64,000 bases of DNA from Nocardioides seonyuensis. GTDB taxonomy: Bacteria; Actinomycetota; Actinomycetes; Propionibacteriales; Nocardioidaceae. The stretch covers positions 124,001-188,000 of the forward strand of contig NZ_CP038436.1 in NCBI RefSeq assembly GCF_004683965.1, given 5' to 3'. A model generated the notes under the pieces. The model worked only from the letters and a program-made list of their open reading frames with translations, did not search any database and had not been told where the DNA came from. Positions 1 through 64,000 of this stretch are shown here, one piece after another. The number at the start of each line of letters is the position of its first letter. The first letter of the stretch is position 1. A program made the position numbers and the translations under genes.

Positions 1-2
1 CG

Positions 3-413
3 CACGTCCTGATCGACGAGTCCACCGCGATGAGCGTCAACCGCGGGACGCGCGCGGAGGCCCGGTTGGGGTTCGCCTCGACGGGGTTGTCGGTGTTCGT
101 GCTGTGGAACCTCGCCACGGCCATCGGGGCGGTCGGTGGGCAGATCCTGGGCGACCCCCGCACCTACGGGCTGGACGCCGCGGTGGGCGCGGCGTTCCTC
201 GCCCTGCTCTGGCCGAGGTTGGACGTCCGCTCCAACCAGGTCGTCGGGCTCGTCGCCGCGGCGGTGGCGCTCGTGCTGGTGCCGTTGACGGCGGCGGGCT
301 GGCCGGTGCTGGCCGCAGGCGGGGTCGCCCTCCTCGCCGGGGTGTTGACGCGGGGAACGACCGATCCCACCGAGGTTCCCGGTCCCGGCGACGTGGCGGG
401 GGGTCACCACTGA
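3..413 (+). CDS. azlC: AzlC-family branched-chain amino acid exporter subunit, C-terminal part
   Basis: The gene enters from the left edge; the reading frame is open from base 3, and the ATG at 30 is internal because the preceding codons read HVLIDESTA, a conserved AzlC stretch (LIDESTAM). About 137 residues are visible. They hold hydrophobic segments typical of the large subunit of the AzlCD transporter, which exports branched-chain or other amino acids across the cytoplasmic membrane. The tail after residue 110 is Gly/Pro/Thr rich and soluble. The stop codon overlaps the next start by one base (TGATG), as expected for azlC-azlD. The N-terminal half lies outside the window. Substrate cannot be told from sequence. 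Confidence 0.85.
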   Translation, partial: HVLIDESTAMSVNRGTRAEARLGFASTGLSVFVLWNLATAIGAVGGQILGDPRTYGLDAAVGAAFLALLWPRLDVRSNQVVGLVAAAVALVLVPLTAAGWPVLAAGGVALLAGVLTRGTTDPTEVPGPGDVAGGHH

Positions 414-709
414 TGTGGACGGCGATCCTCCTCGCGTGCGTCGGCTGCTACGCCCTCAAGCTGGCCGGGCTGTCCCTCCCCGCCCGCGTACTGGCCCACC
501 CGGTCGTCGAGCGGGTCGCCGACCTGATCCCGGTGGCGCTCCTGGCCGCGCTGGTCGCCGTCCAGGTCTGGAGCACCGGTCCCGACCTCGAGGTCGACGC
601 CCGGACCGCGGGGCTGGCATTCGCGGTGGTGGCACTGCTGCTGCGGGCGCCGTTCCTCGTCGTCGTGATCGGCGCTGCGGCTGTGGCCGCTCTCGTCCGC
701 GCCCTCTGA
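413..709 (+). CDS. azlD: AzlD-family transporter small subunit
   Basis: A 98-residue protein made almost wholly of hydrophobic segments (about residues 2-20, 40-55, 68-97), the normal size and shape of AzlD. It pairs with AzlC to form a two-component amino acid exporter. The start is set by the TGATG overlap with azlC, so the two subunits are probably made by translational coupling. It ends just before a convergent ABC operon; no clear terminator is seen in the 20-base gap. Confidence 0.82.
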   Translation: MWTAILLACVGCYALKLAGLSLPARVLAHPVVERVADLIPVALLAALVAVQVWSTGPDLEVDARTAGLAFAVVALLLRAPFLVVVIGAAAVAALVRAL

Positions 710-729
710 CCACCGGGCGCCGGGCAGGC

Positions 730-1386
730 TCAGGGGAGCGTCCCGGTCAGCTCTCCCTCGTGGATGTGGAGCACGACGTCAGCCTGCTCCGCGGCGACCG
801 GGTCGTTGGTGGTCATCACCACGACCGCACCCCGGTCGCTCTCGTCACGCAGCGCCGCGATGACCCGCTCACGGTTGGCGGAGTCGAGCTCGCTCGTGGG
901 CTCGTCGGCCAGGAGCACTGCGGGGTTCGTGGCGAGCGCCCGCGCGAGGGCGGCACGCTGCTGCTGGCCCCCGGAGAGCTCCTCGATGAGGTGCTCCCCC
1001 ACGTCCTCGAGCCCCAGGCGGTGCAGCGCCTCACCGCTGCGGTGATCGGCTTCCTTCGGGGCCAGCCCGGAGGCGACCGCCGCGACGTAGACGTTCTCCC
1101 GGGCCGTCAGGGTGCCGACCAGGCCGTTGCCCTGAGGCATCAGTGCGATGCGCGGCCTCGAGGCCTGGTCGGGGCCGGTGACGGCGACGTCACCGAGCGA
1201 CACCGAGCCGCTGCGCAGCGGGACCAGGCCTGCCAGCGCCCAGAGCAAGGTGGACTTCCCGGAGCCCGACGGCCCACGCACCGCCAGGAACGAACCCGGG
1301 GACAGGTCGAGGTGGACGTCACGCAGCGCCTCCACCCCGTCGTACGCCACGCTCATCCCTTGGGCGCACAAGGCTCTCCGGTCCAT
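730..1386 (-). CDS. ABC transporter ATP-binding protein (second ATPase of the FtsX-type system)
   Basis: This 218-residue ABC ATPase has a Walker A (GPSGSGKST, about residues 37-45), signature LSGGQQQR (about 138) and Walker B with VLLADEPTSELD (about 157). It falls in the MacB/LolD class of ATPases that energise FtsX-type permeases. Its ATG overlaps the stop of the upstream ATPase gene (ATGA), and that gene in turn overlaps the permease, giving a three-gene translationally coupled operon running leftwards. Two different ATPases with one large permease suggests a heterodimeric motor. The substrate (lipid, lipoprotein or drug) is unknown. Confidence 0.88.
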   Translation of the reverse strand: MDRRALCAQGMSVAYDGVEALRDVHLDLSPGSFLAVRGPSGSGKSTLLWALAGLVPLRSGSVSLGDVAVTGPDQASRPRIALMPQGNGLVGTLTARENVYVAAVASGLAPKEADHRSGEALHRLGLEDVGEHLIEELSGGQQQRAALARALATNPAVLLADEPTSELDSANRERVIAALRDESDRGAVVVMTTNDPVAAEQADVVLHIHEGELTGTLP

Positions 1387-2231
1387 CAGTCACCCACACC
1401 TCGGCTCGGGTCCTCGACGAGGAGGACGTACTGGCCGTCGACGAGGTGGAACCTCACCAACGTGCCGGGAGGCAGGTCGAGCCGCGCGTGCTCGGGCAGC
1501 ACCAGGGAGCCGTCGGCGGTCACGACGGCGTACTCCTCGCCGGAGCGTCCCTCCCCGCCGATGCGGCCGTCACGGATGGTCACGGTGCGCGGGAGGAAGT
1601 CGGCGACGTCGGGATCATGGGTGACCAGCACGATCGTGGCCCCGGTGGACCGGTTGATGTCGGCCAGGGTCTCCAGGATCGCGTCCCTGGCCCGGTGGTC
1701 GAGCATGCTGGTCGGCTCGTCGGCGAGGATGAGGCCGGGCCCGGTCGAGATCGCGACCGCGATCGCGAGCCGCTGGCGGTCAGCCGGCGAGAGGACGGAC
1801 AGTGGCCGCGTCGCCGCTCCCGCGAGACCCACCTGGTCCAGCACGTCTGCCGGTGGCGGCAGGTCGACGCCGTCACTGCGTGCCGCTGACTGGGCGAAGG
1901 CGATGTTCTCGGTCGGGTCGAGGAAGGGCATGAGGTTGCGGGGTGCACCCTGGAGCAGCAGCGACACGCGCGTGCGGAGCAGACGGTCGAGCTCGGCCTC
2001 CGGGGCCTGCGACAGCTCGACGTCGTCGATGAAGATCTTGCCCGCGCTCGGCCGGAAGAGCCCTGCCAGCAGGTTGAGGAGCGTCGACTTGCCCGCTCCG
2101 GATGGTCCGAGCAGGCCCATGAACTCACCCGACCGGACGTCGAGGTCCACCCCCGACAGGGCAGCCACGTCGTGGCCCTCGCTGCGGTAGATGTGCACGA
2201 GGCGACGCGTGCGGATCGCCGATCCGTTCAC
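1386..2231 (-). CDS. ABC transporter ATP-binding protein (first ATPase of the FtsX-type system)
   Basis: A 281-residue ATPase. The GTG at 2231 overlaps the permease stop (GTGA) and is a better start than an upstream codon that would lie inside the permease gene. It has Walker A (GPSGAGKST), a degenerate signature around LSVLSPADRQRLAIA in place of LSGGQ, Walker B LILADEPTSMLD and an H-loop (VTHDPD). After the ATPase core there are about 65 extra residues with a beta-rich character, absent from its partner. The weak signature motif suggests that one of the two ATP sites of the heterodimer is non-canonical. Confidence 0.87.
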   Translation of the reverse strand: MNGSAIRTRRLVHIYRSEGHDVAALSGVDLDVRSGEFMGLLGPSGAGKSTLLNLLAGLFRPSAGKIFIDDVELSQAPEAELDRLLRTRVSLLLQGAPRNLMPFLDPTENIAFAQSAARSDGVDLPPPADVLDQVGLAGAATRPLSVLSPADRQRLAIAVAISTGPGLILADEPTSMLDHRARDAILETLADINRSTGATIVLVTHDPDVADFLPRTVTIRDGRIGGEGRSGEEYAVVTADGSLVLPEHARLDLPPGTLVRFHLVDGQYVLLVEDPSRGVGD

Positions 2232-5200
2232 AGGGCCTCCCGCGTCCGCTGGGGTTCCGACCGGCGGGCGAGACCGAGCCCGGCCGCCGCCCCGGTGCCC
2301 ATGAGCGCCACGAGGCAGCACCCCCCAGCGGCCACGGCCGTCCACCAGGCGGGGCCGAGCTCGAGCAGGGAGACCTCGGGCTCCGTGGCGAACAGCGGCA
2401 CGATCGGCAGGGCGATCCTCGCCCCGAGCAGGCCGCTCACGATCCCGGCGAGGACACCGACCAGGACCGCAGGGAGCTGTGCCAGGATCGCGACCCGACG
2501 CACGGCCCGCGCCGAGAGACCCGCCAGCCGAAGCCCCGCGAGGTCGCGGCTGCTCGACCGCCAGCCCGCCACCCCGACCACGACCAGGGCCGTGCCGGCC
2601 AGGAGGACCCCGAGGATCCCCACCACCAGGGCCAGCTGGAGGCTCCAGGCAGCAGTGGTGCTGCGCAGCTCCTCCTCGAGGGCCGCCGCGGATCGGGCCT
2701 CACCGGCGACCAGTCCCTGGGCGACGAGAGCCTCCTCCGCCGCCACCCGGCGCGAGGGCGAGTCGACCCACAGCTCCATTGCCGCCTCCGGCCGGCCCGG
2801 CGCCACTCGCTCGAGCGTCTCGAGGGCAGCCACCACGGTGCGGTCGCCCGAGGCCGGGGCGTGGGCGATCGTCCCGGTGACCTCTGCCGGCACCAGGAGC
2901 CCGTCGAGCCCCGTGACCGCGGTGATGCCCGCCCCGGAGGAGCCTGCGTCCTTCGCCACCCACGCGGTGGCGAGGACGGGCACGGACGAGGGGAGCCAGG
3001 CGGACACCAGCTCTGCTGCGGCCGCACCACTGCTCTCCACCTCGATCCCGAGGTCGTCACCGACCCTGGTGGAGGTCACGCTGAGGTCCGTCCCCGTCGA
3101 CTGGTGCCACCCACCCCGCGGGTCCAGCCCCACCGGTGCGCCGTCGACCCGCAGGTCACCCAGGGTCACCTGGGCTCGCATCGACGAGCCCGGGACCGTC
3201 CGGAGGGCGAAGCCGGTGACGACGCACCCGGCCGAGCACGGGAGCGCGACGCTGGGGCGGGTGGTCGTACGTGCCCGGAGGTCGCGTGCCAGCCAGACCG
3301 AGGTGGGCCCGGTCTCGTTGCGCAGCATCACCCACAGGTCCACGGGCGGCGATGCCCCGTCGGCGTCGCGGGTCCGCAGCTCGTCCACCTCGAGCCTGAC
3401 CTGCGCACGCTCCCCCGTGACCTGCAGCGGCTCCGCGTCGCCCGGCTCGAGGGTCGCCCACACGTCGTCGGGCGGCGAGCCACCGGGGATGAGCGCCACC
3501 CGGCCGAAAGACTCGGGAAGCACGGCCAGCACCTCGGGCGCATTGGTGCCGGGTGGAGTGACCCGCACGACAGGCGTGACGTGATCGCCCGACGGGTCGG
3601 CCTCCCTCGCCGCCGCACGCAACTGGGCGACGGTGCCGCCGCTGGCTGGTACGACGACGGACGCACCGGCGCGCTGAGCGGCAGCCAGGCTCCAGTTGCG
3701 CTCACCGACGGACAGCGCGTTGACCGAGAAGACGGCGAGTCCTGCGGCCACTGTCACCATGGCGACGGTGCGGGCCGCCGCGCCGCTCCGGGCGGCGCCG
3801 AGCATGGCCACCGACTCCACGAGGCGGCCGCGGCGGAGCAGCCAGCGCCCGAGCAGGCTCACCGCGGGACTGCTCAGGTAGGCGAGGACCACCCCGACCA
3901 CCACGGCCAGGAGGGCCGGCACAGCGAGGGCGACCGGTCCATGGGCGTCACCGGAGACGATGGCGACGAGCGCCGCTCCTGCTGCAGCCACGGCGCCGGT
4001 GGCGACCACCCCGACCTGCCACGGCGACCGCCTGGCCGGGACGCGGCGGAGCAGGTCGGCCACCGGCTCGAGGCTCATGCGGTGGGCGACGAGCAGGACG
4101 GCGACCGCCAGGAGCATCGCGGCGAGCGCCAGGGCGGCCCAGAGCCGAAGGCCAACCTCCGGGAGCGTCCACACCACGGAGAGGAGCCAGCGCTGAAGGA
4201 GCGCGCAGCCGGCGACGGCGATCACCGCGCCGGGGAGCACGCCCGCGAGCAGCACGGGCAGCAGCTCGCTCACCACGTGGCGGCGCGCGCCGGTGCGCCG
4301 GCGGCCCCTCAGCCGCGCCAACGCCAGCTCGGGACGTCGTGCTTCCGCTGCTGCACGCAACGCCAGCCACAAGACCACCAGGCAGAGCAGGGCCAGCTGC
4401 GCCATGAGCAACGGGACCGTCACCCGCGCCTGGTCCACCTGGACCTCGACGCTCTCCGCGATCGTCCCGATCGTCGACTCCACGGCGATGTCGGCGTCGG
4501 TGCGCATCGCGACCTCGGGACCGAGCCGCTCGAGCACCTTCGCCACCAGCGCGACCTCGCCGGCCCCCACGCTGTCCTGGTCGAGCTCGAGACCGACGTA
4601 GGACGCCAGCCCCGCGAGGGGCAGGCGCTCCCCTGCGGTGAAGGAGCTCGCCTCCGCCAGCCAGGCGTCGTGGAACAGGCCGGTGGGCGGACCGGGGTTG
4701 ACCGTGCCGGACAACCCGCCGAGGCGCTGTCCTGCCCACACCTGCGACGGCTCACGGAAGGGCGAGGAGTCGTAGGTCCCGACGACTTCCAGCTCGAGGA
4801 CCCGCGGGACGGGGTCGACCAGGCCGTTGGGCCGGACCTTCGCTCCGTCCTGCGCCGAGACCTCGAAGGCCTCGCCGACCCGGAAGCCGAAGTTCTCCCG
4901 GTCAGCGGCGCTCACCAGCACCTCGCCGGGCCCGGACGGGCAGGAGCCCTCCACGATGGTGACGATCTCGCACTGCCCCGGCCGGGACAGCACCCTGCCG
5001 GAGGACTTGTGCCGGCCGGACGGCACCGACGCGTCCGCCACGTGGCCCGCGACGGGGTCGCGGTAGTAGGGCCTGATGCTGTCGGGAACGAGCTGCTCGA
5101 GATCATCCGGCGGGAGGGCCGGCCGCGGCTCGTAGTAGTCGGGGTCCGCGGTCGAGGTGAACCGGACGTCCGTGACGAAGCTCGGCGCCTGCGCGAGCTG

Positions 5201-5326
5201 GCGGTCGGTGGCCTCCTGTCGCATGGCACCGTCGTAGAGCGGTGCGAAGCAGACGATCGCGGTCAGGAGTGCCGAGAGGACGAGCAGGCCCGACGTCTCG
5301 AGCGGACGATTGCGGAACCGCCGCAC
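2228..5326 (-). CDS. FtsX-like ABC transporter permease
   Basis: A 1032-residue membrane protein with the two-module FtsX/MacB-like layout. One helix lies near the N terminus (about residues 12-35), followed by a large extracytoplasmic domain to about 300, a cluster of six or seven helices (about 300-550), a second large soluble domain (about 550-880), and three C-terminal helices. The start is taken as the GTG at 5326, which has a GGAGGGGG purine run about 7 bases upstream; a TTG at 5332 is possible but sits too close to that run. It opens the operon with the two ATPase genes. Systems of this shape usually export or remodel envelope lipids, peptides or lipoproteins; the cargo here is not predictable. 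Confidence 0.85.
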   Translation of the reverse strand: MRRFRNRPLETSGLLVLSALLTAIVCFAPLYDGAMRQEATDRQLAQAPSFVTDVRFTSTADPDYYEPRPALPPDDLEQLVPDSIRPYYRDPVAGHVADASVPSGRHKSSGRVLSRPGQCEIVTIVEGSCPSGPGEVLVSAADRENFGFRVGEAFEVSAQDGAKVRPNGLVDPVPRVLELEVVGTYDSSPFREPSQVWAGQRLGGLSGTVNPGPPTGLFHDAWLAEASSFTAGERLPLAGLASYVGLELDQDSVGAGEVALVAKVLERLGPEVAMRTDADIAVESTIGTIAESVEVQVDQARVTVPLLMAQLALLCLVVLWLALRAAAEARRPELALARLRGRRRTGARRHVVSELLPVLLAGVLPGAVIAVAGCALLQRWLLSVVWTLPEVGLRLWAALALAAMLLAVAVLLVAHRMSLEPVADLLRRVPARRSPWQVGVVATGAVAAAGAALVAIVSGDAHGPVALAVPALLAVVVGVVLAYLSSPAVSLLGRWLLRRGRLVESVAMLGAARSGAAARTVAMVTVAAGLAVFSVNALSVGERNWSLAAAQRAGASVVVPASGGTVAQLRAAAREADPSGDHVTPVVRVTPPGTNAPEVLAVLPESFGRVALIPGGSPPDDVWATLEPGDAEPLQVTGERAQVRLEVDELRTRDADGASPPVDLWVMLRNETGPTSVWLARDLRARTTTRPSVALPCSAGCVVTGFALRTVPGSSMRAQVTLGDLRVDGAPVGLDPRGGWHQSTGTDLSVTSTRVGDDLGIEVESSGAAAAELVSAWLPSSVPVLATAWVAKDAGSSGAGITAVTGLDGLLVPAEVTGTIAHAPASGDRTVVAALETLERVAPGRPEAAMELWVDSPSRRVAAEEALVAQGLVAGEARSAAALEEELRSTTAAWSLQLALVVGILGVLLAGTALVVVGVAGWRSSSRDLAGLRLAGLSARAVRRVAILAQLPAVLVGVLAGIVSGLLGARIALPIVPLFATEPEVSLLELGPAWWTAVAAGGCCLVALMGTGAAAGLGLARRSEPQRTREAL

Positions 5327-5401
5327 TCTCAACCCCCTCCCCCGTGCTCCGTGGCCGTCGAGCGCACCCTACGCCCGGGGCAGGCGGTCAGGCACGAGCC
5401 G

Positions 5402-6753
<1,352 letters not shown>

Positions 6754-6754
6754 G

Positions 6755-8071
6755 TCAGGCCGGCCCGACGACGGCGAGGATCTCCTGCTGGCCGAAGAGC
6801 TCTGCTGCCAGCGCGCGGACGTCCTCGAGGGTGACTGCCTCGATCCGTGCCACCACCTCGTCCAGGGTCAGCAGCCCGTCGTAGACGAGCTCGGCCTTGC
6901 CCAGGCGTGACATCCGCGAGCCGGAGTCCTCCAGCCCGAGCAGCAGTCCGCCCTTGAGCTGGCCCTTGCCGCGCTCGAGCTCCTCGGCGGTGATGCCCTC
7001 GGCAGCGACCTTCGCGAGCTCGGCACGCACCGTGGCCAGCACGGCGTCGTACTTGGCCGGGAGGCACCCGACCGAGACGCCGACCACGCCGGCGTCGGCG
7101 TGGTGGCTCGCGAACGAGTAGACCGAGTAGGCCAGTCCACGGAGCTCGCGCACCTCCTGGAAGAGGCGGGAGGACGTGCCGCCACCGAGCGCGGTGTTGA
7201 GCACGCCCAGCACGAAGCGACGCTCGTCGGTGCGGGTCAGGCCCTTCACCCCGAGCACGAGGTTGACCTGCTCGAGGGGGCGTGTGGTCCGCGACTCCCC
7301 GGGGTGCACGGCGCGGGCGCGCGAGGTGAGTCTCGGCTCCGCGGGCGTCGCCTCGCCGTCGAGGAATCCCTGGCGGGAGAACGCCTTGCGCACCATCCGG
7401 ACCACGGCGGTGTGGTCGACGTTGCCGGCGACCGCGACCACCATGTGCTCGGGCCGGTAGTGACGCTTGTAGAAGCGGTGGATCTGGGCGCGCGTCATGG
7501 CGGAGATCGACGCCTCGGTGCCCGCGATCGGGCGGCCGAGCGGCGAATCACCCCACGCCTGCTGCGCGAAGAGGTTGTGGACGACGTCGTCGGGATCATC
7601 GTCGTGCATGGCGATCTCGTCGAGGATGACGTCCCTCTCGGCCTCCACGTCGGCCTTGGCGATCACCGAGGCGGTGACCATGTCGCCCAGGACGTCGACG
7701 GCGATCGGGAGGTGCTCGTCGAGCACGCGAGCGTGGAAGACGGTGTACTCCTTGGCGGTGAACGCGTTGAACTCACCGCCGATGGTGTCGAGCTCGACGG
7801 AGATGTCGAGAGCGCTGCGCTCGGGGGTTCCCTTGAAGAGCAGGTGCTCGAGGAAGTGGGAGCAGCCGTGCAGGCTGGGGGTCTCGTGACGCGAGCCCAC
7901 GTCCACCCAGACGCCGATGCTCGCCGACCGGGTCCCGGCCATCTGCTCGGTGAGGATGCGCAGCCCGCTGGGCAGGACGGTACGACGCACCCGCGAGGTC
8001 ACCTGCCCCCCGCTGTCCTTGACGGTCTGGAGGGTCCTGGTGGTGCCCTGCTTCGAAGCGTTGTTCTGCAC
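6755..8071 (-). CDS. M16-family (pitrilysin/processing peptidase-like) zinc protease
   Basis: A 438-residue protein with the inverted zinc motif HFLEH at residues 72-76 and the downstream acidic region expected of the active M16B beta-type subunit. It has no signal peptide, so it is probably cytoplasmic. The GTG start at 8071 has AAAGG about 6 bases upstream. It lies downstream of pnp, separated by a strong hairpin; the pnp-M16 pair is a common actinobacterial arrangement. Physiological substrates are not known. Confidence 0.93.
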   Translation of the reverse strand: MQNNASKQGTTRTLQTVKDSGGQVTSRVRRTVLPSGLRILTEQMAGTRSASIGVWVDVGSRHETPSLHGCSHFLEHLLFKGTPERSALDISVELDTIGGEFNAFTAKEYTVFHARVLDEHLPIAVDVLGDMVTASVIAKADVEAERDVILDEIAMHDDDPDDVVHNLFAQQAWGDSPLGRPIAGTEASISAMTRAQIHRFYKRHYRPEHMVVAVAGNVDHTAVVRMVRKAFSRQGFLDGEATPAEPRLTSRARAVHPGESRTTRPLEQVNLVLGVKGLTRTDERRFVLGVLNTALGGGTSSRLFQEVRELRGLAYSVYSFASHHADAGVVGVSVGCLPAKYDAVLATVRAELAKVAAEGITAEELERGKGQLKGGLLLGLEDSGSRMSRLGKAELVYDGLLTLDEVVARIEAVTLEDVRALAAELFGQQEILAVVGPA

Positions 8072-8096
8072 TGATGCCTTTCTGCGGGAGAAACAG

Positions 8097-8127
8097 GACC
8101 GGCCGGCAGGTTCCCTGCCGGCCGGTC
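8097..8127 (-). terminator. Hairpin terminator downstream of pnp
   Basis: A perfect 14-bp inverted repeat (8097-8110 with 8114-8127) and a 3-base loop lies 17 bases after the pnp stop. On the minus strand it is followed by a short TTT tract. It should stop or reduce transcription before the M16 gene. Confidence 0.7.
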
Positions 8128-8143
8128 GTGACGGAGCTTCAGG

Positions 8144-10375
8144 TCACTCGGACGCGGCGTCCTCGTCGGCGGGCTCGGTCGCCTCGTCGGCGGACTCCTC
8201 CACCACGGGGACGAGCGAGAGCTTGCCGCGGTCGTCGATCTCACCGATCTCGACCTGGATCTTCTGGCCGACGGAGACGACGTCCTCGACGGCGTCGACA
8301 CGCTTGCCGCCGGCGAGGGAGCGCAGCTTGCTGATGTGCAGCAGACCGTCCCTGCCGGGCATGAGCGAGACGAAGGCACCGAAGTTGGTGGTCTTCACGA
8401 CCGTGCCGAGGTAGCGCTCGCCGACCTCGGGCATCGTCGGGTTGGCGATGGCGTTGACCGCAGCCTTGGCCGCCTCGGCAGCCTCACCGTTGGTGGCCCC
8501 GATGTAGACCGTGCCGTCGTCCTCGATCGAGAGCGTGGCCCCGGTGTCGTCCTGGATCTGGTTGATGACCTTGCCCTTGGGCCCGATCACCTCGCCGATC
8601 TTGTCGACGGGCACCTGGACGGTGATGATCCGCGGCGCGTGGATCGACATCTCCTCGGGCGCGTCGATGGCCTCGGCCATCACGTCGAGGATCGCGATCC
8701 TGGCGTCGCGGGCCTGGGTCAGCGCGCTGGCCAGGACCTCGGCGGGAATGCCGTCGAGCTTGGTGTCGAGCTGGAGCGCGGTGACGAACTCGCGAGTGCC
8801 GGCGACCTTGAAGTCCATGTCACCGAACGCGTCCTCGGCACCGAGGATGTCGGTGAGGGCGACGTACTGGGTCTGTCCGTCGACCTCGTCGGAGATGAGA
8901 CCCATCGCGATGCCCGCGACGGAGGCCTTCAGCGGCACGCCGGCCTGGAGCAGCGAGAGCGTCGAGGCGCACACCGAGCCCATCGAGGTCGAGCCGTTGG
9001 AGCCCATGGCCTCGGAGAGCTGGCGGATCGCGTAGGGGAACTCCTCGCGGCTGGGGAGCACCGGCAGGATGGCGCGGCGCGCGAGCGCACCGTGACCGAC
9101 CTCGCGACGCTTGGGCGAGCCCACCCGGCCGGTCTCGCCGGTGGAGAACGGCGGGAAGACGTACTTGTGCATGTAGCGGCGGTGCTTCTCCGGCGACAAC
9201 GTGTCCAGCTGCTGCTCAAGCTTGAGCATGTTGAGGGTGGTGACGCCCAGGATCTGGGTCTCACCGCGCTCGAACAGGGCCGAGCCGTGGACGCGCGGGA
9301 TCACGCCGACCTCGGAGTGCAGCGGGCGGATGTCGGCCGGGCCGCGGCCGTCGATGCGGACCTTGTCGCGCAGGACGCGCTCGCGCACCAGGGACTTGTT
9401 CAGCGAGCGGAACGCAGCCCCGATCTCCTTCTCGCGGCCCTCGAACTGACCGGAGAGCTTGTCCAGCACCTGGGCCTTGAGCTCGTCGGTGCGGTCGTTG
9501 CGCTCCTCCTTGCCCGCGATCTGCATCGCGGCGGCGAGGTCGTCGCGCACGGCAGCCTCGACGGCGGCGTAGACGTCGTCCTCGTAGTCGAGGAAGATCG
9601 GGAACTCCTGAACCGGCTTGGCCGACTCCTTGGCGAGCTCGACCTGGGCCTCGATGAGCTGCTTGATGAACGGCTTTGCGGCGTCGAGGCCACTGGCCAC
9701 GACCTCCTCCGTGGGGGCCTGCTGGCCGCCCTGGACGAGCTCGATGACCTGCTCGGTCGCTTCGGCCTCGACCATCATGATCGCGACGTCACCGGTGTCG
9801 GTGACCCGGCCCGCGACGACCATGTCGAACACGGCCTCCTCGAGCTGGGAGTGCGTGGGGAACGCGACCCACTGGCCCTTGATCAGGGCGACGCGGACGC
9901 CACCGACCGGGCCGGAGAACGGCAGGCCGGAGAGCTGGGTCGACAGCGACGCGGCGTTGATGGCCAGCACGTCGTAGGGCATGTCGGGGTCGAGCGCCAT
10001 CACGGTGATGACGACCTGGACCTCGTTGCGCAGGCCCTTCTTGAAGGTGGGGCGCAGCGGCCGGTCGATGAGACGGCAGGTGAGGATCGCGTCCTCGCCG
10101 GGACGACCCTCACTGCGGAAGAACGAGCCGGGGATCTGGCCCACGGCGTACATCCGCTCCTCGACGTCGATCGTCAGGGGGAAGAAGTCGAAGTGGTCCT
10201 TGGGCGTCTTGCCCGCGGTCGTCGCCGAGAGCAGCATCGTCTCGTCGTCGATGTAGGCCGTGACGGAGCCGGCTGCCTGGCGGGCCAGCAGACCCGTCTC
10301 GAACTTGATGGTGCGCTTGCCGAAGCTGCCGTTGTCGAGGACTGTCTCGACTGCGGCGATGGTGGGTTCACTCAT
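8144..10375 (-). CDS. pnp: Polyribonucleotide nucleotidyltransferase (PNPase)
   Basis: PNPase is a phosphorolytic 3'-5' exoribonuclease and also makes RNA tails, which in actinobacteria makes it a main RNA decay and (p)ppGpp-related enzyme. The 743-residue product has two RNase PH domains (about 15-145 and 345-560), a KH domain ([17 protein letters not shown], about 595-655) and a C-terminal S1 domain (about 660-730), then a short acidic tail. The ATG at 10375 starts [10 protein letters not shown]; the longer frame upstream is not conserved-looking. A hairpin in the leader and a terminator after the gene are described separately. rpsO lies upstream, as in most bacteria. Confidence 0.98.
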
Positions 10376-10407
10376 GGAAGCAGGTCCCTGCTTTCTCTTC
10401 TCGGAGT

Positions 10408-10439
10408 GATCCGCGGCGTCCGCCTGCGTGGGCGGATCA
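10408..10439 (-). promoter_or_regulatory. Hairpin in the pnp leader
   Basis: An 8-bp stem (10408-10415 with 10432-10439) encloses a further GC-rich repeat, 33-64 bases upstream of the pnp ATG. In E. coli a leader stem-loop cut by RNase III allows PNPase to control its own mRNA. This is a similar position, but function is inference. Confidence 0.35.
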
Positions 10440-10601
10440 TCGAAGGTTGCCCGCCAGCATTGCGTCTCCGGTGTGGAGGGGCCGGTCTTCGATCGAGGCC
10501 CTCGGTGTCGGCGCGAGGCCGAACCGGGAGCCACTACCGAGGACCGAGCCGGACGTTGCGGGTCACTCCTGGTGTGGTGTGTGTTGAGTTGTTAAACGAA
10601 G

Positions 10602-10632
10602 CGGAGCGGCTCCCCGGCAGGGAGCCGCTCCG
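10602..10632 (-). terminator. Rho-independent-type terminator of rpsO
   Basis: A 13-bp stem (10602-10614 with 10620-10632) with a 5-base loop begins 5 bases after the rpsO stop and is followed on the minus strand by a T/A-rich stretch (CGTTTAACAAC). Confidence 0.8.
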
Positions 10633-10637
10633 GAGAG

Positions 10638-10913
10638 TCAGCGACGAAGGCCGAGACGCTCGACGATCGAGCGGTAGCGCGCGATCTCGGTCTTCTGCAG
10701 GTAGTTGAGGAGCCGGCGGCGCTGGCCCACGAGGAGCAGCAGCCCGCGGCGGCTGTGGTGGTCGTGCTTGTGCTGCTTGAGGTGCTCGGTGAGGTGGGAG
10801 ATGCGGTGGCTGAGCAGCGCGATCTGGACCTCGGGAGAGCCGGTGTCGCCCTCGGTGGTGGCGTACTCGGCGATGATCTTCTTCTTGGTCTCAGCGTCGG
10901 TTCCGACAGTCAT
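10638..10913 (-). CDS. rpsO: 30S ribosomal protein S15
   Basis: S15 (91 residues) binds 16S rRNA early in assembly of the small-subunit platform. The conserved blocks [21 protein letters not shown] and the [10 protein letters not shown] motif are all present, and the length is normal. The ATG at 10913 ([12 protein letters not shown]) is preceded by a GGAG-type site. It has its own promoter and terminator, so rpsO can be expressed apart from pnp. Confidence 0.98.
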
Positions 10914-11003
10914 GAGGGCTCCTTGTTTTCTCTCGTTGCGCGGCGCGCCGGAGCTTGTCCATCCGGGCACTGGGATCCGCGGCCGTTGCACGGCAACATG
11001 GGG

Positions 11004-11033
11004 AGGCTATCAGCGGCGCCGGAGGCCTCCCAA
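11004..11033 (-). promoter_or_regulatory. Candidate sigma-A promoter of rpsO
   Basis: On the minus strand a TTGGGA (-35, 11028-11033) and a TAGCCT (-10, 11004-11009) are 18 bases apart, about 90 bases upstream of rpsO. The two boxes lie in the arms of an imperfect inverted repeat (GGGAGGC and GCCTCCC). Confidence 0.45.
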
Positions 11034-11074
11034 AACGCGGACGTGGCCCGCTCGGCACGCTCCGACCCCGCACA

Positions 11075-11094
11075 CTGGAGGCATGACCCTCCAG
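11075..11094 (+). promoter_or_regulatory. Inverted repeat around the metY start codon
   Basis: A perfect 7-bp stem (11075-11081 with 11088-11094) leaves the ATG in a 6-base loop, with GGAGG in the left arm. If the mRNA has a leader this could control translation. If the CACACT at 11071-11076 is a -10 box with start at the ATG, the left arm would not be transcribed. Confidence 0.3.
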
Positions 11095-12381
11095 CCCGAG
11101 ACCCTCGCCGTTCACGCCGGACAGGAGGAGGCCGACTCGGCCACCAACTCCCGTGCCGTGCCGATCTACCAGACCACGAGCTACGTGTTCAACGACACCG
11201 AGCACGCGGCCAACCTGTTCTCCCTCGCCGAGCCGGGCAACATCTACACCCGCATCATGAACCCCACCCAGGACGTGTTCGAGCAGCGGATGACCCAGCT
11301 CGAGGGCGGGGTCGGCGCCCTGGCTGTCGCCTCGGGCTCGACCGCCACGACCTACGCGGTGCTCAACCTGACCTACGCCGGTGACAACATCGTCGCGCTG
11401 TCGACGCTCTACGGCGGCACCTACGCGCTGTTCGCGCACACGCTCCCCCAGTTCGGCATCGAGGTCCGGTTCGTCGACCCGGGCAAGCCGGAGGAGCTCG
11501 CCAAGCACGTCGACGAGAAGACGAAGCTCGTCTTCGGCGAGACGATCGGCAACCCGCGCATCAACGTGGTCGACCTCGACGCCTGGGCCGACGCCGCGCA
11601 CGCCCAGGGCCTGCCGCTCATCATCGACAACACCGCGCCCACGCCCTACCTGTGCAAGCCCTTCGAGCACGGTGTCGACGTGGTGGTGCACGCCGCGACC
11701 AAGTACATCGGCGGCCACGGCACGTCCATCGGCGGCGTGATCGTCGACTCCGGCAACTTCGACTGGGCCGCCCACTCCGAGAGGTTCCCGGGTCTCACCC
11801 AGCCCGACGCCGCCTACCACGGCGTCGTGTGGACCGAGGCCGTCGGCAACCTCGCCTACATCATCCGGGCGCGCACCGTGCTGCTGCGCAACACGGGTGC
11901 GGCGACGACCCCCTTCAACTCCTGGCTGTTCCTCCAGGGCCTGGAGACGCTCCACCTGCGCATGGAGCGCCACAGCGAGAACGCCCTCAAGGTCGCGCAG
12001 TGGCTGGCCGCGCGCGAGGACGTGGCTTGGGTGAACTACCCCGGCCTCGAGACCGACAGCTCCCACGCGACCGCCGACAAGGTCCTCACCGGGCGTGGGT
12101 ACGGCGGCCTGGTCTCCTTCGGGATCAAGGGCGGCCGCGACGCGGGCAAGGCGTTCGTCGAGGGGCTGGGGCTGTTCAGCCACCTCGCCAACATCGGCGA
12201 CGCCAAGTCGCTGGCCATCCACAACGCCACGACCACCCACTCGCAGCTCACGCCCGAGGAGCTCGAGGCGGCCGGCGTCCCGGAGGACATGGTGCGCCTC
12301 TCCATCGGCATCGAGCACGTCGACGACATCCTCGCCGACCTCGAGCAGGCCCTCACCAAGGCAACCGGCGGGACGCAGTAG
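11083..12381 (+). CDS. metY: O-acetylhomoserine sulfhydrylase (direct sulfhydrylation enzyme)
   Basis: This PLP enzyme makes homocysteine from O-acetylhomoserine and sulfide. The 432-residue length and the extended N-terminal region favour MetY over the shorter MetB or MetZ. The PLP lysine is K207 in VVHAATKYIGGHGT, and the phosphate-binding SGSTAT (about 84-89) and YTRIMNPT motifs are present. A GGAGG sits just one base before the ATG, too close for a Shine-Dalgarno site; CACACT lies 6 bases before the ATG, which fits a leaderless start instead. metX starts 8 bases after the stop, and metW overlaps metX, forming a methionine operon. Confidence 0.95.
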   Translation: MTLQPETLAVHAGQEEADSATNSRAVPIYQTTSYVFNDTEHAANLFSLAEPGNIYTRIMNPTQDVFEQRMTQLEGGVGALAVASGSTATTYAVLNLTYAGDNIVALSTLYGGTYALFAHTLPQFGIEVRFVDPGKPEELAKHVDEKTKLVFGETIGNPRINVVDLDAWADAAHAQGLPLIIDNTAPTPYLCKPFEHGVDVVVHAATKYIGGHGTSIGGVIVDSGNFDWAAHSERFPGLTQPDAAYHGVVWTEAVGNLAYIIRARTVLLRNTGAATTPFNSWLFLQGLETLHLRMERHSENALKVAQWLAAREDVAWVNYPGLETDSSHATADKVLTGRGYGGLVSFGIKGGRDAGKAFVEGLGLFSHLANIGDAKSLAIHNATTTHSQLTPEELEAAGVPEDMVRLSIGIEHVDDILADLEQALTKATGGTQ

Positions 12382-12389
12382 CCGCGGAC

Positions 12390-13508
12390 GTGCCGGACGC
12401 CCGCACCACATACCGGCTGACCCTCGACGAGCCGCTGCGGCTCGAGGGGGGTCGGGTGCTCCCCCACGTCGAGGTGGCCTACGAGACCTGGGGCGAGCTC
12501 GACGACGCCGGGTCCAACGCCGTGTTCATCGCCCATGCGCTGACCGGCGACTCGCATGCGAGCGGGACCACCGACGACCCGGGCTGGTGGGACACCATGG
12601 TCGGACCCGGGCGACCCGTGGACACCGACAGGTTCTTCGTCGTGTGCGCCAACCTCCTGGGCGGGTGCCGCGGCACGACGGGCCCCGCGTCGATCGACCC
12701 CGCCACCGGGGCGTCGTACGCCCTGGACTTCCCGCTGCTCTCGATCCGCGACTTCGTGGAGGTGCACCGCCGGCTCGTCCGGCACCTGGGCATCACGCGG
12801 CTGCTCGCCGTCGTGGGCGGCTCGCTCGGGGGCATGCAGGCACTCCAGTGGGCGCTCGACGCCCCGGACGAGGTGGCCAACGCCGTGGTCGTGGCGGCCT
12901 CGAGCCGGTTGTCGGCGCAGAACATCGCCTTCTCGGCGGTGGCCAGGTCGGCCATCATGCGTGACCCCGAGTTCTCCGAGGGAAGGTACGACGAGGGCGG
13001 CGGACCCCGCTCCGGGCTCGCCACGGCACGGATGATGGCCCACATCACCTACCTCTCGGAGGAGGCGATGGCCTCGAAGTTCGGGCGGCGGATCCAGGAT
13101 GCCGACGAGCCCAGGCGACGGTTCGGGGTCGACTTCGCGGTCGAGTCCTACCTCGAGCACCAGGGCAGCACCTTCCTGGACCGCTTCGACCCCCTCTCCT
13201 ACCTCTACCTCTCGCGAGCCCTGGACTACTTCGACCCGTTCTCCGAGCCGGGGGCCCTCGACGCGGCCGCATCGTGCCCACGTCCTCCCAGGTTCCTGGT
13301 CATGTCCTTCGACTCGGACTGGCGGTTCTCCACCGAGCACTCGCGACGCATCACACGCAGGCTCGAAGGTGCCCGGCTGCCGACCTCCTTCCGCGAGATC
13401 GGCTCGCCCCACGGGCACGACTCGTTCCTCCTCGACGTCCCCGACTACCTCACGACCGTCGCGGCCTTCCTGGACCGCGCCCACGAGGAGGCCGGTCGTG
13501 CGTCCTGA
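12390..13508 (+). CDS. metX: Homoserine O-acetyltransferase
   Basis: MetX acylates homoserine for the MetY step. The 372-residue alpha/beta hydrolase-fold protein has its nucleophile S145 in GGSLGGMQ, the oxyanion region ALTGDSHA, and the C-terminal His in SPHGHDSFLLD with an Asp in the SFDSDW stretch. Whether it uses acetyl- or succinyl-CoA cannot be settled by eye; adjacent metY favours acetyl. The GTG at 12390 begins MPDARTTYRL and follows metY by 8 bases. Its last 11 bases overlap metW. Confidence 0.95.
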   Translation: MPDARTTYRLTLDEPLRLEGGRVLPHVEVAYETWGELDDAGSNAVFIAHALTGDSHASGTTDDPGWWDTMVGPGRPVDTDRFFVVCANLLGGCRGTTGPASIDPATGASYALDFPLLSIRDFVEVHRRLVRHLGITRLLAVVGGSLGGMQALQWALDAPDEVANAVVVAASSRLSAQNIAFSAVARSAIMRDPEFSEGRYDEGGGPRSGLATARMMAHITYLSEEAMASKFGRRIQDADEPRRRFGVDFAVESYLEHQGSTFLDRFDPLSYLYLSRALDYFDPFSEPGALDAAASCPRPPRFLVMSFDSDWRFSTEHSRRITRRLEGARLPTSFREIGSPHGHDSFLLDVPDYLTTVAAFLDRAHEEAGRAS

Positions 13509-14133
13509 CCTCGAAGTGGTCGCCGGGCTCGTCCCACCCGGGTCGCGCGTCCTCGACCTGGGCTGCGGCTCCGGCGAGCTGCTGGACCACCTCACCCGCG
13601 AGGGAGGCTGCACCGGCACCGGAGTCGACAGCGACCCCGACTCGCTCGTGGCGGCCATCCGCCGGGGTGTGCCCGTCATCGACCTCGACATCGACTCCCA
13701 GCTCGACCAGTTCGGCGACGGCTCCTACGACCTGGTCGTGGTCTCCCAGACGCTCCAGGCCACGCGCCGTCCCGACGACATCCTGGGCGAGGTGGGTCGC
13801 ATCGCGGGTCGAGGCATCGTGTCGATCCCCAACTTCGCCCTCTGGCGACACCGCCTGGCTCTCCTGCTCCGGGGCCGGATGCCCGTCTCGCCGGTCCTTC
13901 CCCACCCGTGGTACGCCACTCCCAACATCCACCTGGCCAGCCTCGTCGACGTGGAGGAGCTCTTCGCGACCGCGGGGATGCGCGTCCAGGAGCGGGTGCT
14001 GCTCGACTCGTCGGGTCGGCGCACCGTCCTGGCACGGCGAGGCCCCGCCAACCTCGTGGCTGGCGGGGCCGTCTACCTGCTGGTCTCTCAGACTGCCGGC
14101 GGTGCCGGCGGGTCGGACTCGCTCGTCCGCTGA
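13498..14133 (+). CDS. metW: MetW, methionine biosynthesis methyltransferase-fold protein
   Basis: MetW is a class I methyltransferase-fold protein found with MetX and thought to activate or stabilise it. The 211-residue product has motif I (RVLDLGCGSGELLDHL), motif II (GTGVDSD) and the family stretch VVVSQTLQATRRPDDILGEV. The GTG at 13498 overlaps the end of metX by 11 bases. The last 46 bases run over the 3' end of the convergent DUF6458 gene, so the final 15 or so residues (Gly/Ala/Ser rich) may be a recent extension. Confidence 0.93.
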   Translation: MRPDLEVVAGLVPPGSRVLDLGCGSGELLDHLTREGGCTGTGVDSDPDSLVAAIRRGVPVIDLDIDSQLDQFGDGSYDLVVVSQTLQATRRPDDILGEVGRIAGRGIVSIPNFALWRHRLALLLRGRMPVSPVLPHPWYATPNIHLASLVDVEELFATAGMRVQERVLLDSSGRRTVLARRGPANLVAGGAVYLLVSQTAGGAGGSDSLVR

Positions 14134-14354
14134 GTCGAGGCCTGGCGGCCCTCCGCATCCGTCGTGGTGGCCGTGGTGGTGTGACGTCGCTTGGTGTTCT
14201 GCTGCGCGATGACGAGAAGCAGCCAGACCACGCCCGCGCCCGCCAGGATCAGCCCGAGCGTCCAGACGTTGAGCGGGCCGACCTGCTGCTCCCTGAGGGC
14301 AAAGGTCAGGATCAGGCCCAGCACGATGAGACCGATCGGTCCTCCGTATCCCAT
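14088..14354 (-). CDS. DUF6458-like small membrane protein
   Basis: An 88-residue protein starting MGYGGPIGLIVLGLILTFA with two membrane segments (about 5-20 and 30-48) and then a polar Thr/Arg-rich cytoplasmic tail. This shape, with a very N-terminal Gly-rich first helix, fits the small actinobacterial DUF6458 family of unknown function. GGAG lies 7 bases before the ATG. It converges on and overlaps metW by 46 bases. Confidence 0.72.
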   Translation of the reverse strand: MGYGGPIGLIVLGLILTFALREQQVGPLNVWTLGLILAGAGVVWLLLVIAQQNTKRRHTTTATTTDAEGRQASTQRTSESDPPAPPAV

Positions 14355-14406
14355 GGCACGACTCCGGTTCTGTGAGTGGATGTGTCGACCGACAGCCTAG
14401 GGTGCG

Positions 14407-15345
14407 TCAGTCGCCCAGGGCCGCACGCGCGCGTCGTACGTCGTCGTGCATGGTCTCGACCAGGGCGTCGATGCCCTCGAACTTCACCATCCCGCGGAGC
14501 CTCTCGACGAACGACACCTCGACCTCGAGGCCGTAGAGCTCGAGGTCGTCGCGGTCCAGGACGTAGGACTCGACGCGGCGCGCACGCTCTCCGGCGAAGG
14601 TGGGGTTGGTGCCCACCGAGATGGCCGCGGGAAACCGCTCGTCCGTGTCGAGCCGGGTCAGCCACCCCGCGTAGACGCCGTCGGCCGGAGCTGCGTCCAC
14701 CGGGGGCACGGGGACGTTAGCCGTCGGGAAGCCCAGCTCACGTCCGCGCTTGTCGCCCTCCACGACGACGCCCCGGACGGTGAACGGACGGCCGAGGGCC
14801 TCGGCCGCTCCCGAGACGTCACCGGTGGACAGGCACTGGCGCACGTAGGTGGAGCTCCACACCTGGGGTCCGCCGTCGAGCGGGACGCCGACCGTCTCGA
14901 AGCCGCCTGCCTCGCCCGCCTCGCGCAGGCTGGTCACGTCCCCCGCTGCTCGGGCCCCGAAGCGGAAGTTCGCGCCCACCACGACCCCGCGGGCGTGCAG
15001 GGCGTCGACCAGGACGCGGTCGATGAACTGCTGGGGAGTCCAGCTCGCGACCTCCCGGCTGAACGGCACCACGAGGATGGCGTCCACGCCGACGGTGTCG
15101 AGCAGGCGCGACCGGGTCGGGATCGAGGTGAGCGTCGGTGGGGCGTGCTCGGGGCGCAGCACCGCCATGGGGTGCGGGTCGAAGGTGACGACCACCACCG
15201 TGTCGACACCCAGGCGAGCGGCCGTGGCGCGAGCCTCTCTCAGGACGTGCTGGTGGCCCAGGTGGACGCCGTCGAAGTTGCCGATGCTCACGACCGTGCG
15301 ACCGAGGTCGGCCGGGACGTCGTCGATGTGATGCCAGATCTGCAC
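14407..15345 (-). CDS. ribF: Bifunctional riboflavin kinase / FAD synthetase
   Basis: RibF makes FMN and then FAD. The 312-residue protein has an N-terminal nucleotidyltransferase domain with SIGNFDGVHLGHQ (about 21-33) and GANFRFG (about 143), and a C-terminal flavokinase domain beginning around GRPFTVRGVVVEGDKRGRELGFPTANV. Length is standard. The GTG at 15345 has TAGGCT exactly 6 bases upstream and no Shine-Dalgarno sequence, so it is probably leaderless. It sits downstream of the truB region as in many bacteria, with a secreted protein gene in between. Confidence 0.97.
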   Translation of the reverse strand: MQIWHHIDDVPADLGRTVVSIGNFDGVHLGHQHVLREARATAARLGVDTVVVVTFDPHPMAVLRPEHAPPTLTSIPTRSRLLDTVGVDAILVVPFSREVASWTPQQFIDRVLVDALHARGVVVGANFRFGARAAGDVTSLREAGEAGGFETVGVPLDGGPQVWSSTYVRQCLSTGDVSGAAEALGRPFTVRGVVVEGDKRGRELGFPTANVPVPPVDAAPADGVYAGWLTRLDTDERFPAAISVGTNPTFAGERARRVESYVLDRDDLELYGLEVEVSFVERLRGMVKFEGIDALVETMHDDVRRARAALGD

Positions 15346-15351
15346 CCGCGC

Positions 15352-15357
15352 AGCCTA
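15352..15357 (-). promoter_or_regulatory. -10 element of ribF, leaderless arrangement
   Basis: TAGGCT ends 6 bases before the GTG start of ribF on the minus strand. Confidence 0.55.
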
Positions 15358-15398
15358 GCGACGCGGGCCTCCCGGCCCGCGTCGCAGTGCTGCTGCGG

Positions 15399-16271
15399 TC
15401 ACCTCAGCCTGATCGCGCGGTACATGCCCATGAACGCATGGGGCATGCCACCCATGTCGGCGTCGGGCCAGAAGCAGGCGAGGACGTAGTCGCCCTTGGG
15501 CAGCTTGTAGTTCATGGCGACGGTGTGACCCGGGGAGACGACGCCGCTGTCGTAGGCGCCGTCGAATCGCACCGGCGGCGGCCCCTGCTCTCCGTTCATC
15601 GTCGCCTCGACCCAGCGCCTGAAGTCCTTGACCGTCTTGCCCTTCTTGAGCCTCATCAGCCCCACGAAGTGGTTTGCCGAGCTGAAGTTCTCGAAGGTGA
15701 GCATGCCCTTGCGATCGATGGTCTTCGGGTTCTTCGCCCACGTCGCCTTCTTGGTCGCCCTGATCGTCGCGCCCGAGGGCATCGTGCCTCCGGCATCGGC
15801 GCCCGCCACGGTGAACTGCGTGAACGCCGAGGCCTTGTTCTTCTCGATGTCGGTCGCGTAGTAGGTGCCGGCCGGCAGGTCGAGCGTCACCTTTCCGACG
15901 GTCCCGGGCATGACGGTGACACCGCCCAGGAGGGTGACGTTCGCCTCGAAGCGCTTGAACGGCTTCACCTTGCCCTTGTTGAGGCCGTTGTCGATGTCGG
16001 CGATGGCCTGGTCCAGGGTGTAGCCGTCGGCGAGCTGTGCCAGCTGGAAGCCGGATCGCTTCGCCTCCGTCGTGACGCGGAACTCGTTCACGCCCGGCTG
16101 GAGCGTCGTCGGCAGCGTCACTGCGTGCGTCTTGCTGATGCTCACCTCGACGGTGGCGGCGCTCGAGGACGCGGAGGTCTCCGCGGCCGATGCGCTGGTG
16201 ACTGTGGTGATCGAGGCTGCTCCCAGGAGTGCCACCCCCGACACGAGCACTCGTAGCTTCCTGAAGTCCAT
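15399..16271 (-). CDS. Secreted protein with a cupredoxin-like C-terminal loop
   Basis: I do not recognise a named family. The 290-residue product has a Sec signal peptide (residues 1-30, ending SASA-AE), then beta-rich sequence in what look like two sandwich domains (about 40-150 and 160-290). Near the end the pattern G-D-Y-V-L-A-C-F-W-P, then MPHAFMGM, resembles the G-x-Y-x(3)-C...H...M ligand loop of plastocyanin-like copper proteins, and an upstream NHFVGL could give the first His. Copper binding is inference. A strong GGGGGAAG site precedes the ATG. It lies alone between truB and ribF and is not part of the usual operon. Confidence 0.7.
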   Translation of the reverse strand: MDFRKLRVLVSGVALLGAASITTVTSASAAETSASSSAATVEVSISKTHAVTLPTTLQPGVNEFRVTTEAKRSGFQLAQLADGYTLDQAIADIDNGLNKGKVKPFKRFEANVTLLGGVTVMPGTVGKVTLDLPAGTYYATDIEKNKASAFTQFTVAGADAGGTMPSGATIRATKKATWAKNPKTIDRKGMLTFENFSSANHFVGLMRLKKGKTVKDFRRWVEATMNGEQGPPPVRFDGAYDSGVVSPGHTVAMNYKLPKGDYVLACFWPDADMGGMPHAFMGMYRAIRLR

Positions 16272-16382
16272 GCTTCCCCCAACGGGCGATGTGGATCGGT
16301 GGTCTCAGCCAGCGTGTGCAGCAGGACCGCCCCCTGTCACGCCCGATTCTGGTGAGAAGCGTGCTCGTCCAGCCTGCTGTCG

Positions 16383-17258
16383 TCAGCCGACGAACACGGC
16401 CACCGGGGTCGCTCGACCGCCCTTCGGGGCGTAGAGGGCCAGGAACTCGCCGTCCGGGGCGAACAACGCGTGCTCGCCCTCCCCGGGAAGTGCCAGGTCC
16501 AGGGCCCGGCCGTAGCGCACGTGCTGGGCCTGCTCCTCCGAGAGGTCGACGCCGGGGAAGGTCGCCCGCGCAGCGTCCGCGATGGCAACGACGGCGAAGT
16601 CGTCGGCCAGCTCCTCGAGGGTCCTGGCGCGTGCGAGGTCGAAGGGACCCACGGCTGTACGGCGCAGCGCGGTGAGGTGGCCGCCGACCCCGAGGGTCTC
16701 CCCCACGTCGCGGGCGATGGCCCGGACGTAGGTGCCGCTCGAGCACCGCATCGAGATGTCGATGTCGAGGAAGTCGTCCACGACGCGCTGGCCGAGCACC
16801 TCCAGGGCGTGCACCGTCACCGGGCGCGCCTTCAGCTCCACCTGCTCGCCGTCGCGGACCCGCGCGTAGGCGCGCTTGCCGTCGATCTTGATCGCCGAGA
16901 CCGCTGTCGGGACCTGCATGATCTCGCCGACCTGAGCGGCGAACGCGGCGGCGACGCCCGCTGGCTCGAGGTGACCCGCAGGCGCGGTGTCGACGAGCTC
17001 ACCCTCGGCGTCGTCGGTCGTGGTCGTGGCGCCCAGCCGCACGGTGGCGTCGTACGACTTCTCGGTGAGCATGAGGTGGCCCAGCAGCCGGGTGGCGCGA
17101 TCGACCCCGAGCACGAGCACCCCGGTGGCCATCGGGTCGAGCGTGCCGGCATGGCCGACCTTGCGGGTGCCTGCAAGGCGGCGGACCCGTGCCACCACGT
17201 CGTGGGAGGTCATGCCCGCGGCCTTGTCGACGACGACCAGACCGGGTGTGGGGGCCAT
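16383..17258 (-). CDS. truB: tRNA pseudouridine(55) synthase
   Basis: TruB converts U55 to pseudouridine in the T-loop of tRNAs. The 291-residue protein shows the catalytic motif HAGTLDPMATGVL (Asp about residue 40), the GLVVVDKAAGMTSHDVV start and the KSYDATVRLG stretch, plus a C-terminal PUA-like region. Its ATG overlaps the rbfA stop (1 base), so it is the last gene of the rimP-infB-rbfA-truB unit. Confidence 0.97.
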   Translation of the reverse strand: MAPTPGLVVVDKAAGMTSHDVVARVRRLAGTRKVGHAGTLDPMATGVLVLGVDRATRLLGHLMLTEKSYDATVRLGATTTTDDAEGELVDTAPAGHLEPAGVAAAFAAQVGEIMQVPTAVSAIKIDGKRAYARVRDGEQVELKARPVTVHALEVLGQRVVDDFLDIDISMRCSSGTYVRAIARDVGETLGVGGHLTALRRTAVGPFDLARARTLEELADDFAVVAIADAARATFPGVDLSEEQAQHVRYGRALDLALPGEGEHALFAPDGEFLALYAPKGGRATPVAVFVG

Positions 17259-17719
17259 CAGCCCTCGTCGTCCTCGTCCTCGTCGTCGAGGTCGTCGTCC
17301 TGGACCACCCGAGGCTTCTTGTAGGGGTCAGGCTCGCCTGCGTAGGCCTCGACGCGGCGCGCGGCGACCTCCTCGTCCTGCTTCCGGGCCCGCTCGAGCA
17401 CCTCGTCGAGAGCGCGGGCGCTCTCGGGAAGGGCGTCGGGGAAGAACGACAGCGTCGGCACGATGCGCATGCCCAGCTGCTTGGCGACCTCGGACCGGAT
17501 CACGCCCTTGGCGGACTCGAGCGCCGCAGCCGTGCTCGCACGCTCCTCGTCACCGCCGAGAACCGTGTAGAAGATGCTCGCCTGCTGGCTGTCGCCGGTG
17601 ACCCGGACGTCGGTCACGGTCACGAAGCCCAGCCGCGGGTCCTTGACCCGGCGCTCGAGCATCTCGGCGACGATGACCTGGATGCGGTCGGCGATCTTGC
17701 GGATGCGGGGGTTGCTCAT
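17258..17719 (-). CDS. rbfA: 30S ribosome-binding factor A
   Basis: RbfA helps late 30S maturation at the 5' end of 16S rRNA. The 153-residue protein begins [35 protein letters not shown], a standard RbfA KH-fold start. The last 30 or so residues form an Asp/Glu-rich tail ([12 protein letters not shown]) longer than in E. coli RbfA. Tandem hairpins separate it from infB, while it overlaps truB. Confidence 0.96.
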
Positions 17720-17742
17720 GTGCTCACTCTCTCAAAATGACT

Positions 17743-17778
17743 CTTCAGTGATCCCCGGCTGACCGGCGACCACTGAAG
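17743..17778 (-). terminator. Second hairpin of a tandem pair between infB and rbfA
   Basis: A 16-bp stem with two mismatches (17743-17758 with 17763-17778) and a CTGA/TCAG tetraloop. Its core (ATCCCCGG-CTGA-CCGG) is the same as in the neighbouring perfect hairpin, so one is probably a decayed copy of the other. Confidence 0.5.
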
Positions 17779-17803
17779 TTGTCAGGCCTTGCAAGGGCCG
17801 ACA

Positions 17804-17841
17804 TGCTCGGCGATCCCCGGCTGACCGGGGATCGCCGAGCA
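17804..17841 (-). terminator. Strong hairpin between infB and rbfA
   Basis: A perfect 17-bp inverted repeat (17804-17820 with 17825-17841) with a 4-base loop lies 25 bases after the infB stop. It lacks a long T tract. It may lower rbfA-truB expression or mark an mRNA processing site. Confidence 0.65.
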
Positions 17842-17865
17842 CGAGGTCGGCCTGGGTGGTGGGGA

Positions 17866-20673
17866 TCAGCCCCGCGGGATCTCGCGCATCTCGAAGGACT
17901 CCACGAAGTCGCCGATCTTGATGTCCTGGTAGTTCTTCAGCACCAGACCGCACTCGAAGCCCTCGCGGACCTCGGACGCGTCGTCCTTCTCGCGACGCAG
18001 CGAGGCGAGGTCGAGGTTGTCGGCCACGACCTGGTTGTCACGCAGCACCCGCACCTTGGCGTTGCGGCGGATGACACCGGAGGTGACCATGCAGCCCGCG
18101 ATGTTGCCGGTCTTGGACGAGCGGAAGATCTCGCGGATCTCCGCCTGACCCAGGGCGACCTCTTCGTACTCGGGCTTGAGCATCCCCTTCAGCGCCGCCT
18201 CGATCTCCTCGATGGCGTTGTAGATGACGCTGTAGTAGCGGATCTCGACACCCTCGCGCTCGGCCATCTCGGTCGCCTTGCCCTGCGGGCGGACGTTGAA
18301 GCCGATGATGATGGCGTCGGAGGCTGCCGCCAGGTCGACGTTGGTCTCGGTGATGGCGCCGACTCCGCGGTCGATGACGCGGATGGAGACCTCGTCACCG
18401 CCCACATCGATCTTGGCGAGCGCGTCCTCGAGGGCCTCGACCGAACCGGACACGTCACCCTTGAGGATGAGGTTGAGCTCCTGGCTCTCGCCCTTCTCCA
18501 TGGAGGCCATGAAGTCCTCGAGGCTGCGGCGCACGCGACGCTTGGCCTGCATGGCCGCCCGCTCGCGGGACTCGCGCTTCTCGGCGATCTGGCGGGCCAT
18601 GCGGTCGTCCTCGACCACGATGAAGTTCTGGCCCGCACCGGGAACCGCGCTCAGGCCGAGCACCATCGCCGGGCGCGACGGGTCTGCCTCGGCGATCTCG
18701 TTGCCGAACTCGTCGAGCATCGCCCGGACGCGGCCGTGGGCCGGACCGGCCACGATCGAGTCGCCGACCCGCAGGGTGCCGCGCTGGACGAGGACCGTTG
18801 CGACCGGGCCGCGACCACGGTCGAGGTGGGCCTCGACGACGAGGCCCTGGGCGTCCTGGTCGGGGTTGGCCCGCAGGTCGAGCGAGGCGTCGGCGGTGAG
18901 GACGACGGCCTCGAGCAGCTTGTCGAGGTTGAGCCCCGCCTTGGCGGAGACGTCGACGAACATGGCGTCGCCGCCGTACTCCTCGGGGATCAGGCCGTAC
19001 TCGGTCAGCTGACCTCGCACCTTGGTGGAGTCGGCCTCGGGCTTGTCGATCTTGTTGACCGCGACCACGATCGGGACACCGGCGGCCTTGGCGTGGTTGA
19101 GCGCCTCGACCGTCTGCGGCATCACGCCGTCGTCGGCCGCCACCACGAGGATCGCGATGTCGGTCGCCTGGGCACCACGAGCACGCATGGCGGTGAACGC
19201 CTCGTGACCCGGGGTGTCGATGAAGGTGATGCGGCGTTCCTGGTCGTCGACGAGGGTCTGCACCTGGTAGGCACCGATGTGCTGGGTGATGCCACCTGCC
19301 TCCTTGTCGCCCACGTTGGCGTTGCGGAGGGCGTCGAGGAGCCTGGTCTTTCCGTGGTCGACGTGACCCATCACGGTGACGACGGGCGGACGCACGGCGA
19401 GGTCGCCCTCGTCGCCCTCGTCCTCGCCGAACTCGATGTCGAAGGACTCGAGCAGCTCGCGGTCCTCGTCCTCGGGGGAGACGACCTGGACGACGTAGTT
19501 GAGCTCCTCGCCGAGCAGCTCGAACGTCTCGTCGCCGACGGACTGGGTCGCGGTCACCATCTCGCCGAGCGAGAACAGCATCTGCACCAACGCCGCAGGA
19601 TCGACGCCGATGCGCTCGGCGAAGTCGGTCAGGGAGGCGCCGCGCGGCAGGCGGACGGTCTCGCCGTTGCCCTTGCGGACGCGCACGCCGCCGATCGTCG
19701 GGGCCTCCATGGCCTCGAACTCCATGCGACGGGCACGCTTGGACTTGCGGCCTCGACGCGACGGACCCCCTGCGCGCCCGAAGGCGCCCTGGGTCTGACC
19801 GCGCTGGCCGGGACGTCCACCACCGGGGCGTCCGCCACCGGGGAAGCCGCCGGGACGACCGGGAGCACCGCCCCCGCCACCGGGGCCACCGCGACCGGGA
19901 GCACCACCGGGGCCACCGCGACCGGGAGCACCACCGGGGCCACCGCGACCGGGAGCACCACCGGGGCCACCACGAGCGGGACGCCCGCCGGGACCGGAGC
20001 CGAAGGCTGCCGGGGACTTCGGCATCATCGCCGGGTTGGGCCGCGGCATGCCCGGGGCGCCACCCTCACGTGCTGCCGGCGGGCGAGGTGCCCGCGTGTC
20101 GTCGGGGCGCGCAGGAGCCGGCCGGCTGCCCATGCCCTGACTGGGCGCGAACGGGTTGTTGCCCGGACGCGGGGCTCCGGGCCGGCCCACGGGACGCGGG
20201 CCGGGAGTTCCACCGGGGCGGGGTGCCGCAGGAGCGGTGCCCTCGCCGGACTCCGGCGTGGCAGGTGCCTGCGGCGCAGCGGCAGCGGGCGCCTGGGGCT
20301 CGGGTGCGGGCTCCGCGACCGGCTCTGCCACGGGCTCCGCGACAGGCTCGGCGGGAGCGGCCTTGGGCCCCGGCCTGGGACCTGGCCTGGGCGCTGTGGA
20401 CGCCGCAGGGGCCGCGGGGGCCTCGGCGTCAGGCGCGGCGGCCGGCTTCTTGGCGGCGGTCTTCTTGGCGGGTGCCGGCTCGGCGGCGGGCGCGGCTGCG
20501 CCGGCGGCCTTCAGCTGGTCGGCGTACTGCTTCTTGAACCGCATCTCGACGGGGGGCTCGACAGTCGAGGAAGCCGACTTGACGAACTCGCCCATCTCCT
20601 TGAGCTTCTCGAGAACGAACTTGCTCTCGACTCCGAACTCCTTGGCGAGTTCGTGGACTCGGGTCTTGGCCAC
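17866..20673 (-). CDS. infB: Translation initiation factor IF-2
   Basis: IF-2 is the GTPase that delivers initiator tRNA to the 30S subunit and promotes 50S joining. The 935-residue protein has an N-terminal IF2_N helix bundle ([15 protein letters not shown]), a low-complexity Ala/Pro then Gly/Pro/Arg region (about 60-320), a second IF2_N domain (about 340-400), the GTPase with [20 protein letters not shown] and NKIDKPEAD, and C-terminal beta-barrel domains. The linker contains [12 protein letters not shown] and GGAPGRGGP repeats; the latter come from a 27-bp DNA repeat. The GTG at 20673 has AAGGAG at a good distance. Confidence 0.98.
19884..19964 (-). repeat. Three perfect 27-bp tandem copies inside infB
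   Basis: Copies at 19884-19910, 19911-19937 and 19938-19964 are identical, followed by a degenerate fourth. In frame they encode GGAPGRGGP in the flexible N-terminal linker of IF-2, so copy number can change without a frameshift. Confidence 0.9.
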
Positions 20674-20813
20674 AATTCTCCTTCTGGCCCGAGTCCCGGA
20701 TCGCAGGGTGCGGCGGGGTGGTTCGGACCGTTAGCGGGTGTGCAAACTCATCGGGAACTACTCATCGAGTGCTCATGAGCTGCTGCTCCAGTTTCTGGTC
20801 GGTCTTGGCTTGG

Positions 20814-21113
20814 TCATGTGTCGAGCGAGGCGAGGTAGTCGCTCACCCGTGTGCTGCTCAGCGCTCCCTCGACCCTGAGGGCCCTGGGAAACGCCCGCCG
20901 GCGCACGGCGAGGTCGAAGCACTCGGACGTGGGGTGCACGTGCGCCCCGCGGCCAGGTGCCGTGCGCCCCGGATCGGGGGTGAGGACCAGGTGGCCCTCG
21001 CCGTCCGAGCCTGCAGTCACACGCAACAACTCGCTCGCGGTGACCCGCTCACGACACCCGACACAGGTCCGCACAGGACCGGGGACAGGGTTGATCGACG
21101 AGCGTGCCACCAA
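20814..21113 (-). CDS. ylxR: YlxR family (DUF448) RNA-binding protein
   Basis: A 99-residue protein with the family motifs RTCVGCRER near the N terminus and PGRGAHVHP-x(4)-CFDLAVRRRAFPRALR. YlxR proteins are thought to bind RNA and, in some species, to modulate RNase P; the site between nusA and infB is universal. The start is TTG at 21113 or GTG at 21110; both have AGGG 7-10 bases upstream. The gap to nusA holds a 14-base palindrome. Confidence 0.93.
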   Translation of the reverse strand: MVARSSINPVPGPVRTCVGCRERVTASELLRVTAGSDGEGHLVLTPDPGRTAPGRGAHVHPTSECFDLAVRRRAFPRALRVEGALSSTRVSDYLASLDT

Positions 21114-21125
21114 GGAAGAACCCTA

Positions 21126-21139
21126 CCGCCTCGAGGCGG
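21126..21139. promoter_or_regulatory. 14-base palindrome between nusA and ylxR
   Basis: CCGCCTCGAGGCGG is fully palindromic and lies in the 36-base gap. It could form a 5-bp stem with a TCGA loop in mRNA; function unknown. Confidence 0.3.
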
Positions 21140-21149
21140 AATACCGAAC

Positions 21150-22130
21150 TCAGTCCTCCGGGGCGGGGGCCTCGTCGGACCGGATGTCGATGCGCCAGCC
21201 CGTCAGGCGTGCCGCGAGCCGGGCGTTCTGGCCCTCCTTGCCGATCGCCAGCGACAGCTGGAAGTCGGGTACGACGACGCGGCAGGACCGGGCGGCCAGG
21301 TCGAGGATCTCCACCGAGGTCACGCGAGCCGGCGACAGCGCGTGCCCCACCAGCTCGGCGGGGTCGTCCGACCAGTCGACGATGTCGATCTTCTCGCCGT
21401 GGAGCTCGCTCATGACGTTCCGGACACGCTGGCCCATCGGGCCGATGCAGGCACCCTTGGGGTTGACGCCGGGCACGGAGGTGCGCACCGCGATCTTGGT
21501 GCGGTGACCGGCCTCGCGGGCGATGCCGGCGATCTCGACGGTCCCGTCGGCGATCTCGGGCACCTCCAGCGCGAAGAGCTTGCGCACGAGGTTGGGGTGG
21601 CTGCGGGAGAGGGTGATCTGGGGGCCGCGCATGCCCTTGCGCACTGACACCACCAGGCACTTGATGCGCTCGCCGTGGACGTAGGACTCGCCCGGCACCC
21701 GCTCGCCGACAGGCAGGAGCGCCTCGATCTTGCCGAGGTCGACCATGACGTCGTCGGGGTTGCGACCCTGCTGGATGATCCCGGAGATGATGTCGCCCTC
21801 CTTGCCGGCGAACTCCCCGAACTTGATCTCGTCCTCGGCGTCGCGCAGGCGCTGCAGCATCACCTGCTTGGCCGTCGTCGCAGCGATGCGGCCGAACCCC
21901 TCGGGGGTGTCGTCGTACTCCCCGATCTTGTTGCCGTCGTCGTCGAGCTCGGCGGCGAAGACGGTCACGTGACCGGTCTTGCGGTCGAGCTCGACCCGGG
22001 CGTGCTGCTGGGCCTCCGCCGTGCGCTGGTAGGCGATCAGCAGCGCCTGCTCGATGGCGTCGGCGAGGACCTCGAAGGAGATCTCCTTCTCGCGCTCCAG
22101 CATCCGCAGGATGCTCAGGTCGATGTCCAT
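21150..22130 (-). CDS. nusA: Transcription termination/antitermination protein NusA
   Basis: NusA binds RNA polymerase and nascent RNA and affects pausing, termination and rRNA antitermination. The 326-residue product is the short actinobacterial form: N-terminal polymerase-binding domain (1-125), S1 domain (about 130-200), and KH1-KH2 (about 205-320, with [17 protein letters not shown] and [14 protein letters not shown]). There are no C-terminal acidic repeats. The ATG overlaps the rimP stop (ATGA), so the two are coupled. Confidence 0.97.
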
Positions 22131-22633
22131 CAGGAGTCCTTCCCCTGCTCGCGGTCGGCGTCGCTCTTGCGGTTGAACTCGATCTGGACCAGTGCCTTGG
22201 CGACGTCGCCGAGGGCCAGCTCGCGGGACACTCCGTCGACCTCGAGGGTGACGGTGTCGTCGGTCGAGGACGTGATCCGTCCGATGACCACCTCGCCGCC
22301 CCGGAGGTCGGCCTTGACGAGGCGGCCGGCGTTGCGACGCCAGTGACGCGGCAGCGTCAGCGGCCGGTCGACCCCGCGCGAGGTGACCTCGAGGGTGTAG
22401 GGCTGCTCCCCCATCACGTCGGACTCGTCGAGGACGCGGGAGACCTCGCGGGTGGCCTCGGCGACGTCGTCGAGGGTGACACCGCCGTCCTTGTCGACCG
22501 CGACCCGCAGCACGCGACGCTTGCCCGCGGGGGTCACCTCCACCGCCTCGACGTCGAGGCCCTTCGCACTCAGGGGGTCGACCAGCTCCGCCTCGATGCG
22601 GTCCCTGGTGGCGTCCTGCTTGGGGGTGCTCAC
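22130..22633 (-). CDS. rimP: Ribosome maturation factor RimP
   Basis: RimP supports 30S maturation. The 167-residue protein has the conserved [10 protein letters not shown] motif and the C-terminal Sm-like fold region. The GTG at 22633 follows a strong GGAGG. It is the first gene of the rimP-nusA-ylxR-infB unit, with a -10 element just upstream. Confidence 0.96.
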
Positions 22634-22668
22634 GACGGGTGACCTCCTTGTGCTGTTGTAGGACCGAC

Positions 22669-22674
22669 AGCCTA
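22669..22674 (-). promoter_or_regulatory. -10 element of the rimP-nusA-infB operon
   Basis: TAGGCT followed by GTCGGTC on the minus strand, about 35 bases before the rimP GTG; no good -35 box. The same 13 bases (TAGGCTGTCGGTC) occur upstream of the DUF6458 gene near 14399. Confidence 0.4.
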
Positions 22675-22703
22675 CCGGCCATGCCGGCAGGTCCGAAGAC
22701 CCC

Positions 22704-25700
22704 TCAGGGCCACCTCACCTTGACGCGGCTGCTCCACGCCCCGAGCCCGGCCGAGCTCTTCGCCGCGATCCGGAACCAGTACGTCGTACCGCCGACGAGG
22801 CGGCGTCGCGGGAGGAGCCAGGACGTCCGGGTGCCACGCTGGTCCTTGACCGTGCGCCACGGCCCGGACTTCTTCGTCGCGAGCCGCACCACGTAGTCGG
22901 TGATGCGCGCGTCACTGGTCCCGCGCGGCGGCTTCCACGTCAGCGTGATCCCCTTCTTGCCCGCGACCGCCTTGAGTGACCTCGGCGCCGACGGGCTCGA
23001 GGGCGTGGGCGGCGCGATGACGGGAGGCGGGGCGACCGTCGGAGTCGTCGCGGGGGTGGAGGTCGGGGCAACGGTCGGGGTCGCCGTGGGCGTCGCGGTG
23101 GGGCTGGACGTCGGGGTCGGGGTGGGGGTCGGGGTGGGGGTCGGGGTCGGGGTGGGCGTCGGGGTCCCCGCGCCCGGCACGACCCGGACCCGCTCGCTCC
23201 ACCACCCGCCGCCGGCGCTGTTGAGCGCCCTGACCTGGACCCAGTAGGCCTCGCCCTCGTCGAGGTCCGTGATCGTGTACGTCGGGCCCTGCGCGAGGCC
23301 GGACATCGTCCACGAGCCGCTGTCGGGGCTGCGGCTCCAGCGCAGCACGTAGCCGGTCACCGAGCCGGCGCTCCCCGCGTCCGCGGGCAGCCACGAGACC
23401 ACCGCGCTGCTCGGGCCGGGCGCGGCGGTGACGTCGCGCGGGACCGACGGTGCCCCGGCAGGAGGCGCGAACCCGAGGTCCTGGCGCACGGCCCCGCTCT
23501 CGAGGACGGTCAGCCGCGCCTCGCCGCCGGCCGGGAGGGTCGGCGGGTAGTCGAAGGACTGGGAGGTCAGGTCGTAGGTGCCCGGGCGGACCCGGTCGAA
23601 GCGGTATCGGCCGGTCTCGTCGGCGTCCGTCGAGGGGTCGTCGAACGCGGTGCGCATGCACGTGCCGTCCTCGGTGCCGGGCGCGGTGTCCGTCAGGCAG
23701 ACGTCGGCGCCCCCGAGGCCCGGCTCCCCCGCGTCCTGCGCCCCGTCGCCGTCCCTGTCCGCGAAGGTGACCCCACTCACGGACCCGCGCAGGTCCCTCA
23801 CCCCGATGGGCAGCGCGCTGACGCTCTGCCCGTTGACGGCGATCGTCACCGTCTGGCCCTGAGCGGCCGGAGTGGTGATGCGGAGGTTGGGGTCACCGCC
23901 GAGGGAGACCTGGACGACGTAGTCGTCGTCGACGAGCCCGCTCAGTGTGTAGGAGCCGTCGGCGTCGGGGTTGACGCAGTCGTCGGCCAGTGGGCCCTGG
24001 GCGCAGAGGTTGAGCCACACGCCATCGCCCGGACCGCCTTCTTCAGGATCCTTCACCCCGTCGCCGTCGGCATCGGCGAAGACCAGCCCGGCGATGCTGG
24101 ACCGCCCCTCCACCAGGCCGAAGGCGACGTCGCCGGACGTGCTCCCGGCCGTGGCGGCGACGACGAAGTCCCCGCGCGTGGTGCGCCAGTACCCGTCGAC
24201 CACCGGCGGGTGGACGGTGTAGACGCCGATGCCCAAGCCGGTGCGCTCGAAGGAGCCGTCCGCCCCGCTGACACCCAGGTCGTTGCCGCAGCCGGGACCG
24301 CCCGCGGTGGACATGCGGTAGCAGGTGGGGCTGATTCCGGGCATGCCGTCCTCGCCGGCATCCTGGACGCCGTCCCGGTCGAGGTCCTCGAAGACCACAC
24401 CCCTGATCGAGGCGGGCCCGTCGGGATACTCCGAGGGCCAGGAGCGGGCCGCGTCCAGGCCGAAGTCGACCCCGGACCACCCGCTCTGCGGACCGACCTC
24501 CACCACGTGGGGCTGGAGCTCGGCAGGCCTGGTCTGCTGACGCATGCCGTAGAAGACGTCGTAGTTGCCCTGACCCACCATCCAGGTGCCCGGGGCGAGA
24601 CCCTCGAACGAGTAGGACCCGTCGGCGCCGGTCTGCGTGGTGCGCCGGTCCAGCACCCGCCCCGCCGCGTCCACCCGGAACGCGAACACGTCGAGGTAGT
24701 CGCTCCAGACGGTGGGGCTCTGCACGCCCGGCTCCCCCGAGTCCTGGATGCCATTGCGGTTGGCGTCGATGTAGACCGTGCCGAGGACCGCGTTGCGGTC
24801 GAGAGGCTCGCGCGAGTCGGTGGCGACCGTCACGGAGGGCCCCCCGGTCGACTCGCGGTCGTCGGCGTCGAGCGCCTCGACCCGGAACGTGTACGACGTC
24901 GCACGCGTCAGCCCCGACACGACGTAGGTGCGCGGGGCAGCCGGCAGCGTCGCCACCACCTCGCCGTCGCGGAAGACCCGGTAGCCCGTGACCCCCTGGT
25001 CGTCGACGGCCGAGCTCCAGGTGAGCCGGAGACCGGTCGAGCTGACGTCGCTCGCGAGAAGGCTCGCCCCCGCAGGCCACGAAGGACCGGCCCCGGCGGT
25101 GGTCACCTCCACCGACGGACCGTCGTCCGACCAGTTGCCCGCGGCGTCGCCCGCCTCGACCCGGAAGGTGTAGGTGGTCTCCGCCGAGAGCCCGGAGACC
25201 ACCAGCTCGCGTGGCGTCGCGGCGGTGGAGCCCACGAGTGTCGTACCGCGGTAGACGCGGTAGGCCGTCACCTCGGTGTCGTCGGTCGCGGCGCTCCAGG
25301 TCAACGTGACCTGTCCCGGACCCGATGCCTCTGCCTGAAGCGCGGCCTGGTCCGGCCAGCGGGGTGCGCACACGTCTGGCACCGGCGGGCTGACCGCGAC
25401 GAGGTCGTGCGCGACGCCGTCCACGACGGCGCGGTGGTGGGTGGCGGTCCGCACGAAGTCGATGTCCGCGACCGGGTACGACGTGCTGGACACCACCGCA
25501 CCGGTGTCGGTGCTGCGCAGGGTGACCTCCATCGAGGCCTGGCTGTTCTGCTCGACGAGCGCCAGGACCTCCCCGCACGGGCTGAACTGCCAGAACCCGG
25601 TGCCGGTCATGGTGCCCGAGGAGCGCTGCACACCGGCGTCGAGGTCGACCAGGCTCCACTGGACGGTCTGCTGGCCCGACCGGTAGGCGTAGAAGAACTC

Positions 25701-26348
25701 GTCGTCGTCGGGGCTGAAGCCGAAGCCCGCCTCGCCGAGCTCGTCGCCCTGCGAGGCGCCCACGTCGAAGACGTACGTCGTGTCGTGGCGCCGCGTGCCC
25801 GTGCGCGAGTCCCAGACCTGGGTGCGCACGGTGTTGCTGGTGCCGTCGAGCAGCCCGGTGTAGGCGAAGTACTCGCCGTGAGGGCTGAATCCCAGGCGGG
25901 CACCGTGCTCGGTGGTCGAGACCTGCACCACGGGCGACGCGGGCGTGGCGCTGGTCAGGTCGTGGAGGCGCACCTCGTGCAGCCCGTTGACGAGGCCTGT
26001 CACGACGAAGCGGTCCTGGTCGGGGCTGAACCCCCAGTGCGTCAGGGCGGTCGTCAGGCTGAGCACCAGGGAGCTGTCGCTGACTCGGCGAACCTCCACG
26101 GTGGTGGCGGGCGGTGCGCCCGAGACGCTGACCCGGTAGCGCGGAGCGGTCTGCGCGGACGACCCGTCGTCACCGATGAAGGGGTCCTCCGTGCCGGCTG
26201 GGGCGACGTAGGGGCCAGGTGTCGGGCATGCGCAGCTCGCGTCCCCGTCGTCCACCGTCGCGGGGGCGGCACTGGGGACGAGGATGCTGGCCAGCGCCAG
26301 CCCGAAGGCCGCGAGTGCGCGTGCCGGGAAGCCGCTCGGGACGATCAT
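22704..26348 (-). CDS. Large secreted protein with FN3 and SdrD B-like domains
   Basis: A 1214-residue exported protein. Order: signal peptide (1-31); a repeat region (about 65-325) with FSPDxDxF-type motifs ([36 protein letters not shown]) like a TolB/WD propeller; two FN3 domains (about 333-416 and 425-510); four SdrD B/Cna-B-like domains (about 520-630, 648-747, 752-850, 857-960), each with a D-x-[DN]-x-[DN]-G calcium-loop motif such as DADGDGVKD; a third FN3 (about 966-1056); a (Pro-Thr)n linker (1061-1116); and a fourth FN3. No LPxTG or membrane anchor is seen, so it is probably secreted or loosely bound. The ATG at 26348 is preferred because the signal peptide begins there. It separates the translation operon from proS and looks like an insertion. 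Confidence 0.85.
23112..23168 (+). repeat. G-rich simple repeat encoding the (Pro-Thr)n linker
   Basis: The plus strand carries at least eight runs of four or more Gs separated by 1-2 bases (GGGGTCGGGGTGGGGG pattern). It is antisense to a Pro-Thr hinge and could fold as a G-quadruplex on the non-template side. Confidence 0.6.
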
Positions 26349-26422
26349 GGACGCATCACACCACCGAGCGGAGATGCTCGTCATCCGTGACATGACGTAG
26401 GTCTAGACAGCCGGACTGTCGA

Positions 26423-26428
26423 TAGGTT
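26423..26428 (+). promoter_or_regulatory. -10 element of the 26435 gene, leaderless arrangement
   Basis: TAGGTT lies 6 bases before the GTG start at 26435. Confidence 0.5.
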
Positions 26429-26434
26429 GGCGCG

Positions 26435-26947
26435 GTGCGTGCACCTCTCCCCCTCTCCCGACGGACCACGATCACGACGGTCCTCCTGGTCCCCGCAGGT
26501 GCTGCCGCGTGCGACGTCGGATCTCCTGCCGAGGAGCCGTCGACCGCGCCGAGCACGCCACCCCGGGACGCCGACAGCGAGCTGGTGGCTTCAGTTCTTG
26601 CGGAGGTCGTGCGGGCGGAGTCGGTCATCGCAGCTGCTGCGGTCGCCGCCCCAGTCCTGGCGCGCCCGCTCGAGCTCCTCGCGACCGCCCACGCCGCTCA
26701 CCGCACTCTCCTCGCCGAGGCAGCACCCGATGCTGCCTCGGACTCGCCGGCTCTGGCCGATCCTCCTGACGGGCGTGCAGCCGCGCTCCGCGCTGTCCGC
26801 AGGTCGGAGGCCACGCTGCAGCGCACCGCGATCGAGGCGTGCGTGGACGCCTCCAGCGGAGACCTCGCCCGGGTCCTGGCCAGCCTCAGCGCCTCGTCCT
26901 CGCAGCACCTCGCCGCGCTCGACGCCAATGCCGGGCGCGCATCGTGA
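26435..26947 (+). CDS. Ala-rich exported or membrane-anchored protein upstream of DUF4439
   Basis: A 170-residue protein, GTG start. The N terminus (RRTTITTVLLVPAGAAAC) looks like a short signal with a possible lipid-attached Cys at about residue 26, though the lipobox is imperfect; a twin-Arg is also present. The rest is helical and Ala-rich with several His and Glu residues, so a ferritin-like helical bundle like its neighbour is possible. It overlaps the DUF4439 gene (GTGA). The pair sits between rimP and proS, the place where I recall Rv2843-Rv2844 in M. tuberculosis. Function unknown. Confidence 0.72.
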   Translation: MRAPLPLSRRTTITTVLLVPAGAAACDVGSPAEEPSTAPSTPPRDADSELVASVLAEVVRAESVIAAAAVAAPVLARPLELLATAHAAHRTLLAEAAPDAASDSPALADPPDGRAAALRAVRRSEATLQRTAIEACVDASSGDLARVLASLSASSSQHLAALDANAGRAS

Positions 26948-27387
26948 CGCCGGCGTCGGCCATGCAGGACGCCCTCCGGGCCGAGCACGCTGCGCTCTAC
27001 GTCCACGGCGTCCTGGGTGCGCGCACCTCTGCCTCCGCCGAGCCGGAGCTGTTCGCCGCCATCACCGCCGCCTACCGCCGTCACCGCGCACGTCGCGACC
27101 GGCTGCGGACCTTCCTACGAGACGTCGGGGCCGAGCCGGTGCCCGCCGAGGTGGCCTACGAGAGCCCGGCGGGCCTGGGGTCCGCGGCCGGGGTCAGGTC
27201 GGCTGCAGCGGACCTCGAGCGGACCAGCGCCGAGGTGATGGCCGCGTTGGTGGCCCAGACCACGGCCGCGGTCCGTCGGTGGGCGGCCGCAGAGCTGGTG
27301 TGGTCGGCCACGTGGCATGTCGCCCTGGGTGAGGATCCCTCGACGTGGCCCGGAGCGCCCGAGCTGGAGGCACGGGCCGGAAACTGA
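26944..27387 (+). CDS. DUF4439 ferritin-like domain protein
   Basis: A 147-residue all-helical protein. It begins with an ALRAEHAALYVHGVLGA stretch, typical of DUF4439 (ferritin-like four-helix fold), and continues with conserved-looking blocks YRRHRARRDRLRTFL and VAYESPAGLGSA. The GTG start overlaps the preceding stop. It lacks an obvious di-iron ExxH pair in both halves, so an enzymatic role is not supported. Its place next to proS matches mycobacterial synteny. Confidence 0.85.
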   Translation: MTPASAMQDALRAEHAALYVHGVLGARTSASAEPELFAAITAAYRRHRARRDRLRTFLRDVGAEPVPAEVAYESPAGLGSAAGVRSAAADLERTSAEVMAALVAQTTAAVRRWAAAELVWSATWHVALGEDPSTWPGAPELEARAGN

Positions 27388-27395
27388 ACGGTGGC

Positions 27396-27448
27396 CCGCG
27401 TCAACGTGCTTGGGAAAGCCCCGAGACCCTTCCCAAGCACGGACGCGG
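27396..27448. terminator. Long bulged hairpin between convergent genes
   Basis: A 12-bp perfect stem (27405-27416 with 27430-27441) is extended by 7 more pairs after a 2-base AA bulge (27396-27402 with 27442-27448). It lies 8 bases after the DUF4439 stop and before the proS 3' end. The other 150 bases of the gap are slightly less GC-rich and show no gene. Confidence 0.6.
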
Positions 27449-27604
27449 ACCACCTTGGGGGTTGGTCAGCATCACCCGTGTGGCCCGGCCTGTGGGGGAA
27501 CCTGGCCACGTGCAAAATCATGCAACGGATCGAGGCGAAGGCCAAGTGTTATCGAGGTGCATGTTCTTGCAACACACAAACCTGCAGAAGTGGGGTGCCG
27601 CGAG

Positions 27605-29371
27605 TCAGCCGCGGACGATCCCGACCAGGTGCCCGGCGGCCTCCCCGACCGCCACCTCCTGCCTCTCACCGCTGGCCCGGTCGCGGACCTCGACGGTGCC
27701 GTCAGCAAGCCCGCGGCCGACCGTCACGATCGTCGGGACGCCGATCAGCTCGGCATCCTTGAACTTCACCCCGGGGCTCACCTTGCCGGCCCTGTCGTCG
27801 TACAGCACGTCGAGGCCCTGCTGCGACAGCGCCTCGGCGAGCTCGGCGGCCGCCGCGAAGACGGCCTCGTCCTTGCCGGCGGCGACGATGTGGACGTCGG
27901 CGGGGGCCACGTTGCGGGGCCAGCACAGCCCGATCTCGTCGAGGGTGCCCTCCGCGATCGCGGCGACGGCGCGCGAGGGCCCGATGCCGTAGGACCCCAT
28001 GGTGACGGTGACGAGCTTGCCGTTCTCGTCGAGGACCTGAAGCCCCAGCGCGTCGGCGAACTTGCGGCCCAGCTGGAAGATGTGGCCCATCTCGATGCCG
28101 CGCGCGGCCTCGAGGATGCCGTCTCCGCGCGGGCACGGGTCGCCCGCTCGCACCTCCGCGGCCTCGATCGTTCCGTCGGGGGTGAAGTCGCGGCCGACGG
28201 TGAGGTCGAGCACGTGGCGACCGGGCTCGTTGGCGCCGGTCACCCAGCGCGTCCCCTCCACGATCCGCGGGTCGACGAGGAAGCGGATGCCGGACGAGCC
28301 CTTCTCCCCGAGAACGCCGGGACCGATGTAGCCCTTCACGAGGTCGGGGTACTTCGCGAAGTCCTCCTCGTTGAACGGCCGGAACTCCGCGGGGTAGAGC
28401 GTCGCCTCGAGCCGCTTGGGGTCCACCTCACGATCGCCGGGGACGCCGATCGCCAGCGGCTCGCTGGTGCCGTCGAGCTGCGTGACAACCATCAGCACGT
28501 TCTTCAGCGTGTCCTCGGCCGCCCACGGACGGTCCTCGCGAGGGAACGAGCCGTTGAGCAGCTGGACCAGGGAGTCGATGGTGGGCGTGTCGGGCGTGTC
28601 CTCCACGTGTGCGTCGGGCGCGTCGTCGTAGGGCACCGGCGCCGGCGACGGCGTCTCCACGGCCTCGACGTTGGCGGCGAACCCGCAGGCGGGACAGGTG
28701 ACGTAGGTGTCCTCACCGACCGCGGCCTTGGCGAGGAACTCCTCCGACTTGGAGCCTCCCATCGCGCCCGCGTGCGCGCGCACGATGACGTACTCGAAGC
28801 CGAGCTTGTCGAAGATGCGGATGTAGGCCTCGCGGTGCGAGGCGTACGACGCGTCCAGCCCGGCGTCGTCGACGTCGAAGGAGTAGGAGTCCTTCATGAT
28901 GAACTCGCGCCCGCGCAGCAGCCCGGCGCGCGGGCGTGCCTCGTCGCGGTACTTCGTCTGGATCTGGTAGATCGAGAGCGGCAGGTCCTTGTAGGAGGAG
29001 TAGAGGTCCTTCACCAGGAGGGTGAACATCTCCTCGTGGGTCGGGCCGAGGAGGTAGTCGCCGCCCTTGCGGTCCTGGAGCCGGAAGATGTTGTCGCCGT
29101 ACTCGGTCCACCGGTTCGTCGCCTCGTAGGGCTCGCGGGGCAGCAGCGCCGGGAACGACAGCTCCTGCGCGCCGATGGCGTCCATCTCCTCGCGGATGAC
29201 GTTCTCGATGCGCCGCAGCACGCGCAGCCCCAGCGGCAGCCAGGTGTAGATGCCCGGCGCGTTGCGACGGATGTAGCCCGCCCGGACCAGCAGCCGGTGG
29301 CTGGGGACCTCGGCGTCGTTGGGGTCGTCACGCAGCGTGCGCACGAACAGGGAGGACATCCGCAAGATCAT
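27605..29371 (-). CDS. proS: Prolyl-tRNA synthetase (bacterial type with editing domain)
   Basis: ProS charges tRNA-Pro. The 588-residue protein is the long bacterial form: class II motif 1 (about 30-80), motif 2 with [19 protein letters not shown] (about 140-160), a YbaK-like editing insertion (about 230-400), motif 3 ([14 protein letters not shown]) and an anticodon-binding domain. The ATG at 29371 gives the typical [14 protein letters not shown] start; TACCCT lies 6 bases upstream, suggesting a leaderless mRNA. Confidence 0.98.
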
Positions 29372-29377
29372 GGGGAG

Positions 29378-29383
29378 AGGGTA
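29378..29383 (-). promoter_or_regulatory. -10 element of proS, leaderless arrangement
   Basis: TACCCT ends 6 bases before the proS ATG. Confidence 0.5.
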
Positions 29384-29422
29384 CGGCGACCGCGGCGGCA
29401 GCGGCGACGGTGTTCCCCCGCG

Positions 29423-29779
29423 TCAGCCTCGCGCAGCGCGCAGGGCTGCCCTGACCATCGGGATCTGGAGGGGCAGACGGGCGAACGCCGCGGTCTTCAG
29501 GCCGGTACGGCGACTGTCCTTGAGGTCGGCCGCCATCTTGAGGTTGGCGGGATAGACGGCCAGGAGCAGGGCCGCACTGGCCCACCCTGCGGCCCTGCGG
29601 GTGCGGGGGTGGAGGAGGCCCGCGGCACAGAGCAGCTCGGCCACCCCGCTGGCCAGGATCACCTCGCGGTGGGCCGGGACGACTGCCGGCATGATCGGCT
29701 CGAACGTCTCCGGCCTCACCAGGTGGACCGTGCCGGAGACCGTGAAGAGCCCTGCCAGGGCGGTGACGTCCTTGTGCAT
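29423..29779 (-). CDS. DoxX-like small membrane protein
   Basis: A 118-residue protein with three or four membrane segments (about 7-22, 40-58, 65-80), and the GVAELLCAAGLL and WASAALLLAVYPANLKMA stretches of the DoxX/MauE-like family. Members are often linked to redox or sulfur chemistry, but no specific role can be given. TACCCT lies 7 bases before the ATG. It lies between proS and the CHAT gene and does not look like part of either. Confidence 0.78.
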   Translation of the reverse strand: MHKDVTALAGLFTVSGTVHLVRPETFEPIMPAVVPAHREVILASGVAELLCAAGLLHPRTRRAAGWASAALLLAVYPANLKMAADLKDSRRTGLKTAAFARLPLQIPMVRAALRAARG

Positions 29780-29786
29780 GCGCTGG

Positions 29787-29792
29787 AGGGTA
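29787..29792 (-). promoter_or_regulatory. -10 element of the DoxX gene, leaderless arrangement
   Basis: TACCCT ends 7 bases before the ATG at 29779. Confidence 0.45.
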
Positions 29793-29817
29793 GCGGCACG
29801 CGCCAGGGGCGTCCGGG

Positions 29818-32409
29818 TCAGGCGCCGAGCACGGTGAAGGACGCGGCGGTGGCAGCCAGCACGGGCTCCCGCGCAGCCTGGTCACGAGCCGCCAGCAACG
29901 CCTCACCGAGGCCGGAGCCCTCGCGCAGCCCGCGGTGGAGGGCGACCATCACTTCCACGGTGGCGGCATCGTCGACCTCCGCGAGGCTCGAGACCACTCC
30001 GGCAGTGCCCATCGACAGCAGCGCCGACGCCAGCCCGAGGAGCTCATGGGCACCCACCGGCTGCATCACGCCGGACTCGCAGGCGGAGAGCACCACCCGG
30101 TGCGGAGGGCGACGCAGCCGTTGCAGGTCGTGCACCACCAACGGGCCGTCGGCCATGTCGAGCGAGGAGAAGAGAGGACTGTCGCTCCGGAAGTGGCCGT
30201 GAGCGGCCACGTGCACCAGGTCTGCGCCCTCCAGCGCGGCCAGAGATGCCTCGACCGTCGCCCCCGAACCGGTCAGGATCCTGGCTCGGTCGTCCTGGGA
30301 TGCCACCACCGGCACCTCGGCTCCACCCGAGGCCAGCCCAGGTCCGACGAGGAACACGCGCCGGGCGTCCTGTGGCCCCTGGGCCCCACGGGCCCGCAGC
30401 CAGAGTCGAGCCGACGGCGTGGTGGTGAAAGCCCGTCGTGCCAGGGCTGGCAGCAGTCCCCAGGGCACGTCCTGGAGAGTGCTCGGAGCACACACCACCA
30501 CCCGATCGGCGCGGAGCTCGCGCACGGCTGGACCCAGCAGCGCTCTCTCGAGCCGGGCCCCTGCCATCTCCAGGCGCGAGCTGCTGGCGCCGCGGACTGT
30601 CTGCCGGAGGGCGAACCGGGCGAAGTCCACCGCGGCACGGGCAGCACTCGCCCCACCGACGGCATGCTGGCGGACCCGGCCGTGCCCGGCGACGAGCACG
30701 TGCAGGTGGCCCTCGACCTCGAGCAGCTCCAACAGCACCGCATCGTCCTGTGCCAGGGCAGCGAGCAAGGCATCCGCGGAGAAGTACGACGACGTGGTCC
30801 CGGTTCCTCGCTCCTGGATCAACCGTTCACGGACGGCTCGTTCGAGCCTGGGGGTCCGTTGCTCCAGGCGCTCGGTGGACTCTCCTTCTGCCCGGGCCTG
30901 GGCCAGCCGCCGGTGGTGCGCACGCAGGGCGGCCAGGTCAGCACCGGTGGCCGCGTCGTGGTCCTGGGTGGCTGGCGGCAGGGTGAGCGCGGTGGCACGC
31001 CACCGCTCGGCCCATCGCAGCAGGCTCCGTGGGCGGCGGGAGTCCAGCGCCGTGCGGGTCGCCAGTGCAGCGAGCTCTGCCCCCTGACCTGACACCAACG
31101 CCCGGAGCTCGTGGCTCCCCAGGGACGCCTGGTGGTCGTCGAGTGCCTGGAGACCGCGGCCGCACGCCCTCAGCACCCCCGTGCTGTTCCCGGCGCGCTC
31201 CCGACGTCGCGCGAGGGCCAGCCAACCGAGCGCCCGGGTCGTGGGCACAGCGGAGTGTCGATGCTCGGCGGCCTCGGCCAGCCACGCGTCCGCCAAGCCC
31301 GCCGCACGTGCCGAGCGAACACGCGAGGCGAGTCGGGCACCCAGCAGGAGTGCCTGCACGAGCTCGGGGGCACGCTCGCCGCGAGCCTCGTCGACGAGTG
31401 CCTCCACTCGCACGAGAAGCGGCCCCGGAGGTTGCTCGTCCTCGGCGCGTGCCCAGATCGACAGCAGCAGCGCGCGCAGACCCCGGACGCGGCGGCCCTG
31501 GGAGCGCAGCATCCGGGCCGCCTCGTCGGCGCTCTCGCAAGCGCGAGCCAGGTCTCCGGACGCGAGCGCGGCCTCGGCGAGGGCCACCAGCAGGTCCGCT
31601 CGCTCGCGAGCCTGCACGGGACGGCCCGTCAGCGCCTGGTGGACCACGTCGAGGGCGTCGGCGGCCAGACCACCGGCGAGGTAGGCGACACAACGGTCGA
31701 CGGCCAGGTCGGGGCTGGTGACGCCGATCCCCTCGAGCCGCGCGGCAGCATCGGCGTACCGGCTGAAGGCCAGGGGCAGGTCTCCGGCGAGGAAGGCCAC
31801 GAAGCCCAGGTTGTGGATGGTGCCCGCGAGGTCGAAGGCGTTGCCCAGCTCCTCGTGGAGCGCACCGGAGGCCTCGAAGGCCCGCCCGGCCGCAGCGAGG
31901 TCTCCGAGTCCTGCTCGGGCATAGCCCTCGAGGTTGAGCGCCCGTGCCTCCCACACCGGGTCTCCGACCTCTGCGAAGACCTGCCCCGCGCGACGCAGGT
32001 CGAGGACGCTCTCCTCGAACCTTGACAGCAGGACGCTCAGCACCCACGCCCGGCGGACCAGCACCGTCGCGCGTCGGACTCCGTCCAGCTCCTCGATGGC
32101 ACGGTCCAGCTGGACGAGCCCCTCGCTGGTGCGACCCGCGGTTGCCAGCGACGCACCCCACGTCGCCCGTACGTCGGCGACCCGCTCGGACTCGCCCGTG
32201 GACTTGGCCAGCCGCAGCGCCTCGCGCAGCTGCTCCAACGATGCGTCGGTCTCGCCCAGGTCACGCAGGACGATGCCGATCGTCTGGTGTGCCAGCGACG
32301 CCACCGCGGCGTCGTCGGTGGTCGCCAGGACCGTCTCGGCGCGCCTTCGCGCCCCTGCCGGGTCGGCGAACAGGGTGCGCAGCAGCTCCTCCGCGTCATC
32401 CCGGTCCAC
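29818..32409 (-). CDS. TPR-CHAT caspase-like protease
   Basis: An 863-residue cytoplasmic protein. Residues about 1-470 form helical TPR-like repeats (examples: EARALNLEGYARAGLGDLA and TIHNLGFVAFLAGDLPLAF). Residues about 545-863 are a CHAT domain, the caspase-like protease fold named after HetF. The catalytic dyad is H737 in VHVAAHGH and C777 in VVLSACESG, both intact; DVPWGLLP is the conserved mid-domain motif. The GTG at 32409 is chosen because AAGGA lies 8 bases upstream and the upstream frame would run through the divergent subtilase gene. It is divergent from the subtilase with 79 bases between. In type III-E CRISPR systems a TPR-CHAT protease cleaves a target bound to a sigma factor; here an ECF sigma gene is three genes away. 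Confidence 0.9.
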   Translation of the reverse strand: MDRDDAEELLRTLFADPAGARRRAETVLATTDDAAVASLAHQTIGIVLRDLGETDASLEQLREALRLAKSTGESERVADVRATWGASLATAGRTSEGLVQLDRAIEELDGVRRATVLVRRAWVLSVLLSRFEESVLDLRRAGQVFAEVGDPVWEARALNLEGYARAGLGDLAAAGRAFEASGALHEELGNAFDLAGTIHNLGFVAFLAGDLPLAFSRYADAAARLEGIGVTSPDLAVDRCVAYLAGGLAADALDVVHQALTGRPVQARERADLLVALAEAALASGDLARACESADEAARMLRSQGRRVRGLRALLLSIWARAEDEQPPGPLLVRVEALVDEARGERAPELVQALLLGARLASRVRSARAAGLADAWLAEAAEHRHSAVPTTRALGWLALARRRERAGNSTGVLRACGRGLQALDDHQASLGSHELRALVSGQGAELAALATRTALDSRRPRSLLRWAERWRATALTLPPATQDHDAATGADLAALRAHHRRLAQARAEGESTERLEQRTPRLERAVRERLIQERGTGTTSSYFSADALLAALAQDDAVLLELLEVEGHLHVLVAGHGRVRQHAVGGASAARAAVDFARFALRQTVRGASSSRLEMAGARLERALLGPAVRELRADRVVVCAPSTLQDVPWGLLPALARRAFTTTPSARLWLRARGAQGPQDARRVFLVGPGLASGGAEVPVVASQDDRARILTGSGATVEASLAALEGADLVHVAAHGHFRSDSPLFSSLDMADGPLVVHDLQRLRRPPHRVVLSACESGVMQPVGAHELLGLASALLSMGTAGVVSSLAEVDDAATVEVMVALHRGLREGSGLGEALLAARDQAAREPVLAATAASFTVLGA

Positions 32410-32475
32410 GATCCCATCCTTGCCGATCCCCCGGCGAGCCGTGCCGATTCCCTGTCCAGCGAAGCGGGGCAGCGC

Positions 32476-32481
32476 TAGCGT
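32476..32481 (+). promoter_or_regulatory. -10 element of the subtilase gene, leaderless arrangement
   Basis: TAGCGT ends 7 bases before the ATG at 32489. No good -35 box or Shine-Dalgarno sequence is visible. Confidence 0.45.
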
Positions 32482-32488
32482 CGGGCAC

Positions 32489-33757
32489 ATGGCAGGCGAT
32501 TGGAAGATCGGCAGTGACCAGCGGCGACGTACCACCGACCAGCTGCGGCAGTTCCGGAGAGCCAACGACGGCGCGGTGGCGTGGGACACCGAGGCCCCCG
32601 CCGACTTCACCTTCCTCTACCACCCCGATCGGGTGCTGGTGCGAGCCGAGCATGCCGATGAGTTCGAGGAGGCGGTCTCCCGGATCGACGGTTTGCTCAA
32701 GGACGCCCCGCAACGCGAGGCAGCGCTGCTCGACGGCGCGCTGCTTCGCTACACGCTGCCGCCCCGGGCGCGCGGCGAGAGCGTGGCGGAGGTGCTCGAC
32801 CTGCTCGAGTCAGAGGGGGCGCTCACACCCGGACGTGTCTCCCCCGACCACTGGGTCCACGTCTCCCCGCAAGGAGGGAGCCTGTGCCCCGCCATCGAGC
32901 CCCTGGAGACCGGACTCACCAAGCCATGGCCGGCCGACTCCTGGCAGGAGCGGGGCGACGAGGTGAGCGTCGTCGTCGTCGACACCGGATGGCACCCACC
33001 GGCGGGCAGTGACCTCCGCACCCCTTGGCTGAAGGGAGTCGAGGGTGACGACGAGCACAACGGCCCCGACCTGCGTCAGTACGCCGGCCACGGCACCTTC
33101 ATCGCCGGGGTGGTGCGGTGCATCGCTCCGCGCACCTCGATCTTCGTCGAGGGGTTCGCCGTCGACGGTCTCGGTGGAGGTGGTGTCCTGGAGTCCGACC
33201 TGGTGATCCAGCTCGAGGAGGCTCTCAAGCACGAGCCCCGGGTCATCAACCTCTCCGCCGGCTGTCGCACGCGACAGGACCTACCGCCGATCGCGCTCGA
33301 TGTCTTCCACACCACACGGCTGCGCAGACGCGACTGCGTTCTCGTGGCGGCTGCGGGGAACGACTCCACGTCGGCGCCCTTCTGGCCGGCCGCCTTCGAC
33401 TGGGCCGTCGGCGTCGGTTCCCTCGATCGCGACGGGCGCGTGTCGGCGTACTCCAACTTCGGCGTGTCCGCAGACGTCTATGCCCTGGGCCGCAACCTGG
33501 TCAACGCCTTCCCGGACGGCACCTTCGTGTGCCGGGAGACCCCGGACAAGGACGACGTCCGAGTGTTCAGCACCGGGATGGCGCGGTGGAGCGGCACGTC
33601 GTTCGCGGCTCCGGTGGTGGCGGGGCTGATAGCCCTGGAGATCTCCCTGAACGGGTCGAGTGCCCGTGACGCGGCCGACGCCGTGCTGGCGCGGTCGGTC
33701 TACGACTCCGACCCCGGGGTGGGTCCGATCCAGGTGCTGGGCCCGCCCTACTCCTGA
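32489..33757 (+). CDS. Cytoplasmic subtilisin-like (S8) serine protease
   Basis: A 422-residue S8 protease. The triad is complete: D165 (VVVVDTGWH), H201 (YAGHGTFIAGVV), S371 (WSGTSFAAPVVAG), with oxyanion N291 (AAAGND). There is no signal peptide; the protein starts MAGDWKIGSDQRRRTTDQ, so it should stay in the cytoplasm. Residues 1-150 are a domain I do not recognise, with a region (about 45-125) that may act as an inhibitor-like prodomain: FLYHPDRVLVRAE is reminiscent of I9-type propeptides. It is divergent from the TPR-CHAT gene and its last 10 bases overlap the convergent 164-residue gene. Confidence 0.92.
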   Translation: MAGDWKIGSDQRRRTTDQLRQFRRANDGAVAWDTEAPADFTFLYHPDRVLVRAEHADEFEEAVSRIDGLLKDAPQREAALLDGALLRYTLPPRARGESVAEVLDLLESEGALTPGRVSPDHWVHVSPQGGSLCPAIEPLETGLTKPWPADSWQERGDEVSVVVVDTGWHPPAGSDLRTPWLKGVEGDDEHNGPDLRQYAGHGTFIAGVVRCIAPRTSIFVEGFAVDGLGGGGVLESDLVIQLEEALKHEPRVINLSAGCRTRQDLPPIALDVFHTTRLRRRDCVLVAAAGNDSTSAPFWPAAFDWAVGVGSLDRDGRVSAYSNFGVSADVYALGRNLVNAFPDGTFVCRETPDKDDVRVFSTGMARWSGTSFAAPVVAGLIALEISLNGSSARDAADAVLARSVYDSDPGVGPIQVLGPPYS

Positions 33758-34242
33758 CCGGGCGCGCTCCTCGATCCCTGGAGCCGCACCCAGCTGCTGA
33801 TCGAGCCCGAGTCCTCGTGGCGGACGCCGAACCTGACAGACCCGGCGACCCTCGTGTCGAGCACGAAGAAGCCCACCTCGTCGAGCCGGGTCGTCCACTC
33901 GCCACCCTCCGCCGTCTCGACGACGACCTCGACGGAGGCCAGGTCGCCCGGGAAGTCGAGCAGCTGGCCCCGCACCCGATCGGCGTCGATCTCGGTCTCC
34001 AGGACCCATCCGTGCAGCCCTGCGAAGTGGAGCACCCGGACGGTGGCGCCTCCCCTGACGCCGGCCGGCGCCTCGGTGGCCGAGTCGCGCACCAGCTGCA
34101 TCAGCTCCAGCTCGATGTCGAGGTCGAGGTCGGCGGAGGCAACGGCAGCGATCATCCGCTCGACGAGGTCCGTCGGGGGCGGGTCGACCTCGTGCCACAT
34201 CCTGCGCACGTCAGCGAGCACCCGGTCATCTCCGGTGGTCAT
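33748..34242 (-). CDS. Unknown protein coupled to the ECF sigma factor; possible anti-sigma or protease substrate
   Basis: A 164-residue soluble protein with no membrane segment. Its first 55 residues are helical and acidic, with the stretch RRMWHEVDPPPTDLVERMI; residues about 60-160 are beta-rich (VRVLHFAGLHGWVLETEI, EVVVETAEGGEWTTRLDEVGFFVLD). No catalytic motif is seen. Its ATG overlaps the sigma stop (ATGA), so the two are made together, the usual arrangement of a sigma factor and its regulator. It lacks a zinc HxxxCxxC anti-sigma motif. Inference: it may hold the sigma factor and be cleaved by the CHAT or S8 protease. Confidence 0.8.
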   Translation of the reverse strand: MTTGDDRVLADVRRMWHEVDPPPTDLVERMIAAVASADLDLDIELELMQLVRDSATEAPAGVRGGATVRVLHFAGLHGWVLETEIDADRVRGQLLDFPGDLASVEVVVETAEGGEWTTRLDEVGFFVLDTRVAGSVRFGVRHEDSGSISSWVRLQGSRSAPGQE

Positions 34243-34835
34243 GGCCGACCCTCCTTCGCCAGTGCGGCGCGCAGCTTGTCCAGGCACCTGGCCCGGGTCG
34301 GCCCGATGCTGCCCACGGGCATGTCGAGCTCCCGCCCCAGCGAGGCGTAGTCGGGTCTGTCGAGGAAGGCGATGACGCTGACGAGCCTGCGACAGCGCTC
34401 GTCCAGGCCGGACACCGCCTTCCACAGGCGTGAGCCCTCGTCGTCGAGGACGGCCAGCGCCTCGGCGGAGTCGACGTCGGGCAGCCATGTGGCGAGCGCT
34501 TCGCCCTCGACCGGCTGCGAACGACGGGCGTGTCCGAGGTGGCGGGCCGCGTCGCGCCTGGCTGAGGTGATCAGCCAGGCGGCGACGGCCCCCGGTTCCA
34601 CGATGGTCTGGTGCGACCGGACGAATCCCAACCACGTCGTCTGGACGATGTCCTCAGACGTCTGCCGGTCGTGCCCGTAGGACCGCACCACGTGCCAGAG
34701 CACGGGAGTCATCACCCGGACGAGCTCGTCCACGGCTGCCGCGTCCCCCTGACGCCATGCCGAGAACGCCCCCTTGGCTGCGTCCCACGGTGACTCCTCG
34801 AGTCGCCCCCCAGCGACTCCACGGTGCTCCGTCAT
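34239..34835 (-). CDS. ECF-type RNA polymerase sigma factor
   Basis: A 198-residue sigma factor with region 2 (about 30-100: DELVRVMTPVLWHVVRSYG, TSEDIVQTTWLGFVR, WLITSARRDAARHLG) and region 4 (about 135-190: LDERCRRLVSVIAFLDRPDYASLGRELDMPVGSIGPTRARCLDKLR). Region 3 is absent, as expected for ECF. The start is uncertain: ATGs at 34853, 34844 and 34835 are in frame. 34835 (MTEHRG) is preferred because GACAAT lies 7 bases upstream; 34853 would add six residues. It overlaps the unknown regulator-like gene. No membrane anti-sigma gene is adjacent. Confidence 0.93.
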   Translation of the reverse strand: MTEHRGVAGGRLEESPWDAAKGAFSAWRQGDAAAVDELVRVMTPVLWHVVRSYGHDRQTSEDIVQTTWLGFVRSHQTIVEPGAVAAWLITSARRDAARHLGHARRSQPVEGEALATWLPDVDSAEALAVLDDEGSRLWKAVSGLDERCRRLVSVIAFLDRPDYASLGRELDMPVGSIGPTRARCLDKLRAALAKEGRP

Positions 34836-34859
34836 GACCACCATTGTCCCCATGCCATC

Positions 34860-34885
34860 TCAGGAGTGGGCAGCACCTCTCCTGA
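34860..34885 (-). promoter_or_regulatory. Hairpin upstream of the ECF sigma gene
   Basis: TCAGGAG (34860-34866) and CTCCTGA (34879-34885) form a 7-bp inverted repeat around a 12-base loop. It could be an operator or an mRNA hairpin. No ECF-style GGAAC/GTC promoter is seen. Confidence 0.3.
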
Positions 34886-34935
34886 TACGTCGGCCTTGAA
34901 ACCGCCCCCAGTGGTCCAGACCAGCACGAGGCGGG

Positions 34936-35787
34936 TCAGAACATCAGGGTGGACAGCGTCGCGGTCTGGACGAACCCGACCCTGCCGTAGGCCGCCCGGG
35001 CCGCGGTGTTCCACTCGTTGACGTACAGCGAGACGACGGGCGCGATCCCGCCGGCGATCACCTGGTGCACCACGGCCGCCATCCCCGGACCCGCCAGGCC
35101 CTCTCCCCTGCGGTCCGGGCGCACCCACACGCCCTGCACCTGGGCGGCATGGGGCGAGACACAGGCGACCTCGGCCTTGAACACGACACCCTGGTCGTCG
35201 AAGCTCGCGAACGACCAGCCCTTGCTGATGAGCTGCTGGACGCGGGCTCGGTAGAGGTCGGCGCCGCCGCCCTCGGTCTCGGGCGTGACCCCCACCTCCT
35301 CGGTGTACATCGCGACGCAGGCCGGGTAGAGCCGCCCCATGTCGGAGGGAGCCGTCACGCGCACGTCCGGCGCGGGCGGGACCAGCGGAGGCTGCGCGAT
35401 CTCCAGGTGGGGCTGGTTCCAGCGCTCCTCGCGAGGCACGCCCCAACGGCTGCCCACGGCCTCCCACAGGGCCACGACGGCCTCCTGCGGTCCCACGATG
35501 GTGCCGGTGCTCCGACGACGCTGCAACGCCGGCTCGGCGAAGGCACGCATGTCATGGGGGGTGCACTGGACGGGCACCAGGTTGGCGGCCATGTGGCAGG
35601 CAGCGACGAGGTCGTCCCCCTCGAACCGCCCCCAGACCTGTCCCCCGAGCCAGCGCTCGTCGAGGCTCGTGAGCCGTGCGCGATGGTCGGCGAAGACGTT
35701 GACCACCGGGTCGAGGTTGGCGAGGGCGAGGAACTGGTCCCGGTCGGCCGGGCCCAGGACGCGCACCTGCTCACGGGTCCTCAGCAC
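34936..35787 (-). CDS. DUF4081-type GNAT N-acetyltransferase
   Basis: A 283-residue protein with an N-terminal DUF4081-like domain (about 1-140) and a C-terminal GNAT domain (about 140-283). The acetyl-CoA loop is degenerate-looking: VRPDRRGEGLAGPGM. The tail has LYVNEWNTAARAAYGRVGF, a typical GNAT helix-strand. Its place next to ispG matches Rv2867c beside gcpE in M. tuberculosis, as I recall. Substrate unknown. TAGGCT lies 6 bases before the GTG. Confidence 0.88.
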   Translation of the reverse strand: MLRTREQVRVLGPADRDQFLALANLDPVVNVFADHRARLTSLDERWLGGQVWGRFEGDDLVAACHMAANLVPVQCTPHDMRAFAEPALQRRRSTGTIVGPQEAVVALWEAVGSRWGVPREERWNQPHLEIAQPPLVPPAPDVRVTAPSDMGRLYPACVAMYTEEVGVTPETEGGGADLYRARVQQLISKGWSFASFDDQGVVFKAEVACVSPHAAQVQGVWVRPDRRGEGLAGPGMAAVVHQVIAGGIAPVVSLYVNEWNTAARAAYGRVGFVQTATLSTLMF

Positions 35788-35793
35788 GCAGCG

Positions 35794-35799
35794 AGCCTA
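35794..35799 (-). promoter_or_regulatory. -10 element of the DUF4081-GNAT gene, leaderless arrangement
   Basis: TAGGCT ends 6 bases before the GTG at 35787; it overlaps no coding sequence, as ispG stops at 35803. Confidence 0.5.
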
Positions 35800-35802
35800 A
35801 CC

Positions 35803-36954
35803 TCAGGTGATGCTCACGACGGGCTCGCTGCCCTCGATCGGCTCCATCCCCTCGGCGAGACGCAAGGCCTCCTCGATGAGGGTCTCGACGATCTGCGACT
35901 CCGGCACGGTCTTGATCACCTCGCCCTTGACGAAGATCTGACCCTTGCCGTTGCCGGAGGCGACCCCGAGGTCGGCCTCGCGGGCCTCCCCCGGCCCGTT
36001 GACGACACAGCCCATGACCGCCACCCTGAGCGGCACCTCGAGACCGTCGAGACCGGCGGTGACCTCCTCGGCGAGCTTGTAGACGTCGACCTGGGCGCGA
36101 CCGCACGAGGGGCAGGAGACGATCTCGAGGCGACGAGGCTTGAGGTTCAACGACTCCAGGATCTGGAGGCCGACCTTGACCTCCTCGACCGGCGGGGCAC
36201 TGAGCGAGACCCGGATGGTGTCGCCGATGCCCTGGCTGAGCAGGTGGCCGAACGCGACCGCCGACTTGATCGTGCCCTGGAAGGCCGGACCTGCTTCGGT
36301 CACCCCGAGGTGCAGCGGCCAGTCGCCGGCCGCTGCGAGCAGCTCGTAGGCGCGCACCATGACGACCGGGTCGTTGTGCTTGACCGAGATCTTGAAGTCG
36401 TGGAAGCCGTGCTCCTCGAAGAGGCTCGCCTCCCACACCGCGCTCTCGACCAGCGCCTCGGGCGTGGCCTTGCCGTACTTCTCCAGGAGCCGCTTGTCGA
36501 GCGATCCGGCGTTGACGCCGATCCGGATGGAGGTCCCGCGGTCCTTGGCGGCCCGGGCGATCTCCTTCACCTGGTCGTCGAACTTGCGGATGTTGCCGGG
36601 ATTGACGCGTACGGCAGCGCAGCCGGCGTCGATGGCCGCGAAGACGTACTTGGGCTGGAAGTGGATGTCGGCGATCACAGGGATCTGCGAGTGCTGCGCG
36701 ATCTCGGGCAGCGCGTCCGCGTCGTCCTGGCTCGGGCACGCCACCCGCACGATGTCGCACCCTGTCGCGGTCAGCTCGGCGATTTGCTGGAGCGTGGCGT
36801 TGACGTCGGAGGTGAGGGTCGTGGTCATCGACTGGACCGAGATCGGGCTCTCGCTCCCCACCCCGACCGAACCGACCTTGATCTGGCGTGTCGCCCGGCG
36901 CGGGGCCAGGACGGGCGGAGGAAGTGCGGGCATGCCGAGGCCGACGGAGGTCAT
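35803..36954 (-). CDS. ispG: 4-hydroxy-3-methylbut-2-en-1-yl diphosphate synthase (GcpE)
   Basis: IspG is a [4Fe-4S] enzyme of the non-mevalonate isoprenoid pathway. The 383-residue protein has the TIM-barrel half with [12 protein letters not shown] and RVNPGNI, and the cluster cysteines in CPSCGRAQ and [12 protein letters not shown]. The ATG at 36954 has TAGGAT 6 bases upstream and no Shine-Dalgarno site. It shares its neighbourhood with dxr, an earlier enzyme of the same pathway, with the Rip1 protease between. Confidence 0.98.
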
Positions 36955-36960
36955 GCCGCA

Positions 36961-36966
36961 ATCCTA
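36961..36966 (-). promoter_or_regulatory. -10 element of ispG, leaderless arrangement
   Basis: TAGGAT ends 6 bases before the ispG ATG. Confidence 0.55.
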
Positions 36967-36988
36967 GGGGCGGGCCGCAGCGGCTGCG

Positions 36989-38350
36989 TCAGCCGGCGAG
37001 GTGGAGCGGCACGATCAGGTCGCCCAGGATCAGCACGACCCCCATCACCAGCATCGCGAGCCCGACGACATAGGCCACCGGCAGCAGCTTGGCCACGTCG
37101 ACGTGCCCGGGATCAGGCCGTCCGAACAGTCGGGCCAGGCCGCGACGCAGGGCCTCGAACAGCGCCCCGGCGATGTGGCCACCGTCCAGCGGGAGAAGCG
37201 GGACGAAGTTGAACATCCCGATGAAGAAGTTGAAGGAGGCGATCAGGGTCAGGAGGAAGAGCAGCCGGTCGGTGACGTCGACGGACGTGTCGGACGCCGC
37301 CTCACCCGCGAACCTGCCGCCGCCGACAATGCTCACCGGGCTGTCGATCGCCCGCTCCTCGAGGCCCAGGATGGCCTGGCCGACGTCGTAGACCTTGAGC
37401 GGCAGGGTGCCGAGGGCCTGGACGGTGTCGACCGTCATGTGGCCCATCTGCTCCAGGGTGAAGAGGACGCCGCCGGTCTCGGTCACGATGCGCGTGCGCG
37501 GGGACACCCCGAGGAACCCGACCTGGCGCAGGGTGGCGTCGTCGGCGGAGGTGGGGCGGGCCGTCACCGTGGTGTTGGTCGTCACCTCCGTGGGCTTGCC
37601 GTCGCGCACCAGGCCGATGACCGCGCGGCCGTCGTCGTTGGCGCGGATCAGCTCCTGGAGCTGCGACCACTCCTCGATCTCCGTGCCGTTGAGCGAGACG
37701 ATCCGGTCGCCGACCCTGATCCCCGAGGCGCGCGCCGGGGCGACCGGGTCGTCCTCGGTGCACTCGCGACCGCTCTCCGAGGCGGGTACGACGCAGTCGG
37801 CGACGTAGTCGACCACCGGCTGCCCCGGGACCGCTTCCTGGGTCTTGATGCCGACGGTGGCGAAGATCCCGAGGAAGATGAGGAACGCGATGGTGATGTT
37901 GACGGTCGGACCACCCGCCATCACGATCACCTTCTGCCACCACGGCAGGCGGTAGAAGAGCTTGTCGGCGTCGTGCTCCTTGACGTACTCCCACTCCGCC
38001 GCACGCGCGTCGGAGATGAGCTGGGTGAACATGCCGGTGTTGGAGCGGCGCACCCGGTGGACCGGCTCGCCGTCCTCGTCGTAGGTGGTCTCCTCCACCA
38101 GCTCCTCGGCCCCTGGCGGGAGCATGCCGACGATCTTCACGTAGCCGCCGAGCGGGATCGCCTTGACGCCGTACTCGGTCTCACCGATCTGCCTGCTCCA
38201 CACCGTGGGCCCGAAGCCGATGAACCACTGCGGGACCTTGGCGCCGAACTTCTTCGCCGGGACCAGGTGGCCGAGCTCGTGGAGACCGATCGAGACCAGG
38301 ATCGCCAGCACGAACGCCAGCACGCCGAGCGTGTAGAGGAGCGCGGTCAT
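36989..38350 (-). CDS. rip1: Site-2 zinc metalloprotease (RseP/Rip1 family)
   Basis: A 453-residue membrane protease that cuts transmembrane anti-sigma factors and other targets inside the membrane. It has HELGH (H24, E25, H28) in the first helix, a PDZ domain (about 190-280) and the second metal motif in FNFVPLLPLDGGHIAG near residue 400, with four predicted helices. In mycobacteria Rip1 controls several ECF sigma factors. The ATG overlaps the dxr stop by 4 bases. The ECF sigma factor in this window has no membrane anti-sigma partner, so a link to it is not obvious. Confidence 0.96.
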   Translation of the reverse strand: MTALLYTLGVLAFVLAILVSIGLHELGHLVPAKKFGAKVPQWFIGFGPTVWSRQIGETEYGVKAIPLGGYVKIVGMLPPGAEELVEETTYDEDGEPVHRVRRSNTGMFTQLISDARAAEWEYVKEHDADKLFYRLPWWQKVIVMAGGPTVNITIAFLIFLGIFATVGIKTQEAVPGQPVVDYVADCVVPASESGRECTEDDPVAPARASGIRVGDRIVSLNGTEIEEWSQLQELIRANDDGRAVIGLVRDGKPTEVTTNTTVTARPTSADDATLRQVGFLGVSPRTRIVTETGGVLFTLEQMGHMTVDTVQALGTLPLKVYDVGQAILGLEERAIDSPVSIVGGGRFAGEAASDTSVDVTDRLLFLLTLIASFNFFIGMFNFVPLLPLDGGHIAGALFEALRRGLARLFGRPDPGHVDVAKLLPVAYVVGLAMLVMGVVLILGDLIVPLHLAG

Positions 38351-39450
38351 GCCGGAAGGTCCTTGTCGATGAGTCGGGCGGCCTCTGCGCGCGCCCAGGC
38401 GTCTGCGGCCAGGACGGTGTCCACGGAGAGGTGCTCAACGGAGCCTACGCCGTGACTGGTCAGCACGTCGGCGATCGTCGCGACGATCCCGGGGAAGTCG
38501 AGGCGGCCGTCGTGGAAGGCCTCGACGCACACCTCGTTGGACGCGTTGTAGACCGCAGGGGCCGTCCCCCCGCGCTCTCCTGCCTCGCGGGCGAGGCGCA
38601 CCGCGGGGAACACCTCGTCGTCGAGGGGCTCGAAGCGCCAGTCGGCTGCCTTCGTCCAGTCGATGGGGGTCTCCGCGTCGGGCACCCGGTCCGGCCACCC
38701 CATGCCGAGCGAGATCGGCACCAGCATGGTCGGCAGCCCGAGCTGCGCCACCACGGCACCGTCGACGAACTCGACCATCGAGTGGATCAGCTGCTGGGGG
38801 TGGACGACCACGTCGATCCGGTCGAACGGGACGTCGAAGAGCAGGTGGGCCTCGATCACCTCGAGGCCCTTGTTGACGAGCGTCGCGGAGTTGGTGGTGA
38901 TGACCTTGCCCATGGCGAAGTTGGGATGGGCGAGGGCCTCCTGGGGCGACACCGCCGCGAGCTCACCACTGCTGCGGCCCCGGAACGGCCCACCGGAGGC
39001 GGTGAGGACGAGACGTCGTACCTCAGCGGCAGAGCCGGCCCGCAGGCTCTGCGCGATGGCGCTGTGCTCGGAGTCGACGGGGACGATCTGCCCGGGCCGG
39101 GCCAGGTCCTTGACCAGGGGACCGCCGATGATGAGGGACTCCTTGTTGGCCAGCGCCAGCGTGGTGCCGGCCTTGAGCGCCGCCAGCGTCGGGCGCAGAC
39201 CCACCGCCCCGGTGATGCCGTTGAGCACGACGTCGCACCCGAGGCTCGCTGCCTCGATGGAGGCCTCCTCGCCCAGACCGGAGAAGGCCGGGGCGAACTC
39301 CGCGACCTGGGAGTCGAAGAGGCCGGGGTTGGAGCCGCCGGCCGTCAGCCCGACCACGCGGAACCGATCGGGGTTGGCACGCACGAGGTCGAGGGCCTGC
39401 GTCCCGATCGAGCCGGTCGAGCCGAGGATCACGATGTCGCGCGCAGTCAC
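38347..39450 (-). CDS. dxr: 1-deoxy-D-xylulose 5-phosphate reductoisomerase
   Basis: Dxr makes methylerythritol phosphate from deoxyxylulose phosphate. The 367-residue protein begins with the NADPH motif VILGSTGSIGTQAL, and has NKESLIIGG, VDSEHSAIAQSL, LTASGGPFRG and the metal-site region FAMGKVITTNSATLVNKGLEVIEAHLLF. Length is slightly below the E. coli enzyme. GTG at 39450; CACACT lies 6 bases upstream. It is coupled to rip1. Confidence 0.97.
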   Translation of the reverse strand: MTARDIVILGSTGSIGTQALDLVRANPDRFRVVGLTAGGSNPGLFDSQVAEFAPAFSGLGEEASIEAASLGCDVVLNGITGAVGLRPTLAALKAGTTLALANKESLIIGGPLVKDLARPGQIVPVDSEHSAIAQSLRAGSAAEVRRLVLTASGGPFRGRSSGELAAVSPQEALAHPNFAMGKVITTNSATLVNKGLEVIEAHLLFDVPFDRIDVVVHPQQLIHSMVEFVDGAVVAQLGLPTMLVPISLGMGWPDRVPDAETPIDWTKAADWRFEPLDDEVFPAVRLAREAGERGGTAPAVYNASNEVCVEAFHDGRLDFPGIVATIADVLTSHGVGSVEHLSVDTVLAADAWARAEAARLIDKDLPA

Positions 39451-39456
39451 CGCCCA

Positions 39457-39462
39457 AGTGTG
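39457..39462 (-). promoter_or_regulatory. Putative -10 element of dxr (CACACT), leaderless arrangement
   Basis: CACACT ends 6 bases before the GTG; the same hexamer at the same distance precedes metY. Confidence 0.35.
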
Positions 39463-39488
39463 TCAGGACGCGACTGCGAGCACGAACC

Positions 39489-39641
39489 TCAGCGCGTCTG
39501 CTGCTCCATCAGAGCGAGGAGGATCTGCTGCATCTCGTCGGCGCTGACCTCGGGGCGGTGCTGCTCACCGATCTCGTCGGCCGGGATCTGCTGGGGGCGG
39601 CGCTGTGCCAGCGTCGGCTTCCTCGAGATCGTCTCGCCCAT
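39489..39641 (-). CDS. Hypothetical small protein
   Basis: A 50-residue frame starting MGETISRKPTLAQRRPQQ, charged and Gln-rich, with an acidic middle (ADEIGEQHRPEVSADEM) and an amphipathic helix at the end. No family is recognised. It is 38 bases upstream of dxr in the same direction. The ATG follows a TAGACTCCCGTAC stretch: TAGACT lies 7 bases before the ATG, again the leaderless pattern, which supports that the frame is used. Confidence 0.55.
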   Translation of the reverse strand: MGETISRKPTLAQRRPQQIPADEIGEQHRPEVSADEMQQILLALMEQQTR

Positions 39642-39705
39642 GTACGGGAGTCTAGGCGCCACGAGGTCGTCCCGCGAAATGGATGTCACCTGCGTCCTCC
39701 CGGCT

Positions 39706-40236
39706 TCATCGCTCGGTCGGCCCTGCCTCCTGGAGGACGATCGTCGCCCCCTCGAGCAGCGGTTCGAAGAGTTGAGAGTCCTGCGCGGGCAGGGATCCCG
39801 GGCCGTCCGCGAGCACCTCGACCACGGCCGCCGGGTCGGTACGACCGGCTCGCATCGCCACGTCCCACGCAAGCTCCTGGCCGTCCGCGGCCACCACGGT
39901 GCCGGACTCCTCGGAGCACCTGAGGACGACGGGGGTCCCGGGGGCGGTGCCCTCGACGTGCCGGGCCCCGATCCGGGCACAGGCGAGCACCGCGATCACC
40001 GCGTCGGGCGTCTCGGGGAGGTCGATGCCCACCGTGTCGTCCGGCGCGACGCCGAAGGCACGCAGCACTCCCCCGAGGGCGGCGACCTCGGTCAGGAGCT
40101 CGGCGTAGGTCATCGTGTGCCTGCTGCCGTCGGCGCGCTCGTGCACCAGCGCAGGGTCGTCGGCGCCGCCACGGACGACGTGCATGTCCAGGGCACGGAA
40201 GCAGGCGTTGTGCACGGCACTGCGCGACTCGGGCAT
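39706..40236 (-). CDS. Stand-alone N-terminal fragment of an acyl-CoA synthetase-like (AMP-binding) protein
   Basis: A 176-residue protein whose first 110 residues resemble the start of acetyl/propionyl-CoA synthetases: ACFRALDMHVVRGG, YAELLTEVAALGGVLRAFGVAPDDTVGIDLPETPDAVIAVLACARIGA. It lacks the P-loop (TSGTTGxPKG), the A5-A8 motifs and the C-terminal lid, so it cannot adenylate. The last 65 residues do not match the usual enzyme. It starts 2 bases after the M1 peptidase stop and is probably co-translated. It could be a decayed gene or a small regulatory/binding protein. Confidence 0.75.
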   Translation of the reverse strand: MPESRSAVHNACFRALDMHVVRGGADDPALVHERADGSRHTMTYAELLTEVAALGGVLRAFGVAPDDTVGIDLPETPDAVIAVLACARIGARHVEGTAPGTPVVLRCSEESGTVVAADGQELAWDVAMRAGRTDPAAVVEVLADGPGSLPAQDSQLFEPLLEGATIVLQEAGPTER

Positions 40237-40238
40237 GC

Positions 40239-41651
40239 TCAACCGAGTCCGTTGGCGCTGGTCGAGGCGGGCTTCGCCGGGGTCCGGAGCCACGCAGCGA
40301 AGAACCCCGTCAGGTCCTGGCCGCTGATGCGGGCGGCCAGCTCCTCGAACTCCTCCGAGGTGGCGTTGCCACCGCCCTGCTCGGCGATCCAGGTGCGCAG
40401 CAGCCTCCAGAAGACCTCGTCGCCCACGCGGTTGCGCAGGGCCTGGAGGGTCATCGCACCGCGGTCGTAGACCGCGCCGGAGAACAGGTTGTCCGGCCCC
40501 GGGTCCCCCACCGTGACGGACCAGAAGGTCGAGCTGGCCGGGGTGGCCGCGTGCGCGGACTCCAGGATCTCGGCGCCGGTGCGGCCGCCGGTGCGCTCCT
40601 CCCACCGCCACTCCATGAAGGTGGCGAAACCCTCGTTGATCCAGATGTCGCGCCAGCGCGCCACGGCCACGTGGTCGCCGAACCACTGGTGGGCGAGCTC
40701 GTGCACGACGAGCCAGACGGCTCCGGCCCCCACGGCCGGATAGATCGGCCGCGTCTGGTTCTCCAGCGCGAAGCCCGGCTGGAGCGACGTGGTCAGGCCG
40801 CCGGTGACGGAGAAGGGGTATGGGCCGAGGTCGTCCTCGAGCCGGTCGATCACCTGCGGAGTGCGTCGCATCAGCTTCATCGAGGCGCGCTGGTCGGCTG
40901 GGTGGAGGCGCCGCGACACCGCGACCAGCCACGGCAACCCGTCGTGCGAGCCCTTGGCGATGGTGAAGTCGCCGGCCGCGAAGAACGCGAGGTAGGGCGC
41001 CATCGGCTCGGCGGCGCTCCAGCGCCACGTCGTGGTCTCGCCCCGGGAGCGACGCCAGTCGAGGCGACCGTTGCCGACGACCTGCTTGCCTCGGGGCACC
41101 GTGATCTCCATGGTGACCAACGCCTTGTCGGAGGGGTGGTCGTTGACGGGGAACCACCACGGCGCCATGTGAGGCTCGTTCATCGTCACGACCTCGTGGC
41201 GGTTTGCGAGCCAGTTGCGTTCGCCGGCATAGCGCTCGGTGTCGGGCTTGCCGGCATAGTGCACGAGCACTCGGTGCAGGGATCCCGCGGGCAGCCCGGC
41301 GGCAGGGGTGATGCGCAGCTCGTGGCGCTGCGACTGGGAGTGTGGTGTCCTGACGCCGTCGACCCACACCTGCTTGACCGGGAGCAGGAAGTCCAGGGAG
41401 AAGCTGCTGAGCTCCTGGGTGGTCCGCAGCCTGATCACCGTGCTGCCCTCGAGCCGACGGGTGTCGAAGTCGTAGCGGTCACGGATCAGGTAGGACTGCA
41501 CGTCGATGCCGCCGTTGCCGTCGAGCGGCCAGTAGGAGTCTCCGACGCCCCCGGCGCCATCCGCGGGCGCGTGCGCCTGCCCCGGGGCGGCCAGCAGGGC
41601 GACCCCCACTGCTGCCGCCGCGAGGGCGCGAGAGATGCGTCGGTGCTTCAC
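40239..41651 (-). CDS. Secreted M1-family (aminopeptidase N-like) metallopeptidase
   Basis: A 470-residue protein with a Sec signal peptide (1-27, ending GQAHA). The zinc motif is HELAH (H317, E318, H321) with the third ligand E340 in WINEGFATF, spacing HExxH-x18-E as in M1. The usual GAMEN exopeptidase motif is replaced by FALENQT, still with a Glu. It has the N-terminal beta domain and catalytic domain but no long C-terminal helical domain, so it is the short form. TAGATT lies 6 bases before the GTG. Confidence 0.93.
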   Translation of the reverse strand: MKHRRISRALAAAAVGVALLAAPGQAHAPADGAGGVGDSYWPLDGNGGIDVQSYLIRDRYDFDTRRLEGSTVIRLRTTQELSSFSLDFLLPVKQVWVDGVRTPHSQSQRHELRITPAAGLPAGSLHRVLVHYAGKPDTERYAGERNWLANRHEVVTMNEPHMAPWWFPVNDHPSDKALVTMEITVPRGKQVVGNGRLDWRRSRGETTTWRWSAAEPMAPYLAFFAAGDFTIAKGSHDGLPWLVAVSRRLHPADQRASMKLMRRTPQVIDRLEDDLGPYPFSVTGGLTTSLQPGFALENQTRPIYPAVGAGAVWLVVHELAHQWFGDHVAVARWRDIWINEGFATFMEWRWEERTGGRTGAEILESAHAATPASSTFWSVTVGDPGPDNLFSGAVYDRGAMTLQALRNRVGDEVFWRLLRTWIAEQGGGNATSEEFEELAARISGQDLTGFFAAWLRTPAKPASTSANGLG

Positions 41652-41657
41652 CCACGC

Positions 41658-41663
41658 AATCTA
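41658..41663 (-). promoter_or_regulatory. -10 element of the M1 peptidase gene, leaderless arrangement
   Basis: TAGATT ends 6 bases before the GTG at 41651. Confidence 0.5.
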
Positions 41664-41745
41664 GCCGCTGGGAAAACCCGTGGCGACACGTTCCACCGGA
41701 GCCCACAATGGTCTCGCCCCATCCGTGCCAGAGAGGAGCCGCGAC

Positions 41746-41841
41746 ATGTCGATCACTGTCCTCGGCCTGCCCGCCGACCACCTCTCATCCCCACGGAGCA
41801 CCCTTGACCCGCGAATTTCCCCAGGAGTTCCTCACTCCTGA
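41746..41841 (+). CDS. Short upstream ORF (31 codons) overlapping the RIO kinase start
   Basis: The ATG at 41746 has a strong GAGAGGAG 7 bases upstream, better than any site for the kinase gene. The frame reads MSITVLGLPADHLSS and stops at 41841, overlapping the first 38 bases of the kinase gene in another frame. It may be a leader peptide that couples translation, or a sign that the kinase start has been lost by a frameshift. Confidence 0.45.
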   Translation: MSITVLGLPADHLSSPRSTLDPRISPGVPHS

Positions 41842-42685
41842 CCACCACGACCCCCTCGACGGCATCGACGAGCGGTTCGTCTTCGACTTCACCTCCTACT
41901 CCGACGATCTCCCGCCCCACCAGCGCTGGTCGCGCTGGGACGACCTCGAGGCCCTCATGCGGGGCCCCGAGCCGCGCCCGGACTGGGTCGTGACGTCCAG
42001 CGGCGCCGTCGACACCGACCTCGGCGTCCTCAAGACGGGCAAGGAGGCCGACGTGTTCCTCGTCGATCGAGCCGACCCCCAGCATCCCGAGGCAGGCGTC
42101 GTGATGGCCGCCAAGCGCTACCGCGACACCGACCACCGCTCCTTCCACCGGGCTGCCGCCTACACCGAGGGGCGCTCGATGAAGCGCTCGCGCGACAACC
42201 GTGCGCTCAAGCGCAAGTCGACCTGGGGCCAGGTGGTGGCCGCCGGCGAGTGGGCGGCCTCCGAGTGGTCCGCGCTCAGGCGCTGCTGGGAGCTCGGCCT
42301 GCCGGTCCCCTACCCGGTCCAGATCGACGGCACCGAGATCATGATGGAGTGGATCACCCACGACGGGGACACCGCACCGCGACTGGCGCAGACCCGACCG
42401 TCCCGGCAGGTGCTGGAGGGCTATCTCGAGCAGCTGCGTGACTGCATGGCCACGCTGGTCCAGGCGGGGCTCGTCCACGGTGACCTGTCGCCGTACAACA
42501 CCCTCGCGGCAGGTGACCGGCTCGTGATCATCGACCTGCCCCAGGTGGTCGACCTCGTGGGCAACCCCCAGGGCATGGACTTCCTGCTGCGCGACTGCAC
42601 CAACATGGCGACCTGGTTCCGTGCGCGCGGTCTGGAGGTCGACGAGCACGTGCTGTTCGCGGACCTGATGGCGCACGCGTTCTGA
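41804..42685 (+). CDS. RIO-type serine protein kinase
   Basis: A 293-residue RIO1-family kinase. It has the nucleotide-binding region LKTGKEADVFLV (about 64-75), the Lys in AAKRYRDTDHRSF, the catalytic loop LVHGDLSPYNTL (Asp about 227) and the metal-binding VIIDLPQVVD. RIO kinases act in ribosome maturation in eukaryotes and archaea; bacterial targets are unknown. The start is taken as TTG at 41804, with GGAG 8 bases upstream; the first upstream ATG in frame (41708) lies before the strong site used by the short ORF at 41746. Confidence 0.9.
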   Translation: MTREFPQEFLTPDHHDPLDGIDERFVFDFTSYSDDLPPHQRWSRWDDLEALMRGPEPRPDWVVTSSGAVDTDLGVLKTGKEADVFLVDRADPQHPEAGVVMAAKRYRDTDHRSFHRAAAYTEGRSMKRSRDNRALKRKSTWGQVVAAGEWAASEWSALRRCWELGLPVPYPVQIDGTEIMMEWITHDGDTAPRLAQTRPSRQVLEGYLEQLRDCMATLVQAGLVHGDLSPYNTLAAGDRLVIIDLPQVVDLVGNPQGMDFLLRDCTNMATWFRARGLEVDEHVLFADLMAHAF

Positions 42686-42722
42686 GGTTCGCGCTGTCAC
42701 GAGTGCTCCTGGAGCCGCCCCC

Positions 42723-42728
42723 TAATGT
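42723..42728 (+). promoter_or_regulatory. -10 element of the LOG-family gene, leaderless arrangement
   Basis: TAATGT ends 7 bases before the GTG at 42736. Confidence 0.5.
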
Positions 42729-42735
42729 CATCAGC

Positions 42736-43812
42736 GTGAAGAGCAACCGTGGACGCGTCGTCGACATCACCTCCCTGGCCGACCTCGACCGACACCTCGC
42801 GGCCGGCGCTCGCTCGCTCGCGGGCTGGCGACTGATCGGGCTCGACCTCACACATCACGGCAAGGCGCTCCAGGAGCGCTCGGTGGCGCAGGCGCTGTTC
42901 CTCGGTTGCACCTTCGCGCCCGGGGACGGCGAGGTCGTACGACGAGCCGGGGCTGTCGTGCTGCCGAAGATCCCGGACACCCCGGTGGACCCCTACCGCG
43001 CGAGGCTCTACTCCCCACGCGAGCTCTACGACGCCGAGCACTACCGGGACACCCTCGACGCACGCGCCTACGCTTGGTCCCAAGGGGCCGTGGAGACCGA
43101 CGACGAGCTGGCGATGGCACTGCACGACCATGCCCTGGACGGCGCGCTCACGGCCTGGGTGGACGGCCGCTCGATCGTCGGGGTCATGGGCGGTCATGCC
43201 CTGGCCCGGGGCTCGGCCGGGTACGACGACGCCGCGCGGCTGGGGCACGCCCTCGGCTCGCGCCTCACCGTCGCCACCGGGGGTGGGCCCGGTGCCATGG
43301 AGGCGGCCAACCTGGGTGCCTGGCTGTCCGGCGAGTCGGCGGCCACGCTCACTGACGCCCTCGCCGCCGTGGCCGCCGTACCCTCCTTCGAGCCCGACGT
43401 CGGTGCGTGGGCGAGAGCAGCCCTGGCTCTGGTCGACGCCCGCACGGGCACCGACACCCTCGGGATCCCGACCTGGCACTACGGGCACGAGCCGCCCAAC
43501 CCGTTCGCCACCGCGATCGCGAAGTACTTCAAGAACGCCACGCGGGAGGCGATCCTGCTGCAGGTGTGCAACGCAGGGATCGTCTTCCTGCCGGGCGCCG
43601 CGGGCACGGTGCAGGAGGTCTTCCAGGACGCGTGCGAGAACTACTACGCCGATCCGGCCTCGATCGCCCCGATGGTCCTCGTCGGCCGCACGCACTGGAC
43701 CGAGACGGTGCCTGCGTGGCCCCTCCTCCACACCCTCGCCAGGGACCGTGCGATGGAGTCGCACGTCCACCTCGTCGACAGCGTGGACGAGGCGGTCGCC
43801 CTGTTCTCGTGA
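42736..43812 (+). CDS. LOG/lysine decarboxylase-like Rossmann protein
   Basis: A 358-residue protein. The C-terminal 200 residues carry the LOG signature: VMGGHALARG, ATGGGPGAMEAANLGAWLSG and FLPGAAGTVQEVF, close to the GGGxGxMxA and PGGxGTxxE motifs. Typical LOG enzymes release cytokinin bases from nucleotides and are about 190 residues; the extra N-terminal 130 residues here are of unknown role. The second motif has PGAAGT in place of PGGxGT. Substrate unknown. Confidence 0.85.
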   Translation: MKSNRGRVVDITSLADLDRHLAAGARSLAGWRLIGLDLTHHGKALQERSVAQALFLGCTFAPGDGEVVRRAGAVVLPKIPDTPVDPYRARLYSPRELYDAEHYRDTLDARAYAWSQGAVETDDELAMALHDHALDGALTAWVDGRSIVGVMGGHALARGSAGYDDAARLGHALGSRLTVATGGGPGAMEAANLGAWLSGESAATLTDALAAVAAVPSFEPDVGAWARAALALVDARTGTDTLGIPTWHYGHEPPNPFATAIAKYFKNATREAILLQVCNAGIVFLPGAAGTVQEVFQDACENYYADPASIAPMVLVGRTHWTETVPAWPLLHTLARDRAMESHVHLVDSVDEAVALFS

Positions 43813-43841
43813 GTGCCGACCTGCGCACCGAGCGACCGGAG

Positions 43842-44018
43842 TTACCGACCAGTCCGGGGGTCAGTTCGCCGGCCAGGCCCCCTGACTGTTCGGTAGCCCG
43901 GTGACCGTTCGACCGCAGCGAGCGGACGACCGCTTATCGCCGCCGTGGTCTTCCCCGAACCGTCCGTGCCGATGATGGCGAGGAGCAGGCGCGCCTGCCC
44001 GTCCCGGACGGGCCTCAC
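43842..44018 (-). pseudogene. Truncated P-loop kinase-like frame coupled to rlmN
   Basis: A 58-codon frame whose GTG overlaps the rlmN stop (GTGA), the normal coupling seen in this genome. It reads ARLLLAIIGTDGSGKTT, a clear Walker A at the N terminus, as in thymidylate-kinase-like P-loop enzymes, then runs into Arg/Pro-rich sequence and stops. Only 30 bases separate its stop from the LOG gene, so the rest of any kinase is gone. It looks like the remnant of a gene cut off at its 5' end. Confidence 0.5.
43843..43895. terminator. Imperfect hairpin between convergent LOG and rlmN genes
   Basis: An inverted repeat of about 18 bp with two mismatches (43843-43860 with 43878-43895) and a 17-base loop, 31 bases after the LOG stop. 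It may end transcription from one or both sides. Confidence 0.45.
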
Positions 44019-45142
44019 GCCTCGGTCGCGGCCAGCTGGCCGCACGCCCCGTCGATCTCCCGCCCGCGGGTGTCGCGGACTGTCGTGGGGATCCCCTTGG
44101 CCTCGAGCCGGCGCACGAACTCGCGCTCGTCCTTCGGGTCGCTCGCGGTCCACTTCGAGCCCGGGGTCGGGTTGAGCGGGATCAGGTTGACGTGGACCCA
44201 TCCCCAGTCGCCCCGGGCGCGCAGGACGTCGCCGAGCAGGTCGGCGCGCCAGGCCTGGTCGTTGATGCCGCGCATCATGGCGTACTCGATCGAGACCCGC
44301 CGCTTGGTCTTCTCGGCGTAGCCCCAGGCAGCGTCGACGGTCTCGTCGACGGAGAAGCGGGTGTTGATCGGCACCAGCTCGTTGCGCAGCTCGTCGTCGG
44401 GGGCGTGGAGGCTCAGGGCGAGCGTCACCGGGATGCCCTCCTCGGTGAGCTGCTTGATGCGCGGCACGAGGCCCACGGTCGAGACCGTGACGCCGCGGGC
44501 ACTCATCCCGAGACCGGCCGGCGAGGGATCGGTGAGACGGCGTACGGCGCCGATCACCGCGTTGTAGTTGGCCAACGGTTCGCCCATTCCCATGAAGACC
44601 ACGTTGGAGACCCGGCCGGGCCCGCCGGGGACCTCGCCGCGTGCCATCGACCGGGCGCCGGCCACGACCTGCTCCACGATCTCGGCGGTCGACATGTTGC
44701 GTTGCAGGCCGCCCTGGCCGGTGGCGCAGAACGGGCACGCCATGCCGCAGCCGGCCTGGCTCGACACGCACACCGTCGCGCGGTCGGGATAGCGCATCAG
44801 CACCGACTCGACCAGGGCGCCGTCGAAGAGCTTCCACAGCGTCTTGCGCGTGGTCCCCTTGTCGGCCTCCATGGTGCGCAGCGGGGTCATCAGCTCGGGG
44901 AGGAGCGCAGACACCAGCTCGTCGCGCTGACCGGCCGGCAGGTCGGTCATCTCCGCCGGGTCATCGACGAGGCGGCCGAAGTAGTGGGTGGAGAGCTGCT
45001 TGGCACGGAAGCCCGGCAGGCCCATCTCGGTGAGCAGGTCCTTGCGGCCGTCCTCGTCGAGGTCGGCAAGGTGTCGCGGCGGCTTCTTGCGGCCGCGCGG
45101 CTCGGCGAGGACGAGGGGCAGTTGCTTCGGAGCATCAGACAT
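44015..45142 (-). CDS. rlmN: 23S rRNA (adenine2503-C2)-methyltransferase / tRNA A37 methyltransferase
   Basis: RlmN is a radical SAM enzyme that methylates A2503 of 23S rRNA and A37 of some tRNAs. The 375-residue protein has the cluster motif C132-x3-C136-x2-C139 ([12 protein letters not shown]), the SAM region [11 protein letters not shown], and the mechanistic C-terminal Cys (GACGQLA). The ATG at 45142 gives [10 protein letters not shown]. Its stop overlaps the small P-loop frame. Confidence 0.97.
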
Positions 45143-45183
45143 GAGGCGACGATTCTCCCACCCCTCGGCGCCAACGGCGATTC

Positions 45184-45546
45184 TCAGGCGTCGGCGCGCA
45201 CCATGAAGTAGAGCACCAGGGACGCCACGCCCCCGACCACCAGCGCCGTCAGGAGCATGCCGAGCGCCATGTACTGGCCGAAGCGCCGGGTCTTGCGCCT
45301 GGCGAGCAGGACGATCGGCACCACCAGGAACACCGCGACCCACGGGAAGAGCTTCTCGGCCCGGTCGTAGCTGAACAGCAGGCGCAGCAGCGCCGCGAAC
45401 CCGCCCGGCACCGCCGTCACGAAGAGCATGCCGCTGAAGAAACCCGTGAGCGCCGCGAAGGTGGGGTGGCTGTGGTGCCACCACTCGAAGGGACGGGCGC
45501 GTGCGTGCTCCTCGTCGCGGACCTCGACAGACTCCGGCGCGCTCAT
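45184..45546 (-). CDS. Small membrane protein, unknown
   Basis: A 120-residue protein with an N-terminal acidic/His-rich segment and three membrane helices (about 33-55, 65-84, 95-115). No family is recognised. The ATG at 45546 is preferred over 45555 because TAGGAT lies 7 bases upstream of it and AAGG sits close. It follows the phosphatase gene and precedes rlmN in the same direction. Confidence 0.72.
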
Positions 45547-45553
45547 GGCCTTC

Positions 45554-45559
45554 ATCCTA
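45554..45559 (-). promoter_or_regulatory. -10 element of the 45546 gene, leaderless arrangement
   Basis: TAGGAT ends 7 bases before the ATG at 45546 and overlaps the stop of the upstream phosphatase gene. Confidence 0.45.
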
Positions 45560-46129
45560 GGGGCGAGCGTCCGGGCGGTCTTCCGCACCTCGCCGCTGCG
45601 ATGAGCTTCCCGAGAGGTTGTCAGGACCCGAGACCGTCCAGACATCCGGCATCCCGAGTGCCGCCCAGGCGTGGAGGTCCGGTTCCGAGCCGGTGAGCTC
45701 GGCGACGACGAGCGTCCAGGCAGTCCCGTGTCCTACGAGGACGAGGTCATCCGAGCCGTGGACCGCGAGGATGCGTCGTACTGCGGCCACGACGCGAGTG
45801 CGGCAGGCGACCAAGGGCTCCCAGGACCGCACGGCGGGGACTTCCGGCTCGGCGAATGCCCGTCGCACCACAGCCGGGAAGTCGTCGAACCACTCCCCAC
45901 CGCGTTCGTGCTCGCGCAGGTCCTCGACGATGCCGACGTCGGCATCGGTGAGCAGCTGGGCGGTCTCCACCGCCTTGGGCTCGGGCGAGCAGTACCACGC
46001 CGCACGGCGCGGCAGCCGGTCCCGCAGTGCCCAGACGTCGTCGTAGGTCGCCAGGTCGAGGTTCCACTCGGCAGCCGGCACACCGGGTACGACGGAGGGA
46101 CGGCCGTGGCGGACGAGGTGCAGGGTCAC
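45557..46129 (-). CDS. Histidine phosphatase (phosphoglycerate mutase-like) family protein
   Basis: A 190-residue protein with the RHG motif at the N terminus (LHLVRHGRPS), the second His in LVLVGHGTAW, and acidic general-acid region (EHERGGEW). It is a minimal branch-2-like phosphatase. Substrate unknown. GTG start; cdsA lies 4 bases downstream of its... start side, in the same direction, so it is the gene after cdsA in the operon. Confidence 0.85.
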   Translation of the reverse strand: MTLHLVRHGRPSVVPGVPAAEWNLDLATYDDVWALRDRLPRRAAWYCSPEPKAVETAQLLTDADVGIVEDLREHERGGEWFDDFPAVVRRAFAEPEVPAVRSWEPLVACRTRVVAAVRRILAVHGSDDLVLVGHGTAWTLVVAELTGSEPDLHAWAALGMPDVWTVSGPDNLSGSSSQRRGAEDRPDARP

Positions 46130-46133
46130 GCGC

Positions 46134-47009
46134 TCAGAACACCAGGTAGTGGAGCACGAGCCAGATCGGGGCGACTGTGGCCAGCAGGGAGTCCAGCCGG
46201 TCCATGAGCCCGCCGTGCCCCGGGATGATCTGGCTCATGTCCTTGATGCCGAGGTCGCGCTTCATGACCGACTCGCACAAGTCGCCGAGCGTGGCCATCA
46301 CCACGGCGATGAGACCCAGGAGGATCCCGATCCACCAGTCACCGTCGAGGAGCCAGACGACGAGGCCGATGCCCACGGCGACACAGGTGACCAGGGAGCC
46401 GGCGAACCCCTCCCACGACTTCTTGGGCGAGATCACCGGGGCCATGGGGTGCTTGCCGAAGAGCACCCCTGCGGCGTACCCCCCGATGTCGGAGGCGACC
46501 GTCATCGTGATGAAGGTGACCACGCCACGCATGCCGATGTCGTGCGGGTCGAACCCGAGACCCGGGGTGGTGCCACCCTCGGCGAGGAGCAGCGCCACGA
46601 ACGATGCGAGGAAGGGCACGTAGACCAGCGTGAAGACCGCTGCCGTGGCGTTCCTGACGTATCCGTCGACCCCTCGCCGCAGCAGCCACAGCATGAGGAT
46701 CAGCGACGTGACGGCCGTGGCGGTGACCAGGGCCGGCGGCCCCCAGAAGTAGGCGAGCACCACCATGGCGGCGCCGCCGACCATGAGGGGCTGCTCAGGG
46801 ATGTCGATCCCCTGGGCGGACAGGCCCCGGTGGAGCTCCCACACCGCCACGACCACGGCCACGGCCACGATGGCCATGAAGGCGGTCTTCCAGAACAGCA
46901 GCGAGAGCAGGATCAGCCCCACCAGCACGACGGCAGACGTGATGGCAGCCGGCAGGTCCCGGCCGGCGCGGCCGTGGTCCTTCGGGGGTGCTGCAGAGGG
47001 GTTCGTCAT
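46134..47009 (-). CDS. cdsA: Phosphatidate cytidylyltransferase
   Basis: CdsA makes CDP-diacylglycerol for phospholipid synthesis. The 291-residue protein has about eight membrane helices and the C-terminal family signature SPKKSWEGFAGSL followed by KRDLGIKDMSQIIPGHGGLMDRLDS. It lies between frr and the histidine phosphatase gene, with which it is separated by 4 bases. Confidence 0.96.
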   Translation of the reverse strand: MTNPSAAPPKDHGRAGRDLPAAITSAVVLVGLILLSLLFWKTAFMAIVAVAVVVAVWELHRGLSAQGIDIPEQPLMVGGAAMVVLAYFWGPPALVTATAVTSLILMLWLLRRGVDGYVRNATAAVFTLVYVPFLASFVALLLAEGGTTPGLGFDPHDIGMRGVVTFITMTVASDIGGYAAGVLFGKHPMAPVISPKKSWEGFAGSLVTCVAVGIGLVVWLLDGDWWIGILLGLIAVVMATLGDLCESVMKRDLGIKDMSQIIPGHGGLMDRLDSLLATVAPIWLVLHYLVF

Positions 47010-47027
47010 GTCGCAGGCTCGCCGGTC

Positions 47028-47585
47028 TCAGACCTCGAGCAGCTCGGCTTCCTTGTTCTTGAGCATCTCGTCGATCGCGTCGGTGTGCTTCTTGGTGAGG
47101 GAGTCGAGCTTCTTCTCGGCACCGGTCACGTCGTCCTTGCCGACGTCGCCGTCCTTCTCGAGCTTCTCCAGCCCCTGCTTGGCCGTGCGGCGCACGTTGC
47201 GCACGGAGACGCGGCCGTCCTCGGCCTTGCCCCTGGCGATCTTGATGTACTCCTTGCGGCGCTCCTCGGTCAGCTCGGGGAACACACAGCGCAGCACCTT
47301 GCCGTCGTTGGCGGGGTTGACGCCCAGGTCGGAGTCACGCACCGCCTTCTCGATCGCGCTCATGGCCCCGATGTCGAAGGGCTGGATCAGGATCGTGCGG
47401 GCGTCCTGGGACGTGAACGAGGCCAGCGACTGCAGCGGCGTGGGCGTGCCGTAGTAGTCGGCCACGATCTTGGAGAACATGCTCGGGTTGGCCCGACCCG
47501 CTCGGATGGTGGCGAACTCCTCACGGGTCGCTTCGACCGACTTGTTCATCTTCGCGTCGGCATCGTTGAGGATCTCGTTGATCAC
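47028..47585 (-). CDS. frr: Ribosome recycling factor
   Basis: RRF splits post-termination ribosomes with EF-G. The 185-residue protein is standard in length, with RAGRANPSMFSKIVADYYGTPTPLQ and the C-terminal LEKDGDVGKDDVTGAEKKLDSLTKKH. GTG start with GGTGGAG upstream. It follows pyrH, the usual order. Confidence 0.98.
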   Translation of the reverse strand: MINEILNDADAKMNKSVEATREEFATIRAGRANPSMFSKIVADYYGTPTPLQSLASFTSQDARTILIQPFDIGAMSAIEKAVRDSDLGVNPANDGKVLRCVFPELTEERRKEYIKIARGKAEDGRVSVRNVRRTAKQGLEKLEKDGDVGKDDVTGAEKKLDSLTKKHTDAIDEMLKNKEAELLEV

Positions 47586-47646
47586 GGCTTCTCCACCTTC
47601 TCGGGGTCGTCTCGATCTGGGTGCTGCGGGCGCGGAGTGCGCCAGG

Positions 47647-48363
47647 TCAGGCCTCGCTGCTCACCAGCGTGCCAATCTTCTCACCCCGCACAGCGCGGCC
47701 GATGGTGCCGGGGGTGGAGAGGTTGAAGAAGACCATGTCCATCCTGTTGTCGCGAGCCATCGCGATCCCGGTGGCGTCGGCCACCTTGAGGTCCCGCGCG
47801 AGGTACTCGTCGAAGCTGAGCCGGTCGAACTTCGTGGCGGCAGGGTTGAGGTGGGGGTCGGAGTCGTAGACGCCGTCGACGCCCTGCTTGCCCATCAGGA
47901 TGACCTCGCAGCGGGTCTCCAGGGCGCGTTGCGCGGCGACGGTGTCGGTGGAGAAGAACGGCATGCCCGCACCCGCTCCGAAGATCACCACGCGCCCCTT
48001 CTCCATGTGGCGGATCGCGCGCCGCGGGATGTAGGGCTCGGCGACCTGGCCCATCGCTATGGCGGTCTGCACCCGCGTCTCCACCCCGTGCTTCTCGATG
48101 AAGTCCTGGAGAGCCAGGCAGTTCATCACCGTGCCCAGCATGCCCATGTAGTCGGCACGCGCGCGCTCCATGCCTCGTTGCTGCAGCTCGGCGCCCCGGA
48201 AGAAGTTGCCACCACCGACCACGATCGCAATCTGCACGCCCGACTTGGCCACCTCGGCGATCTCGGCCGCGGTGGCGTTGATGACGTCGAGGTCGAGGCC
48301 GACCTCACCACCTCCGAACACTTCTCCCGAGAGCTTGAGCAGGACACGCTTGTACGCCACCAC
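47647..48363 (-). CDS. pyrH: Uridylate kinase
   Basis: PyrH phosphorylates UMP to UDP. The 238-residue amino acid kinase-fold protein has [33 protein letters not shown] and [17 protein letters not shown] at 48363 with AAAGG upstream. In this window a RibD-like reductase gene separates it from tsf, where many bacteria have pyrH right after tsf. Confidence 0.98.
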
Positions 48364-48476
48364 GTGAGGCCTTTCCGCAGAAGGTCGATCGTCCTGCGCA
48401 ACCTACCGGGGCGAGTCGTCCCAGCGCGAACGCCGGAGTGGCTCCCGGCAGGTGACCCCACGGACGACCCCGGTGC

Positions 48477-49109
48477 TCAGGCGAGCGCGCGCCTGAAAGT
48501 GAGATGGACGACGCCGCTGGGCGAGGACACCGCCTCGACGTCGTAGGAGTCCTCGAGGCCCTCGAGACCGTCCCAGAGGCGGACGCCGCGGCCGAGCACG
48601 AGCGGCACCTGGACCACGTGCATCTGGTCGACGAGCCCGGCGGCGAGGAAGTCGCGCACGACGGTGGCACCGCCCCCTATCCGGACGTCCTGACCGCTGG
48701 CGGCTTCGCGCGCCGCCTCGAGCGCGTCTGCCGGACTGGCGTCGAGGAAGTGGAACGTGGTGCCTCCCTCCAGATCGATCGATGGACGGGGACGGTGGGT
48801 CAGCACGAACGTCGGGGTGTGGAACGGGGGCTCGGTCCCCCACCAGCCCTTCCAGTCGGGGTCGTCCTGCCAGCCCGGGGGGCCGAACTTGTTGGCGCCC
48901 ATGATCTCGGCGCCGATCCCCACGCTGTGGCGCTCGGCGAAGGCGTCGTCCACCCCGGTGGTTCCGCCCTGGTCCCAGAACCGCGTGCGGAACATCCACT
49001 CGTGGAGCCGCTGGCCCGCGTGCCCGAACGGCGCCTCCGCGGACTGGGGCTCGCCAGTGGCGAAGCCGTCGAGGGAGATGGACAGGTTGTGCACCCGGGT
49101 CAGGGACAT
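48477..49109 (-). CDS. Dihydrofolate reductase-like / RibD C-terminal domain protein
   Basis: A 210-residue protein of the RibD_C (DHFR-like) fold: NLSISLDGFATG at the N terminus and IGGGATVVRDFLAAGLVDQMHVVQVPLVLGRGVRLWDG at the C terminus, which bind NADPH in this family. The real substrate is unknown; such genes are common as single accessory reductases. ATG at 49109 with CAGGAG upstream. Its insertion between tsf and pyrH breaks the usual operon. Confidence 0.9.
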   Translation of the reverse strand: MSLTRVHNLSISLDGFATGEPQSAEAPFGHAGQRLHEWMFRTRFWDQGGTTGVDDAFAERHSVGIGAEIMGANKFGPPGWQDDPDWKGWWGTEPPFHTPTFVLTHRPRPSIDLEGGTTFHFLDASPADALEAAREAASGQDVRIGGGATVVRDFLAAGLVDQMHVVQVPLVLGRGVRLWDGLEGLEDSYDVEAVSSPSGVVHLTFRRALA

Positions 49110-49232
49110 CCGTGCGCTCCTGGTGAGGTGGCCGCCTGGTGCGATCCGCGCGGAGACAGCCTGCCAGCCTCCACCTGCGGCGCGCGACCTCCCGCCCCCG
49201 CACCTGGGAGGCCGACCAGGCCACGAAAGCCG

Positions 49233-49268
49233 CAAGGGCGGTACGACGTCGCCGTCGTACCGCCCTTG
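49233..49268 (-). terminator. Terminator downstream of tsf
   Basis: A perfect 16-bp inverted repeat (49233-49248 with 49253-49268) and 4-base loop, 24 bases after the tsf stop; followed on the minus strand by GGCTTTCG. It isolates rpsB-tsf from the reductase gene. Confidence 0.8.
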
Positions 49269-49291
49269 TCAGGCGTGGTGGTGACTCGCGG

Positions 49292-50104
49292 TCAGGCGCC
49301 GACCTCGAAGCGCGCGAAGCGCTTCACGGTGGTGCCGGCCTCGTCGAGCACGGCCTTGACCGACTTCTTGGACTCGGTGACCGACTCCTGCTCGAGCAGG
49401 ACGATCTCCTTGAAGAAGCCGCCCAGGCGTCCCTCGACGATCTTGGCGATCGCCTGCTCGGGCTTGCCCTCCTCGCGGGTCTTCTGCTCGGCGATCGAGC
49501 GCTCCTGCGCCACGACGTCGGCAGGCACCTCGTCACGGGTGAGGTACTGGGCCTTCATCGCCGCGATCTGCATCGCGGCGGCGCGGGCGGCAGCCTCGTC
49601 ACCCTCGAACTCCACCAGCACGCCCACGGCCGGAGGCAGGTCGGCGGCACGCTTGTGCATGTAGGTGACGGTGTTGCCCTCGAAGTAGGCGACGTCGCCC
49701 AGCTCGATCTTCTCGCCGATGGTGATGGCCAGGTCCTCGACCACCGCGCCGACGGTCTTGCCGTCGAGCTCAGCGGCCTTCAGGGCCTCGGTGTCGGCCG
49801 CCTTGACGGCGTCGGCCACCTCGGCGATCTGCTGTGCCTTGGCGATGAAGTCCTCGTTCTTGGCCACGAAGTCGGTCTCGCTCTTGAGCTCGACCAGCGC
49901 GTTGCCGGCGGTGGCGACGAGACCGGCAGCGGTCTCGCGCTCGGCACCGCGGGCGGCGGCCTTGGCGGCACCCTTGACGCGAAGCAGCTCGACGGCCTTG
50001 TCGAAGTCGCCGTCGGCCTCGGTGAGCGCCTTCTTGCAGTCCATCATCCCGGCCTGCGTCAGCTCACGGAGCTTCTTGACGTCGGCGGCGGTGAAGTTCG
50101 ACAT
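49292..50104 (-). CDS. tsf: Translation elongation factor Ts
   Basis: EF-Ts exchanges GDP for GTP on EF-Tu. The 270-residue protein has an N-terminal UBA domain with [21 protein letters not shown] and the conserved [13 protein letters not shown]. It lies 7 bases after the rpsB stop and is co-transcribed. Confidence 0.98.
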
Positions 50105-50111
50105 GGTCTGA

Positions 50112-51314
50112 TCAGTCCTTCTTCTGCTCGGCGTTGACGAATCCAGCAGCCTCGGCGGCCTCGGCCGACTTGAACCAGACCTCGGCGTTGGTGCGGTCGT
50201 ACCAGGGGCTGGAGGGGGCGTGGAACTTCATGGAGCCCTTGTTGCCCTTGATCTCGAAGCCCTCAGGCGCCGTGCCGTCCTCGAGAGGAGCCGCGGAGTC
50301 GGCGAACTCGCCCTCGGTCGCGGCCAGGGGCTTGACCTCGGTGGCGGCCTCGTCGGTGGCGGCAGCCTCGGCGGCCGGGACCTCGGTGGCGGCCTCGTCG
50401 GTGGCGGCAGCCTCGGCGGGGACCTCGGTCGCGGCAGCAGCGGCAGCGTCGGCGGCGGGGGCCTCGGTGGCCGCACCGGTCGACTCGGCGGCGGGGGCCT
50501 CGGCGGTGGCGTCGCCACCGGTCGCCTCGACGGCGACCTTCTCGGCGTCGCCCTCGAGCAGCTCACGCTCCCACTCGGCGAGCGGCTCCTGCGCGGTGCC
50601 CTCGGCGGAGGCGTTCTTGCCCCCGGAGCGGGCGATCAGGCCCTCGGCGACGGCGTCGGCGACCACACGGGTCAGCAGGCCCACGGCGCGGATGGCGTCG
50701 TCGTTGCCCGGGATCGGGTAGTCGACGTGGTCGGGGTCGCAGTTGGAGTCGAGGATGCCGATGATCGGGATGTGCAGCTTGCGCGCCTCCTCGACGGCAA
50801 GGTGCTCCTTGTTGGTGTCGACGATCCAGACCGCGGAAGGAACCTTCGACATCTCACGGATGCCGCCCAGGGTCTTGTCGAGCTTGTCGCGCTCGCGCTT
50901 CATCTGGAGCAGTTCCTTCTTGGTGCGGTTGGAGCCCGCGACGTCGTCGAAGTCGATCTCGTCGAGCTCCTTGAGGCGGTTGATCCGCTGGTGCACCGTC
51001 TGGAAGTTGGTGAGCATGCCGCCGAGCCAACGCTGGTTGACGTAGGGCATGCCGACGCGGGTGGCCTGCTCCGCGATGGCCTCCTGGGCCTGCTTCTTGG
51101 TGCCGACGAACATCACGACGCCACCCTTGGCGACGGTCTCCTTCACGAAGGCGAAGGACCGGTCGATGTAGGCGAGCGACTGCTGCAGGTCGATGATGTA
51201 GATGCCGTTGCGCTCGGTCATGATGAAGCGCTTCATCTTGGGGTTCCAGCGACGGGTCTGGTGACCGAAGTGGACGCCGCTCTCGAGCAGCTGGCGCATG
51301 GTGACGACTGCCAT
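50112..51314 (-). CDS. rpsB: 30S ribosomal protein S2 with a long C-terminal extension
   Basis: Residues 1-250 are a normal S2 ([57 protein letters not shown]). At 400 residues it is about 100-150 longer than usual. Residues about 255-350 are Ala/Glu/Thr rich with duplicated [14 protein letters not shown]. Residues 353-393 form a compact module: [18 protein letters not shown] then [19 protein letters not shown], which I recall as a short actinobacterial terminal domain (seen under the name sunset). ATG with AGGAG upstream; heads rpsB-tsf. Confidence 0.96.
50334..50423 (-). repeat. Two 45-bp tandem copies in rpsB
   Basis: The segment from 50334 is repeated from 50379 at 45-base spacing with near identity and encodes the doubled ATDEAATEV stretch in the S2 tail. 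In-frame copy-number change is possible. Confidence 0.75.
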
Positions 51315-51742
51315 GTGTATCTCCTGGTGAGGCGGAGGCGCTGCCCTCGTCGACCGCGTGGCCGAGCGCTCGCCCTTGAGTCAGGGCGAGCCGGGAGCGT
51401 GCTCCGGGGTTGTTTTCAGTTGCTGCCTCGGGCGGGTGCCCTCGGCCCTGACGCTCACGCGCGACCCGATCCGATCCCATCGGCGAGGACGGGTCGGAAC
51501 TGAGGATCGACGCCCGCGGGCGGTCGGGACCAGGCTGCATCCCGTCGCGGTCTGTGTGCGTGCGAAGTCAGTCCGGTGGACTGCGAGGACAATCCTAGGC
51601 CCACGCCCTTCCCGTGCGCGAATCGCGCGCTCCCCCGTGATCGCGGGCCGGTGGGCGTCCACAGCCCGCGTGGCACGACACCCGTCCCCAGGCACGACGA
51701 CAGGCGGTCCCCCGCCCGAGCGGCACTCACGACACTGGGGCG
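51315..51742. other. 428-base divergent region with the rpsB leader
   Basis: No gene is seen. On the minus strand it holds a candidate -10 box (51592-51597), a leader of roughly 270 bases with a 9-bp hairpin (51368-51376 with 51383-51391) and an AGGAG site for rpsB. A smaller stem GGAGC-GT-GCTCC lies beside it. The long leader could hold S2-dependent autoregulation. Confidence 0.5.
51592..51597 (-). promoter_or_regulatory. Candidate -10 element of rpsB-tsf
   Basis: TAGGAT followed by TG on the minus strand; no convincing -35 box. Confidence 0.3.
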
Positions 51743-52357
51743 ATGACCCTCGCAAGCTTGCTGACGAGTGTGGTGCTGGCTGCGCTGCCGCCAGCCGCCC
51801 TCTCCTCCCCGGAGGACCAGGGGGTCTGGCCGCTGGACCCCGAGCCCACGGTGCTGGCCCACTTCGCCCCTCCCGAGGAGACGTGGGGTGCCGGCCACCG
51901 CGGCGTCGACCTCGCGGGCACGGCGGGACAGGTCGTGCGCAGCGCTCTCGACGGCACGGTCGCATTCGTGGGCACGATCGCCGGCAAGCCCGTGGTCACC
52001 GTCCGCCACGGTGCACGGCGCACGACCTACGAGCCGGTGGTCGGCACCGCCAAGGCGGGTGACCACGTGGCCGCCGGCGACCCGGTCGGGAGACTTGCGC
52101 TGACGTCGAGCCACTGCTTTCCCGCCGCGTGCCTGCACTGGGGGCTGCGCGAGGGAGACGAGTACCTCGACCCGCTCGTCCTCGTCGGCGGTCACGCGGT
52201 GCGCCTCCTCCCGCTCTGGCGGGACACCCCGGTCGCGCCGGACGCCGGCGGTGATCCGTGGCGGTCGGTGCTGGACTCCTGGCACCCGTGGATCGCCCAG
52301 GCAGTCAGGCGCGCGGATGAGCCTGGCGATAGGCCTGCCGCAGGCGGTCCGTGGTGA
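51743..52357 (+). CDS. M23-like (LytM-fold) secreted protein, probably degenerate
   Basis: A 204-residue protein with a signal peptide (1-22) and an M23 beta domain. The zinc motif HRGVD (H52, D56) and the final His (H132 in CLHWG) are kept, but the first His of the usual HxH is Cys130 and the mid-domain YxH is YEP. The peptidase may be inactive and act as an activator, as with some LytM proteins. GACACT lies 6 bases before the ATG. Its last 115 bases converge on xerC and overlap it by 53. Confidence 0.85.
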   Translation: MTLASLLTSVVLAALPPAALSSPEDQGVWPLDPEPTVLAHFAPPEETWGAGHRGVDLAGTAGQVVRSALDGTVAFVGTIAGKPVVTVRHGARRTTYEPVVGTAKAGDHVAAGDPVGRLALTSSHCFPAACLHWGLREGDEYLDPLVLVGGHAVRLLPLWRDTPVAPDAGGDPWRSVLDSWHPWIAQAVRRADEPGDRPAAGGPW

Positions 52358-53243
52358 CGTGGGTGTAGAGCTGGGTCGTGGCCAGCGAGGCGTGGCCGAG
52401 CAGCTCCTGCACCGAGCGCAGGTCGGCTCCCCCCTCCAGCAGATGGGTCGCCGCGGTGTGACGGAGTCCGTGGGGTCCGATGTCGGGGGCACCCGGAACC
52501 TGAGCGACGCGGCGGTGCACCAGCTCGCGTACGGCGCGGGGGTCGATGCGGCGTCCGCGAGCGCCCAGGAAGAGCGCGGGACCGGCCCCCTCGGCCACGA
52601 GTGCCGGCCGGCCCAGGCGCAGCCATCGGTCCAGGGCCCTGCTCGCCGGCGTCCCGTAGGGAGCTGACCGCTCCTTGCGCCCCTTGCCGAGGACGCGCAC
52701 GACCCGGCGCTCCCCGTCGATGTCGTCGACGTCGAGCCCGACCAGCTCGCCGACCCGGATCCCGGTGGCGTAGAGGAGCTCGAGCATCGCCACGTCGCGC
52801 AACCCCACCGGGCTCCCGTCGTCGGCCAGGTCGGTCGCGGCCCGGATCAGCTCCGCGGCCTCGTCGGCACGCAGCACGGGGGGCAGGGACTTGTGACGCT
52901 TGGGCGAGCCGAGCGCGGCCCCTGGGTCGGACGCGATCCGCCCGGTCCTTGCCAGCCACGCCGTGAACACGCGGGCCGCGGTGGCTCGTCGAGCCAAGGT
53001 GGTGCGGCTCTTGCCCATGGTCTGCTGCTTGGCCAGCCAGCTGCGCAGGGTGCGCAGGTCGAGCTCGTCGACCCCGTGCATGCCCAGGCGCGAGGCGTGC
53101 TCGAGCAGGCTGAGCAGGTCACCGCGGTAGGCACGGACCGTGTGGGAGCTCAGGTCGCGCTCGGAGGAGAGGTGACGCTCGTAGTCGGCGAGCACCCGAG
53201 CCATCGGCTCCGGGAGGACGTCGACCTCCGGCTGCTCCGTCAC
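52305..53243 (-). CDS. xerC: Tyrosine recombinase XerC
   Basis: XerC resolves chromosome dimers with XerD at dif. The catalytic set is complete (numbering from GTG 53249): R165 (ATGIRVGEL), K189, H260 and R263 (HGLRH), H286 (LGHASL) and nucleophile Y295. The start at GTG 53243 (MTEQPEVD) is preferred because TACCAT lies 7 bases upstream; the codon at 53249 would be only one base from it. It sits with dprA and comM as in other actinobacteria, so it is the housekeeping enzyme, not a phage integrase. Confidence 0.93.
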   Translation of the reverse strand: MTEQPEVDVLPEPMARVLADYERHLSSERDLSSHTVRAYRGDLLSLLEHASRLGMHGVDELDLRTLRSWLAKQQTMGKSRTTLARRATAARVFTAWLARTGRIASDPGAALGSPKRHKSLPPVLRADEAAELIRAATDLADDGSPVGLRDVAMLELLYATGIRVGELVGLDVDDIDGERRVVRVLGKGRKERSAPYGTPASRALDRWLRLGRPALVAEGAGPALFLGARGRRIDPRAVRELVHRRVAQVPGAPDIGPHGLRHTAATHLLEGGADLRSVQELLGHASLATTQLYTHVTTDRLRQAYRQAHPRA

Positions 53244-53250
53244 AGCCACG

Positions 53251-53256
53251 ATGGTA
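53251..53256 (-). promoter_or_regulatory. -10 element of xerC, leaderless arrangement
   Basis: TACCAT ends 7 bases before GTG 53243; it decides between two possible starts. Confidence 0.45.
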
Positions 53257-53269
53257 GGCCGCCGGCGGG

Positions 53270-54406
53270 TCAGGACACCGCAACCGACTGCCGCCAGCGT
53301 TGCTCGACCCGCAGGACGAAACCCGTGCGCTCCAGCCGCCGCAGCGCAGAGTCGACGTCGCGCACGTGAGCCCTCGCGACGCGGGCGATGGAGGTCACGT
53401 CGGCGGGCTGCACGAGCGGCACTGCCTCCAGCACCCTCTGGTCGGTCGCGCTGAGCCGATCGCGGGCCTTGGGCTCCTCACGCGGAACCTCGAGCAGGTG
53501 CTCCCCCGCGGCACCCACCTGCTCGAGCACGTGGTGGCCGTTGGCCACGAGGGTCGCACCCCCGCTGCGGATCCATTCGTGCACTCCCTGCGACTGGGCG
53601 ACGGTGATGGGGCCCGGGACACCCATCACGACACGATTGAGCTCGTGCGCCCAGCTGGCGGTGTTGAGTGCGCCGCTGCGGATGGCCGCCTCGACCAGCA
53701 CCGTGCCCTGGGTGAGTGCGGCGATCAGCCGGTTGCGGGTCAGGAACCTCAACCGGGTGACGGAGGCTCCCGGTGGAGACTCCGAGACCACCGCACAGTG
53801 GCTGGCCAGGTGGGCGAGGAGCGCACGATGCTCCGCGGGATAGGCACGGTCGACCCCGCAGGCGAGGACAGCCACCGTTGCACCGCCAGCCGCCACCGCG
53901 CCCCGGTGAGCCGCCTCGTCGATGCCGAAGGCGGCCCCCGAGACGACCGCGAGCCCGGCGCGTGCGACGACCGCGGAGATGTCGTTGGCGACGGTGGTGC
54001 CATAGGTGGTGGCTGAGCGGGACCCGACCACCGCGACAGACTCGGCGAGCTCGGTCAGGGGCATCGGCCCCTTGACCCACAGGCCGATCGGGGGACCGCC
54101 CATCCCCAGCCAGTCGAGCCTGCCGTGGGTGAGGTCGTCGAGCTGGAGCGGCCATTCGGGGTCACCAGGCACCACGAAGCGGATGCCCAATGTCTGGGCC
54201 TGCTCGAGCTCGCGAGCCGGGTCGACCTCCTCCAGCCGTCGGTGGAGCTGGCTGTCGGCCTTGGGCTCGAGCTGTGCCTGGACTGCGCCGACGGCGCCGA
54301 GCTGCAGCACCAGCGAGGCGACGGTGAGGTCACCCGGCTCGGCCGCGCGGCTCAGGACCACGCGGGCCAGTCGCTCACTCTCCGAAGGCGGAACCAAGGG
54401 CGTCAC
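53270..54406 (-). CDS. dprA: DNA processing protein DprA
   Basis: DprA loads RecA on incoming single-stranded DNA in transformation. The 378-residue protein has a SAM-like N-terminal region, the Rossmann core (VAVVGSRSATTYG, SGAAFGIDEAAHRGA, TRNRLIAALTQGTVLVEA) and a C-terminal winged-helix domain (about 300-375). The GTG at 54406 overlaps the comM stop. Whether this organism is transformable cannot be judged; dprA is widely kept in non-transformable actinobacteria. Confidence 0.96.
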   Translation of the reverse strand: MTPLVPPSESERLARVVLSRAAEPGDLTVASLVLQLGAVGAVQAQLEPKADSQLHRRLEEVDPARELEQAQTLGIRFVVPGDPEWPLQLDDLTHGRLDWLGMGGPPIGLWVKGPMPLTELAESVAVVGSRSATTYGTTVANDISAVVARAGLAVVSGAAFGIDEAAHRGAVAAGGATVAVLACGVDRAYPAEHRALLAHLASHCAVVSESPPGASVTRLRFLTRNRLIAALTQGTVLVEAAIRSGALNTASWAHELNRVVMGVPGPITVAQSQGVHEWIRSGGATLVANGHHVLEQVGAAGEHLLEVPREEPKARDRLSATDQRVLEAVPLVQPADVTSIARVARAHVRDVDSALRRLERTGFVLRVEQRWRQSVAVS

Positions 54407-56019
54407 GAGGCCCTCCTCAAGATCCTGGCCGGCAACGGGTGGACCGCGTCGGTCGCGCGGAGTGCGAGTGCTGTGCGGACCTCGTCGTCGCCGGGCTGCT
54501 CGACGCCGTCGCAGTCGGCGACCGTCCACGCGAGTCGGTGGACCCGGGTCAGTCCCCTCCGGGTGATCTCTCCCGTGCTGAGCGCCTCGTCCATGAGCGC
54601 CTGCGCCGACGGCACGACCGGCCACTCCCTCGTGAGCACAGGGCCCGGCACCGCGGAGTTGAGCTGCCAGCTGCGCCCGGAGTAGCGCTGGGCCTGGACC
54701 TCGCGGGCCCGTGCGACGCGTGCTCGGATGGCCGCCGACGGCTCCGGGGGCCGCAGCGGGTCACGGCCGTGGTGGGCCCCCTGAGGAGCGACCTCCATCC
54801 AGATGTCGACGCGGTCGACCACCGGACCTGACAGCTTGCGCCCGTAGTGTCGCCGGGCCGTCTCGGGACACTCGCACGGGTCGAGGAGAGCACCGCCGCC
54901 GGCGTAGTAGTTGCCGCAGGGGCACGGGTTGGCTGCCAGCACGACGAGGCTGCGCGCTGGATAGGTGGCGCTCTCCTCGCCCCGCGCGATCGTGACCTCG
55001 CCCGACTCCAGTGGCTGGCGCAGCGCCTCGACGACGTCGGCGCGGAAGTGGGCGAACTCGTCGAGGAAGAGCACGCCGTGGTGCGCGAGGCTCACCTGGC
55101 CGGGTCGGACGCGACCTGAGCCCCCGCCCAGGACGCTGGCGCCCGACGCACCGTGGTGGGGTGCGAACCACGGCGGGCGACGGACCAGCCCCCGGCCCTG
55201 CAGGGTGCCCGCCACCGAGTGCAACGCACTCACCTCGAGCGACTGCTCGACGGTCAGGTCAGGCAGGATCGAGGGGATCCGCTCCGCCACCGAGGTCTTG
55301 CCGCTGCCACGTGGGCCCATCAACATCACCGGGTGACCGCCCGCCGCGGCCACCTCCACGGCATAGCGCACCTCCGCCAGACCGTCGAGGTCGACGAAGT
55401 CGAGCTCAGACATGCGGTCCTCGCCGCGCCACGAGGCCAGGCGGCTTGCCGACGGGCTGGCCACAGGCGGAGCGTCGGGGACCTCCTCCCCCTGGAGCTG
55501 AGCCACGACCTGCGCGAGTGAGCGCATGCCGAAGACGGTGACGCCCGGCACCAGCGCGGCCTCGTGGGCCTGCGGCTCGGGGACGAAGACGCGGGTGATC
55601 CCGTGCGACGCCGCGGCCATGACCATCGGCAGGACCCCCTGCACCGGTCGGAGCCCCCCGGAGACGGAGAGCTCGCCGATGAACAGGCTCCCCGCAAGGA
55701 GGTCGGGACCGAAGGGCACGGCACCCTTGGGGTCGGTGTCGGCCGCCTTGACGGCCAAGGCGATGGCGAGGTCCAGGTGGGTCCCGGACTTCGGCAGGTC
55801 GGCGGGTGCCAGCAGGATGGTCACCCGCTTGGTCGCCGGCCAGCTCCCGCAGTTGTTGTTGATCGCCATCCGCACGCGGTCACGCGCCTCGCTCAGGCTC
55901 TTGTCGGCCCGGCCCACCAAGGTGGTGCCGACCAGGCCGGGCGACACGTCCACCTGGACGTCGATGAGGTGGCCCTCGGCGCCGCGGAGGGCCATGGTGT
56001 GTGCCGTGGCGAAGGCCAT
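54403..56019 (-). CDS. comM: ComM/YifB family AAA+ Mg-chelatase-like helicase
   Basis: ComM is a hexameric AAA+ helicase that drives branch migration during transformation. The 538-residue protein has an N-terminal Lon-like domain (MAFATAHTMALRGAEGHLIDV), Walker A GPRGSGKTS (about 220), a Cys cluster (ANPCPCGNYYAGGG and CECPETAR) and a C-terminal Mg-chelatase domain. Its ATG overlaps the yraN stop and its stop overlaps dprA. Confidence 0.95.
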   Translation of the reverse strand: MAFATAHTMALRGAEGHLIDVQVDVSPGLVGTTLVGRADKSLSEARDRVRMAINNNCGSWPATKRVTILLAPADLPKSGTHLDLAIALAVKAADTDPKGAVPFGPDLLAGSLFIGELSVSGGLRPVQGVLPMVMAAASHGITRVFVPEPQAHEAALVPGVTVFGMRSLAQVVAQLQGEEVPDAPPVASPSASRLASWRGEDRMSELDFVDLDGLAEVRYAVEVAAAGGHPVMLMGPRGSGKTSVAERIPSILPDLTVEQSLEVSALHSVAGTLQGRGLVRRPPWFAPHHGASGASVLGGGSGRVRPGQVSLAHHGVLFLDEFAHFRADVVEALRQPLESGEVTIARGEESATYPARSLVVLAANPCPCGNYYAGGGALLDPCECPETARRHYGRKLSGPVVDRVDIWMEVAPQGAHHGRDPLRPPEPSAAIRARVARAREVQAQRYSGRSWQLNSAVPGPVLTREWPVVPSAQALMDEALSTGEITRRGLTRVHRLAWTVADCDGVEQPGDDEVRTALALRATDAVHPLPARILRRAS

Positions 56020-56432
56020 CAGCCGATCCCGCGGACGTGCTCGACCTCGATCTCGCCCCGCGGTGGCACGAGGACACCGACCATGTCGATCCGGACGTCG
56101 TCGGGATGGACCCGGTGCGCCTGCAGCCACCTCGCTCCCAGGCGGCGCAAGCGGTCGGCCTTGCGCACGTCGACGGCCTCCAGGGGCGAGCCGTAGGCGA
56201 GGGACGTGCGGGTCTTGACCTCGCAGATGACCAGGATCGGACCCTCGCGCAGGACCAGGTCGATCTCGCCGGCGTCGCAGCGCCAGTTGCGGTCGAGCAG
56301 GACCATGCCGCCGCGACACAGGTGCCGGGCTGCGATGTTCTCGCCGTAGGCGCCGAGGCGGCGCTTGTGCAGCGCAGCCGGCGAGACGGCCAGGGAAGGC
56401 GGTGTGGACGAGTTCGGAGCGGTGGCTGTCAC
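56019..56432 (-). CDS. YraN/UPF0102 endonuclease-like protein
   Basis: A 137-residue protein of the restriction-endonuclease-like fold, with LGAYGENIAARHL, DRNWRCDAGEIDLVL and ICEVKTRTS holding the conserved E-x-D...EVK core. Function is unknown. GTG 56432 is preferred over GTG 56465 because AAGGAG lies 8 bases upstream. It overlaps comM. Confidence 0.9.
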   Translation of the reverse strand: MTATAPNSSTPPSLAVSPAALHKRRLGAYGENIAARHLCRGGMVLLDRNWRCDAGEIDLVLREGPILVICEVKTRTSLAYGSPLEAVDVRKADRLRRLGARWLQAHRVHPDDVRIDMVGVLVPPRGEIEVEHVRGIG

Positions 56433-56570
56433 GGTGCGGTCTCCTTGGTAGGGAGGCACCAGCACAGCGCCAGCCGCCGACGTCCCACGTCCGTGCGGAG
56501 CGGGACCTGTGGACGACCGGGTGTGTAGGGCAGCTGTGGACGGGAACGGGCCCGCGATCCGCCCCGCGCG

Positions 56571-56879
56571 TCAGGGCTTGGGGGGGTCGATGTCCTGGTC
56601 GGCCAGCTCCTCGACGTTGACGTCCTTGAACGTCAGGACCTTCACGTTCTTGGCGAAACGCGCAGGGCGGTACATGTCCCAGACCCAGGCGTCGGCCATG
56701 GAGACCTCGAAGAACACGTCTCCGCTCTCGGCCCGCGCCTTCACGTCCACCTGGTTGCACAGGTAGAAGCGGCGGTCTGTCTCGACGACGTACTTGAAGA
56801 TGCCGACGACGTCGCGGTACTCGCGGTAGAGGGTGAGCTCCATCTCGGTCTCGTACTTCTCGAGGTCCTCGGCACTCAT
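56571..56879 (-). CDS. DUF2469 protein
   Basis: A 102-residue acidic protein (MSAEDLEKYETEMELTLYREYRDVV) of the actinobacterial DUF2469 family (Rv2901c in M. tuberculosis as I recall), always beside rnhB. It has no catalytic motif that I can see. The ATG overlaps the rnhB stop by 4 bases. The 138 bases between it and yraN show no gene. Confidence 0.93.
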   Translation of the reverse strand: MSAEDLEKYETEMELTLYREYRDVVGIFKYVVETDRRFYLCNQVDVKARAESGDVFFEVSMADAWVWDMYRPARFAKNVKVLTFKDVNVEELADQDIDPPKP

Positions 56880-57595
56880 GCGTCCTCCGTCTCGGCGTGC
56901 GCTGCCATCGGCCCCGGCGCAGGACCGCTCCCGACACTATCGACCAGGCCCGCCGCCCGGCGGACGTTCACGAACCTCATGCGGTGGACGGGCGAGGGAC
57001 CGTGCTGGGTCAGCGCGGCCGAGTGGGTCTCGGTGATGTAGCCCTTGTGGGTCCGGAAGTCGTAGGACGGCCAGGCGTCGTCGAGCTCGCACATGATCCG
57101 GTCGCGAGTGACCTTGGCGACCACTGACGCCGCGGCGATGCAGGCGGCGACACGGTCCCCCTTCCACACGGCCAGTCCCGGGACCTCGAGCCCGTCGACG
57201 GGGAACCCGTCGGTCAGGACGTAGGCGGGTCGCGTGTCCAGCCGCGCCACCGCGCGGCGCAGGGCCTCGACGTTGGCGACGTGCATGCCGAGACGGTCGC
57301 ACTCCTCGCTGTCGATCACCACGACCGACCAGGCCAGGGCGCGGCGCACGACCTGGGCGTAGACCCGCTCCCGGGCCTTCTCGGTGAGCAGCTTGGAGTC
57401 GGCCAGGCCCGGGACGATGCCGGCCTTGCCCGGTGGCAGCACGACAGCACCGGCCACCAGGGGGCCGGCGCAGGCACCTCGGCCCGCCTCGTCCACGCCG
57501 GCGATCGGGTCGAGCCCGGCGCGGCGCAACGCGCGTTCGTAGCCGTAGAGGCCCGCATCGCGGCGGACGGTCATCCCCTCCGGAAGATGTGTCAC
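56876..57595 (-). CDS. rnhB: Ribonuclease HII
   Basis: RNase HII removes ribonucleotides from DNA and RNA primers. The 239-residue protein has GVDEAGRGACAGPLVAGAVVL with the catalytic D-E pair, DSKLLTEKARE, and KVTRDRIM. GTG 57595 is preferred because GAGG lies 5-9 bases upstream; the ATG at 57574 is too close to its purine run. Confidence 0.96.
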   Translation of the reverse strand: MTHLPEGMTVRRDAGLYGYERALRRAGLDPIAGVDEAGRGACAGPLVAGAVVLPPGKAGIVPGLADSKLLTEKARERVYAQVVRRALAWSVVVIDSEECDRLGMHVANVEALRRAVARLDTRPAYVLTDGFPVDGLEVPGLAVWKGDRVAACIAAASVVAKVTRDRIMCELDDAWPSYDFRTHKGYITETHSAALTQHGPSPVHRMRFVNVRRAAGLVDSVGSGPAPGPMAAHAETEDA

Positions 57596-57602
57596 CGTGA
57601 CC

Positions 57603-58385
57603 TCACGACTTCGCGTCGGGAACGTCCTCGAAGGTCTCGGGACGTGTCTTCCAGGTGAACCTGTCGGCGGGCCAGAGCAGCACGAAGACCTTGCCCACGA
57701 CCGAGTCGGCCCGGACGAACTCGTCGCCCGGGACGCAGTCGGTCTCCCGGTCAGTGCACATGTGCTCGGAGGAGTCGGCCGAGCGCGCCCGGTTGTCGCC
57801 CATCACGAAGACGTGGCCGTCAGGAACCGGGCCGGCGGTCCAGTCCTTGTCGCAGCCGTTGACCATGGGTCCGTTGCAGGTCACGCCAGCCCGCTGGACG
57901 TAGTCGTCCTCGTCGAGAGGCTCACCGTTGACGAGCAGGCGACCCTGGTCGTCACAGCACTCGATCGTGTCGCCCGCGACTCCGATGACGCGCTTCACGA
58001 GGTGCCCACCCGTCGGGTAGAGACCGAGCTTGGTCATCACCTTGATCATCGGCGTCGCCGGCTCGGCGCCCACCCCCGAGAGCCAACCGCCCGGGTCCTC
58101 GAAGACCACGACGTCGCCACGCTCGGGCTCGCCACCGCCCCAGTAGGAGACCTTCTGCACGAGGATCCGGTCGTCGACGACCAGGCCCGGCTCCATCGAC
58201 TCCGAGGGGATGTAGAACGCCTGGATGAAGAACGTCTTGACGACGAGCGCGAGCACCAGGGCGACGCCCAGGAGCAGGATCGTCTCCTGCCACAGGGGCA
58301 GTGGCTTGCGCTTGTGCCGGGAGTGCGACGACCGCGCCTCCTCGGTCGGATCAGCGGAGGAGACGCGGTCGTCGTCGGAAGTCAC
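57603..58385 (-). CDS. lepB: Signal peptidase I
   Basis: LepB removes signal peptides at the outer face of the membrane. The 260-residue protein has one helix (about 33-55) and the catalytic S63 (PSESMEP) and K131 (LVKRVIGVAGD), with FVMGDNRARSADSS as box E. The GTG at 58385 has TACTCT 6 bases upstream and no Shine-Dalgarno site. Confidence 0.97.
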   Translation of the reverse strand: MTSDDDRVSSADPTEEARSSHSRHKRKPLPLWQETILLLGVALVLALVVKTFFIQAFYIPSESMEPGLVVDDRILVQKVSYWGGGEPERGDVVVFEDPGGWLSGVGAEPATPMIKVMTKLGLYPTGGHLVKRVIGVAGDTIECCDDQGRLLVNGEPLDEDDYVQRAGVTCNGPMVNGCDKDWTAGPVPDGHVFVMGDNRARSADSSEHMCTDRETDCVPGDEFVRADSVVGKVFVLLWPADRFTWKTRPETFEDVPDAKS

Positions 58386-58391
58386 GGGCAG

Positions 58392-58397
58392 AGAGTA
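58392..58397 (-). promoter_or_regulatory. -10 element of lepB, leaderless arrangement
   Basis: TACTCT ends 6 bases before the lepB GTG. Confidence 0.5.
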
Positions 58398-58415
58398 ACC
58401 AGTGACTGGTGGATC

Positions 58416-58766
58416 TCAGGCCTCGCGGCGCTCCTTGATCTTGGCCGCCTTGCCGCGCAGGTTGCGGAGGTAGTAGAGCTTGGCTCGACGCACGTCGCCG
58501 CGGGTCACGACCTCGATCGACTCGAAGATCGGGGAGTTCAGCGGGAAGGTGCGCTCGACGCCGACGCCGAAGGAGACCTTGCGGACGGTGAAGGTGCGCC
58601 CGACGCCCGAGCCGTGGACCCGGATCACCACTCCCTGGAAGACCTGGACGCGCGAGCGGCTGCCCTCGACGACCTTCACGTGGACCTTGACGGTGTCACC
58701 GGCGCGGAAGGCCGGGACGTCGTCGCGCTTGTGGGCGTTGCCGAGCTCGGTGATGGCATTGGTCAT
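58416..58766 (-). CDS. rplS: 50S ribosomal protein L19
   Basis: L19 (116 residues) lies at the 30S-50S interface. [42 protein letters not shown] and [20 protein letters not shown] are diagnostic. ATG with GAGGAG upstream. A 193-base leader separates it from trmD and starts with a 13-base motif shared with the rpsP promoter. Confidence 0.98.
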
Positions 58767-58947
58767 GATGTGCTCCTCGCGAGCGCCACAGGTCAGTCGC
58801 GGAATCGTGGATGTCGGTGCAGGCCGGCCATCGAGGTGGTCTGCCGCCGCTCCCCCTGTGGCAGGCGCGTTGCGGCAGGACTCCGGCGTGATGTCACCAC
58901 GAGTGATGACTTCCGGACGTCCCTGACCAGATGGACCAAGGAGCAAG

Positions 58948-58960
58948 TCTGCCAGAGGCT
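58948..58960 (-). promoter_or_regulatory. 13-base motif shared with the rpsP promoter
   Basis: AGCCTCTGGCAGA on the minus strand is also found at 61682-61694. Here it is followed by CT, so the -10-like hexamer is CAGACT. It begins at the trmD stop codon. Confidence 0.4.
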
Positions 58961-60132
58961 CACGTCCGCGGCGAAATCCGACGCTTGGTGAGGACCACGG
59001 CTCCCGTGGGTGCGGGCCGGTCAGGACGCAACCGGTAGCCGGCCCTCTTGTACATGCGGATGTTCTGCTGCGACCCCGTGCCCGTGAAGAGGACGAATCC
59101 CGTCGCCTCGGGCGGCGCGACGTCCTCGATGAGGGCGAGGAGGTCTCGGCCCAGCCCCCGGCCCTGCAGGTCTGGGGCGACCATGATCCGTCCGATGTCC
59201 CACTCGCCGTGGTCGACGCGCCCGCGGACCCCGCCGACGAGGCGACCGGATGCGGGGTCGCGCGCGACGTAGGTCGCCCACTCGGCGAGCCCACGGCGTA
59301 CGTCCTCGAGGCTCTCCTCGAGCGCAGGGATGGTGACCCCCGGGTTGGCCTCCAGCTCCTGCAACCAGCACGCACGCTGCAGCGTGTAGATCTCGCCGGC
59401 GTCGGCCGGGACCGCACGGCGCACCTCGAGGTCGGACAGGGCGCCGGTCGCTGCCACCGCAGCCACGAGGTCGGGGCGACGGGCAGCAGTACGACGCACG
59501 CGCTGGTCGTGGCGCCACGTCGCGATCCTCCCGTGGTCGCCGGAGAGCAGCACCTCGGGAACCTCGCGTCCACGCCAGGAGGCGGGCTTGGTGTAGACGG
59601 GGTACTCCAGCAGACCGTCCTCGTGGGACTCCTCGACCAGTGACTCGGCGTTACCCATGAAGCCGGGAAGCAGGCGCACCACGGCCTCGGTGATGGCGAG
59701 CGCCGCGACCTCTCCACCGTTGAGGACGTAGTCGCCGAGCGACACCTCACGCACCTCACCCACGGTGGCGGCGTGGTCGACCACCCGCTGGTCGATTCCC
59801 TCGTAGCGTCCGCACGCGAGGACCAGGTGCTCGCGCTTGCTGAGCTCCTGGGCCAACCCCTGGGAGAACGGCTCCCCGCTGGGCGTGGTGAAGATGATCG
59901 TCGCCCCGGCGGCGATCGCGTCGAGGGCATCCCCCCACGGCTCGGGCTTCATCACCATGCCGGCACCACCGCCGTAGGGGGTGTCATCGACGGTCCGGTG
60001 GCGGTCCTGGGTCCAGTCGCGGAGGTCGTGGACGCGCAGGTCGAGCAGCCCCTTGTCCCGTGCCTTGCCCGGGAGGCTCAGCGAGAGCGGCGCCAGGTAG
60101 TCGGGAAAGATCGTGATGACGTCGATCCTCAC
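58960..60132 (-). CDS. trmD: tRNA (guanine37-N1)-methyltransferase fused to a GNAT domain
   Basis: Residues 1-228 are TrmD, which methylates G37 next to the anticodon: [42 protein letters not shown] and the [19 protein letters not shown] motif are intact. Residues about 235-383 are a GNAT acetyltransferase, with acetyl-CoA loop QGRGLG (323-328) and the [12 protein letters not shown] tail. TrmD alone is about 230-250 residues, so the GNAT part is an in-frame fusion. GTG start overlaps the rimM stop. Confidence 0.96.
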
Positions 60133-60686
60133 GAGCCGGCCTCGTCCGCGAACGGAGCGACCAGCCCGGGCCTGTCGGCGACGACGACCCGCCCGCCGGC
60201 GACGTCGACCTCCGGCACGAGCGCTGCCACGAACGGCACCAGGGCGTCGCGCCCGTCGGTGGTCCTGATGCGGAGGAGGTCCTGGGCGGCGCCGTGGACC
60301 ACGGCGGTCACCTCCCCCAGCGGGGTCCCGTCGGTGTCCTCGGCCGCGAGCCCCACGAGCTGGTGGTCGTAGTACTCGTCGGGGTCCTCCGGCTGCTCGT
60401 CGGCCGGCACCGTGGCGTGCAGGACCGTGCCGCGCGCGGCCTCGGCGGCGTTGCGATCGGTGAGCTCCTCGAACGTGACGAGCAGGGTCTGCTGGTGCCA
60501 GCGTGACCTGGTCACGGTGAGCGTCGCAGGACGGCGGTCCGCACCGGCCGGAGGTGCGGCGCGCAGGGTCGTGCCGGGCGCGAAACGGCGCTCGGGCTCG
60601 TCTGTGCGGACGTCGACGGTGACCTCTCCTCGCACCCCGTGCGGCTTGCCGATCCGACCGACCACCAGCTCGATGTCCTCACTCAC
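60129..60686 (-). CDS. rimM: Ribosome maturation factor RimM
   Basis: RimM helps 30S head assembly. The 185-residue protein begins [15 protein letters not shown] and contains YYDHQLVGL and a PRC-barrel C terminus. The GTG at 60686 has TACGCT 6 bases upstream; an earlier GTG (60716) lies inside a terminator hairpin and is unlikely. It is coupled to trmD by GTGA. Confidence 0.95.
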
Positions 60687-60692
60687 GCTGCA

Positions 60693-60698
60693 AGCGTA
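60693..60698 (-). promoter_or_regulatory. -10 element of rimM, leaderless arrangement
   Basis: TACGCT ends 6 bases before GTG 60686. Confidence 0.5.
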
Positions 60699-60702
60699 AT
60701 GA

Positions 60703-60741
60703 CGAACGGACGCCACCCCTGTGCGGGGTGACGTCCGTTCG
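60703..60741 (-). terminator. Terminator between khpA and rimM
   Basis: A 17-bp stem with one mismatch (60703-60719 with 60725-60741) and 5-base loop, 32 bases after the khpA stop. It separates rpsP-khpA from rimM-trmD, which then has its own promoter. Confidence 0.7.
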
Positions 60742-60772
60742 GATGACGCTGTGCGGTCCGGTGGACCGGCGG

Positions 60773-61024
60773 CTACCGGCGGCGGTCGGTGTCGACGAAG
60801 TCGATCCGCGCACCGCCGCGACCTGCCAGGGCCGAGATCACGGTGCGGAACGCCGTGGCTGTCCGGCCGTTGCGGCCGATCACCTTGCCGAGGTCGTCGG
60901 GGTGCACACGAACCTCGAGGATCGACCCGCGACGCAGCTGCTTGTCGCGCACGACGACGTCGTCGGGGTTGTCGACCACGCCGCGCACGAGGTGCTCGAG
61001 GGCGTCGGGGAGCACGTCGCTCAC
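60773..61024 (-). CDS. khpA: KH-domain RNA-binding protein KhpA
   Basis: An 83-residue single KH protein with [22 protein letters not shown]. KhpA-type proteins bind RNA and affect cell division or elongation in Gram-positives. The start overlaps the rpsP stop (GTGA), the standard order. Confidence 0.95.
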
Positions 61025-61551
61025 GCCTCGCTCTTGCCGGCGTCCTCGGCGGTGACGGTCTCGGCCGCCTCGGCCTGCTCGGCGGCGCCCTCAGGAGTCT
61101 CCGACGCGGGGACCTCAGGAGCCGACTCGGCAGCCGGAGCCGCCTCCTCGGTCTTCTCCTCGGCCTTCTTCGAGGACTTCTTGGTGACCGCAGCGCCCTT
61201 GGGCTCGCTGGCGGCCTCCTTCAGCGCCTCGTTGAAGATGTCGAGCTTGGAGCGCTTGGGCTCCTTGACCTTGAGCGTGCCCTCGGTGCCCGGCAGGCCC
61301 TTGAACTTCTGCCAGTCGCCGGTGATCTTGAGGATGGCCTCGACGGCCTCGGAGGGCTGTGCGCCCACGCCGAGCCAGTACTGCGCCCGCTCGGAGGTGA
61401 CCTCGATGAACGAGGGCTCCTCCTTGGGGTGGTACTTGCCGATCTCCTCGAGGACCTTGCCGTCGCGCTTCTTGCGGGAGTCGACGACGACGATGCGGTA
61501 CTGCGGGACCCGGATCTTGCCCAGGCGCTTCAAACGGATCTTGACGGCCAC
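61021..61551 (-). CDS. rpsP: 30S ribosomal protein S16 with a long acidic tail
   Basis: Residues 1-90 are S16 ([49 protein letters not shown]). The full length of 176 is about twice the usual 80-90; residues about 110-176 are Glu/Ala-rich. Actinobacterial S16 often has such tails. GTG start, heads rpsP-khpA. Confidence 0.97.
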
Positions 61552-61679
61552 GTTTGTGGTGTCTCCTCGAAAGTTGTGGTTTGTGAGCGACCCCCGCCAG
61601 GTGGGGACCGGGTCGGGTCACTCGATGGGCGCTGTCACGGCGGGATGAGAGGGTCCCTCCGCGCAGGACACGAGGGATG

Positions 61680-61709
61680 ATTCTGCCAGAGGCTGCGTAC
61701 GACGACCAA
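61680..61709 (-). promoter_or_regulatory. Candidate rpsP promoter
   Basis: TTGGTC (-35, 61704-61709) and CAGAAT (-10, 61680-61685) are 18 bases apart on the minus strand, about 130 bases before rpsP. The spacer and -10 contain AGCCTCTGGCAGA, also upstream of rplS. Confidence 0.45.
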
Positions 61710-61720
61710 TCGGCCCCGGC

Positions 61721-62947
61721 TCAACAGCTCGTGGGGTGCTCGATCCCCACACAGGTGTCGTCCCCCTCGTCCCCGTAGGCCGTGTCGACCCCGGCGCCAC
61801 CGTCGAGGTGGTCGTCGCCCCGAGACCCCCACACACGGTCGTCGCCGCCGCCCATGAGTGCGTGCACCGGGATGGACCCGACGGGAGCGAGGAACAGCGA
61901 CTCGTCGGCATCGCTGCCCAGGAAGTCGATCCTGAACTCCTTCCCGAGCACGAAGTCCTCGATGCCGTGGATCTCGACGGTGACAGGCCCCGCAGGTCCT
62001 GTCAGCAGGAGCTGGCCGGCCGGGATGTCGATCCGGATCGGCAGCACACCCCCCTCGCCGCGCAGGGGCCCGACGTCGAGTGACAGGTCGTCGGCGGCTC
62101 CCGGCCCCATGTCGTACGACGACCCGGGGGCGTCGCTCGTGCCGGCGACGACCAGATCACTGCCGGGACCCGTCTCCACCCTGTGCGGCCCGCGACCCCT
62201 CAGTCCGACGGAGTCAGCCTCCCTCCCCGTCATGACGGTGTCGGCCCCGGACACGACGTCGACAGTGTCGTAGCCGCCCCCGGTGTCGACCACGTCGTCG
62301 TCGGGCAGGGACGTGCGGCGCTCGACGTACGTGTCCTGGCCCCGCATCAGCCGCACGGTGTCGTTGCCCGGGCCGGCATCGACGCTGTCGGCCCGTCTCG
62401 TCCCCAGGATCGTGTCGTCCCCGTCGCCGGTGCGCACCGACATGTTCCGCCGCACGCGGATGACGTCGTCACCCTGCCCGGTCGAGGTGCCTGCGGCGAG
62501 GTCCACGGCCACCGCTCCCGGAACCGTGAGGAACTCAACCCGCTCACCGGCGAGGCTGTCGGCGTCGGGAGTGGGTCCGACGTCCAGGAGGTCGTCTCCG
62601 GCGCCACCGTCGAGCACGTCGCCGCGGAAGTGGACGCCTCCGCGGTCGGCGTGGAACTGGTTGCCCTCGCCGAAGAGCCGGTCGTCCCCAGGCCCGCCGA
62701 CGATCACGTCTGCCCCCGCACCGCCGCAGACGCGGTCGTCGCCGCCACGGCCGTCGACCGAGTCCCGGCCGCCGCCGGCCAGGATCACGTCGGAGCCGGA
62801 GGTGCCGGTGATCCGGTCGTCACCCGGGCTCCCCACGATGGTCGCGAGCCTGCCGTCGCACATGGCCGGCCCGGCAGCCTGCACCGCTGTGGCGGACGTC
62901 AACCCTGCCGCGGCCAGCGCCACGGCCAGCCAGTGGACAGTCCTCAT
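61721..62947 (-). CDS. Secreted RTX-like calcium-binding repeat protein
   Basis: A 408-residue protein with a signal peptide (1-24). Several GGxGxDxxx-type repeats are seen: GSPGDDRITG, GGGRDSVDGRGGDDRVCGGAGADVIVGGPGDDRLF, GGAGDDLLD, GDGDDTILG and GGGDDRVWGSRGDDHLDGGAGVD. The long middle (about 130-330) has few good repeats. No membrane anchor or type I C-terminal signal is clear. GGGGGAGC precedes the ATG. Function unknown. It stands between rpsP and the GNAT gene, a break in the usual ffh-rpsP order. Confidence 0.88.
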   Translation of the reverse strand: MRTVHWLAVALAAAGLTSATAVQAAGPAMCDGRLATIVGSPGDDRITGTSGSDVILAGGGRDSVDGRGGDDRVCGGAGADVIVGGPGDDRLFGEGNQFHADRGGVHFRGDVLDGGAGDDLLDVGPTPDADSLAGERVEFLTVPGAVAVDLAAGTSTGQGDDVIRVRRNMSVRTGDGDDTILGTRRADSVDAGPGNDTVRLMRGQDTYVERRTSLPDDDVVDTGGGYDTVDVVSGADTVMTGREADSVGLRGRGPHRVETGPGSDLVVAGTSDAPGSSYDMGPGAADDLSLDVGPLRGEGGVLPIRIDIPAGQLLLTGPAGPVTVEIHGIEDFVLGKEFRIDFLGSDADESLFLAPVGSIPVHALMGGGDDRVWGSRGDDHLDGGAGVDTAYGDEGDDTCVGIEHPTSC

Positions 62948-62979
62948 GAAGCTCCCCCGATCAGTCTGCCCCCGTCAGG

Positions 62980-63633
62980 TTACGCGTCCAGGCCGATCGC
63001 CTGGCGGAACGCTTCCACTCCGCTGACCTGGAGCTCGTCGGGGCCGCGCACGAACGCGTCCGGGGTGAGCAGCAGCGCCTGGTTCAGCGCCAGCTCGCCC
63101 TCGCGCCGCTTGAGCCTGCGGACGCCGTTGGGGACGTAACCGACCTTGCGCGAGACCGCGAGCGAGGCCGGGTTGTCTAGGAAGGCACCAGAGGTGATGG
63201 CTGCCGCGCCGAGGTGGTCGAAGGCGAACGCGCACACGACCTGGCGCATCGCGGTCCCGATGCCCCGGCCCTGGAACTGGCGCCCCAACCACGACCCGGT
63301 CTCACCGGTGCGCGTCACGAGGTAGTCGGAGGTCTCGAGACCCTGGGTGCCGACCAGGTGGCCATCGTGGAAGACCGCGAGGTGCAGGCCCCACTGCTCC
63401 CGGGAGAACTCTGCGCGAGTGCGCCAGTGGTAGGCCGCGGTGTTGCGAGCCAGCTCCTCCTTGGGGGCGTCGGTCCACGGGAAGTAGAACGGCATCTCGT
63501 CCGGGTCGTGGATCCCTCCGACGACGAGGTCGCAGAGCTCGGGAAGGACGTCGTCGGTGATCCCGCGGAGCTCGAGCGGCCCCGCGCAGATGCGCAGCCC
63601 GAAGGGCGGGAAGAGGTCTACGATGCCGGACAT
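62980..63633 (-). CDS. GNAT family N-acetyltransferase (RimJ/RimL-like)
   Basis: A 217-residue acetyltransferase of the RimJ/RimL type (LELRGITDDVLPEL, WGLHLAVFHDGHLVGTQGLE, acetyl-CoA loop GRQFQGRGIGTAMR, NPASLAVSRKVGYVPNG). Substrate unknown. The start is ATG 63633 with an AGGA about 9 bases upstream; this ATG overlaps the divergent VanW-family ATG. GTG/ATG alternatives upstream (63660) would run into that gene. Confidence 0.9.
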   Translation of the reverse strand: MSGIVDLFPPFGLRICAGPLELRGITDDVLPELCDLVVGGIHDPDEMPFYFPWTDAPKEELARNTAAYHWRTRAEFSREQWGLHLAVFHDGHLVGTQGLETSDYLVTRTGETGSWLGRQFQGRGIGTAMRQVVCAFAFDHLGAAAITSGAFLDNPASLAVSRKVGYVPNGVRRLKRREGELALNQALLLTPDAFVRGPDELQVSGVEAFRQAIGLDA

Positions 63634-64000
63634 GGGGCCATCCTCGCCGGAAGCGGCCACGCAGGCCCAACCATTTCGGGTCCCTGCTCATCTCACCGGC
63701 CCACCGCGACTGACCCAGCGTCATCCCCGACTCCTCCCGCTGGCGATCGCTGTCCACCGCGCACGGCGTCGTACGTCGTGGATCAAGGCGTCGCTGACCG
63801 GGACCACCTGCTGGGCGACCACTCGGGCCGCGGAGCCGCTCCCCCATCGCGTCAAGCAGCACGGCTCCCTGCTGCTGCGTGAGCTCGACCCCGACCGGAT
63901 GGTGCTGCAGCACAACAAGGTCACCAACCTGCGCCTGGCCTCCTCCCACGTCGACGGCCTGCTGATCCGTCCCGGCGAGACGCTCTCCTTCAACCGCGTG
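63632..64000 (+). CDS. VanW-family protein, N-terminal part
   Basis: The frame starts at ATG 63632 and is still open at the window end (123 codons seen). Its C-terminal visible part reads PLPHRVKQHGSLLLREL, VLQHNKVTNLRLASSHVDGLLIRPGETLSFNRV, the hallmark of the VanW-like YoaR/G5-associated family. The role is unknown; in vancomycin clusters it is an accessory gene. There is no other in-frame start nearby. The ATG overlaps the divergent GNAT ATG by two bases on opposite strands. Confidence 0.75.
   Translation, partial: MGPSSPEAATQAQPFRVPAHLTGPPRLTQRHPRLLPLAIAVHRARRRTSWIKASLTGTTCWATTRAAEPLPHRVKQHGSLLLRELDPDRMVLQHNKVTNLRLASSHVDGLLIRPGETLSFNRV

Follow-up and report, generated by a model that had tools for sequence, protein, structure and literature searches.

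A conserved actinobacterial cassette of an ECF sigma factor, a small two-part protein and two proteases: a candidate CRISPR-free cut-to-release switch

Introduction

Regulated proteolysis of anti-sigma factors is known mostly from membrane cases, such as RseA and RsiW, or from CRISPR systems. A locus in Nocardioides seonyuensis raises the question of whether a soluble protein might hold a sigma factor and be cut to release it on an ordinary bacterial chromosome. Many actinobacteria encode together a sigma factor, a small possible holder protein and two probably intracellular proteases, and these may constitute a cut-to-release switch that operates without CRISPR. The locus lies in a stretch of 64,000 nucleotides (contig NZ_CP038436.1, positions 124,001–188,000), here called the window.

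Gene order and chromosomal setting

The four genes are tightly packed. The gene for a TPR-CHAT protease is on the reverse strand at 29818–32409, its start taken as the GTG at 32409. A divergent intergenic region of 79 bases (32410–32488) separates it from the gene for an S8 subtilase on the forward strand (32489–33757), in which about 155 residues stand ahead of the Pfam domain. The S8 gene overlaps by 10 bases the gene for a 164-residue protein, termed U164 (33748–34242, reverse strand), a candidate soluble anti-sigma factor. U164 is joined by an ATGA overlap to the gene for an ECF-type sigma factor (34239–34853, reverse strand), which has in-frame ATG codons at 34853, 34844 and 34835. Pfam scores are 5.7e-28 for CHAT, 8.5e-24 for Peptidase_S8 and 2.6e-10 for Sigma70_r2 of the sigma factor, which has sigma2 and sigma4 regions, the latter carrying the family signature GSIGPTRxRCL. 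A re-check of the open reading frames bears out the frames, strands and junctions described in the original prediction.

The six flanking genes scanned with Pfam are housekeeping or DoxX-like, and Cas1 is absent from the complete N. seonyuensis genome; the same search was positive in nine of 14 control genomes. Thus the cassette lies outside a CRISPR locus, as had been proposed. Its chromosomal place appears fixed: of 15 close loci, 14 have ispG and a GNAT gene next to it, and 14 have proS there.

On a crude hydrophobicity scale the maxima are 1.61 for S8 and 1.56 for CHAT; the most hydrophobic 19-residue stretches of U164 (1.11) and the sigma factor (1.17) are not strongly hydrophobic. Judged from sequence, CHAT and S8 are likely not exported and are probably intracellular.

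Conservation of the cassette

The sigma, U164, CHAT and S8 genes are a real conserved unit. The original prediction hung on co-occurrence of the four families in other genomes; they do co-occur, and the unit survives. Across 39 related genomes U164 and the cassette-type CHAT are jointly present (24 genomes) or jointly absent in every case (39/39), and presence within the genus is patchy; in a survey of 396 genomes of the phylum, 30 have both, three U164 only, eight CHAT only and 355 neither, and it should be pointed out that the co-occurrence thresholds and cut-offs were set after the results had been seen. The full four-gene set is present in 178 of 248 U164-bearing regions, in 13 layouts. 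Twenty-nine of 250 regions (L219–L247, 2.7–3.5 kb) are too short for an entire cassette, and when these are excluded the four genes are found in 176 of 219. As for sampling, the named loci are the best 80 of 565 ranked by sigma similarity and the set therefore favours close relatives. A class search added 29 new places as short loci and 78 as longer regions, the rest being already fetched or left. The first contig scan, with U164 alone as the query, retrieved no relative.

U164 and the sigma gene are closely linked. In 239 of 251 cases a sigma gene on the same strand overlaps U164 or is at most 200 bases away, with a 4-base overlap in 90; it is farther off in two and absent in ten. In eleven genomes U164 lies in a region that has neither CHAT nor S8, and two of these also have no sigma match there. 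Nine of the 11 carry a family CHAT elsewhere (E < 1e-100), in two of them as contig-end pieces and in two (G033 and G080) beside another whole cassette. Nine neighbour genes at eight loci with lone sigma-U164 pairs were scanned for a protease that might replace CHAT; L083 has a TldD-like gene for a metallopeptidase, L101 gave a weak match to NAL1_N that stayed under the cut-off, and no other protease was seen.

Structure of U164 and its linker arginine

The AlphaFold2 model of U164 predicts three helices (residues 2–19, 26–36 and 41–56), a disordered linker and an Ig-like beta-sandwich with strands within residues 69–148. pLDDT is below 50 over residues 53–67, whose codons are at 34042–34086 on the reverse strand. 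Within this stretch is Arg63 (codon 34054–34056), and in the predicted models of two proteins that are 30% identical the linker arginine falls in the low-confidence stretch of both.

Removal of identical sequences reduced 251 U164 copies to 246, and Arg63 is kept in 245 of them, with a linker that varies from four to 13 residues before the arginine and from eight to 32 after it. The pattern [VATLIM]R[GSATDQ] occurs in 243 of the 246 (shuffled sequences: mean 106, maximum 128), and in 106 of 108 after thinning to less than 50% identity (shuffled: mean 49, maximum 65). From these sequence data Arg63 is a possible cleavage point. All 36 regions with sigma and U164 only, 18 of them under 4 kb, likewise have it, so the arginine may have a role other than cutting.

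U164 has no Pfam or NCBIfam match, and thus no known anti-sigma domain was found by these means; one of 20 relatives weakly touches RsiG (E 0.035). Class I anti-sigma factors are described as having a helical N-terminal domain of helices 1–3 with a linked fourth (PMC7406223). Compared with that description, U164 has no recognisable anti-sigma domain and its models predict three helices but no fourth. A Foldseek search gave weak Ig/FN3-like beta-sandwich matches, the best with E 3.8e-3 and none at 0.001. CarboxypepD_reg is matched by 13 of 20 members of the U164 alignment, the window's U164 not being among them. The idea that U164 is a carboxypeptidase enzyme was rejected: there is no peptidase match, and only the regulatory-like beta-sandwich was matched.

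Covariation between sigma and U164 was analysed by DCA and MI in 238 pairs, after short proteins and pairs 200 or more bases apart were left out (effective number 156, 319 columns); no concentrated interface was seen on the helical half or elsewhere. None of 109 loci searched has a sigma-U164 fusion.

The two proteases

Both catalytic sets named in the original prediction prove intact. In residue checks that left out CHAT proteins under 600 and S8 proteins under 250 residues, His737 and Cys777 of CHAT occur together in 181 of 183 aligned family members, and the remaining two are a protein that ends at a contig end (L250) and one split over two open reading frames (L188); Asp165, His201 and Ser371 of S8 are kept in 196 of 196. 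TPR_12 scores 28.1 bits in the CHAT protein, slightly below the cut-off of 30.1, and the Csx29 model also gives 28.1 bits, against a cut-off of 300, which allows no assignment as Csx29.

In separase the P1 arginine is taken with Asp2151, and in Craspase Lys670 is at that place, according to PMC9729208. By alignment, counted on beyond its end, the Asp2151 position falls near Val818 of CHAT, which is variable; the conserved Asp814 is four residues before it. An arginine-specific pocket in CHAT is therefore not supported, and the alignment gives no support to Asp814 as an arginine-selecting residue.

The original prediction had U164 cut by CHAT or by S8, with S8 as activator or second step; the weight now shifts to CHAT, and nothing in these data points to S8 as an activator. 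Sixteen regions have sigma, U164 and CHAT without S8 (L084, L244, L294 and perhaps others are incomplete regions), and Arg63 is present in all 16. Of 11 S8-less regions, all of one family, whose genomes were searched, ten are in genomes without a cassette-type S8 (E 1e-20); the eleventh genome, G669, has two, both elsewhere, and the search found S8 in three of three comparison genomes. On these findings S8 was rejected as an essential part, and CHAT looks to be the core of the cassette, with S8 dispensable.

Relation to known systems

It had been suspected that the cassette was known under another name, and it is, as the surroundings of ECF54. The ECF54 section of PMC8999054 lists carboxypeptidase, subtilase and CHAT domain proteins as conserved genetic context, and reads this as proteolysis without an anti-sigma factor. 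The likeness is judged by gene surroundings: an ECF sigma factor with carboxypeptidase-type, subtilase and CHAT genes. The "carboxypeptidase" is probably U164. Unlike in that account, U164 is made up of two parts, neither of which shows an enzyme domain; it adjoins the sigma gene and has a conserved linker arginine. What looks new here is this probable identification of the ECF54 "carboxypeptidase" with a helices-linker-beta-sandwich protein beside sigma that carries the arginine.

In type III-E CRISPR, the protein cleaved by Csx29 is Csx30, an inhibitor that binds an ECF sigma factor (PMC10028731). As in the Craspase described there, the cassette has in a single locus a TPR-CHAT protein with a His/Cys dyad, a two-domain protein with a loop (cleaved in Craspase) and an ECF sigma factor. 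It differs in being outside a CRISPR locus, in having S8 and in a CHAT that scores below the Csx29 cut-off, and the candidate substrate has 164 residues versus 565. In EACC1/EACC2 systems, as outlined in PMC8195603, a protease of the caspase fold likewise neighbours an ECF sigma factor, together with TPR proteins; these systems have a constant EACC domain and C-terminal parts that vary, and the cassette proteins give no EACC-type Pfam match. The combination of a protease, a protein acted on and a sigma factor is shared as well with CalpL-CalpT-CalpS, the Lon protease system of type III CRISPR, in its general outline. CalpL-CalpT-CalpS has a protease of a class other than CHAT or S8, and a cyclic-nucleotide trigger.

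Proposed mechanism and alternatives

We consider the chances about even that the cassette is a cytoplasmic, CRISPR-free, cut-to-release sigma switch with U164 as a soluble anti-sigma factor and CHAT as the protease that most likely cuts it, at Arg63. The helical N-terminal half of U164 would hold the sigma factor encoded just ahead of it. A trigger that acts on CHAT through its TPR part would activate the protease, which would cut U164 after Arg63, in the hinge that joins the two halves; the N-terminal piece would then release sigma or undergo degradation, and sigma would be free. The free sigma factor would transcribe its own operon from GTATCA-N16-C[AT]CCT, a positive feedback, with S8 as an accessory second step. 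We infer sigma binding, the cut, the cutting protease, the trigger, the release and the S8 role; the linker and the two halves of U164 are predicted by modelling. If true, this would be a widespread soluble anti-sigma proteolysis with one conserved cut site on ordinary actinobacterial chromosomes. It would correct the view that ECF54-type sigma factors have no anti-sigma factor, offer a one-residue, directly testable mechanism for an open ECF sigma group, and prompt the question of whether type III-E CRISPR systems adopted a module that is older than they are.

The ECF54 view (PMC8999054, section 3.3) implies another arrangement: no anti-sigma factor exists, the proteases degrade sigma as the off state and, in an addition made here, U164 is the adaptor that delivers it. 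The adjacency of sigma and U164 is compatible with an adaptor as well. However, this view counts as a protease what is most probably U164, which has no enzyme domain, and leaves the conserved arginine of a disordered linker unexplained; we regard it as unlikely. Equally unlikely is that U164 is an inhibitor or docking protein of CHAT or S8, with the Ig-like half binding the protease, Arg63 as bait and sigma only setting the expression level. The weak Ig/FN3-like match, the small residues that flank the arginine and the fact that U164 travels with CHAT all suit such a protein. Reactive-site loops of protease inhibitors are typically rigid, whereas the U164 loop is variable in length and predicted to be disordered, and where the proteases are not adjacent U164 still adjoins the sigma gene in the regions of nine of 11 genomes.

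The cassette might also be a defence or cell-death module in which CHAT and S8 destroy many proteins upon a trigger and sigma-U164 merely autoregulates it. Weak similarities to BovA (1.4e-4), a PADLOC subtilase model (2.5e-10) and IetS (4.2e-7) point that way, as does the patchy distribution. Yet the chromosomal place is fixed, a plasmid search with U164 gave no match and a phage search with CHAT gave one partial match, and the sigma motif is absent from the window's CHAT/S8 gap. We think this the least probable of the three.

Promoter-like motif

The positive feedback in the proposed cut-to-release switch would act through a promoter-like motif, GTATCA-N16-CTCCT, upstream of sigma at 34862–34888 on the reverse strand, which is the sole strict match in the N. 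seonyuensis genome. Of 237 regions, 72 have the strict pattern GTATCA-N16-C[AT]CCT ahead of sigma and 165 lack it there; the reversed motif is in none of the 237. One sigma per region was counted, and regions in which sigma starts less than 300 bases from the end were dropped.

A broader version of the switch, to which we give somewhat less than even chances, is phylum-wide and follows the logic of Csx29-Csx30-CASP-sigma without CRISPR: CHAT would cut U164 at the arginine, sigma would feed back on itself and, in a Microbacterium-type arrangement, drive a small RNA right after CHAT. Downstream of the second sigma motif in Microbacterium no conserved protein gene could be made out, and an Rfam search of three loci gave no match. 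Within the divergent CHAT/S8 region of the window, GCTAGCGTCG (32474–32483) stands directly ahead of the S8 start; it differs from the sigma motif and is kept with small changes in close relatives.

The cassette and its conservation

The window spans bases 124001–188000 of a complete genome, a single contig of 3.97 Mb. On the minus strand, dxr, an M50 site-2 protease gene, gcpE/ispG and a GNAT gene lie ahead of the ECF sigma factor gene (34239–34853), which shares an ATGA overlap with the gene of a 164-residue protein, termed U164 (33748–34242, minus strand). The subtilase gene S8 (32489–33757, plus strand) is oriented toward the U164 gene, with a 10-base overlap between the two. The TPR-CHAT protease gene CHAT (29818–32409, minus strand) is divergent from S8, with 79 bases between them, and beyond it are a DoxX-like gene and then proS. 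The M50 protease, which has a PDZ domain, is encoded by the third gene upstream of sigma (36989–38350), within dxr-M50-ispG, probably its usual housekeeping neighbourhood.

The original prediction described a four-gene cassette with two intact proteases. The cassette is confirmed, and the catalytic residues are present both in the window and in the families: CHAT His/Cys (His737/Cys777 here) are kept in 181/183 members, and S8 Asp/His/Ser (Asp165/His201/Ser371) in 196/196.

Among 39 genomes (relatives and the window genome), U164 is found in 24 (profile A2, E < 1e-20) and CHAT of the window type in the identical 24 (E < 1e-30); the other 15 have weak matches at most, or none. Fisher's test gives 4e-11 for this association, kinship being ignored. 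In a phylum set of 396 genomes, U164 is present in 33 (E < 1e-15), CHAT in 38 (E ≤ 1e-60) and both in 30 (Fisher 2.4e-34), every cut-off in both sets having been chosen after the lists had been seen. U164 without CHAT is seen in three phylum genomes, all of them draft assemblies in 240 to 590 contigs; in one, G337, part of a CHAT gene lies at the edge of a contig. Eight have CHAT only, with a weak U164 match adjoining it in four and none in four.

All four genes are present in 22 of 23 regions (window included), for 50 of 66 U164 genes (63 regions), in 53/78 class regions, and in 74 of the best 80 of 565 named loci by sigma similarity, six with an extra match included. The closest of these 80 are from Nocardioides, as are most named protein matches. 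Overall, 178/248 U164 regions have all four genes, or 176/219 once short loci are removed. Regions holding exactly one of each gene (164) show 13 layouts. Gene order is thus reshuffled but the company retained, which argues for a functional unit, as had been proposed from the compact layout, and not for an inherited order.

Core and accessory parts

In 239/251 cases U164 has a same-strand sigma gene that overlaps it or is no more than 200 bases away; for 10 U164 genes none is present in the region retrieved, a count that may include contig ends. CHAT is present and S8 absent in 16 regions. The 11 of these inspected are all from one family, f92, and in 10 of the 11 whole genomes the S8 profile finds no match at E 1e-20; as a control, it matches the window genome and two comparison f92 genomes. 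Nine of 11 genomes whose U164 region lacks both proteases have a family CHAT elsewhere (E < 1e-100). On these grounds the core appears to consist of sigma, U164 and CHAT, with S8 as an accessory part.

The family is wider than counted: in a divergent branch, four f21 genomes (G091, G222, G244 and G409) have CHAT matches (E 5e-61 to 7e-77) adjoining weak U164 matches (4e-5 to 6e-8), and widened profiles detect all four genes at L118, a locus of f21 genome G233. Two loci, L092 and L109, have two and three U164 genes, respectively, plus two CHAT and two S8 genes within one 19-kb stretch; these tandem cassettes may answer to different triggers.

U164 and its linker arginine

The window U164 has no match in Pfam, NCBIfam or PADLOC. 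CarboxypepD_reg, a regulatory-like domain and not a peptidase, matches 13/20 family members (best 1.8e-5). AlphaFold2 predicts helices at 2–19, 26–36 and 41–56 and a beta-sandwich at 69–148, with pLDDT < 50 at 53–67 (mean pLDDT 75, pTM 0.54). The model of a second member, P0121, repeats this arrangement (mean pLDDT 78, pTM 0.55); its low-confidence stretch is 39–61 and its linker arginine is residue 60. The best fold matches of U164 are mostly Ig-like and FN3 domains, every one weak.

Arg63, placed by the model in the low-confidence linker, is present in 245/246 distinct sequences despite variable linker length. As MAFFT might force an arginine into register, ungapped linkers were tested: [VATLIM]R[GSATDQ] occurs in 243/246 vs a shuffled mean of 106 (maximum 128), and in 106/108 of a thinned set vs 49 (maximum 65). 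In the automatic alignment A8 a shift splits the arginine column, leaving 37/55 in it.

Proposed mechanism

Csx30, the type III-E Craspase substrate, is a two-domain protein with a loop that is cleaved; it binds an ECF sigma factor and thereby inhibits it (PMC10028731). By analogy, U164 would hold sigma and would be cut at Arg63. Of the original prediction, the conserved unit stands; the holding and the cut are kept as a proposal by analogy. Of the two proteases, CHAT is the likelier one to make the cut, since the arginine persists in 16/16 S8-less cassettes. Several results count against an easy story. The arginine is also kept in 36/36 regions with sigma and U164 alone, half of them < 4 kb. 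In addition, separase recognises a P1 arginine by Asp2151, the Craspase equivalent being Lys670 (PMC9729208), whereas the position carried over to CHAT by alignment and counting is Val818, a variable one; Asp814, four residues away, is conserved in 180/183. Sigma–U164 covariation localised no interface.

Cassette synteny is already known (sigma group ECF54; PMC8999054): carboxypeptidase, subtilase and CHAT-domain proteins are described there around the sigma gene, and control is put down to proteolysis with no anti-sigma factor. A full-text search of open-licence literature for ECF54 gave nothing else on the subject. Searches there on ECF sigma with CHAT/subtilase and on HetF caspase with sigma, in the text available, found no description of a U164-type protein as anti-sigma factor; with this scope, such a protein may already be described elsewhere. 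What appears to be new relative to the known synteny is the kind of protein U164 is, the conserved arginine in its linker, the division into core and accessory parts, and the motif resembling a promoter.

Promoter-like motif

The motif GTATCA-N16-C[AT]CCT lies upstream of sigma in 72/237 regions and the reversed pattern in 0/237, with one reversed match in 3.1 Mb of regions. It occurs in 60/102 regions of the two commonest sigma-first layouts and in 0/24 of layout CHAT< S8> SIG> U164>. In a seven-locus cluster the gene after the motif is an operon-opening S8 gene, by position in the six loci checked. The sole strict match in the window genome, where the reversed control also matches once, is at 34862–34888, ahead of sigma, and its spacing suggests that transcription starts at or near ATG 34853. 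Thirty-nine genomes give 57 matches vs 26 for the reversed control. The motif was not found in the CHAT/S8 gap, which has a separate conserved sequence, GCTAGCGTCG, ahead of S8; the two proteases may therefore be made beforehand.

Of 59 further matches, 36 (counted by eye; not all Microbacterium) are a second motif copy no more than 100 bases past the CHAT stop codon, with Microbacterium-type examples from L187 13139 onward, L180 13328 onward and others. An alignment of 14 Microbacterium-type loci shows, after this copy, conserved sequence that contains no clear gene and closes with a 13-bp terminator-type hairpin. Judged from sequence, this is a candidate sigma-driven small RNA; Rfam gave no match at three loci. 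In Nocardioides-type loci L033 (near 3270, minus), L211 (near 13284, plus) and L193 (near 13164, plus), the copy behind CHAT stands ahead of one of three related genes, which encode proteins of 104 to 112 residues; the L211 member has no Pfam match. At L301 (6212, minus) and L304 (6540, plus), the motif lies ahead of an 893-residue regulator gene, recognised as ATPase-type by eye only, directly behind U164.
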